A stretch of 33,471 nucleotides of DNA from a virus. The stretch is from positions 1 through 33,471 of the IMG/VR virus record IMGVR_UViG_3300010318_000019. One strand, given 5' to 3'. Numbering within the stretch: the first letter of the stretch is position 1; each line of letters starts with the position of its first letter. Positions 1-33,471 of this stretch are shown in pieces. Under the pieces are notes generated by a model, which was not told the origin of the DNA, made no database searches, and saw nothing but the letters and a program-made list of their open reading frames with translations. Both the position numbers and the translations under genes were made by a program.

Positions 1-13
1 GCGCGAATAGACC
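1..13. repeat. Left copy of 13-bp terminal direct repeat
   Basis: GCGCGAATAGACC at the first 13 bases is identical to the last 13 bases of the window. It lies about 65 bp upstream of the terminase small-subunit start on a circular map, where a lambda-type cos site would be expected. It may be an assembly overlap of a circular molecule, or the copy of a 13-nt 5' cohesive end made when a linear virion end is filled in. The sequence alone cannot separate these. Confidence 0.85.
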
Positions 14-108
14 CATAGTGGTATACGGCTGGGAGTACCTTGACCGGGGGGGAGTGGTAGGGGTCGGCTCCCCGTCCTCCTCGATGCCGTTCGCACCCCT
101 TTGGTGCA

Positions 109-768
109 TCAGCGACCACTTGCCAGTGCCTCGTCCAGGCGGCGACGGAAAGTCCGGGCGATGCCACCTTCTCGGCTAAACACCACGGTCTGAGCCACCT
201 CTGCGAAGGGGAACTTCGGTCTGTACTGCGCTCGGTCCACATAGCTCGCCACCTTCCTGATGCGACCTTGGATGACGCGCTTCCTCTTCTTGTCGTATCG
301 CTTCCGACCATACCGTTCGAAGATGCCCTCACCCAGCCACGGCTGACCCTTGGGCACTCCTTTGAAGAACTTCTTCTTGTCGTCCAGCATCTTGTTCAGT
401 GTTCCTTTGGGGATGTTGCCGAACTTGTTGAGCTTGGAGTTCTTTGTACTCACGAGGAGGGTTCGGTCCCTTGGGAATCTGATCCCACCTTCCACCATGT
501 ACTTCAGATATTCGTCTTGCTTCGTTCCAGCGAAGACGATGGCGGAGAGGTTCTTCTTATTGGACTTGCTATAGCGGAAGGCGCGCTTCGTGAAGCCAGT
601 CGCTCCCCCTTGGAATGTGTCGTCCATCTCCTTTGGGAGTTCTTTCTTCGCGAGAGGATAGAGGAGATCGTTAATCGCCCTCGATGCCGCATAGGGGATC
701 TGCTTCCGCTGTGTGCGGCTCAGTCCCTTCGTGACTTCCTTGATATTGTCGCGAATGTCCAGCTTCAT
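109..768 (-). CDS. Putative gpZ-like minor tail / tail completion protein
   Basis: This 219-residue, very basic protein has an N-terminal helical region containing AASRAIN, then a Lys/Arg-rich body. The layout resembles the lambda minor tail protein Z family, which helps finish the tail before it joins the head; the match is from memory and weak. The start is the ATG at 768 because AAGGAG sits just upstream at about 775-780. An in-frame ATG at 825 has no such site. It lies after the spanin genes and, on a circular map, just before the terminase genes, so it is probably expressed late. This position is unusual, since gpZ is normally encoded between the head and tail genes. It could instead be another basic virion or DNA-binding protein. 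Confidence 0.6.
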   Translation of the reverse strand: MKLDIRDNIKEVTKGLSRTQRKQIPYAASRAINDLLYPLAKKELPKEMDDTFQGGATGFTKRAFRYSKSNKKNLSAIVFAGTKQDEYLKYMVEGGIRFPRDRTLLVSTKNSKLNKFGNIPKGTLNKMLDDKKKFFKGVPKGQPWLGEGIFERYGRKRYDKKRKRVIQGRIRKVASYVDRAQYRPKFPFAEVAQTVVFSREGGIARTFRRRLDEALASGR

Positions 769-833
769 GATCGACTCCTTCTGGTCTTGTGCCTTGCGGC
801 CAGACCTCGAAGCATTGTTTTTCATAAATCCAG

Positions 834-842
834 ACTAGCATA
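834..842 (-). promoter_or_regulatory. Weak candidate promoter element (TATGCTAGT)
   Basis: In the 169-base gap between the o-spanin stop and the gpZ-like gene, the minus strand reads TATGCTAGT, whose first six bases match a -10 box at four positions. No convincing -35 box is seen. The heptamer TGCTAGT also lies upstream of the Rad52-like gene and of the terminase small subunit. No other gene is seen in this gap. Confidence 0.2.
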
Positions 843-937
843 GGAAAAGGCCCGATTCGTGGCGAGGCGAGGGGATGGGAGCGCCACGGCTGCGTCCCTC
901 GATCTGGATGCTCGGGCTCACACATCCAGGAGCGCAG

Positions 938-1159
938 CTATTCGTCGCAGATCTCCAGCCAGATAGCGTTCTGGCGGTCGATCTGTCCCCTCGTATCTTC
1001 ACTGTCCTCTTCTCCATGATAGATGGGTTCATAGAGCAGGCAGTAGCTATTTACGGCTGAACCGTTCGCGCACCCGCTGAGCAATATCGCTATCAGCGAG
1101 AGACTGCTTAGCTTTGAGACCACGCTGAACGCTGTCCGCCATTTTCTTAAGAGCCGCAT
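938..1159 (-). CDS. Outer-membrane spanin lipoprotein (Rz1-like)
   Basis: This 73-residue protein has a basic N terminus, a hydrophobic stretch at about residues 11-28 and a lipobox LLSGC ending at Cys30, the expected lipidation site. The mature part contains a second Cys and ends in a charged segment finishing LEICDE. This is the layout of the o-spanin, which is anchored in the outer membrane and joins the inner-membrane spanin to fuse the two membranes at the end of lysis. Its first 113 bases overlap the preceding minus-strand gene in another frame, the classic Rz/Rz1 arrangement. Its presence implies a Gram-negative host. The function is inferred from architecture and position. Confidence 0.75.
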   Translation of the reverse strand: MRLLRKWRTAFSVVSKLSSLSLIAILLSGCANGSAVNSYCLLYEPIYHGEEDSEDTRGQIDRQNAIWLEICDE

Positions 1160-1250
1160 TCTCTACCTCTGCTTTCCCGTGCTTATACCCGATCAGGTAT
1201 GCCCAGAGGCATCCTCCAAGGGCTGAGCAGACCAGGATGGTGTTAAGCAT
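1047..1250 (-). CDS. Inner-membrane spanin (Rz-like)
   Basis: This 67-residue protein has one N-terminal membrane segment (about residues 3-21, with two cysteines) followed by a charged helical stretch rich in Lys, Glu and Ala. That fits an i-spanin, anchored in the inner membrane with a periplasmic coiled coil. It is shorter than lambda Rz (153 residues). Its ATG overlaps the stop of the upstream holin-like gene by eight bases, and the o-spanin gene begins inside it in another frame. The position between holin/endolysin and o-spanin is the main support. Confidence 0.7.
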
Positions 1251-1434
1251 CGTCTGCGTTCTTATTCTTCGCGACGTTGCCTGCCAGCATATTCAAGACC
1301 TTCAGGATCATCCCGACAACCTTATCATCAGCCTTAGTCGGCGTGAGAGCGGTAATGGCGGTCGCGGCGGTCACAACCCCGGTGATTGCATGAACCCAAG
1401 TCGGCATAGCGTCAAGCATTGCGAAGATATCCAT
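1243..1434 (-). CDS. Holin-like small membrane protein
   Basis: This 63-residue protein has a hydrophobic N-terminal half (about residues 10-30), a short Pro-Thr-Lys-Asp-Asp turn, and an amphipathic second helix with a polar end. Similar small proteins with a TPTKADD-like turn are common in phage lysis cassettes and are often labelled holin or holin-associated. GGGAG within the end of the endolysin gene gives it a ribosome binding site. It sits between endolysin and i-spanin. It may be the holin, an antiholin, or a second pore protein beside the one at 1919-2104. Confidence 0.6.
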
Positions 1435-1437
1435 AAG

Positions 1438-1926
1438 TCACTCCCAAATATAAGCAATAGAGGCGAAAGCCTCGCTGAACTGTTTCGGCGTCCCCCGCCC
1501 GTGCGAGGTGTTGTAGTGCTCTTTCCAGTAGTACGCCAGAGAGGTGGCATCTGGGTCAGGCAAGGGATGCGGCACTCTCAAATAGTGAATGCGGCACATC
1601 GCCACCGCATATTCCAGGCTCGTCATCAGCAGTCGAGCGTCCGGTTCCGTCTGGCCTTCCATTGCCCACATTGGGACGAACTTCAGAAGTTGCTCAGTGA
1701 GGGCTGGGCGATATCTTAGCCAGTTGTGCCAGATATCATCGTGGGTCGGGGGCTCCATCTGACAGATCCCAAGGGCTGGCCCTTCGATCTGCTTCAGATA
1801 TGTCCCCAGTTTGGATTCGTGAGCGATGGTCCCCATCACCAGCTTCTCAGCGGTATCACCATCGATCTCTAACTGCGCGAGGGTCGGACGAACAACGTGA
1901 TTGAGTAACTGCCTTGGCTCAATCAT
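1438..1926 (-). CDS. Lysozyme-like endolysin
   Basis: This 162-residue protein has the pattern AHESKLG followed by GPALGICQMEP and THDDIW, a lysozyme-like/transglycosylase arrangement known from many phage proteins of this length. Glu37 in HES is the likely catalytic acid. The enzyme would cleave peptidoglycan glycan strands. The ATG at 1926 is chosen because it overlaps the stop of the holin gene by only eight bases and matches the usual family N terminus. A longer version from 2013 would add a hydrophobic leader, but that leader is an alternative reading of the holin membrane segment. With the chosen start no signal peptide is seen, so export would depend on the holin. Confidence 0.8.
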   Translation of the reverse strand: MIEPRQLLNHVVRPTLAQLEIDGDTAEKLVMGTIAHESKLGTYLKQIEGPALGICQMEPPTHDDIWHNWLRYRPALTEQLLKFVPMWAMEGQTEPDARLLMTSLEYAVAMCRIHYLRVPHPLPDPDATSLAYYWKEHYNTSHGRGTPKQFSEAFASIAYIWE

Positions 1927-2104
1927 TGTTTTTGAGCTTTCGTCGGTTGGCCCATATGGAATAGGCTCCTGCGAAAATAGCAATAATCCCAGAACAAATA
2001 CCCACGATTTCATTGATTTGAGCTAGGGATAAACCAGCAAAGCCGACACTGATCCCTGCTGCGGCGTCGGCGGCTTTCTGCGTTACTTCAGTGTGCTGGC
2101 TCAC
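1919..2104 (-). CDS. Putative holin
   Basis: This 61-residue protein has a weakly hydrophobic Gly/Ala segment (about residues 15-28), a clear membrane helix (about 31-51, IVGICSGIIAIFAGAY) and a short basic tail. It directly precedes the endolysin gene and overlaps it by eight bases. Holins form the inner-membrane lesions that release or activate the endolysin. The start is a GTG at 2104, with GGAGG at 2110-2114 five bases upstream; the in-frame ATG at 2116 would place this site inside the gene. Confidence 0.7.
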   Translation of the reverse strand: MSQHTEVTQKAADAAAGISVGFAGLSLAQINEIVGICSGIIAIFAGAYSIWANRRKLKNND

Positions 2105-2140
2105 CGCACCCTCCATTCGTCAATACCTCGCAAGTGAATT

Positions 2141-2314
2141 CTATTCCTTTTTGGGCTTCGGTTGAATAACCGTTAATTCGCTCTCTGGCCCCATGATCGA
2201 CTTCACTAATCGGCGGGCTCGCTCGAAGATCTTGGGATCGTCCGTATTGATAACGATCTCAACGATCCTGATCCCGTCATGCTCCTCCTGTTCAGAATAA
2301 TCAAGCCGCAGCAT
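2141..2314 (-). CDS. Small conserved-looking protein, unknown
   Basis: This 57-residue ORF begins ATG at 2314, overlaps the preceding gene by 14 bases and ends TAG at 2141. The protein has an acidic N terminus, a beta-like run IRIVEIVIN, an amphipathic helix rich in Arg and Lys, and a Pro/Lys C terminus. Composition and tight packing support a real gene. No family was recognised. It lies just before the lysis cassette, with a 36-base gap to the holin start. Confidence 0.65.
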   Translation of the reverse strand: MLRLDYSEQEEHDGIRIVEIVINTDDPKIFERARRLVKSIMGPESELTVIQPKPKKE

Positions 2315-2522
2315 AGAGCCGACCCAAAAGCATATTTATCGCTCGATTCAGATGCCCATCGTGCTTGATAAAGAAAACATCAGAGGCATTCACCCCATCT
2401 TCTTCGACCGCCAGCAGGTAGTAATTTTCCCCGAAACCTGGCTCCACCTTGCAGCGAATCTTCTGGTACTCAACTACCCGCCGAAGGCTATCTTTCATGT
2501 TCCCAAAGTCGTTACCCAGCAC
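2301..2522 (-). CDS. Small hypothetical protein
   Basis: This is a protein of about 73 residues, mixed alpha/beta, with a central KIRCKVEPGFGENYYLLAV stretch. GTG at 2522 is preferred because GGAGG lies at 2528-2532 with five-base spacing; the next candidate is an ATG at 2498 giving 65 residues. It overlaps the neighbouring membrane-protein gene by 11 bases and the 57-residue gene by 14 bases. No family was recognised. Confidence 0.6.
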   Translation of the reverse strand: MLGNDFGNMKDSLRRVVEYQKIRCKVEPGFGENYYLLAVEEDGVNASDVFFIKHDGHLNRAINMLLGRLYAAA

Positions 2523-2643
2523 TGAGACCTCCAATGAGTAAGATTGCGACCGTTCCGCCAGCAAGTATCGCCCATACTCGAAGGGGCGTATTCGCCAGGA
2601 GCATCGCGAGGGTCATAAGGAAAAGGACCGTCCAAACTATCAT
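2512..2643 (-). CDS. Small two-helix membrane protein
   Basis: This 43-residue protein is almost entirely hydrophobic, with two predicted membrane helices separated by a short NTPLR loop. The ATG at 2643 lies just after the phosphoesterase stop; a longer version from 2709 would add a polar extension inside that gene. The ribosome binding site is weak. Small membrane proteins near lysis genes can be lysis modulators or superinfection-exclusion proteins, but nothing here fixes the role. Confidence 0.5.
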   Translation of the reverse strand: MIVWTVLFLMTLAMLLANTPLRVWAILAGGTVAILLIGGLSAG

Positions 2644-2663
2644 CAAGATCCCGGCTTCCAAAA

Positions 2664-3851
2664 CTAGGCTGCGCTGATCATTTCTGGCGTCACCATCACC
2701 CGTCCACATTCGCCGTGCTCCTTATGATAGGTGATCACCTGAGCCTCTCGACCGGAACTCCACCCACCCCTGGAGGCGTAGGAGTCGCTGGCGGCGAGCG
2801 TCCGGTGCTGGGTGATCGTCATCAAATTAGACTCTATTTCATGCCGATGGTGGAGATGCCCCATGTGAGCATAGGAGTGCTTCGTTCGCCCAAAGACCTC
2901 TCGGAACTTCGCAGCGAACACATCATCCACATTAGTCGGCTTTCTTTTGTGTCCGTGGTGGAAGAAGAGAGAAACCTGGCCCCACTCATAACAATAATAA
3001 GGGTCCGCTGACTGATCGACCGTAAATCTAGGCTCCTTCTCATAGTGCGCGGCCATCCACTCTCGCATCCATAAAGAGGCCACGGGATTGTGGTTCCCTT
3101 CGGCCTCGATGCAGTGAACCCAAGGATAGCGATCCAGGAGCATCTGGTTTATCTGCCGCCTCACCCTTATCCACAGACGAACGATCTTCTCAAAGCGAGT
3201 ATCGGCATCCAGGAGGTGCTTCGATGCTGGCGTGACTGCCTCAAGCGAGTCGAAATGGAGATCATCTCCTAAAAAGCAGCAAACCGCTCCCGCTGCTTTT
3301 GGAGCCCGATCAATCGCTTCCCGGAACCATGCCACCAGCATCTCTTCCGCGATCTTCACATCCCAGTCATCGCCTCTGGTCGCCTCTCCATAAGCTAAAG
3401 CCCCAAAGTGATAATCGGAGATCACGAACAGGTTCAGCAGATCTGGATTGGCGTCCTTCGGCTTAGACTTGTTCGGCTTCTCCCTGGGGATCTCTTCGGC
3501 TGCTGCTGCGATGAACTCACGGACCGTCTTCTCAACGCGATCCCGGTCCAGGTCTGTCTTGACCCATTGCAGCTTTTTTTTGCCCTCTTCGTCATAGAGG
3601 GTTGAGGTGCCCTTAACCAGGAACGGAGCAGTCGTTGAATGGGTCATGCCATGCTCTGGCGCATAACCCATCTTGGCCGCTCTTACGCGGACCCGATCAA
3701 TGGCTTGATGGATCGTCCCATAATTGAGCTTCAGCACCTTCGCGGCGCCTGTCATCGACCCCACTTCAGCAGTGGTTCGGAGGTATAGCTTTTCTTGATC
3801 GGAAAGGCAGTAGTTCAGGAGATTAACGTCTAGGTCTATTCCAGCGGCCAT
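2664..3851 (-). CDS. HTH-metallophosphoesterase
   Basis: This 395-residue protein has an N-terminal helix-turn-helix-like segment (about residues 18-60) and a calcineurin-like metallophosphoesterase domain. Its metal-binding motifs appear in order: DYHFG (Asp146, His148), GDD (195-197), GNHN (252-255), HHGH (298-301) and GHLHH (331-335). Related phage proteins combine a DNA-binding head with this domain and are usually assumed to be nucleases or phosphodiesterases; the substrate is unknown. It shares one base with the end of the NinG-like gene (TAATG), so the two are probably translated together. A role in DNA processing is inferred from the HTH and from this neighbour. Confidence 0.8.
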   Translation of the reverse strand: MAAGIDLDVNLLNYCLSDQEKLYLRTTAEVGSMTGAAKVLKLNYGTIHQAIDRVRVRAAKMGYAPEHGMTHSTTAPFLVKGTSTLYDEEGKKKLQWVKTDLDRDRVEKTVREFIAAAAEEIPREKPNKSKPKDANPDLLNLFVISDYHFGALAYGEATRGDDWDVKIAEEMLVAWFREAIDRAPKAAGAVCCFLGDDLHFDSLEAVTPASKHLLDADTRFEKIVRLWIRVRRQINQMLLDRYPWVHCIEAEGNHNPVASLWMREWMAAHYEKEPRFTVDQSADPYYCYEWGQVSLFFHHGHKRKPTNVDDVFAAKFREVFGRTKHSYAHMGHLHHRHEIESNLMTITQHRTLAASDSYASRGGWSSGREAQVITYHKEHGECGRVMVTPEMISAA

Positions 3852-4279
3852 TAGTCGAATGCCTCGAAGTCGATTCGCCCCTGTCGCCCTTCTGCTCGCA
3901 GTTCCTTTAAGCGAGCCAGCTCCGCCTTATAGTGAGAGTGCATCGCCTCTAAGTCCGCCTTTCGGCGTCTCATTATGCGATTGGCTTTCTGGGTCAGGAC
4001 TTGATGGGAGCCCGCCCCGAAAATCTTGATATAAAGGTTGAAGTGTTCATCTGGGTTTTCGCCCATGAACTTATGGCATGACGCGCAGAGACAAACCGCG
4101 TTGAGCGGTTCATATCGGACGGCATGGTTCCCACGGCTTTTGAAGTGGGAGCAGTGAATTCTCTGGCGACCTACACCTGGCGGCTCATAGTGACCGCATC
4201 TTTCGCAAGCGTAGTCCACCCTTTCCCGAACGAGATCCGAGAAAATCGCGTCAAACTTGGTCCGTTTTATTCCGCTCAC
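3851..4279 (-). CDS. NinG/Rap-like HNH recombination protein
   Basis: This 142-residue protein has zinc-finger cysteines CERC (25-28), the HCSHF motif (42-46), and a CLCASCH motif (63-69) typical of the NinG/Rap family, which is HNH-related. In lambda, Rap helps resolve branched recombination intermediates. The C-terminal third is a charged helix. The start is a GTG at 4279 with AGGAGGGGG somewhat far upstream. It overlaps the cysteine-rich gene upstream by 29 bases and leads directly into the phosphoesterase. It probably works with the Rad52-like protein and exonuclease encoded on the other strand. Confidence 0.8.
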   Translation of the reverse strand: MSGIKRTKFDAIFSDLVRERVDYACERCGHYEPPGVGRQRIHCSHFKSRGNHAVRYEPLNAVCLCASCHKFMGENPDEHFNLYIKIFGAGSHQVLTQKANRIMRRRKADLEAMHSHYKAELARLKELRAEGRQGRIDFEAFD

Positions 4280-4502
4280 GGAAGCTAGGGCACCCCCTCC
4301 TGTCCGTCGCCCAAAACTTACCTGCTAGAGGTGGAGGTTCCCCCGCAGAACACCCCACCATGCTTGGATGACCGTCCCAGGGTAACGCGTTTTGACAGTC
4401 AATGCACCTCACAGAGTCAGGACTCACGAACGGTTGAGATCTCACCTTAATGTCATTTCTGCTCTTTTTGTCGCTTCCAGGGTTCTCCAGACCTCTAGCC
4501 AT
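4251..4502 (-). CDS. Small four-cysteine protein
   Basis: This 83-residue protein has CIDC at 33-36, then Cys51 and Cys71, the last in GCPSF. This spacing resembles small phage zinc-ribbon-like proteins of unknown function. ATG at 4502 would overlap the upstream gene by 61 bases; a GTG at 4445, overlapping that gene's stop as GTGA, would give a 64-residue protein that keeps all four cysteines. Neither start has a strong ribosome binding site. Confidence 0.6.
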   Translation of the reverse strand: MARGLENPGSDKKSRNDIKVRSQPFVSPDSVRCIDCQNALPWDGHPSMVGCSAGEPPPLAGKFWATDRRGCPSFRERNKTDQV

Positions 4503-4765
4503 GCTTGCGCTGCCTCATACTCGACCGCAGCATAACCCGCCTCCTCTTCCGCTCGCTCTGCCTCGATGCAAGCGTTGACATAATCCTCATCGATCAGCGC
4601 CATCTCTTCAGCCTTCGCGGCGGTGTTGCCCAGATTGATGGCTGCGATCTTCGCTCTAGCCTTGATCTGCTTCCTCAGGCGATCAGAGCTCCGGGCGAAC
4701 GCTCTGGTCCTTGCTGCTTCCTTTCCCTTCTCTAACAAGCCGGAATGAATCTTCGCTGGGTCCAT
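4442..4765 (-). CDS. Helical hypothetical protein
   Basis: This 107-residue protein is almost entirely helical: a basic N-terminal half with RLRKQIKARAKIAA and an acidic, Ala/Glu-rich C-terminal half ending near a Trp pair. The ATG at 4765 has GGGAGGGG just upstream and is a better start than the ATG at 4783. Similar helical proteins occur in early regions of other phages, but no function is recalled. It probably forms a coiled-coil or oligomeric structure. Confidence 0.65.
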   Translation of the reverse strand: MDPAKIHSGLLEKGKEAARTRAFARSSDRLRKQIKARAKIAAINLGNTAAKAEEMALIDEDYVNACIEAERAEEEAGYAAVEYEAAQAWLEVWRTLEATKRAEMTLR

Positions 4766-4883
4766 TGACCCCTCCCGTTTCAAATGTGATTTGAAATTTC
4801 CCGTACTCTTTAAGCCAGAGTTTCGCCATCCTCTCGATGGCTTTAACTTGCTGCTTGAAGTTCACCGTATGAGATACGCGCAT
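4683..4883 (-). CDS. Small hypothetical protein overlapping next gene
   Basis: This 66-residue ORF has a good site (GGAGGG, seven bases upstream of the ATG at 4883) and a plausible N-terminal part with a helix and an FQITFETGG strand. Its last 83 bases overlap the helical protein gene in another frame, longer than the usual overlaps here, so the C terminus may be less constrained. No family was recognised. Confidence 0.5.
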   Translation of the reverse strand: MRVSHTVNFKQQVKAIERMAKLWLKEYGKFQITFETGGVNGPSEDSFRLVREGKGSSKDQSVRPEL

Positions 4884-4886
4884 TTC

Positions 4887-4979
4887 TCATCCCTCCAGAA
4901 TCCCCATCTTGCGATAGTTTCCCCAGGGCTTTCGTGCCCACCACAGAATAGACCGATTTGACTCGTTGATCCCATCCAC
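4887..4979 (-). CDS. Possible 30-residue ORF
   Basis: A GTG-started ORF lies just upstream of the 4883 gene, its stop two codons after a GGAGG. The peptide contains ILWWARKPWG and RKMGILEG, an unusual aromatic and basic composition. It is the only candidate in the gap between 4884 and 5044. It may be a leader peptide or chance. Confidence 0.2.
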   Translation of the reverse strand: MDGINESNRSILWWARKPWGNYRKMGILEG

Positions 4980-5044
4980 CTTTCAAGTCAGTTATCTCTG
5001 ACCTTCGTTGATTGTTGGGGACAGCTTTAGCTAGCCTCTTGCTT

Positions 5045-5248
5045 TTAAGTCGGCAAAATGTCCCAGGTGGCTGGGACCATCAAAACACCCTCAGACTTCA
5101 CCAGCACCTGCTGCCGCCACTGCACTCGCTCTTCATAATATTTTTGATATGGCTCGCCATTTTTTAGCAGGCGAATCCACTCCAGCCTCCGGTGCTGCAA
5201 AGTCATCCCGCGCTCAAGATAACGGCGAAGCTCAAGATCAAAGCTCAT
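5045..5248 (-). CDS. Small basic hypothetical protein
   Basis: This 67-residue protein is helical and rich in Arg, Glu and aromatic residues (RRLEWIRLLKNG, then YQKYYEERVQW). Its ATG overlaps the stop of the helicase-loader-like gene (ATGA), so the two are probably translationally coupled and may work together in replication. No family was recognised. Confidence 0.6.
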   Translation of the reverse strand: MSFDLELRRYLERGMTLQHRRLEWIRLLKNGEPYQKYYEERVQWRQQVLVKSEGVLMVPATWDILPT

Positions 5249-5640
5249 CGCTTTTGACTCAGCCGCCGTTCCGCCTCTTCATAGGACTCGCCTGGAAGAG
5301 CGTGTTGCTCAATGTAAGAACGAGTGAGCTTTGTCGCCTGCTCACTCTTCGCCACGCCGTTTCGGCGGTTCTCGAAGGTGCGCTGATTCCTGCACCATGT
5401 CCTCCAAGAAGCGATCCAGTCCTTCTTCCTAAGCCCATTGGCTCTGTGGTAATCCAGCATCGCCTCCATCAGTTCCACTGGGTCTCCCGGAAGCCTTTGG
5501 GATTTGTGCCACGCGATCATCTGCTCCGTGACCGGGAGAAACTCCGGAGGATCGGTAAGACCGGCGCGGCGGCGCGTATGTGTAACGACTGGCTTCGCGG
5601 CTGGAGCCTTCTTCGGCTCTCCAAAAAGGTCAGGCGTCAT
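5245..5640 (-). CDS. Helicase-loader / DnaT-like replication protein C-terminal domain
   Basis: This 131-residue protein has an Ala/Pro-rich basic N terminus and a C-terminal motif KKDWIASWRTWCRNQ preceded by an LMEAMLDYHRANG helix. That combination resembles the C-terminal region of phage replication and helicase-loader (DnaT/replisome-organiser type) proteins, where a short helical domain ends in WRNWxRN. The usual DNA-binding N-terminal part of such proteins is absent, so this could be a loader or a partner only. ATG at 5640 has GGGGGAAG upstream and overlaps the preceding gene by 11 bases. No other replication gene is present, so it is the best candidate for recruiting the host helicase. 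Confidence 0.6.
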   Translation of the reverse strand: MTPDLFGEPKKAPAAKPVVTHTRRRAGLTDPPEFLPVTEQMIAWHKSQRLPGDPVELMEAMLDYHRANGLRKKDWIASWRTWCRNQRTFENRRNGVAKSEQATKLTRSYIEQHALPGESYEEAERRLSQKR

Positions 5641-5929
5641 TCTTCCCCCAGATCGCAATCGGACGACGATGAGACCGGCGATCATTGGTCGCTCGGTATT
5701 CTAAAAGGCGGAGATTAGACTCTTTAATAACCCTCTGAAGCACCGCCCCAAGAACGCGAGGCTCGACCCCCTGGGGGATTGGCGCCAGGTTTCGAATGAT
5801 TGAGCTGTTGATGGTCGAATTCCTTAGAAGATATCGCTTTGCCGCCGTGACGGCTTTGGCGATGTACTCTTCCCGACCTTGCGAAACGCGATCAATGGCG
5901 TCGTTCTTTACCTGTTGTGCCGTTTTCAT
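5630..5929 (-). CDS. Small phage protein with winged-helix-like fold (inferred)
   Basis: This 99-residue protein has an N-terminal helix, a central region with GVEPRVLGAVLQR and a basic end RRPIAIWG. The PRxLGAVxxR and RPIxVW pattern matches a family of small early-region phage proteins remembered as winged-helix-like and of unknown role. Its ATG overlaps the stop of the gene before it (ATGA), so they are coupled. DNA binding is suggested by the basic C terminus and the replication-gene neighbour. Confidence 0.6.
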   Translation of the reverse strand: MKTAQQVKNDAIDRVSQGREEYIAKAVTAAKRYLLRNSTINSSIIRNLAPIPQGVEPRVLGAVLQRVIKESNLRLLEYRATNDRRSHRRPIAIWGKNDA

Positions 5930-6192
5930 CCTTCGCCCTCCGGGACTCTGAATTTAATCCAATAGAAGATCTCGTTTTCTAGCTCCTCTGCCCACTCTTT
6001 CACCTTCTCAGCAGGCGCATCGAAAGCGTGCGGTGCGCTCTCGCCATAAAGAGAGAGATTCAGCACATCCTGAACCTCTAAATGCTCAGGCGCCCATTCG
6101 GGATATTCGAAGAGTTCAAAGCCAGGACGGCTTAGAACATAAGCAAGCGAAAGCTCGTTGAATGGAACGCTCCGATCAATGTTCGATCCCAC
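5926..6192 (-). CDS. Hypothetical acidic protein
   Basis: This 88-residue acidic protein has a C-terminal helix and aromatic run (EIFYWIKFRV). The start is a GTG at 6192, with GGAGGG about five bases upstream. It overlaps the upstream RMF-like gene by 17 bases and the next gene by four. Small acidic early phage proteins are often inhibitors of host factors, but nothing specific is visible. Confidence 0.6.
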   Translation of the reverse strand: MGSNIDRSVPFNELSLAYVLSRPGFELFEYPEWAPEHLEVQDVLNLSLYGESAPHAFDAPAEKVKEWAEELENEIFYWIKFRVPEGEG

Positions 6193-6364
6193 GCCATCCC
6201 TCCTCTTCAGTTTGCGCGTCTAGCCATCCCGCCTTCCAGGAGCAGAACATCCCCAATCGAACCCTGCTAATGGAAGAGGAATCGATCCCCTTCCCCTGGT
6301 GATAGGCAGCGCGGCCCAAAAGATAGTGATTAAAATATTTCCAGCGAGCCTTAACGTCTCTCAT
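6176..6364 (-). CDS. Ribosome-modulation-factor-like small protein
   Basis: This 62-residue protein has the pattern GRAAYHQGKG followed by a serine-rich linker and then WKAGWLDA. Ribosome modulation factor and its phage relatives share an A-x3-G ... W-x2-GW-x2-A arrangement, so it may bind ribosomes or RNA. The match is by pattern only. Its ATG overlaps the methyltransferase stop (ATGA). Confidence 0.5.
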   Translation of the reverse strand: MRDVKARWKYFNHYLLGRAAYHQGKGIDSSSISRVRLGMFCSWKAGWLDAQTEEEGWRGIEH

Positions 6365-7527
6365 GGTCTCACCTCCATCATTGCTCTTATTATTTCTGCT
6401 CCGACTTGCGGGACAATCGCGTTCCCGTAGGCGCGCAGTCGTCCCACCCTATTGGGTATCCCATGAGCCAGCGGCTCAATGCTGGATTCAATGCGCCTCG
6501 CTTTTCCGTCTGCGCAGTCGATCCATGTTCCGTCCCAATGACTTGATGAAGCACTTGATTCGGTAACTGCTCCCCCTTCGAACTCCCGCCCCGCTCTGAG
6601 TAAGGCTTTACGTTCGGAAAGCGATAATCTCTCGTTGCTGGCGTGGCCCATCCTGCTGCTACGTCGATCAAGCTCGCTCCCCTCTTGCCGTCGTTCTGGC
6701 TCCTCCCGTGCGCGTCCACAGTCCTGGGAGTCGGCCAGCCTGCTGCTGCTGCCGCCGCCCCTAAGGTCAGACCGGCTCCATTCCCATTGATCCGCTTTTC
6801 TTTGAGCTTGTCGATCCGGGCTTTGTGCTTCTCCCAATCCGCTCCCGCGTTCATCGCGCTCGCGTCTGGGGTCGGCCAGCCTGCTTTCCGTCCCGGTCCT
6901 TGCCTCGGGATTTCCTTCACTCCTGACGCGAAAAGAGCCGCATCGGTCAGAGTCGTTCCCGGATTCGAAGTCCAATCGTCCTGCTGGGCTGTCGCTCTCC
7001 GCGAGCCAACTTGATCCTGAGTCGTTGGGGTAGGCCATCCACCATAGTCGCTGGCGGATGTGGGGCGCGCCGACGCTCGCAGCGCACAAATCGATGGCCC
7101 CGACCGCATAGCCTGACGCTTCCAAGTCAGTTCGAACTCCGGCGAGCCATTGGTATCCAAGACGCGACGAAACCTGCTCTCCACAAACTGCTGGAGGGCG
7201 AAGCTGGTCAATGAGGGAGTGAAAGACGGGCCAGAGGTGGCGTTCGTCGGATTCTCCTTTCCGCTGTCCTGCGGCTGAGAAGGGCTGACAGGGACAAGAT
7301 CCGGTCCAGAGGGGTCGGTCGTCAGGCCATCCAGCAAGTCTAGCTGAGAGAGACCATCCACCGATCCCAGCAAATAAGTGGGCTTGCGTAAATCCTCTGA
7401 TCTCATCAGGAGAGACCTCCTCAATCGATCTTTCATCGACCTCGCCGCCAGCGATCAGACCCTTATCAATGAGGTTCCGAAGCCACTGCGCAGCATAGGG
7501 ATCGATCTCGTTATAGTAAGCCGCCAT
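6361..7527 (-). CDS. DNA cytosine-C5 methyltransferase
   Basis: This 388-residue protein carries the C5-methyltransferase motifs in order: LFAGIGG (51-57, AdoMet binding), [11 protein letters not shown] with catalytic Cys80, EQV (117-119, in place of the usual ENV), IRQRLWW (158-163), and a C-terminal YGNAIVPQ (about 367-374). It would methylate cytosine in a short DNA site, probably protecting phage DNA from host restriction. No cognate endonuclease is seen. Residues about 170-345, where the target-recognition domain should be, are very rich in Ser, Arg, Glu, Asp and Gly and look disordered; the recognisable TRD-like part is near 345-365. The GEQV variant occurs in related phage enzymes. A second long ORF overlaps almost the whole gene in another frame. 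Confidence 0.85.
6390..7436 (-). CDS. Overlapping-frame GWPTP-repeat protein
   Basis: This 348-codon ORF lies wholly inside the methyltransferase gene, on the same strand but in another frame. Its protein looks real: [22 protein letters not shown] and [12 protein letters not shown], then GWPTP/GWATP units at about 7031, 6873, 6733 and 6645, and a C-terminal [17 protein letters not shown]. From memory this is a widespread phage and bacterial family, usually labelled hypothetical or methyltransferase. The same DNA word reads LAD/MAY/MGH in the methyltransferase frame and WPTP/WATP here. The ATG has GAGG three bases upstream. Either both proteins are made, or this frame is open because of the constraint on the other one; function unknown. 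Confidence 0.5.
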
Positions 7528-7682
7528 CAGTCACACTTAGGACGGCGGTTCTCGTAGTCAGGCCAGAACCCCTGACACACCATGTCGGAGTAATGATCAG
7601 CCTCCATCTTTGCTTGCTCATAGGAGTCATCGCAAAGAACGACCAGACCAAAGATCAAAGCAGCGACCAGAAAAGCAGGCAT
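7527..7682 (-). CDS. Small protein with N-terminal signal/anchor
   Basis: This 51-residue ORF starts ATG at 7682 inside a TAATG overlap and stops TGA at 7529-7527, overlapping the methyltransferase ATG as TGATG. Residues 2-16 are hydrophobic (PAFLVAALIFGLVVLC), followed by an acidic and aromatic polar part with two further Cys. It is probably membrane-anchored or exported, with a lipoprotein possible given VVLC but no clear lipobox. No family was recognised. Confidence 0.65.
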   Translation of the reverse strand: MPAFLVAALIFGLVVLCDDSYEQAKMEADHYSDMVCQGFWPDYENRRPKCD

Positions 7683-7948
7683 TAGACGGCCTCCTCAAGC
7701 AGATCCTCATCGCAAGCGAATTCATAAAGTTCCTTGATCACTTCCATTACATCAGTGCTTTCGATGCCACTTCTTCCAATTTCAGCGCGGAATCCATTCC
7801 CAATTGACCCGTCGATGAATTCCAGAAACACATGACCAGCAAACACGATTCCCGGAATGCCATCTTCCCAATCGAAAAGACCTAATGCCTCCTCGCTTTT
7901 GAGGCATGAAACAATACGACCAGACTGAGCGAATGTTTTGAAGTCCAT
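7682..7948 (-). CDS. Hypothetical early protein
   Basis: This 88-residue acidic protein has mixed strands and helices and ends in a helical acidic segment (ELYEFACDEDLLEEAV). It lies 15 bases downstream of the previous gene in the small early operon, with a purine-rich AGAGAGAAAG upstream of the ATG. No family was recognised. Confidence 0.65.
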   Translation of the reverse strand: MDFKTFAQSGRIVSCLKSEEALGLFDWEDGIPGIVFAGHVFLEFIDGSIGNGFRAEIGRSGIESTDVMEVIKELYEFACDEDLLEEAV

Positions 7949-7963
7949 GTTCTTTCTCTCTCT

Positions 7964-8146
7964 TTAAGCGGCTTTGAGCCAAATGGTTTCCATAAGATAG
8001 ATCGGAGCGAAAACAAGACCCGTTCCTTCTGCCTTGACCTTCACAATGCCCTGATCCTCATCTTCAATAGCAATCCAAGTGAATTCCGAATCACCCTTGT
8101 CTTGCCATTGAGGCAGGATCTCAACGATATCGCCTCGCTTGATCAT
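7964..8146 (-). CDS. Hypothetical SH3-like small protein
   Basis: This 60-residue, all-beta-looking protein starts MIKRGDIVEILPQW and continues with alternating strands, a layout like small SH3-like barrels. ATG at 8146 overlaps the upstream stop as ATGA, with GGAGCAGG before it; a longer start at 8188 would lie inside the upstream gene. The fold is inferred only from the strand pattern. Confidence 0.65.
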   Translation of the reverse strand: MIKRGDIVEILPQWQDKGDSEFTWIAIEDEDQGIVKVKAEGTGLVFAPIYLMETIWLKAA

Positions 8147-8373
8147 GCCGCCTGCTCCATAAGATGTAAGGCATAACCGATTGGGCATTCATATTCGCCC
8201 CAGTCAAAATCAGCCTCATAGATTTGATCAATCACCTCTTGAATATCCAAGGCTTCAGCCAAGGAACAGACATTGTTCCGATAGAGGCAGTCAAATGCTC
8301 CATCATCGAAGTGGTACATCAAGCCGTTGGAATCAAGATAGCGGATGTAGGCTTTAGCGGTCTCAAAGGTCAT
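8143..8373 (-). CDS. First gene of leftward early operon, hypothetical
   Basis: This 76-residue acidic protein has an N-terminal helix, an YHFDDGAFDCLY stretch, and an acidic, Trp-containing C-terminal half. ATG at 8373 has an AGCAGGG-like site upstream. It follows a candidate promoter (8405-8433) placed just after a terminator, so it is probably the first gene of the leftward early transcript. No family was recognised. Confidence 0.65.
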   Translation of the reverse strand: MTFETAKAYIRYLDSNGLMYHFDDGAFDCLYRNNVCSLAEALDIQEVIDQIYEADFDWGEYECPIGYALHLMEQAA

Positions 8374-8404
8374 TGTTGAACCCTGCTCTGTTGTCGATGA
8401 TCTG

Positions 8405-8433
8405 AATCTACGCCTCTCCTCATCCCCTGTAAA
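8405..8433 (-). promoter_or_regulatory. Candidate sigma70-type promoter for leftward early genes
   Basis: On the minus strand TTTACA (-35, rc of 8428-8433) and TAGATT (-10, rc of 8405-8410) are separated by exactly 17 bases. They match the consensus at five and four positions. The start point would fall about 20-25 bases upstream of the ATG at 8373. It lies directly downstream of the terminator at 8453-8483. Confidence 0.5.
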
Positions 8434-8452
8434 GCCCCCTTGGCACATTAGG

Positions 8453-8483
8453 CAAAAAAAAGCCCCAGGGGAGACCTAGGGCT
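8453..8483 (-). terminator. Rho-independent terminator, minus strand
   Basis: On the minus strand AGCCCTAGG, a five-base loop and CCTGGGGCT form a nine-pair stem with one G-U pair, followed by eight T's (plus-strand A's at 8454-8461, the first stem base included). It would end leftward transcripts from the repressor gene before the next promoter at 8405-8433. Confidence 0.85.
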
Positions 8484-8804
8484 AAAAGCGAGGGAAAGAG
8501 AGGAAACCTCGCAAGCAGGACCATCAGTGTATCAGAGAAGTAGTATTAGGAGTCTGCCTTTGATCTCGGTTTGAGCGAATGGGTGAGCGTGATCTTCCCC
8601 AGTGAAGAGGTGACCACGCTCTTTTCCCTGCCTCCGACCTTCGGAATCGCTCAGGGTGGCTGGATTCGATTGCTCTGGCTTGTTCCAGCTTCGCGTAAGC
8701 CTTCGGCGCTATTGAGCATCCCCCACGGTGCGCCACTGTCTCGACTCCCCACCCCCGCCGTTTCTAGCCGACAAACGGGAAGCCGTACTCCAAGGCCCCA
8801 GAAT
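8484..8804. other. 321-base region without convincing gene; hairpin inside
   Basis: No ORF on either strand in this stretch looks like a real protein. An imperfect inverted repeat, GAGCGTGATC (8585-8594) with GACCACGCTC (8612-8621), forms a ten-pair stem with one G-U in minus-strand RNA; in the plus direction it has one mismatch and is followed by TTTT. It lies between the repressor gene and its terminator, so it would be the repressor mRNA 3' region or a small RNA. No tRNA or attachment site is recognisable. Confidence 0.5.
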
Positions 8805-8996
8805 CTACTTCTTGGGCGCGTATTCCGCAAGCCCCACATCCTCAAGAGGCAAGGCGTAAACGTGCGAGATGCGAAATGCGGAGCCCTCAGGGATGCGATC
8901 CGCGTCGATCCAGTAATAAATAGACTGCCGAGTGATGTTGAGCCGCTTCGAGACCGCGCTGACTCCCCCTAGCTTGGTGATCAATTCTCTGACCAT
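8805..8996 (-). CDS. Small Cro/CI-like HTH repressor
   Basis: This 63-residue protein is little more than a helix-turn-helix: GGVSAVSKRLNITRQSIYYW spans about residues 10-29, the recognition helix being about TRQSIYYW. Its size is Cro- or YdaS-like; there is no dimerisation or cleavage domain of a full CI. ATG at 8996 has AGGAGG at 9001-9006, so the longer ORF start at 9029 is rejected. It diverges from the Rad52-like gene across a control region and probably binds there. It may control the early genes; lysogeny is not implied because no integrase is seen. Confidence 0.75.
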   Translation of the reverse strand: MVRELITKLGGVSAVSKRLNITRQSIYYWIDADRIPEGSAFRISHVYALPLEDVGLAEYAPKK

Positions 8997-9131
8997 GCTT
9001 CCTCCTGGTGCCCCCGCCGCGCTGAGCAACGGGCGGTCAAAACAACGCGGGGGAGCGATGCAATTCTACTTGAACCCGTCGCCTGCTAGTGTAAAGTGTC
9101 CTTGGTCAAAAGCAAAACGGATGGGAAAAAA
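8997..9131. promoter_or_regulatory. Divergent early control region
   Basis: This 135-base region separates the repressor (minus) and the Rad52-like gene (plus). A candidate plus promoter is TTGAAC (9070-9075) and TAAAGT (9092-9097), with a 16-base spacer; transcription would then start after 9100, favouring the ATG at 9132. A minus-strand -10-like TAGAAT (rc of 9063-9068) could serve the repressor. AGTGTaaAGTGT at 9088-9099 is a short direct repeat. No clear palindromic operator is seen. Confidence 0.4.
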
Positions 9132-9521
9132 ATGTCACCAGAACAGATCTCCTGGCACTTCAAAAAGCCGTTTAAGGCTTCTGAAATTCATCAGAGGAAA
9201 GGACCAGGCGGGAAGATGCTGAGCTACATTAACGCTAGGGATGTGATGAAAAGGCTGGATGAGACCGTAGGCTCTCACAATTGGTCGGATCGCTACGTTA
9301 TGGAAGGCGCCAGAGTCACCTGCGAACTGACCGTTCGCTATGGAGACGAGTGGATCACTAAATCGGACGGCGCTGGGGAAACCCAAATTGAAGGCGAGAA
9401 GGGGATCTTTTCCGACGCCTTCAAGCGAGCCGCCGTGAAGCACGGGATCGGTCGCCATCTTTACTATGAACGCCAAATCTCTCCTGAGGAGTTTGAGAGG
9501 CTTGTCCCGTGTCCGCAGTAA
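9132..9521 (+). CDS. Rad52-like single-strand annealing protein
   Basis: This 129-residue protein matches the Rad52/22 family by its opening MSPEQISWHFKKPF, the SYINARDVMKRLDETVG helix and WSDRY, the acidic/Gly TKSDGAGETQIEGEKG strand, and SDAFKRAAVKHGIGRHLY, a typical Rad52 end segment. Such proteins anneal complementary single strands in phage recombination and replication. ATG at 9132 is preferred to the GTG at 9096, because the candidate promoter overlaps the latter and the family begins near the M-S-P-E-Q. It opens the plus-strand operon and is followed by an SSB-tip protein and an exonuclease. Confidence 0.88.
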   Translation: MSPEQISWHFKKPFKASEIHQRKGPGGKMLSYINARDVMKRLDETVGSHNWSDRYVMEGARVTCELTVRYGDEWITKSDGAGETQIEGEKGIFSDAFKRAAVKHGIGRHLYYERQISPEEFERLVPCPQ

Positions 9522-9745
9522 AACCCAATCGCGTTCCGACCTTCGATGTTGTCGTTCCCGATCCTCCCTGCGACTGGTTCGGGGGCTGTGAGCATCGTGA
9601 GCGGTGTAAGCGGGAAAAACTGGCTTGCGATGCTTTCCTAGGCTATTCGACGAAACCTAATGCGAATGCCAGGGTTCGGAGCAGAGCGCGAAACAGAGTC
9701 AATCCAAGCCGTGAAATCTACCTAAAAGCCGTTGAGGAGAAGTGA
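9509..9745 (+). CDS. Small four-cysteine protein
   Basis: This 78-residue protein has Cys21, Cys27, Cys33 and Cys40, spaced as a small metal-binding cluster, followed by CDAFLGY and a basic, Arg-rich tail. Similar small proteins with CxxxxxCxxxxxCxxxxxxCxAF are common beside phage recombination genes; no function is known to me. The GTG start at 9509 overlaps the annealing-protein gene by 13 bases. The basic tail suggests nucleic-acid binding. Confidence 0.65.
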   Translation: MSAVKPNRVPTFDVVVPDPPCDWFGGCEHRERCKREKLACDAFLGYSTKPNANARVRSRARNRVNPSREIYLKAVEEK

Positions 9746-9746
9746 G

Positions 9747-10067
9747 ATGGAGAAGTATCAGAAAGATAAGCCGGGAACCGGCGGTGTATGGAACAATGAT
9801 TCCACGAATCCAAACGCTCCCGTTATTAAAGGACACTTTTTTGCTCATCGCGATATTAAAGCGGGAGAGAAGGTTGAGCTGGCTCTTTTCAATAACGAGT
9901 CCACAAACGAGCGAGCGCCTGTCTACAAGGTTAAGGTCCAAGATCCCTGGGTCAAAGGTGAGGCCCGCCAGCAGCGCGTCCAGGAGGCTTATCGTGCGAC
10001 TGAGAAGGCCTATTCGAAGCCCTCTCCTCCTTTGGATGACGATTTCGCAGATGATATTCCGTTTTAG
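9747..10067 (+). CDS. Small protein with SSB-type acidic C-terminal tip
   Basis: This 106-residue protein ends in DDDFADDIPF, matching the acidic, aromatic-ended tip by which bacterial single-stranded-DNA-binding proteins recruit repair enzymes. The body (residues about 10-65) has strand-rich segments but is shorter than standard SSBs and lacks their recognised N-terminal OB-fold signature. Two VWNNDST-like repeats (NNDSTN and NNESTN) occur. ATG at 9747 has GAGGAG six bases upstream. It lies between the annealing protein and exonuclease and may bind single strands and recruit host or phage partners. Confidence 0.7.
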   Translation: MEKYQKDKPGTGGVWNNDSTNPNAPVIKGHFFAHRDIKAGEKVELALFNNESTNERAPVYKVKVQDPWVKGEARQQRVQEAYRATEKAYSKPSPPLDDDFADDIPF

Positions 10068-10075
10068 GAGGGGGA

Positions 10076-10750
10076 ATGGCGAGCAAAGGAACAGGGCGCC
10101 CGGACGCCTACAATAACGCGGAGGGTGGGCGACTGCCCTCTGTGACCACAATCCTTGGAAGATTTAAGGACTCCGGTCCTTTGATGTTCTGGGCGTTCTC
10201 CCAGGGTAAGGCAGCGGAGAGGGGCGAGATCAAGCGCCTTTACGATAAGCGAGATGAGGCTGCTGAGATCGGCACCATCGCCCATGAGATGGCTGAAGCC
10301 CATATTCATGGCATCGACCCCATGAGCCTCCTGGCCTCCTATGACAATCTGGGAGAGGAGGGGAAGGGTCAGGCGATACAAGCCTTCGAGATGTTTCGCC
10401 GCTGGTGCGAGATCGTGAATGTCGAATGGCTGCACACGGAGATTCCACTGGTCTCTGAGAAACTTCAGGTCGGAGGAACGATCGATGCTGTGGCTAGAGT
10501 CGGCGGGAAACTGGCGATTGTGGATTTCAAAACCTCAAAGGGGGTTTATTCGGACTATTGGGTCCAGGTCGCCACATACGCGGATTTCTGGGAAGAGACT
10601 CATGGCGAGAAGATTGAGGAGATCCACATTCTCAGGTTCGGAAAGGAGAAGCCCGACTTCGAACATCAGTTCCGATTGGAGTGGTCCAAAGAGGCTAAAG
10701 CCTTCCAGCTAATGACGGAGCTTTATGGACTCCTCAAAGCCATTAAGTGA
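10076..10750 (+). CDS. RecB/Cas4-like PD-(D/E)XK exonuclease
   Basis: This 224-residue protein carries the RecB-type nuclease motifs: IAHE (68-71), GGTIDA with Asp137, IVDFKTSKG with Asp150 and Lys152, and Gln164 and Tyr168 in a QxxxY motif. The fold degrades one DNA strand, so the annealing protein can pair the exposed strands, as in lambda Red-like systems. GGAGGGGG precedes the ATG eight bases after the previous stop. It overlaps no essential neighbour, though a doubtful small ORF begins just after it. Confidence 0.85.
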   Translation: MASKGTGRPDAYNNAEGGRLPSVTTILGRFKDSGPLMFWAFSQGKAAERGEIKRLYDKRDEAAEIGTIAHEMAEAHIHGIDPMSLLASYDNLGEEGKGQAIQAFEMFRRWCEIVNVEWLHTEIPLVSEKLQVGGTIDAVARVGGKLAIVDFKTSKGVYSDYWVQVATYADFWEETHGEKIEEIHILRFGKEKPDFEHQFRLEWSKEAKAFQLMTELYGLLKAIK

Positions 10751-10751
10751 G

Positions 10752-10922
10752 ATGACCTTCTGGGAGTGGTTCGGAGCGTTCTTCGTTGGAGACGTTCCGA
10801 TCCCTCCTCCCCTAGCCCTTGATGAATACGAGAAGAAGCACGGTCCCAATCGATCCCCCGATGAGAAGAAGGACCACCACAGCAGCCAGGACGTTATCCA
10901 GCACTCGCTTCCGCTTTTCTGA
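10752..10922 (+). CDS. Doubtful small ORF at the convergent junction
   Basis: This 56-codon ORF starts ATG two bases after the exonuclease stop and begins MTFWEWFGAFFVG, then a Pro-rich DVPIPPP stretch and a charged end. It has no strong ribosome binding site, and its last 111 bases overlap the opposite-strand membrane-protein gene. The first 20 residues could be a membrane segment. It may be real, or chance between two convergent operons. Confidence 0.35.
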   Translation: MTFWEWFGAFFVGDVPIPPPLALDEYEKKHGPNRSPDEKKDHHSSQDVIQHSLPLF

Positions 10923-11297
10923 CTGAGCTCTGATCGCCTTCGCTCTATCTATGCGGATCTGCTTCTCCATCTCAATCAGCTCCAGATAAGCCTCTTTCCC
11001 CCAGCGGAACATGATCATCTCCCGGAGGGCCTTCCTGTGTTCCTGGAGCTTCTTCTTCGCGACTAGAGAATCCAGAGCCATCGATTCGACGCTCTTGGGA
11101 TTTGTCAGCTTTCGGAAGAGCGGGGGGTTCTTCGCCTGGTGTTCGGCTTCGGAGATCTGCGCGGCGGCATCGTACCAGCCCGCCATAGCGCCCATCACAT
11201 CCTCAATCTCTCGCCCCTTATTGACTAGAGACTGGACGGTCTGGAACGCGGTGTTCGCGGCTGCGATAGCCGTGGAGATGGAAACGGGGTCGAGCAT
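10812..11297 (-). CDS. Putative membrane protein with coiled coil
   Basis: This 161-residue protein has an Ala-rich amphipathic N terminus, a long helical middle (about 70-130), and a C-terminal membrane helix (about 135-158, LAAVVVLLLIGGSIGTVLLL). Similar proteins occur in several marine phages beside tail-fibre genes; no function is known. ATG at 11297 has GGGAG about six bases upstream. It is the last gene of the tail block on this strand and converges on the recombination operon. Confidence 0.7.
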   Translation of the reverse strand: MLDPVSISTAIAAANTAFQTVQSLVNKGREIEDVMGAMAGWYDAAAQISEAEHQAKNPPLFRKLTNPKSVESMALDSLVAKKKLQEHRKALREMIMFRWGKEAYLELIEMEKQIRIDRAKAIRAQSEKRKRVLDNVLAAVVVLLLIGGSIGTVLLLVFIKG

Positions 11298-11335
11298 AGG
11301 AAATCTCCCATAACTCGCCCCGCGTCCATTCTAGT

Positions 11336-11536
11336 TCATTCTTCGGGCGGTTGCTCTGGTTCTTTCAAACTGTCCGCCAGCGTGTTCTGACGAACCTCCA
11401 TCGCCACTCGAAGGTTTTCGTGCTCTTCGGCCAGTCCATTCATGCGGTCTTTCAACCGAAGAATCGCAGCGACGTTCGCTTTCTGAGCGTCCGTAAGATC
11501 CTCTTCCTTGTACTCTTTCCCATCCACAGTGATCAT
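11336..11536 (-). CDS. Small coiled-coil protein
   Basis: This 66-residue protein starts MITVDGKEYKEEDL, a pattern shared by small proteins near phage tail genes, then has one long charged helix and a Pro/Glu end. ATG at 11536 has GAGGTG close upstream; the GTG at 11542 is the alternative. It may be a structural accessory or chaperone, but no function is known. Confidence 0.65.
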   Translation of the reverse strand: MITVDGKEYKEEDLTDAQKANVAAILRLKDRMNGLAEEHENLRVAMEVRQNTLADSLKEPEQPPEE

Positions 11537-11557
11537 ATTCACCTCGCCTAGTTAAAG

Positions 11558-11776
11558 TTACTCGTTAGCCGCAATGGCGTCGTTGAAGGGCGTCAGGTCT
11601 TCGTCGGTCCAGAAGTCCTTTGCCACCATAATTTTTAGATGCTCTACATTTCGGGACACGGTATCGGCCCAGTCGGCGTCATCCATGCCTTCCGGTTGAC
11701 CGGCGTTCAACAGGTCCACGCTGTCCATAGCGGCGCTGTAGTGCTGAGCGATCTGCTCGGGGGTTAGGTCGTCCAT
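11558..11776 (-). CDS. Small acidic protein after tail fibre
   Basis: This 72-residue acidic, mostly helical protein follows the fibre gene directly (stop TAA then ATG), with GGAGG eight bases before its start inside the fibre end. Small proteins in this place are often fibre assembly helpers. No family was recognised. Confidence 0.65.
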   Translation of the reverse strand: MDDLTPEQIAQHYSAAMDSVDLLNAGQPEGMDDADWADTVSRNVEHLKIMVAKDFWTDEDLTPFNDAIAANE

Positions 11777-14700
11777 TTAGTTTGCCTCCAGTGCGGCCAC
11801 CTTGGCCTCTAAGGTTTCAATGCGCTCCATTGCCTCTTGCAAGGCTTTGACGGCCTTCATGTAGAGGACGGAGTAGTTTACCGTCTTGGTGCTAGTGTTT
11901 TTTTCGGTTCCGTCAGGGTTCTTGTCTGGGCTTTCAGTCACCAGACCGCCCATGCCTGCGGCCTCAAGCTCTTGGGCAATAACGCCAAGCTGGTTCGGCG
12001 CATCAAGGGCATCTGCCTTCATACTGTACTTGCGAACGCGCAGGGCTTTAATGTCGTCCCATTGCGAGCCGCTGTCTACGATGTTCTCTTTCAGTTTAAT
12101 GTCGGAAATTGCACCGTAACTGTTATTAGTATTCGTGACGTCGCCGTTGGTCGTGACGTTAAATGAAAGGGTGCCGTTTGTTGGAGCCGTGCTGCTGTGC
12201 CAGCCAACAAACAAAGAATTGGTCGTATTTGCGCCGTTTGTACTTCTAGCGTTGATGCAATCGCCAGCACCGACACCAAAGTTCCACGACCCGGTATTAG
12301 CGCAAGTCCCCCTCGGATTCCCATCCCCGTCCGACAGCACGACGTAGTTGTTTGAGGTGCGGATGTCGAGACCGCCAGCGTTGCCGTCGTAGCGACCGAG
12401 GATGGTGTTGCTGGCACCGGTCGTTATTTGGGAGCCAGCACCGCGCCCAACAGCCGTGTTCTTTGCGCCAGTAGCGTTATATAAAGTGCCTGTACCAATA
12501 GCCACATTGTCAGAGCTAGTGACATTACTGTATAGCGCGGACCAACCAATGGCTGTATTGGTCTCTGCCGTTGTTGCGCTATACGATGCATGATAACCAA
12601 CAGCCGTATTGTATGCGGCGGTAGTATTGGAAAACAGCGCGGAATGACCAACCCCGGTGTTGTAATTGCCTGTCGTATTGGCAACCAGCGAATTGAACCC
12701 CAGAGAGGAATTATATGACCCTGTGGTGTTTACTTTTAGCGCTTGCTGACCAACGCCGGTGTTATGTTCCCCGGATGTATTTCCATACAGGGCAGTCCAA
12801 CCAACGGCAGTTACGCCACTCGTAGCTGTGTTTGAATACCCAGCCTGATAACCAACAGCGGTGTTGTAGGAAGCGGTGGTGTTTTGATTTAACGCCCCCG
12901 TACCCATTGCCACGTTGTAGGAGCCAGTGGTGTTGGCGGCTAACGGCGCACCAACAGATACCCCGTCTGTGGTTCCAAATGCCGAGTTACTTGTCCCCGT
13001 AGTGTTGCTATATAAAGCTCCAGCACCAAATGCTGCAATGGCACTACCAGTGGTGTTGTTATAAGCGGATTGAAAGCCAACAGCAGTGTTGTAGCTGGCG
13101 GTGGTGTTGGAGAACAGAGATTGAACACCGAGTGCTACGTTGCTCCCGCCAGTAGAGTTAGTGTAGGCGGCGTGGTAGCCAATAAAAGTATTATTGTTTT
13201 GTGTGTTGTTGTACCCGGCCTGCATCCCAACAAAAGTGTTCTGGATTTGCGCGATATTTGAGTAGCCTGCTTGGTATCCAAAAAAAGCGTTACTAAACCC
13301 AATCGTGTTGCTATACCCAGCCTGATAGCCCACAGCCGTGTTGTTGTCGGCGGTGGTGTTGGAGCGTAGTGCGTAATTGCCTAATGCTGTGTTGTTTGCG
13401 CCTGAAGTTAGGGACAGGAGAGAGTGCAATCCAAACGCAGAGTTATCTGCGCCCGTAACAACGCCAACCCCCATTGATGCTTGCCCAACCGCAGTGTTAT
13501 TACTTCCTGTAGTAAGCGCACCAGCCGCACCGCTGCCCATAACAGTGTTGTACGAGGCAGCTGTGGCGGCATCTCCCGCTTGATAGCCTACAAAGGTGTT
13601 ATCAATACCCGTCGTATTGGCGTACCCAGCCTGATAACCCACAGCAGTGTTGCCGGAGGCGGTGGTGTTTAAGTAGAGAGCACGATAACCCTGAGCCGTG
13701 TTGTTGGCGCCAGTGGTGTTGGTGTATAGGGCATCTGCGCCAAAAGCGACGTTGTTGCTGGCGGTGGTGTTTGAATCGAGGGCTCTATAACCCTGAGCGA
13801 CGTTGTTAGCGCCGGTGGTGTTGCTGCGGAGGGCTTGGCGCCCTATGGCGACGTTGCTGTACCCGGTGGTGTTAGCGTAGAGGGCTACTCGGCCCACGGC
13901 GGTGTTGTCCGCGCCGGTAGTGTTGCTGTAGAGGGCTTGGTAGCCCTGAGCGACGTTGTTCTCGCCGGTGGTGTTGGTGTAGAGGGCGCTTTGCCCAATG
14001 GCAGTGTTATTGCTGGCGGTGGTGTTGCTATAAAGCGCTTGGTAGCCCTGAGCGACGTTGTTACCGCCGGTGGTGTTAGCGTCAAGGGCTCGGTAGCCCA
14101 CAGCGACGTTGTTACCGCCGGTGGTGTTGCTATAGAGAGCACGATAACCCTGGGCAGTGTGGCCGTTGCCGGTGGTGTTGCTGTAAAGGGCTTGGTACCC
14201 CTGGGCCACGTTGGCGGTGCCAGTAGTGTTGCTGTAGAGGGCTTGATAGCCCACAGCCGCGTTGTTGTTGGCGGTGGTGTTGGCCTGGAGTGCGGATACA
14301 CCCACGGCAACATTTGAATCACCCGTGCTATTAGCCGCTAAAGAAGCTGTTCCAATGCCAACATTGTTTGCCCCTGTGGTATTTGAATAAGCGCTTCTTC
14401 GGCCTATGCCAACATTACTGTGGCCAGTTGTATTTGCTGTTAATGCTTGGTCACCAATGGCTACGTTGTAGTAGGAACCGGCTTCTGTTGAATCAAGAGC
14501 GGTGTCCCCCATAGCAACATTCTGTGTACCAACAGGATAATTCCCATCCAGCTTGATCGTGCCGCCGTCGATGGAGACGTTGCCTGCTACGGTGAGGCCA
14601 TCAGCCGTGACGGTGCCGGTTACGTCGATGCCGGTGGCGGTGGTGACAAACCTCTCAGCATTGTCGTAATACAACTGGACAGAGCCGTCAGTATTAAATT

Positions 14701-14998
14701 TAGCCTTAAACTCAGTGTCTGCTGAATTAACAATATTCAAGTTGTCGGCATTAACAATAAGGTTGCCACCGCCGTTTTCTTTTAATATTGAGTTTTCACC
14801 GTCGCTGTAAATCTGTAGGTCCGACCCAGCACCGAAGATGGCCTTCTCGTTATCCCCGAAAACGATATTCCCACCCGCGCCAATGCCCGAGGGAAGCTCG
14901 GAGAGCTGCACCTTCACATTCCCACCCGACCGCACCGCAATTAGGTAATCGGTACTCTGTAGGGCTCCGCCGTCGGATAGCTCGGAAATCTTGCTCAT
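11777..14998 (-). CDS. Repeat tail fibre with S74 intramolecular chaperone
   Basis: This 1,073-residue protein has an N-terminal part (about 1-150) likely to attach to the tail, then roughly 42 copies of a 17-residue unit such as GYQALYSNTTGADNTAV, and a C-terminal peptidase S74 domain (about 965-1073). The repeats resemble left-handed beta-helical trimeric adhesin heads. Ser965 in SDIKLKENI is the expected self-cleavage residue; the chaperone removes itself after trimer folding. A coiled coil closes the protein. It probably binds the host surface. The repeats vary less in the middle than at the ends. Confidence 0.88.
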   Translation of the reverse strand: MSKISELSDGGALQSTDYLIAVRSGGNVKVQLSELPSGIGAGGNIVFGDNEKAIFGAGSDLQIYSDGENSILKENGGGNLIVNADNLNIVNSADTEFKAKFNTDGSVQLYYDNAERFVTTATGIDVTGTVTADGLTVAGNVSIDGGTIKLDGNYPVGTQNVAMGDTALDSTEAGSYYNVAIGDQALTANTTGHSNVGIGRRSAYSNTTGANNVGIGTASLAANSTGDSNVAVGVSALQANTTANNNAAVGYQALYSNTTGTANVAQGYQALYSNTTGNGHTAQGYRALYSNTTGGNNVAVGYRALDANTTGGNNVAQGYQALYSNTTASNNTAIGQSALYTNTTGENNVAQGYQALYSNTTGADNTAVGRVALYANTTGYSNVAIGRQALRSNTTGANNVAQGYRALDSNTTASNNVAFGADALYTNTTGANNTAQGYRALYLNTTASGNTAVGYQAGYANTTGIDNTFVGYQAGDAATAASYNTVMGSGAAGALTTGSNNTAVGQASMGVGVVTGADNSAFGLHSLLSLTSGANNTALGNYALRSNTTADNNTAVGYQAGYSNTIGFSNAFFGYQAGYSNIAQIQNTFVGMQAGYNNTQNNNTFIGYHAAYTNSTGGSNVALGVQSLFSNTTASYNTAVGFQSAYNNTTGSAIAAFGAGALYSNTTGTSNSAFGTTDGVSVGAPLAANTTGSYNVAMGTGALNQNTTASYNTAVGYQAGYSNTATSGVTAVGWTALYGNTSGEHNTGVGQQALKVNTTGSYNSSLGFNSLVANTTGNYNTGVGHSALFSNTTAAYNTAVGYHASYSATTAETNTAIGWSALYSNVTSSDNVAIGTGTLYNATGAKNTAVGRGAGSQITTGASNTILGRYDGNAGGLDIRTSNNYVVLSDGDGNPRGTCANTGSWNFGVGAGDCINARSTNGANTTNSLFVGWHSSTAPTNGTLSFNVTTNGDVTNTNNSYGAISDIKLKENIVDSGSQWDDIKALRVRKYSMKADALDAPNQLGVIAQELEAAGMGGLVTESPDKNPDGTEKNTSTKTVNYSVLYMKAVKALQEAMERIETLEAKVAALEAN
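12390..14525 (-). repeat. Tandem 51-bp repeat array within tail fibre
   Basis: About 42 in-frame units of 51 bases encode the 17-residue fibre repeat. Units near 13680-14290 are most alike, many containing GCCGGTGGTGTTG on the plus strand; those at 12400-13600 and near 14300-14525 are more diverged. This gradient suggests recent expansion in the middle by unequal exchange. Confidence 0.8.
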
Positions 14999-15352
14999 TT
15001 AGTCCTCCACCTGCGGCCAGTCTGCCGCATCAAGATTAGGCCAGTTTACATGATCTGTCAGGTCTCGTAGAGCCTGGCGGTATATCCCATACGCTGCCTT
15101 CTGCTCGTCCGTCAGAGGCGCGTCGGGGAGCTGGGTCCAGTCCGTCGACGATAGAAGCTGGTTCCGGTATTCCCGATTAGCTGCCGCCCTCTCGGCCTCC
15201 AGAGCATCCGTAGGAGCCTCGGAAAGCGCTTCCCCATCCCATGACAGCCTAAACGGATTCAGCCCCTCTGGAATCAATACAGCGCCTTTCGGGGGCTCCT
15301 GCCCCTGATAGATCGAGATGATCTCGTCGCCTTCAATGACCGCCCATTTCAT
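14999..15352 (-). CDS. Tail assembly chaperone-like protein (hub/fibre)
   Basis: This 117-residue protein has an N-terminal part rich in strands and a C-terminal helix with LLSSTDWTQLPDAPLT and YRQALRDL. This matches the C-terminal pattern of phage tail-assembly chaperones encoded next to tail fibres (family with a TDWTQ-x-PDAPL motif). It lies between the hub and fibre genes and overlaps the hub end by four bases. Such proteins help fibre trimerisation or attachment and may not stay in the virion. Confidence 0.7.
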   Translation of the reverse strand: MKWAVIEGDEIISIYQGQEPPKGAVLIPEGLNPFRLSWDGEALSEAPTDALEAERAAANREYRNQLLSSTDWTQLPDAPLTDEQKAAYGIYRQALRDLTDHVNWPNLDAADWPQVED

Positions 15353-18300
15353 CGCTTCAGCCTCACTGCCTGGATATACGTTCCCGGCGCCCTAAAGGTT
15401 CGCGGGAATGTTCCGTTCGTATTCGTAGCCGCCTGCAAAATGAAACGCCAATCTGAGTCGTCCGCCGTGATGCTGTACTGCATCGTGCTGGAGAATAGCG
15501 CCTGCTGAATCTGCGCCCAGTTGGTCGTATCGTAAAACGCATCTCCGATGAAATACTGAGTGGCTTTAAGCGTAGTCCCTTGATAGACCAGCACTCGGAT
15601 GGCGATATAGGGCGCCCCAGAGGCTTCAGGGTGCGCCCTCAGGCCCCACGAAATCTCGGCAATATCACCATTAGAAAAGGTCTGGCCGGTAAGACTAGCA
15701 AGGCTTATGAAGCTGGTGGAATAGTTTGTATTTGACGCCATATCGGCTCGGGCGGTGTTCGTGATAGCCCGAGTCCCTACCTGCGTCGTCCCTACACCCC
15801 CGTTAGCGATAATCAGGTTGCTTCCCGACGTATCAAGCGTCACGCCGTCAATCGCCAGTCGGTTAGCGTTGATCGTCCCAGAGACCACTAGATCGCCGTT
15901 TATCTCAACGTCAGAGGTAAATAGCGCCTTCCCGCCTGAAATCTGGAAGGGAACAATTGGGGTCGATGAGGTAGACGCTGGGTCTACTACAGAGAACTTG
16001 TCCGCGATGACTGCGAACTCGGAGAACGGGGTAGCATCCGCAACCGTCGAGAGAAGCCCGAAGCCAGAGATGCGATTGTTCGCATCAATCTTGACGGTGT
16101 AGTTGGCTTCGATCCCGTTGATGCTGGTGGCATTGGTAGTGATGGACGCGGTGTTATTCCCAACAGTTGTTGTTAGAGACGTTACGTCAGATGCGATAGA
16201 CGTAATGCTCCCCTCTGCGCTTGTAACCCTCGTATCTAGGCTAGACACCGCAGTGGCGTTGGTAGTGATATTGGACTGAGCCGTTGATAGACCAGCCTGG
16301 AGCGTCGTCACATCCGAGGAGATGGAAGTGATCGATCCTTCTGCTGAAGTGACCCTTGTATCTAGCCCACTGATCGCCGTGGCATTAGTCGTCACGTTCG
16401 AATTGGTCGTGGTCAGCGACGATTGAAGGCTGGTTATATCGCTTGCCTGACTGGTGATGCTGCTCTCTGCTGCGGTGACCCTAGTGTCCAATCCTGAAAT
16501 CGCCGTCGCGTTCCCGGTCACATTGGTGTTTGTCGTGGTAAGCGAGGACTCTAGAGTGCTGATATCGGACGCATTGGTGGTGATATTTCCTTCAGCAGTC
16601 GTTACCCGAGTTCCCAGAGAACTGATCGCGGTAGCGTTAGCCGCCACCCCTGTGGTCGGATCGTTCACTGTGGACTGAAGTGTGGTTATGTCCGACGCAT
16701 TCGAGGTGATATTCCCCTCCGCAGTCGTGACTCGCGTGTCCAGCCCAGAGATCGCGCTAGCGTTAGTCGAAACATTGCTGTTCGTCGTTGTTAATGAGGA
16801 CTCAAGGGCCGTGATATCTGAGGCGTTAGAAGTGATGTTCCCTTCTGCCGTGGTGACGCGGGTCGAGAGCGAGGAGATCGCCGTGCCGTTCGCGCTAATG
16901 TCGCCCTCTGCGGTCGTTAGATCAGCTTGCAGGGTGCTTACGTCAGAGGCAATCGACGTAATCAAGCCTTCCGCGCTGGTCACTCTTGTGTCGAGACCGG
17001 AGATTGCGGAAGCGTTGGCCGTGATATTCGTTTCGGCAGTCGTAAGGGATGACTGAAGGGTAGTAATGTCCGAAGCGTTAGAGGTGATATTTCCCTCTGC
17101 TGTCGTCACCCGTGCGCCTAGCGAACTGATCGCGCCAGCGTTGGTCGTTATATCCCCTTCAGCCGTCGTTAGGTCCGCCTGGAGCGTCGTTACGTCGGCG
17201 GCAATGGAAGTGATCTCGCCTTCTGCTGTCGTGACTCTAGTGGTAAGGGAAGAGAGGCCAGAAGCGTTCGCTGCGATATTGCTTTCTGCCGTCGTCAAGG
17301 ACGATTCAAGGGTCGTGATGTCAGAGGCATTAGAGCTGATGCTCCCCTCTGCCGTGGTGACCCGTGCTCCTAGAGAACTAATGGCGCTGGCGTTGGTAGT
17401 GATATCTCCTTCTGCGGTCGTCAGATCCGCTTGAAGCGAAGTCACATCTGAGGCGATAGAAGTGATGCTGTTCTCGTTAGATGTAACCCGCGTCGTCAGC
17501 GAGGAGAGCCCAGAGGCATTCGCGGCCACGCCAGTGGTCGGATCGTTGACCGTCGATTTAAGATCAGTGATCGCGCTCGCCTGCGTCGTCAGTTCTCCTT
17601 CCGCCACGGTGGTCCGGGAATCAAGAGACTGAATCGCCGTGCTGGTGCCAGCAGTTAAATCGTCCAGGGTTTCTAGGTCGAGCTCTCCAGTGGTCTCCAG
17701 TTCAAGAGGATCGGCATCAGCCTCATCTTCGACTTTCGTTAAGAAGTCGAGGCGAGTGGTGAGAATCGTGGTCGATTGAGCTTCACTTGTTACCTGCCCC
17801 TCTACCGTTGTGACTCGCGTATCCAGCCCGGAAATCGCGGTCGCATTGGCGGAGATATCGGTTTGAGCAGTAGTGATCGCCCCAGCATTAGTAACGATAT
17901 CCGCCTGAGCAGTTGTGAGATCGCTGGAGAGAGTAGAAATATCGCTGGTGTTTACGCTGATTGAGCTTTCGGTACTCGTCACCCGCGTCGTGAGAGCGGT
18001 GAGCGCCGTCGCGTTTGTGGTGATATCACTTTGGGCAGTGGTTAAATCGGACTGAAGGCTAGTTATGTCCGACGCCTGACTGGTTATCGAGGTTTCATTG
18101 CTAGTGACGCGAGTATCTAGCGCAGTGATCGCGGTCGCATTCGTTGTGATATCAGTCTGCGCCGAGGCCAGACTGGATTGAAGCGTCGTGATATCTGTGG
18201 CGTTGGAGGTGATATCTGTCTCAGTTTGAGTTACCCGAGACTGAAGCACAGTGATCGCGTTAGAGGTCGTCGAGAAGTTCCCGCCTTCATCTTCCAGCGC

Positions 18301-20991
18301 CGTCTCAAGATCCGTAATGTCTGCGCTGATCGCCGTGATGCTATTTCCCTGATTCGTTACGGTCGTGTCCAGGGTGGAGATCGCCGAGGCGTTTGCGGTG
18401 ATTGCGCTGGCATTCGTCGAGATATCTGCGGTGTTAGTATCGATATCTCCTTCCGCAGTCGTCATCCGCGCCTGGAGAGCAGTGATGGAGGATGCGTTTT
18501 GGCCGATTCGGGGATCTAGGAGAGAGACCCACGCCGTCCCGTTCCAGTAATAGGGCGCGTTGTTGTCGTCCGTGTCGTACCAGCGCGAGCCATCAGGGAT
18601 TGGGTCAGGGATGCCGCCGACGCCTGCGACCGGAGCGCTGTCTTGCAGGTATACGTCAGCAACGCCTGCGGTCACATCGCTGAGAAGTCCCTGCAAATTC
18701 TGTACTGAGCCCTCTAAGTCATTAAGCTCTCCGCGCAGCGTCGTGTTGCTTTCATTGACAAAGATCGCAACGTCGCCCAGGTTCTGGATATCGACTTCGA
18801 GCCCCGTCTCTAGGTTGAGGATTGTTTCCCCTTCCAGTTCGACGTTGAGGATCTCTTGAGCGAGAACGGAATTATGAACCTCAGTCGTGAGGTCAACAGT
18901 CTCTAAGACGACCGTCGTATCTCCGCCAGCAGAAACCCATGCACTCGCATTCCCGGAGCGGTCTAATGAACGGAGCCAGTAGTATCGAGTCGTTCCAACG
19001 GAGAAGGGACCATCCACATAGGCTTCCGCATCCACAGTCGCAATGACTGATGCAGAACCTTCGACGTTCGTGGCCGCGCTCTTGATTTCTACATGGAGAA
19101 AGTCCGAATCGGATGGGTTCGTCCAGGCGATGTGGATAAAGTGATTATCCGCTGAAACAGTGGGAGATGTGGGGACACCAGGCGCTGTGGTGTCACCGCC
19201 CAGGACGACCGTTGTGCTTGCATAAGAACTCCGAACCCCTAAAGCGTTGACCGCCCTCACCCTTACATCAAAGGTGAAGCCCACCTGAGGGACCGGAATC
19301 TCATATTCCGTTCCGACCGTGTTGATTGTTTTGTATACGCTGTCCGCCTGCTTCTTCCACTCCACTTCATAGTGATCGACGAACGCATCACTCGCAGCGG
19401 TCCAGGAAACATCAATCGTGGGAATTAAAGTTCCATCGCTATCGATCCGCGATCCTTCCGTGGCGGTGAGGCTCGTCGGGGGCTGAGTCGTTTTCCCATC
19501 ATAGAGAGTGACTTCCCCGCCCGAGAGGAAATCTTCCGCATCATCGGAGAGCCAGTTGTAAATGGAAGAGGCGGTTTCAATGCATCGAAGGTCAACGCGA
19601 ATCCCGCCAGAGGGCTCGATGGCGATGGCGTAATCCACCACTTCGAAGGGCTTTTGATCGTAACCCATGCGGTCGTTCGTAATCTGGATCACATCCCCAG
19701 CTTTGAACTTCAGGCCAGCGAGGTTTACCGGGACAGTGATCACGGTCTGCTGGCGGCTCTTCAAAAGAGCAACCTTTGCTAGACGCTGTGCCTGCTCGTT
19801 ATCCGTAACGAACGGAAGCGGCATATCCAGATAAATGGGATCGCCGTCCTCCGTGGCATAGGTCGAGGAGATCTGAGCGGGGTAATCCGCGACGGTGTAA
19901 TTCTTCTCCTTGGAGAGAAAGATCCCTTTGACCCCGTTGTACTGGCTGCGACGGGATTGGCGCGTTTGAACTTGAATCTGGCCCACCATCACCGATTCAT
20001 CGATGGTGATCGTCGGGCTCACATATTGCGCGGCGCGGATGAAGTAAGATCCCCCGGAATAGACCAGCATCCCGCCCATCGCAGAGAGCATCGAATCGAT
20101 GTTCTCTTTCCTGGAATTCGCGGTATCCACGATCCCGTTGATCTGAAGCTGGGGGATCGGATCGGCATTCGAATCGAGATCGATATCGCAATAATCCGCA
20201 GCCGTTACCAGAGCGGAGGAATTGATCAGAGCCGCATCTTCCCCAAGGCCATATTTGGAATCGACCAGATAATCCCGGACTGCTAGAGCGGGGTTCTGGC
20301 TCCAGGTCCAGGTTGAGGAGTCATTGACCCGATGGGTATCGACCCCCACGCTCGCATCGTAATGGGAACTGGTGGAGTCCTGGCGGGGGTCGTAAATCTT
20401 CTTTCCCCGAACAATCGCGGAGACGTTTGGGATGCCATTCGGGAACTGATCGGGATCATATTCCAGGCGGACGTAAAGATAGGCGGTATCCCGAAGGATG
20501 TGATCATTCGTCCAGGCTGCGCTCTCAGAGACCAGATCGGAATCCGCTGTGGTCTGGTCGCCTTTATAGAACTTGATCCGAGCATATGAACCCCACCCAC
20601 TTTGGTAGGTGCCTTGCCAGACCTTTTCATCATTGAAATAGACGGACTCGAAGGCGTCGATCTCATGGCCCGCCATTGCGATGACCATATGAAGGTATTT
20701 GTTATCCGCCCCAGAGGTGGTGATGTAGACCACCGTTCCACCAATCCGAGATCGCCCATAAACAATCTTCTTTGAGGTCGCGGGTTCTCGAACTGTCGCC
20801 GTTAATCCCGCTAAGGATGCTCCGGTGTTTAATTTAGGCTTCGGAGCGAGGGCTCGACTGACCACACTGAGACCAGCCCCAATCGCAAAGGCAGCAGCAG
20901 CCGCGCCGAAGGTGAGTGCAGTCCCAGCGACGACTGCCGAAACTGCTGCGCCACCGACTGCGGCGATACCTGCGACAACGGCGACGGCCAT
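15349..20991 (-). CDS. gpJ-like central tail hub/tip protein with long coiled-coil repeat
   Basis: This 1,880-residue protein has a hydrophobic Ala-rich N terminus (1-50), a tail-hub region of the gpJ type (about 60-500), two fibronectin-III-like domains (about 507-697), a heptad-rich repeat zone (about 835-1620), a DUF1983-like domain as in lambda J (about 1630-1760), and a C-terminal receptor-binding-like part. The repeat unit resembles TTAEGxITSNASDITTLQSSL and gives a long trimeric coiled coil. In lambda this protein ends the tail and sets host specificity. It is longer than lambda J (1,132 residues) because of the repeats. Confidence 0.85.
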   Translation of the reverse strand: MAVAVVAGIAAVGGAAVSAVVAGTALTFGAAAAAFAIGAGLSVVSRALAPKPKLNTGASLAGLTATVREPATSKKIVYGRSRIGGTVVYITTSGADNKYLHMVIAMAGHEIDAFESVYFNDEKVWQGTYQSGWGSYARIKFYKGDQTTADSDLVSESAAWTNDHILRDTAYLYVRLEYDPDQFPNGIPNVSAIVRGKKIYDPRQDSTSSHYDASVGVDTHRVNDSSTWTWSQNPALAVRDYLVDSKYGLGEDAALINSSALVTAADYCDIDLDSNADPIPQLQINGIVDTANSRKENIDSMLSAMGGMLVYSGGSYFIRAAQYVSPTITIDESVMVGQIQVQTRQSRRSQYNGVKGIFLSKEKNYTVADYPAQISSTYATEDGDPIYLDMPLPFVTDNEQAQRLAKVALLKSRQQTVITVPVNLAGLKFKAGDVIQITNDRMGYDQKPFEVVDYAIAIEPSGGIRVDLRCIETASSIYNWLSDDAEDFLSGGEVTLYDGKTTQPPTSLTATEGSRIDSDGTLIPTIDVSWTAASDAFVDHYEVEWKKQADSVYKTINTVGTEYEIPVPQVGFTFDVRVRAVNALGVRSSYASTTVVLGGDTTAPGVPTSPTVSADNHFIHIAWTNPSDSDFLHVEIKSAATNVEGSASVIATVDAEAYVDGPFSVGTTRYYWLRSLDRSGNASAWVSAGGDTTVVLETVDLTTEVHNSVLAQEILNVELEGETILNLETGLEVDIQNLGDVAIFVNESNTTLRGELNDLEGSVQNLQGLLSDVTAGVADVYLQDSAPVAGVGGIPDPIPDGSRWYDTDDNNAPYYWNGTAWVSLLDPRIGQNASSITALQARMTTAEGDIDTNTADISTNASAITANASAISTLDTTVTNQGNSITAISADITDLETALEDEGGNFSTTSNAITVLQSRVTQTETDITSNATDITTLQSSLASAQTDITTNATAITALDTRVTSNETSITSQASDITSLQSDLTTAQSDITTNATALTALTTRVTSTESSISVNTSDISTLSSDLTTAQADIVTNAGAITTAQTDISANATAISGLDTRVTTVEGQVTSEAQSTTILTTRLDFLTKVEDEADADPLELETTGELDLETLDDLTAGTSTAIQSLDSRTTVAEGELTTQASAITDLKSTVNDPTTGVAANASGLSSLTTRVTSNENSITSIASDVTSLQADLTTAEGDITTNASAISSLGARVTTAEGSISSNASDITTLESSLTTAESNIAANASGLSSLTTRVTTAEGEITSIAADVTTLQADLTTAEGDITTNAGAISSLGARVTTAEGNITSNASDITTLQSSLTTAETNITANASAISGLDTRVTSAEGLITSIASDVSTLQADLTTAEGDISANGTAISSLSTRVTTAEGNITSNASDITALESSLTTTNSNVSTNASAISGLDTRVTTAEGNITSNASDITTLQSTVNDPTTGVAANATAISSLGTRVTTAEGNITTNASDISTLESSLTTTNTNVTGNATAISGLDTRVTAAESSITSQASDITSLQSSLTTTNSNVTTNATAISGLDTRVTSAEGSITSISSDVTTLQAGLSTAQSNITTNATAVSSLDTRVTSAEGSITSIASDVTSLTTTVGNNTASITTNATSINGIEANYTVKIDANNRISGFGLLSTVADATPFSEFAVIADKFSVVDPASTSSTPIVPFQISGGKALFTSDVEINGDLVVSGTINANRLAIDGVTLDTSGSNLIIANGGVGTTQVGTRAITNTARADMASNTNYSTSFISLASLTGQTFSNGDIAEISWGLRAHPEASGAPYIAIRVLVYQGTTLKATQYFIGDAFYDTTNWAQIQQALFSSTMQYSITADDSDWRFILQAATNTNGTFPRTFRAPGTYIQAVRLKR
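16140..18490 (-). repeat. Coiled-coil repeat zone in the hub gene
   Basis: About 780 residues of heptad-like repeats (ITSNASDITTLQ, AISGLDTRVTTAEG and variants) are encoded as imperfect DNA repeats. Successive units alternate between the SDITTLQ and TRVTTAEG halves. Such arrays extend trimeric fibres and can change length by slippage or recombination. Confidence 0.8.
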
Positions 20992-20994
20992 TCT

Positions 20995-21450
20995 CTAGCT
21001 CCTTAAAAGTTTCGCATAGAGCCGTTCGATGTAATCGAACTCCAGGCGCTCCATGAGAGGGTCGAAAGGCGCGTGAACTTTTGTGTTCACCGTCATCAGA
21101 GTGACGCCTTCCGCCTTCAAATTAGCTTCAGCGAATTTTATCAATTGCCAGCCTGCGGTACCTTTACGAAATTCCGGCTTGATATAGATCACATCATTCG
21201 TGGCGAAGAGGTGATCCGAATAGTGAAGAGACTGAGAGACGACCAGGACGAAATAGCCGACCATCTTCCCATCGTCTCTAACAGTGAAGATCCGAAGAGC
21301 GCCAGAGGCAGAGAGGCGAGCGTATTCCTTCCAATTCGGATTGAGCTTGATGTGGTCCTGATAGAGGGCGATCTCCTGCCAATGATCTTCCAGGAGCTCT
21401 TTGATCTCATCCTTTATGCTTTCAAACGCTTCATGCTGAACAGTGACCAT
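20995..21450 (-). CDS. GNAT-like acetyltransferase in the tail module
   Basis: This 151-residue protein has the strand-helix order of GNAT enzymes: FTVRDDGKMVGYFVL strands, an RKGTAGWQLIKF turn-helix corresponding to the acetyl-CoA site, and a C-terminal YIERLYAKLL end. The canonical Q/RxxGxG/A appears as RKGTAG. It sits four bases from the hub gene and probably acts on a tail protein or a small molecule. Acetyltransferase genes in phage tail modules are known, but their targets are not settled. Confidence 0.75.
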   Translation of the reverse strand: MVTVQHEAFESIKDEIKELLEDHWQEIALYQDHIKLNPNWKEYARLSASGALRIFTVRDDGKMVGYFVLVVSQSLHYSDHLFATNDVIYIKPEFRKGTAGWQLIKFAEANLKAEGVTLMTVNTKVHAPFDPLMERLEFDYIERLYAKLLRS

Positions 21451-21454
21451 CCCA

Positions 21455-22084
21455 TCACCTTATTTGTATGTCGAGAGAAACCCCTTCCCCGTCTACATTA
21501 CCGCCCCCGGTGCGTCCCCTAGAGACAGTGCGACCCCAGACGATATCCTTTTCCTGGATGGAGGCGACGAACTCAAAGCCCTTATCCGTGGGATAGTCGA
21601 TCTTCTGATCCTCCGCCGTATTCCTTCGAATGGCGGTTCTTTCAAATTCGATCAGCCGGTTCTCCACAGAGATCGCGATCTCCCCCGTCTCGCCAGAATC
21701 AGAGACGACCATCACATCCATGAAGCCAGAAAAGACCTTTACGGGAGAGCTGATAACGTCCCCGTTTTCATCCATCGCTCCGAGATAGATATCCAGAGTC
21801 CGCCCCTGGTAATCCTCATCCCGCGCCTTCGATATCAAAGGTTCGCCAATTCCAGAGAGAACCACCTTCGCCCCATTCGCGACTAGATCGCTAGACTCTT
21901 CGATGGCACTAATGCCTAGGAGATTCCCGGCTCCAATATAGGTCACGGAGTTATAGGTGAGATCCCCAATGCCATTCCAGAGATTGACGTTCCCGGAATC
22001 AAAGGCGGCTTCCACGAAAACAATCGGGCGCACCAGGTCCGCAGTCGAAACGGTCTGCATCTCACTGGAAAGGACTCGACTCAT
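21455..22084 (-). CDS. Tail hub-adjacent protein, DUF2163-like (inferred)
   Basis: This protein of about 209 residues is strand-rich with LVRPIVFVEAAF near the start and repeated GYxG-type turns. The ORF opens with a TTG at 22099, but ATG at 22084 is preferred: it overlaps the upstream stop as ATGA and GGAGG lies four bases before it. It resembles proteins of the baseplate or hub region that carry a DUF2163/BR0599-like start, a match from memory. It lies beside the distal tail and hub genes, so a tail-tip structural role is likely. Confidence 0.55.
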   Translation of the reverse strand: MSRVLSSEMQTVSTADLVRPIVFVEAAFDSGNVNLWNGIGDLTYNSVTYIGAGNLLGISAIEESSDLVANGAKVVLSGIGEPLISKARDEDYQGRTLDIYLGAMDENGDVISSPVKVFSGFMDVMVVSDSGETGEIAISVENRLIEFERTAIRRNTAEDQKIDYPTDKGFEFVASIQEKDIVWGRTVSRGRTGGGNVDGEGVSLDIQIR

Positions 22085-22632
22085 AGGGCCTCCACGCAAG
22101 CGAAACTGAAGCCATAGAACGAGGCTTGATCAATGTCCCAATCGATCTCATTGGAGGCGAGACGCCAGATTCCCTTAGGTAAGGTGAAGTCGAGCGCCGT
22201 GCTAGAGGTGACGGTTTGCCGTGCTGGCGGCATGATCTGGATCGCCGTTCCGCTCGTTGCTTCCGTCACGATGTAGAGGTGATCTCCCAGAGAGAAATAA
22301 TCCCCCGCCGTAACCCCGGAGAAAGTACCCGTGGCGCTGGTTGTGTTCGCTGTAATAGCCGAGATGCTTCCAGTCGCCGTTGTGGTGTGGAGAGGATTCC
22401 CCATCGAGAAGGTCTTGCTCATCCCTCTTAAACCAGCCAGGAAGGCTTCCACAGCCTTGGCATCACTCCGAGCCAGGGGAGGGAGCTTGATCTCCGCTTC
22501 CCACCGAACCCCCGGATGCTCATAAACCTGTTGATCAAAGGTGAAGGGACTGGAGCTCATCGCCGTAGCAGAGCGCAGTCTCATGGTCATCGATTGAATC
22601 CCCACACTGGGGAATGAGAAGTCCGCTGCCAT
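22081..22632 (-). CDS. Distal tail / minor tail protein
   Basis: This 183-residue, beta-rich protein opens with FSFPSVGIQSM and has a Ser/Thr/Ala-rich middle and an acidic C-terminal part. It starts one base after the tape-measure stop. By position between tape measure and hub it fits a distal-tail or tail-tip protein such as lambda gpM/gpL. No clear motif is seen; the family is inferred from context. Confidence 0.6.
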   Translation of the reverse strand: MAADFSFPSVGIQSMTMRLRSATAMSSSPFTFDQQVYEHPGVRWEAEIKLPPLARSDAKAVEAFLAGLRGMSKTFSMGNPLHTTTATGSISAITANTTSATGTFSGVTAGDYFSLGDHLYIVTEATSGTAIQIMPPARQTVTSSTALDFTLPKGIWRLASNEIDWDIDQASFYGFSFACVEAL

Positions 22633-24486
22633 TTATGCGCCCACCATTGCCCGAGAGTAAGCCCCGCCGCGCATCCGCGCTTCGGCGACTGCCGACTTCG
22701 CTGCTGCCTGAATCTGCGGCATGAGATTCGCGATCTCCGCCCTCACCGTCTGTTGAATCCCAGTGGTGACGTTGATCGTCTGTTGAACCACCACCTTCCC
22801 GCCGTTCATATCGTCGTTCGAGATGATTGAGCCCGTGCGAGCAGGAACGAACATCTCCGGTCCACGCTCCCCGACCATGTAGGCTTTGCCACCCTGTACA
22901 GATCCGCCGATGGCTTTACCAGGAGCAGGAGATGCAGCGCCAGCGGGAGAAGGGAAGGCCCCGGTGATCGCATTAAAGAGGGGCTGGATCAGGTAATACT
23001 TGATCAGCATCTTCGTAAGGTCTTGGATGATACCGCGAGCCATATCACCGAAGGCGTCTTTCAGACCCTTCGTCCCCTCTACAGCCGCCGCCAAGCCGTC
23101 TGTGAGGCTATCCATCGCCCGATTGCCTAAGTCCTCAAAGTCTTTTTTCAGGCTCTCAAAACGCTGTCCAGTGCTTTGTAGGCCCTCCGAAATCCCCTGG
23201 AAGGCTGCGCCTGCTGCTTCGCGCATCTGATCGAATAGGGTAGGCGTTCCGCCAATCGCCACCACGATTTCTTCAGCGGTTTCTGCAATGCCTTCCCGAG
23301 TCGAAGTTAAGCCGGACTCAAGCGCATCGAATGCTGCGGTGATCCCATCGATAGGAATCGGAGGGATTTGAACAGGCGCTTCGAACTTCGCTGCTGCTGC
23401 TTCGTACTGAGCCACCCCCTCATTGAGGTTGTCGATCTCCTCCTGGATCGCTTCGTCTGAGCGACCCATGATCCCGAAGAATCCGCGCTCATCCTGGGGC
23501 TTCGCTAATTCCTCCTGGAGTTCAGCGATCCTAGCCTTCAGATTGCCGACCTTCGTCGCCGCTCCCGATGCCTCATCAAAGGTGAAGGTATTTCGGAAGG
23601 TAGCCCAGGCAGTGTTCAGCGCATTGATCGAGCCGATGAAGAAGTTGAACAGTTGAGCGCCAGCGATAGTTGCAGCCCTAAGGGCGCGAATCATGTCCAC
23701 GGCGATTGCTTTCGCTAGGGCTTCAAAGCCACCCTTCAGGCTCGCTTGCTCCACGATAAGGTTTGTGAAGTGAGTCGTCAGGGCTTCGATACCAGGCGCG
23801 AGCTTTGCGACCACCTGATCCCTAAGGCCACGCATGACTCCATTCAGGCGAGCGATGGCGTCGTTCGTATCTTCGACCCCTTTGACCGCCCCGGTACTCA
23901 GTACCATCCCTAGGGTTTCGGCTTCCTGGAACATCCCCTGGAGGCCAGAGCGTCCTTCCTTCAGGGTTTGAACGAGCGCCACACCCTCAGAATCGAAGAG
24001 CTTCATCGCCAAGCGGACGCGATCCGCATCAGTCCCAGCCCCTTCAAAGGCGTCAGCAAGGGCGAGCATCTGCTGTTCGAGGGGGAGCTTCGTCAGTTGA
24101 GAGGCGTTAAGACCCAGCTCCCGGAGCGCATCCTTCGCCTCACCCGTTCCCCGAGCCGCTTCGGCAGTTCGGCGGATGAAACGCTGGAGAGCCATATTCA
24201 TGGTCGCGGTTTCGACCCCAGTGATGGCTGCTGCGTGATGAAGTTTCTGGAGTTCTTGCGTTGTTACCCCAATGCGCCGCGCAGTCTTAGCGAGCGCATC
24301 AGTAGCCTCCAGGGAGGCTTTGACCATAAGACCTAGACCACCAGCACCCAAAGCAGCGCCGATGGCGGTCTTTACGTTGAGAAGGGACTTCGAGACTCCA
24401 CTCAGGCCCCGCGACACACTATTAAAAGCCTGCCGCGTCTTATCGACGGCGGTGATAGTTACCGAAACATCAGGTCTTTTTGCCAT
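22633..24486 (-). CDS. Tape measure protein
   Basis: This 617-residue protein is mainly helical with hydrophobic membrane-like stretches in the middle and the GGSVQGGKAYMVGERGPEMF motif near residue 530-545, a common tape-measure C-terminal signature. It sets tail length and may insert in the host membrane during DNA ejection. At roughly 0.15 nm per residue the tail would be about 90 nm, a general rule rather than a measurement. It begins inside the -1 extension of the chaperone gene and follows it, as in lambda G-T-H. Confidence 0.88.
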   Translation of the reverse strand: MAKRPDVSVTITAVDKTRQAFNSVSRGLSGVSKSLLNVKTAIGAALGAGGLGLMVKASLEATDALAKTARRIGVTTQELQKLHHAAAITGVETATMNMALQRFIRRTAEAARGTGEAKDALRELGLNASQLTKLPLEQQMLALADAFEGAGTDADRVRLAMKLFDSEGVALVQTLKEGRSGLQGMFQEAETLGMVLSTGAVKGVEDTNDAIARLNGVMRGLRDQVVAKLAPGIEALTTHFTNLIVEQASLKGGFEALAKAIAVDMIRALRAATIAGAQLFNFFIGSINALNTAWATFRNTFTFDEASGAATKVGNLKARIAELQEELAKPQDERGFFGIMGRSDEAIQEEIDNLNEGVAQYEAAAAKFEAPVQIPPIPIDGITAAFDALESGLTSTREGIAETAEEIVVAIGGTPTLFDQMREAAGAAFQGISEGLQSTGQRFESLKKDFEDLGNRAMDSLTDGLAAAVEGTKGLKDAFGDMARGIIQDLTKMLIKYYLIQPLFNAITGAFPSPAGAASPAPGKAIGGSVQGGKAYMVGERGPEMFVPARTGSIISNDDMNGGKVVVQQTINVTTGIQQTVRAEIANLMPQIQAAAKSAVAEARMRGGAYSRAMVGA

Positions 24487-24969
24487 CGTTCTCTGCCTGG
24501 ATTTTGAAGTAAGCGAACCACTCGTTCAGTTCACTCACCGAGATCTCTTCGATCTCTGATATCGTTTTGTGCAATCGATCCGCCAGAGCTATGACGTTCA
24601 TTCTCCAGGGATCGCTTAGGAGTTTTTTTCAGCGACCTCCATTGATTGCACATCTGCGAACATCTGTTCAGCGATTCCGCTGATCACAGTCGTTTCCTCT
24701 CCCATCAGATCAAGACGATCTTCTGCGGAGTTAAAGATTCGGTCCCCGGACTCATCCTCTGCCTTCATTAGGATGAGATCGACCATGCCTGCGATGCTCA
24801 TCGTCTCCAGAAACTTCGGATGCTTCTTCTGGAGTTGATCGAGGTCATAGCAGGTCAAAGGACGACACCACATTTTGAATGGGATGCCGTCCTTATCAGC
24901 CCACGCTTCGACGGAAATCTCCCGCCGGTTTACTGTCCGCCGTGCCCTAAGTTCCCTCGCCACTCCCAT
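24470..24969 (-). CDS. Tail assembly chaperone GT fusion by -1 frameshift
   Basis: The upstream chaperone is read to Asn116; a -1 slip at A AAA AAC (24622-24628) then continues 50 residues in the next frame to TGA at 24472-24470. The extension is helical and ordinary in composition (it contains RLHKTISEIEEI and WFAYFKIQAEN), which supports real translation. In lambda the G and GT products keep tape-measure protein soluble and recruit tail tube. The fused protein is 166 residues. Its last 17 bases overlap the tape-measure start. Confidence 0.8.
24616..24969 (-). CDS. Tail assembly chaperone (gpG-like)
   Basis: This 117-residue protein starts two bases after the tail-tube stop. It has an N-terminal basic stretch, a central acidic helix and a C terminus ending in EKNS, where the slippery heptamer lies. 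Position between tail tube and tape measure is the classic place for gpG. Most translation should stop here; a minority should continue as GT. Confidence 0.8.
   Translation of the reverse strand: MGVARELRARRTVNRREISVEAWADKDGIPFKMWCRPLTCYDLDQLQKKHPKFLETMSIAGMVDLILMKAEDESGDRIFNSAEDRLDLMGEETTVISGIAEQMFADVQSMEVAEKNS
24622..24628 (-). other. -1 slippery heptamer A AAA AAC
   Basis: On the minus strand the zero-frame codons read gAA AAA AAC and then TCC TAA, placing a perfect X XXY YYZ slippery heptamer just before the stop of the gpG-like gene. The -1 frame then stays open for 50 codons into the tape measure. The sequence was checked base by base. Whether a stimulatory hairpin follows was not assessed. 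Confidence 0.85.
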
Positions 24970-24970
24970 C

Positions 24971-25378
24971 TTAGGCCACCGTGGATTCAGTCAGCGATCC
25001 GCTTACCTGGACAGAGAAGGTGGCTTCCACCATGCCATCGAAAGAGGCAGTGATATCAGAAGCCGTCACGATCCCGGAGCCGCTGTAGTACACAGAGCCA
25101 GAACCAGTGCCTTCGGGATAGAGTTCGAAGTCGATTGAAGCGCGCTCATCGAGAACGAGCTGCCCAGTCGAATCCGAGGAATCCCAGTAGCAATCAACGC
25201 TGAGCGTTGCGCTACCCTGACCCTGGGCATAGGTGCGATGAGTATCACCCATCACGGTATCTTCAATCGCGTCAGCCGCACGGGCCAGCGTGAAAGAACG
25301 AACTTCAGCGACCGCAGCGACTGATCCGCCACTGGTCGCCACCTTGATGCTCCCGTTGGAGCCGGTAACAGTCGCCAT
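24971..25378 (-). CDS. Major tail tube protein
   Basis: This 135-residue protein is beta-rich, with Ala/Gly/Ser and Thr abundance, a GSNGSIKVATSGG start and a repeated strand pattern ending in QVSGSLTES. By size, composition and place before G/GT it is the tail tube (gpV-like). Its ATG shares one base with the stop of the 55-residue gene (TAATG). It would form the hexameric rings of the tail. Confidence 0.75.
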   Translation of the reverse strand: MATVTGSNGSIKVATSGGSVAAVAEVRSFTLARAADAIEDTVMGDTHRTYAQGQGSATLSVDCYWDSSDSTGQLVLDERASIDFELYPEGTGSGSVYYSGSGIVTASDITASFDGMVEATFSVQVSGSLTESTVA

Positions 25379-25545
25379 TATTCATCCTCCTCAGGACTGG
25401 GCGCTTCGACACTCTCAGGCTCAGTTTTGGGCGCTGCCTTGGACTTCTTCGCCAGCTTCCAGCCCCGAGGCTTGAGAAAATTAAACTTATGCTCCGTGAC
25501 GAACATGATATGCCCGTCCTTTTCAATCTGCACCAGACCACTCAT
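25378..25545 (-). CDS. Small tail-module protein, 55 residues
   Basis: This ORF runs from ATG at 25545 to TAA at 25380-25378. The protein begins MSGLVQIEKDGHIMFVTEH and ends in a Lys/Pro/Glu-rich acidic tail. It overlaps the tail-terminator gene by four bases and the tail-tube gene by one, so it fits the operon perfectly. Its function is unknown; it may be a tail-tube cofactor or assembly helper. Confidence 0.7.
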   Translation of the reverse strand: MSGLVQIEKDGHIMFVTEHKFNFLKPRGWKLAKKSKAAPKTEPESVEAPSPEEDE

Positions 25546-25985
25546 GCCGCAGTCTCCATGTCATTTTCCAGAGTGACGTATTCGACCTCTACATCTAAGG
25601 TCGCCCGAGCCACGGGCTGATCTCCGTCCCCTGAAAAGTCCGCGTCAAAGGAAGTGATCCGAGTATCCTTTGCGTAACCTCCACGGGTCCGATCAGTATA
25701 AAGCGCCTCTTCGACTTCCACGCTGATCGCGTCCAGCGTATCGTCGAAGTTCGTGATCGCCTTCACATAGATCTCAACGGCGACCACCAGCGTTCGAATC
25801 TGAGTCCTTGGGGGGTTGATCGTCCCGTATTCGGTATCTTCAGTCTTAGTGAAGATCGCAATCCCAGGGAGCTTGTTCTCCGCTAAGGGGTAGACCCGAG
25901 TCTGATAGACGTTCGAGCCCGTAGTGGCGAGACCCGTCAGCGTCGTCTCTACGTTGTCCCGAATCAGCTTCCGAACGTGAGCCAT
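25542..25985 (-). CDS. Tail terminator (gpU-like)
   Basis: This 147-residue protein is alpha/beta with an N-terminal helix, a strand LVVAVEIYVKAI and a polar C terminus, in the position of lambda gpU between head completion and tail tube genes. It would cap the tail and take part in head-tail joining. Its ATG overlaps the upstream stop by one base (TGATG). Identity rests mainly on context. Confidence 0.65.
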   Translation of the reverse strand: MAHVRKLIRDNVETTLTGLATTGSNVYQTRVYPLAENKLPGIAIFTKTEDTEYGTINPPRTQIRTLVVAVEIYVKAITNFDDTLDAISVEVEEALYTDRTRGGYAKDTRITSFDADFSGDGDQPVARATLDVEVEYVTLENDMETAA

Positions 25986-26290
25986 CAGGGCTTCTCCAGC
26001 ATCAGTTCGGTCATCCCGGTTCCGTCAGGCATAACCACCCGGATCACATAAGCGACCCCAGAGATCGTCAGTGTGTCCCCTTCCGCTGCTGCGGGAATAT
26101 CAGCAGTCCGACACACAAACCGAGGGCGAGTCACAGCGAAGCTCACAGAGCCTCCCGCATCGACCGCCTCGTAATCGTTATCCAGAATCCCAGTCACAGC
26201 AGATCCCACACCCCCAGAGGGAGTGAAGGTCGCGCTCACGCCAAAGTCAGCAAGCAAGAGGGCGCGATCATCTGCGGTTTCGACTGGCAT
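25985..26290 (-). CDS. Head-tail joining protein (gpFII-like)
   Basis: This 101-residue, beta-rich protein has RALLLADFGVSATFTP at the start, and DTLTISGVAYVIRVVMPDG, matching small head-completion proteins that share the gpFII fold. Lambda gpFII joins the filled head to the tail. It is followed directly by the tail-terminator gene. Confidence 0.7.
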   Translation of the reverse strand: MPVETADDRALLLADFGVSATFTPSGGVGSAVTGILDNDYEAVDAGGSVSFAVTRPRFVCRTADIPAAAEGDTLTISGVAYVIRVVMPDGTGMTELMLEKP

Positions 26291-26292
26291 TC

Positions 26293-26508
26293 TTAATCCT
26301 CAGTCTTTCGAGGCCGACCCCTTCGTCGGGGTTTGCTCTCTTCATCCAATCCGATGCTGCGATTCTCTGGCTCTTTGGGCTCATCGTAAGGAGCCACCCG
26401 ACCCATCAGCATCAGGTTCCGACCTTCTTCATCATTCAGTTCGACAATCGACCCAAAACGGCGAGCCCGACCGCCAGCGACACATCCTTTCAATATCTTA
26501 TACCGCAT
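26293..26508 (-). CDS. Small head-completion-region protein with AT-hook-like end
   Basis: This 71-residue protein has a strand-rich start (YKILKGCVAGGRARRFGSIV) and a basic C terminus KPRRRGRPRKTED, which contains the RGRP core of an AT-hook. The start resembles small proteins that follow phage capsid genes. ATG at 26508 has GGAGAA four bases upstream. Binding of the packaged DNA is an inference from the motif. Confidence 0.65.
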   Translation of the reverse strand: MRYKILKGCVAGGRARRFGSIVELNDEEGRNLMLMGRVAPYDEPKEPENRSIGLDEESKPRRRGRPRKTED

Positions 26509-26526
26509 CACTTCTCCGAAGGATCA

Positions 26527-26544
26527 GGCCCCCCGAAGGGGGCC
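26527..26544 (-). other. Stable UUCG hairpin after the capsid gene
   Basis: The minus-strand RNA reads GGCCCCC UUCG GGGGGCC, a seven-pair GC stem with a UUCG tetraloop, in the 50-base gap between the capsid stop and the next gene. No T-run follows, so it is a poor terminator. It may protect the capsid mRNA end or partly reduce downstream expression. Confidence 0.7.
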
Positions 26545-26558
26545 GTCACCGTTAGGGT

Positions 26559-29024
26559 TTAGACCCCGTCCGAGCCCACGGCAAACGAGACCGCGTGACG
26601 GACCGCAATGTCCATCGACTGAAGGGCGATGATTCGTAAACCACCTTGCAGAGCCAGAGCCGACTCATCCAGGTAGATATCGAGGCCACCGAAGAAGCCC
26701 ATCAGGAGATCGGCAAAGTTGCCGAAGTACATATTCCCAGCCGTTGCTTGATTGGAAACGATGGCGCGATAACCATTGATCGTGCCGCCAGGTTCCACAA
26801 CGTACTGACCGGAACCGCTGTCCTTCAGGGTCGTCTTGAGAGCCCCGTACATCGCAGCAGGCAGGATGTAAGCGAGGTTGCCCATCAGACTATTGTCCTC
26901 TGCCAGGGCCGTCTCAAGAGTTACCGTCTCTGCCCAGGTCGGATTAGCAGCCGCGAAGTTCGTCACGGTGTTGATCCCGCTGGTGTTCAGGATGCCGGTC
27001 GGCTGACCGGAAGAACCGGAACCTTCCAGGCCACCCAGGTCGATGGCGAGAGCAATGGCACGGCTGAGATCAGCGCGAACCAGAGCTTCCACATCCAGAG
27101 ACGCGGCGGTCTGGAGGAGCAGTTGGCGAGAAATGTCCGTATGCACACCGACCGTTTTCGGGGTCATGGTCACGGAGCCCACGGTCATCTCGCTTTCGGA
27201 GACGTTCGTGCTTTCTGCGACCCAGCCAGCCGAAGCGGTGCCGGTCTTGCGCGGGATCTTCACATCGCCAGAGAGACCTTGGAGAACGGTCGCACCTGCA
27301 GCCATGACGGACGATGCGTTGACGAGTGATTCAATGAAATCACCGCCACGGAAGTCATCCGTGAAGAGAGCAGCGTCGTCCGTGCTGTTGAGGTCACGCT
27401 TCCAGTTCCGCATCACCTCTGCGGGAAGCAGGATGCCGCGAGCGGACTGATTGAATGCGCGCTGGGCAGCTTCGGAACACTCAAGTTCGAAGGCCGCAGC
27501 CTCGCGAGCTTTGCGATCCGTGGGGTTTGCCATGTAGCGCACAGCGTTGAGCAGGCTGTACCGCTGACGCTCTTTTTTGGTCAGACCGATTTCCTGGTTA
27601 TCCAGGGCTTTGTCCGAACCAATCTTCTCAAGAAGCGCGCTGCGGAACTCTTCCACGCTCTGACCCTTGGCGATGGCTTCCTGCGCCATTCCGCCTTGGT
27701 TGTGACGCTGACCCAGCTCAACGATCTGAGCAGCGTTCTTCTCTGCGGCTTTGCGGGCTTGCGCCTCGATTGCCGCCACATCGATTTGATCGGTCATTTG
27801 ATGACCCTCCTGATCGTTAGACGTTACGGTGATGTGAGGAACTTGCCCGCTCCGACCGATGCCGATTTCACTCTGATCAGCCGGGAGAGAAACAAGCGAT
27901 GCCTCTAAGGGCTTCCAGGACTTGGCGACGTAAGTCTCCCCGTCCTTTCGCTCCATTTTGTTGATGGCATACCCAATCGAAATATTCGATTTGATTCCAT
28001 CAACGATATCGTCGAACGCTTCCCGAGCGAGCGCGCCCTTTCCAAGGCGAGCTACAGCACGGAGTCGCCGTGCCTCCGAGTCGAGTTCGACTGATTCGAT
28101 AACCCCGATCTGCTTCTCAGCATCATGGTCGAGCAGGAGAGGAGCTCGCCCAGAATTGATGAAGCTCAGATCGATGGCGTCTGCACTATGCTCTAGGACT
28201 TCCATCCCGAAGCTACGCTCCACCGGGAATTCAGAGCTGATGCTCATCCGAATGCGGCGAGAATCTTCGTCAATCGCTCGCGCTTCCATGTCCTGGGCGC
28301 GATGAACGACTTCGACGTTCGCCTTCCGCTCTTCGGTCTCTTCAATCTCAGGCTGAACGGCTTCGGCCTCGACCGTCTCTGCCTGGATTTCTTCCACTTG
28401 ATCGACGGGCTCCATAGCTCGTTCCTCCGTTGCTGGCTCAAAGAGGATCGGCTCGTAACCGTTATCCTCTAGCCACTGCCTAGCTTCATCTGCCGTGAAC
28501 TTCTCAGCGTCGAAGCGAATAGCTTGAATCTCAGACTCTCCGTCTTTGACTCCCAGAATTATATCAATTCCATCGCCCAGTTCATCGTTCATGCGACGGA
28601 ACCCCTGGTATTGATCGGGATCAGTAATCCGGGCTGCGTGTTCGTTGGGATAGGGCCGTTCTTCGAGGCTGCGATCCTCTTCGTCGATGTTATCGATTCG
28701 ATCCATGATCGCATTCGCCCAAGTCTGTGCTGGTGAACCACCCCAAAGCGCCCACGCTATTCTCCCAGCCGAGGGATAGCCCTCTTCGCCAGGTCGGAAG
28801 CCTTCGGCACCTTTGTCCACTTCATGCCGTGCGAAGTAAGACGCCATCCGCTTCACGGTATCAATCGAAAGATTCCGACGATTCACAATGTCGCGAGCGC
28901 GAGCCACGCCGACCTCAGTGCCGCCGCGCCCAAACTCTTCGCGCCAGTCGAGGCCCTTTTGAGCCTCTTCGACCATCCCCTCCGTGGGGGAAGTGTCGAT
29001 CTCGACTCCCTTATAGGTCGCCAT
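26559..29024 (-). CDS. Prohead protease-major capsid protein fusion
   Basis: This 821-residue protein has four parts: an N-terminal domain of unknown role (about 1-115, with GYPSAGRIAWALWGG), a second conserved segment (about 120-197, RPYPNEHAAR to EPILFEPA), an HK97-type prohead protease (about 255-395; DHDAEKQIG with His300, SNISIGY with Ser346/349, LEASLVSLPA with Glu374), and an HK97-fold capsid protein (about 410-821). The protease would cut itself free and trim the capsid delta region. In lambda and HK97 these are separate genes. The middle acidic stretch 200-250 could be the linker or scaffold. Confidence 0.88.
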   Translation of the reverse strand: MATYKGVEIDTSPTEGMVEEAQKGLDWREEFGRGGTEVGVARARDIVNRRNLSIDTVKRMASYFARHEVDKGAEGFRPGEEGYPSAGRIAWALWGGSPAQTWANAIMDRIDNIDEEDRSLEERPYPNEHAARITDPDQYQGFRRMNDELGDGIDIILGVKDGESEIQAIRFDAEKFTADEARQWLEDNGYEPILFEPATEERAMEPVDQVEEIQAETVEAEAVQPEIEETEERKANVEVVHRAQDMEARAIDEDSRRIRMSISSEFPVERSFGMEVLEHSADAIDLSFINSGRAPLLLDHDAEKQIGVIESVELDSEARRLRAVARLGKGALAREAFDDIVDGIKSNISIGYAINKMERKDGETYVAKSWKPLEASLVSLPADQSEIGIGRSGQVPHITVTSNDQEGHQMTDQIDVAAIEAQARKAAEKNAAQIVELGQRHNQGGMAQEAIAKGQSVEEFRSALLEKIGSDKALDNQEIGLTKKERQRYSLLNAVRYMANPTDRKAREAAAFELECSEAAQRAFNQSARGILLPAEVMRNWKRDLNSTDDAALFTDDFRGGDFIESLVNASSVMAAGATVLQGLSGDVKIPRKTGTASAGWVAESTNVSESEMTVGSVTMTPKTVGVHTDISRQLLLQTAASLDVEALVRADLSRAIALAIDLGGLEGSGSSGQPTGILNTSGINTVTNFAAANPTWAETVTLETALAEDNSLMGNLAYILPAAMYGALKTTLKDSGSGQYVVEPGGTINGYRAIVSNQATAGNMYFGNFADLLMGFFGGLDIYLDESALALQGGLRIIALQSMDIAVRHAVSFAVGSDGV

Positions 29025-30492
29025 CGTCGATCTCCGGTTGAACGGGCATCTGCTGGGCGTTGTAGGGTTCGAGGGCGTACTTCACGCCAAACTCTGCCAT
29101 GAGAGCTTTGTCGCGTTGAATCTGAGACAGCAGTTCTTCCACATCCTTCCCATACTGAGCGGCCACATCCTGGAGAGAGAGGATTCCAGCCTTCATTCCC
29201 ATGACTGCCGCGCTCATCTCTTTCTGCGGATCGACCCAGGACCAGCCACGGGCTCTGAATTCGGACGCATCAAAGAAGCGATCAAATTGGCGAACCGGGA
29301 CTCCGAAGGAGTTGATCTCCATCGCTGACCCAAGCCATGCCTCATAAATCGGGAGAACGATGTGGTCCAGCATGAACTTCTGGATCACCTTGTACTGATC
29401 CCGATCCTCTAAGGCTCCTTGGCGGATCGAAGAATAGGAGGTGGCTTCGAGGTCGTTCGCCAAGCTGGTGTAGGAAACTCCCAGGCCAGAGGCGATCCCC
29501 TTCAGAACCCCTTTGTGGAAATCTGCGAATTCATTGCTTGGGAATTGGGTATCGAACTTCTCAATCGTCTGCCCCTGACTCAGAACGTGGAAAGTCCCAG
29601 GCTCCGCATCGATGGTCGGCACATTGTCCACGATATCATCAGGCATAAAGCCATCCCCGGCGGGGGTGGTGATGAAGCCCATCTTCGAGGCGCCGATCCT
29701 CGCGTTGATCACAGCGGCTTCCCGGAAGGCGTGGAGCTGCTTCAGAGCAGGAATCGCGGCAGCAAGCCAGGGCTCTCCGCGAGTCTGTCCTGCGCGTAAC
29801 TGAATGAATGCGTGAATGACGCGATCAGCAGGAACGCGACGGTGCTGCTGGCTCATTCGGAAAGCGGTGTAATCGTAATCCCCCGGATGATAGGTCTTGA
29901 GGTGATAGGCCACTGGACGCTTGAACTTATCAAGCTCTACACCCATGCGAATTTCATTCCCGCCAGGGAGTTTCTCGTTCTTCTCTTCGTCGAGTTGATC
30001 GGGTTCGATGAACTCCAGAGCGAAGGAATCGTGGAAGGAATTCCCACGGTGCTTAATGATCAAGACCTCACCGTCACGGGCGAGGCTTTCGATGGCGAGC
30101 TTCTGCACATCGAGCCAGCTCATCTTCCCGTCAACGGTACAGCGACCCATCCGACCCCACGCCTTAAAGGCGCTCTCTGCGGCTTGATTGCCTTCCTGAT
30201 CAAGACGGCCACGGGGGTCCGTATGCTTCACCTGAAGGGTAAAGCCACGCTCTCCCACCACGTTGATCTTCATTAAGTTGAGGTAGCGTTTCGCGTACTC
30301 GTTATTGCGAGCGAGATCCCGTGATCGGCTCCGCATCCGCGTGATGATCGGACGGAGCTCTGAGTCAGCAGACCGATCAGAACCAGGGAAATCAGAGAAG
30401 AGGCGACCAGCGTTCGCTGCCGCAAACTGACGCTTCATCATCGTCGGTTTTTGATTCTTGGGCTTTCGAAAGAGCTGGTCGAAGATGCCCAT
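29011..30492 (-). CDS. Portal protein (lambda-type)
   Basis: This 493-residue protein matches the lambda portal family: a helical N terminus with RNNEYAKRYL, a central RPVAYHLKTYHPGDYD strand region, RVPADRVIHAF, and a C-terminal part with WSWVDPQKEM. The dodecamer forms the DNA channel at the capsid vertex. It follows the gpW-like gene directly and overlaps the protease-capsid gene by 14 bases. Confidence 0.9.
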   Translation of the reverse strand: MGIFDQLFRKPKNQKPTMMKRQFAAANAGRLFSDFPGSDRSADSELRPIITRMRSRSRDLARNNEYAKRYLNLMKINVVGERGFTLQVKHTDPRGRLDQEGNQAAESAFKAWGRMGRCTVDGKMSWLDVQKLAIESLARDGEVLIIKHRGNSFHDSFALEFIEPDQLDEEKNEKLPGGNEIRMGVELDKFKRPVAYHLKTYHPGDYDYTAFRMSQQHRRVPADRVIHAFIQLRAGQTRGEPWLAAAIPALKQLHAFREAAVINARIGASKMGFITTPAGDGFMPDDIVDNVPTIDAEPGTFHVLSQGQTIEKFDTQFPSNEFADFHKGVLKGIASGLGVSYTSLANDLEATSYSSIRQGALEDRDQYKVIQKFMLDHIVLPIYEAWLGSAMEINSFGVPVRQFDRFFDASEFRARGWSWVDPQKEMSAAVMGMKAGILSLQDVAAQYGKDVEELLSQIQRDKALMAEFGVKYALEPYNAQQMPVQPEIDDGDL

Positions 30493-30494
30493 AA

Positions 30495-31079
30495 TTAGAA
30501 CCTCACCTGTACGGTTGCGCCATTCTTCTTCCCACGCTTCACCAGTTCAGCGTTGTTATGGGCTATGACTTCGCGCTTGTAGTAGTCGCGAGCATCGACT
30601 AGTTCCTGGAAGCTCATCTTTGTCAGGCTTCGACCGGCGATGCTATAGCTTGAAACGTCCGAATCCGCCTTTCCTTCGAGGATGGTCTGGATCTTGGCGA
30701 CCATGATCTCCGCGTGAATTCGGGGATCAGCTTGATTCGAATCCATGTCCGGGATGGCGGTGAAGTCCCCGATATCGACGACGACGCGATTCGCGGAAGA
30801 GGTTTGCGTGATCTCTAATTGCCAGTGATATAGACCAGGCGCGAAGTCGGCGCTGGTCGCAGAATCAACGGTGAAGAGATAGGTGCCACCAGATTCAGTT
30901 GCGGGGAGCTTGATCTCGTTCGCCCCGCCTCCGGTAATCCGAGCAACGTATTCGGCGGAGTATTCAGCCAGGGGGTAATCAGTTACCAGATCACTCCGCT
31001 TCCACTGAATGTAATCCCCGACGACGATCTCTGTGGGTTCGCCTTCGGGAGCTTGGTTAGGATCGAACAGATTAGCCAT
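30495..31079 (-). CDS. gpW-like head-tail connector with extra domain
   Basis: This 194-residue protein has an N-terminal beta-rich domain (1-125) and a C-terminal helical segment (about 130-175) containing IAGRSLTKMSFQELVDARD, similar to the lambda gpW pattern. Lambda W is only 68 residues, so the N-terminal domain is an addition. It sits between terminase and portal, exactly where W is found in lambda. A DNA-retention or connector role is inferred. Confidence 0.65.
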   Translation of the reverse strand: MANLFDPNQAPEGEPTEIVVGDYIQWKRSDLVTDYPLAEYSAEYVARITGGGANEIKLPATESGGTYLFTVDSATSADFAPGLYHWQLEITQTSSANRVVVDIGDFTAIPDMDSNQADPRIHAEIMVAKIQTILEGKADSDVSSYSIAGRSLTKMSFQELVDARDYYKREVIAHNNAELVKRGKKNGATVQVRF

Positions 31080-31082
31080 ATT

Positions 31083-32918
31083 CTACCGCCATGAATTCAC
31101 AAACCCGCCACGCGGGCGGTTGATCAATGGGCGAGGTGTACGCTGTTCCACTTTCGGCTCCTCAGGTTTTGAGACCGCACGATCCGCCAGCGTATTTATA
31201 TTGACATTGAGAATACCATATGCAGCCAGGGCGTACACTAGACAGTCGAGGGCTTCATTCCGGGGCCTGATCTTCTCAAACGACCTCCGTTTGAACCCCT
31301 TGTGGAATCTGGTCACGATCCGTTCTGCCGTTAATTGGCGGAAATATTCATCGTCTAATGTGTCGGAAAAGTGCAGATAGCCAGGACCGGGGTCCGTTAT
31401 CTGAAATCTCGCAAATAGGAGGTGCTTCACCGTATCCACGCCAATAGGGAATAAGGGGCATTTAGCGACGTTATTCTTCGATGGTCGTCCCGCTATCGGC
31501 ACCCCTTCTCCGCCGCGCCCCTTTATGGCAAAGACGCGATTCCCATAGTGCTTCTTGCAGAACTGATAGACCGAATTTGTAAAGTGACCCCCAGAGTCCA
31601 CACAGGTCGCTCTGGCCCTCATCTCTCTCCCGGACTCCGTGGTGTAGGTCTTGAAGAGATCGCTCTCTACAGCGCCCCAAAGTTGCGGAGTGGAGGGGTC
31701 TCCGTAGTACGTCTGATGTTCAAGAACAAATGCCTCATCATCTCTGGCGATTCCGAGCGTTGTCACCTCGACTCGCGAATCCTGAACGTCCGCCCCCTTA
31801 ACAATGAGCAGAATATCGTCCGGGATCGGGGTCAGATCCTCCGTTCTTTGACTCAGGAAGAAGGCATCGACGGCTTCCCCTTGCTCCTCATAAGGTTCAG
31901 CGAGAGTCGTATTAACGAAAACCCTGAGCTGTTCGGGATTCTTATGGACCCGAATGAAGTCCTGGACGATCTCCCTAAGGGTCGCCCAGGGGGAATAGAG
32001 CGCGGAGATGTGGAATCCAGCCACGCCATTCGTTGGTTTCTGAGCGATCCACTGTCCATTCCTCACGGACCATAGGCGATCCGACTCGCTCCATAAGACG
32101 CCACAGTGTTCGCAGACGTAGGCAGCAGTTTCCGGCTGATCGGATTCCCACTTCACCTGAGCCCATCTCAGGACTTGCGATTCCTCGCAGTGCTTACAGG
32201 GAACGTGATACTGGCGTTGATCGGATTCCTCATAAGCCATCTCAATCCGACTCGCTCCCTTCGTCGTGGGAGTCGAGGTGAGGATCAGCTTCCGGTTCCA
32301 ATAGGTGGCGGATCTCTTCTTAGCGAGAGCAATGGGATCGCCCTCCGTCCCACTGGACGGGGGATATCTGTCGATCTCATCACAGCACACCAGGCGGATG
32401 GGTCTGGAGCTAAGCGTGGATGGCGCGTTGCTCCCTGTTAGAGAGATGGCACCCCCAGGGAAGACCTTGTGCTGAGTGGTATTCCCGGAGTCCCTTGAAC
32501 GCGGATCTCTGACCTTATCCCTAAGGGAGGGGGTTGATCGAAGGAGTCCCGCTGTCAGACGGTCCTTCGAGAACGACTGAGCCATCTCCACCGTGGGCAT
32601 GAGGTAGAGGATCGGACAGGGGCTGTGGTGGATGTGGTAGCCAATGACATTCAGCAGCGTCTCCGTCTTTCCTAGCTGAGCGCCAGCCATGACCACCACC
32701 TCGGAGATGGTGGGATCGGAGCAGGCGTCCATGATCCCTCGCTGGTACTCTGCTCTGGAGGTATACCATCGCCCAGGCTCCGCGCTGCTTTGAGAATCTA
32801 ACCGGCGATGTTCATCCGCCCAATCGCTTACGGTTAGGCGAGGAGGTGGAGCGAGGACGCTAATCGACTCCTTCAGGGCCGATGCTAGTCGCTGCTGTGG
32901 GGTCAATTTCTGGGTCAT
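31083..32918 (-). CDS. Terminase large subunit (GpA family)
   Basis: This 611-residue protein has the packaging ATPase motifs: Walker A GAQLGKT (79-85), Walker B LVCCDEID (176-183), the coupling motif ILTSTPT (212-218), and a four-cysteine zinc site at 241, 244, 269 and 272, followed by a nuclease half. This is the lambda gpA type, which cuts concatemers at cos sites and pumps DNA into proheads. It overlaps the small subunit by 59 bases. Confidence 0.95.
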   Translation of the reverse strand: MTQKLTPQQRLASALKESISVLAPPPRLTVSDWADEHRRLDSQSSAEPGRWYTSRAEYQRGIMDACSDPTISEVVVMAGAQLGKTETLLNVIGYHIHHSPCPILYLMPTVEMAQSFSKDRLTAGLLRSTPSLRDKVRDPRSRDSGNTTQHKVFPGGAISLTGSNAPSTLSSRPIRLVCCDEIDRYPPSSGTEGDPIALAKKRSATYWNRKLILTSTPTTKGASRIEMAYEESDQRQYHVPCKHCEESQVLRWAQVKWESDQPETAAYVCEHCGVLWSESDRLWSVRNGQWIAQKPTNGVAGFHISALYSPWATLREIVQDFIRVHKNPEQLRVFVNTTLAEPYEEQGEAVDAFFLSQRTEDLTPIPDDILLIVKGADVQDSRVEVTTLGIARDDEAFVLEHQTYYGDPSTPQLWGAVESDLFKTYTTESGREMRARATCVDSGGHFTNSVYQFCKKHYGNRVFAIKGRGGEGVPIAGRPSKNNVAKCPLFPIGVDTVKHLLFARFQITDPGPGYLHFSDTLDDEYFRQLTAERIVTRFHKGFKRRSFEKIRPRNEALDCLVYALAAYGILNVNINTLADRAVSKPEEPKVEQRTPRPLINRPRGGFVNSWR

Positions 32919-33405
32919 AGTTTGCTAGTTCCGCCAAAGTCTCCCGAACGAGGTCGTCCAAAATCTGCTGAATCTGTCCCGGCTGACTCTCTGCCGCTAT
33001 CACTGGAGCCGCCTTAGTTGGGATCGCCATCAATTTGGACTTGAAGGCCATCAGCACGTTTTCCCACGCCTTTTGAACGTCTGCGGCGAAGATCAGTTTC
33101 TCCTCCAGGATATCGAGGTCGATCTGCGCCTTATCTGCTTGGAGCTTCACCAGCCGCGCCTTCTCTGTGTGGTAGTCGCTGGGCTGACTGGCTCCCGCTG
33201 CTCTTTGCTGTAAGAGCTTGAGGTATCCGTGAACCGATGGGACTAGGTGGTACTTCCCCTGTCCTTCTTTCGGAATCACGCCTTCCTTTGTGAGCTGCTG
33301 AACCCGCCTCTCGCTGATCATCAAGAGCCTCGCGAGGGCGCTCACTGTATAGGTAATCTGATCTAGCTCGTCTGGCTTCACTTTGGCGGTTGTCATAGCT
33401 TCCAT
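32860..33405 (-). CDS. Terminase small subunit (Nu1-like)
   Basis: This 181-residue protein has an N-terminal HTH (about 19-45, VSALARLLMISERRVQQ) like lambda Nu1, then a long helical region and an acidic end. It recognises the packaging site and guides the large subunit. ATG at 33405 or the ATG at 33396 is possible; neither has a strong ribosome binding site. It is the first gene of the late operon and lies 66 bases from the right end. Confidence 0.85.
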   Translation of the reverse strand: MEAMTTAKVKPDELDQITYTVSALARLLMISERRVQQLTKEGVIPKEGQGKYHLVPSVHGYLKLLQQRAAGASQPSDYHTEKARLVKLQADKAQIDLDILEEKLIFAADVQKAWENVLMAFKSKLMAIPTKAAPVIAAESQPGQIQQILDDLVRETLAELANYDPEIDPTAATSIGPEGVD

Positions 33406-33471
33406 CTATTAAATGGCGAAATGTGATTTGTGGGCGCTATCACTAGCAAAACACGGCGGCGCGAATAGACC
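33406..33471. other. Upstream region of terminase genes, possible cos
   Basis: This 66-base gap upstream of the terminase small subunit carries the right copy of the 13-bp terminal repeat (33459-33471) preceded by ACACGGCG. Together with bases 1-108, which contain G- and C-rich runs (for example 46-52), it would form the packaging region of a circular genome. A TGCTAGTGATAG stretch on the minus strand (near 33437-33448) is a weak promoter candidate. Confidence 0.4.
33459..33471. repeat. Right copy of 13-bp terminal direct repeat
   Basis: GCGCGAATAGACC here repeats the first 13 bases of the window exactly. See the left copy for interpretation. Confidence 0.85.

Follow-up and report, generated by a model that had tools for sequence, protein, structure and literature searches.

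A likely split C5-cytosine methyltransferase encoded by two overlapping reading frames of a viral contig, with a nested subunit carrying a cassette array

The window, by which we mean the whole stretch of 33,471 bases analyzed here, is the viral contig IMGVR_UViG_3300010318_000019. On its minus strand, two long reading frames share about 1 kb of DNA: frame A, which carries motifs of C5-cytosine methyltransferases, and frame B, which is offset by +1 and lies entirely within A. The preliminary description of this DNA had reported a second frame of 348 codons inside the first and on the same strand, and these coordinates are borne out. Frame B is indeed open for 348 codons from 7436, but its likely start is the second ATG, at 7406, giving a protein of 338 aa. 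The features of the locus are the following.

6361..7527, minus strand: frame A, 388 aa, predicted catalytic subunit of a C5-cytosine methyltransferase (motifs II/III, I, IV, VI, VIII, and X; PF00145, phrog_363, M.HhaI-like model)
6390-7436, minus strand: frame B as an ORF from its first ATG, 348 aa, offset +1, entirely within frame A
6390..7406, minus strand: frame B from its likely start, 338 aa, proposed specificity subunit (co-occurrence with A, codon tests, profile match)
7407..7426, minus strand: Shine-Dalgarno region of frame B, AGGAGG 8 nt before the ATG; upstream sequence GATTGAGGAGGTCTCTCCTG
7276..7299, minus strand: motif IV of frame A (SCPCQPFS, with the catalytic Cys); PCQP invariant in the alignment
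7071..7211, minus strand: N-terminal core of frame B, predicted helix and beta hairpin (EFELTWK ... ICALRAS), overlapping motifs VI-VIII of A
7045..7071, minus strand: motif VIII of frame A (GAPHIRQRL), from the alignment and a position check
6537..7040, minus strand: linker of frame A over the cassettes, open, nearly unconstrained, and predicted disordered
6882..7040, minus strand: cassette 1 of frame B (GWPTPTTQD...), a close relative of which is absent from our set
6741..6881, minus strand: cassette 2 of frame B (GWPTPDASA...), with a relative in locus L171
6654..6740, minus strand: cassette 3 of frame B (GWPTPRTVD...), with relatives in loci L001 (position 1) and L011 (position 3)
6537..6653, minus strand: cassette 4 of frame B, member of a 54-copy cluster
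6444..6497, minus strand: motif IX-like segment of frame B, with a profile match to the motif IX of single-chain enzymes; the overlapping Ala codon of A is GCT
6400..6453, minus strand: motif X of frame A, from the alignment; also matched by the A profile in the single-chain region

The GWPTP or GWATP units of frame B occupy positions 7014-7040, 6855-6881, 6714-6740, and 6627-6653, exactly where the preliminary description had placed its four units. Its statement that frame A encodes all the motifs of a C5-methyltransferase has to be corrected: A lacks both motif IX and an ordered recognition domain, which are located in B.

Several tests indicate that both frames are coding. When frame A was shuffled synonymously, preserving its protein and its codon counts, the longest +1 frame reached a mean of 154 codons, compared with the 354 observed (P = 0.0006), and the length of the +2 frame was ordinary in the same test. 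Among 77 distinct homologs, the +1 frame contains 191 stops for 372 expected and the +2 frame 1035 for 1005 expected. Both frames are present, always in the same +1 relation, in each of the 249 loci scanned, a set drawn from phages and from genomes of bacteria belonging to many phyla. These comprise 169 of 169 viral-contig and phage loci, a set collected mostly with A or B as the query and in which one frame is interrupted in a few cases, and 80 of 80 bacterial-genome loci fetched by B alone, where A is always present. The bacterial-genome set spans Proteobacteria, Planctomycetota, Verrucomicrobia, a member of the Leptospiraceae, and others. No B without A was found among the 249 loci.

The depletion of stops is mutual. 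Given the protein of A, frame B has 6 stops for 93 expected in the cassette part and none for 115 expected upstream of the cassettes; given the protein of B, frame A has none for 229 expected in the cassette part. In the same test, no stop depletion was seen in the third frame of the cassette region. Frame B is also kept open in a T4-like phage whose gene has a GC content of 45%, and high GC is therefore not the cause. Dual coding of this locus is real. This was the first of two options raised in the preliminary description; the other, a mis-annotation of one of the frames, disagrees with a frame B that is open in the homologs and constrained in the GWPTP region, that is, with the opposite of the relaxed, stop-containing B that mis-annotation predicts next to an intact A.

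To locate the constraint, we compared related loci in pairs, one block at a time. In the cassettes, position 1 of A codons, which is position 3 of B codons, is the most variable (.199 vs.090 and.094) and ranks top in 73 of 85 pairs. Upstream of the cassettes, position 3 of A changes fastest (.189 vs.085 and.059), the pattern of a normal gene for A. Amino-acid identity follows the same partition: in the cassettes, B has.867, A.759, and the third, non-coding frame.744; in the upstream overlap, where B is only weakly constrained, A has.897, B.787, and the third frame.766. By this pattern of codon positions and identities, selection acts on the protein of B in the middle of the locus and on that of A at both ends. 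Across the cassettes, A evolves like a non-coding frame, yet stays open. In a first, cruder similarity permutation, a 5' control encoding A only also scored z = 4.3, and in the comparison by blocks the third frame reached z = 6.9 upstream; we therefore built the argument on stops, codon positions, and codon choices rather than on similarity z-scores. Codon choice in A is affected in turn: the Ala codon of its LAHG motif, lying under the WLMG of B, is GCT in 127 of 129 homologs, compared with 19% elsewhere, because B requires that T for the Leu of WLMG. Synonymous sites of A are thus fixed where B needs them.

The initiation signal of frame B is conserved. A Shine-Dalgarno-like word like that of the window, followed by a start codon for B, occurs within codons 26-45 of A in 134 of 183 loci, versus 4 in the third frame; a clear signal of this type is missing in about a quarter of the loci. 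The Shine-Dalgarno of B sits on the invariant Arg33 of A, which is encoded by AGG in 35% of the genes, compared with 4% for the remaining Arg codons in the catalytic part. This AGG is the price that A pays for the Shine-Dalgarno of B. A second candidate, a Shine-Dalgarno with a TTG start of B at codons 116-118, was rejected as a by-product of the GEQV motif of A.

Frame A matches PF00145 (E 9.9e-14, above the family cut-off) and phrog_363 (E 1.4e-78), and GN is invariant in its alignment in addition to PCQP. Its structural model matches M.HhaI (Z 15.3, 162 residues, 2.3 Å). Residues 1-167, the catalytic part, are well predicted and the C-terminus is ordered; residues 171-298 are unstructured, mostly with pLDDT under 50. 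The alignments used for structure prediction exclude rows from annotated-phage loci. From the M.HhaI match and the unstructured middle, A seems to be the large domain of such an enzyme without its recognition domain. Consistently, a profile of A matches the VIII-X region of single-chain enzymes at motif X only. Frame A thus shows the family match, catalytic PCQ, SAM-binding fold, and motif X of a C5-cytosine DNA methyltransferase, and lacks the recognition domain and motif IX that a complete enzyme has in the same chain; for this reason we classify it as a catalytic subunit and not as a complete enzyme. The order of motifs in A seems to be permuted: a motif II/III-like segment in residues 4-60 (window 7348-7518; ... 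VDERSI) precedes a motif I-like segment, with motif IV shortly after it. On the M.HhaI side, the structural match begins at residue 34.

From 184 B proteins, we cut 533 cassette units with a median length of 38 aa, a count that, judging from the second largest cluster, takes in some hairpin segments of the N-terminus. Most B proteins carry one to seven cassettes, three or four being the commonest numbers. One cassette type recurs at different positions in different genes: the 54-member cluster of window cassette 4, obtained by single linkage at 50% identity, a procedure under which the largest clusters may be mixed, includes units at positions 1, 2, 3, 4, and 6. The AlphaFold model of B is of low confidence (mean pLDDT 57), the N-terminal core being its best-predicted part (pLDDT 76-86), and a structure search with this model gave nothing above Z 3.4. 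No match to B was found among Pfam and NCBIfam models or PDB sequences. In PHROG, B is assigned to phrog_1008, labeled "DNA methyltransferase," a label that may reflect the locus only. The distance from motif IX of B to the following motif X of A is 41 nt in 110 of 134 homologs.

Gp69 of the actinophage Wachhund, a Mycobacterium phage (L255), is a single chain with motifs I-VIII, LPTPxxxD cassettes, WMMGWP as motif IX, and motif X, and so are most of its relatives. In Gordonia phage Upyo (L254), two successive genes, gp54 and gp53, encode motifs I-VIII and then cassettes, motif IX, and motif X, respectively. Both resemble the window in having cassettes, here LPTPxxxD, followed by a motif IX, here WMMGxP; they differ in that Wachhund has one chain and Upyo has cassettes, IX, and X together in the second gene. 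When 80 B proteins were combined into a profile, it matched the single-chain actinophage enzymes in their VIII-X region, over the cassettes and motif IX (E 6e-9), and an earlier B profile matched Upyo gp53 (E 2.6e-6). In a second methyltransferase family, found via Podoviridae ctjLE16, it is again the +1 frame that carries the cassettes and motif IX; motif X is read in frame 0, usually 41 nt past motif IX. The B proteins of this family match those of the window type with E 8e-31, the N-terminal core included. As judged from these sequence matches, the GWPTP units of B are homologs of the recognition cassettes that single-chain actinophage enzymes carry in tandem, its WLMGxP ending is homologous to their motif IX, and B is very probably the sequence-recognition half of the methyltransferase. 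The profile matches and the B proteins of the second family suggest that B is the specificity half that A lacks, and not the moonlighting protein that had been envisaged.

Other arrangements were observed among the relatives. In the Wachhund gene (L255:1609-3030), a B-like N-terminal part (ETWPKTGYMSDGRAYELP...SSSLPTP) can still be read in the +1 frame, so that a second small overlapping protein may persist in single chains. In the actinophage relatives L280 and L281, the cassettes and motif IX are in the +1 frame and motif X was not found in frame 0; these are possible intermediates between the split and single-chain forms. In Klebsiella michiganensis (L249:2196-3444), one frame runs from motifs I-VIII of A into the cassettes and motif IX of B, with motif X in another frame, which is either a natural join of A and B or an assembly error.

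Tandem recognition units are known from the multispecific C5-methyltransferases of Bacillus subtilis phages, which carry several units of ~40 aa in a row between motifs VIII and IX of a single chain. The array of B likewise corresponds to tandem units between VIII and IX, but in the window it belongs to a separate subunit encoded in another reading frame. Two-polypeptide C5-methyltransferases are also known, the nearest case being M.EcoHK31I, whose small polypeptide, according to what Lee, Kam, and Shaw reportedly described in 1995, is nested in the gene of the large one in another frame. Frame B shares this nesting. The target of M.EcoHK31I is YGGCCR; its large polypeptide carries motifs I-VIII and X and a predicted recognition domain, and motif IX is found only in the small polypeptide (PMC3404938). 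By the described motif layout, on which this comparison rests rather than on sequences, A and B divide motifs I-VIII and X on one side and IX on the other in the same way. They differ in that the small subunit of the window carries arrays of recognition cassettes, whereas recognition in M.EcoHK31I has been placed in the large subunit. With recognition-like cassettes in B, the enzyme of the window would work like M.EcoHK31I but is not assigned to the same type; the finding also questions the location of target recognition in M.EcoHK31I. M.AquI similarly consists of two polypeptides with motif IX in the smaller one, but the smaller one also contains motif X and the variable region is split between both (PMC3404938). 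Upyo is closer to M.AquI than the window is.

We consider it highly likely that the locus encodes a split C5-cytosine methyltransferase, made of a catalytic subunit A and a multi-cassette specificity subunit B in overlapping frames. Both frames are under selection, and the cassettes of B are modular and homologous to the recognition region. The two proteins would be translated from one message, B initiating at the internal Shine-Dalgarno about 40 codons into A. A would supply the catalytic large domain, with SAM binding, the catalytic Cys, motifs I-VIII, and motif X, and would have a disordered linker in place of the usual recognition domain. B would supply a small core at its N-terminus, followed by four GWPTP cassettes for target recognition and by motif IX. 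We infer that A and B pair into an active enzyme and that each cassette recognizes its own short DNA target; methylation of several sites might then protect the phage from several host restriction enzymes.

Other explanations have to be weighed against this one. It is extremely unlikely that only frame A is a gene and that B is a shadow of the motifs and codon bias of A, mis-called in databases. A does dominate in the upstream overlap (.897, as against.787 for B and.766 for non-coding), B has no curated family, and some features of B are by-products, such as the Shine-Dalgarno-like TTG starts derived from GEQV. However, in the cassettes it is B that is constrained and A that resembles non-coding sequence, the stops of B are depleted beyond the effect of the protein and codon use of A, also at 45% GC, and A-synonymous sites are fixed where B needs them. 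Alternatively, B might be a real protein with another job, such as a regulator, an inhibitor, or a DNA mimic, merely sharing the locus. The largely low-confidence model of B, whose binding to A or to DNA we infer, gives this reading some room, but no B was found on its own among the 249 loci, actinophages have the cassettes and motif IX in the methyltransferase chain itself, and A has neither motif IX nor an ordered recognition domain; we regard it as unlikely.

A programmed frameshift from A into B, producing a fusion chain instead of a separate protein, would resemble the K. michiganensis locus, where A (I-VIII) is read into the cassettes and IX of B in one frame. This is very improbable: B has its own Shine-Dalgarno-led start and is already open ahead of any join, and a fusion would not need A to stay open across the cassettes up to motif X, as it does with 0 stops for 229 expected. 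Finally, B might be selected with only its motif IX mattering to the enzyme, recognition residing in the middle of A, which is the view taken in the literature for M.EcoHK31I (PMC3404938) and would fit a middle part that is kept open. That part varies as much as a non-coding frame does and is predicted to be disordered, while the cassettes of B are conserved, modular, and homologous to recognition-region cassettes, so that this possibility appears quite unlikely.

Beyond the window, we lean toward the view that the split enzyme with its nested subunit represents a widespread class of phage methyltransferases, in which the specificity subunit is a shuffled cassette array in the +1 frame. A would tolerate almost any open sequence there, cassettes could be swapped with both proteins left intact, and recombination would be unable to separate the two subunits. 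A same-strand gene overlap of this kind would be conserved very broadly across bacteria and their phages, with A as the constrained frame at either end and B between them. The cassettes point to a stock of interchangeable modules for cytosine recognition, and the arrangement offers a testable account of how phages could alter several methylation specificities at once.

Such a class would also account for a set of "hypothetical" GWPTP proteins and for contradictory annotations. As anticipated, public records are muddled, and annotate frame A, frame B, or rarely both. In the phage K1G deposit, both overlapping genes are annotated, the inner one as "Mte8-like"; in Komagataeibacter phage phiKX1 and Salmonella phage W5_chr3, the inner frame is annotated and the outer is not; in Escherichia coli genomes, it is the outer frame that is annotated. 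We found no report or explanation of this overlap in phage methyltransferases in the open-access literature searched. Overlaps of this kind have thus been seen before, as annotations, and two-polypeptide C5-methyltransferases were already known; what is new is the breadth of the overlap, the cassette arrays in the nested subunit, and the placing of target recognition in B.

Elsewhere in the window, a 1073-aa ORF (11777-14998) contains a tandem repeat of ~51 bases and multiples thereof at 13660-14283. It encodes a repetitive, tail-fibre-like protein with a Peptidase_S74 endosialidase-chaperone domain near its end. A further ORF of 1880 aa (15349-20991) contains a long run of ITSNASDITTLQSSLTTA-like repeats, which probably form a coiled coil.
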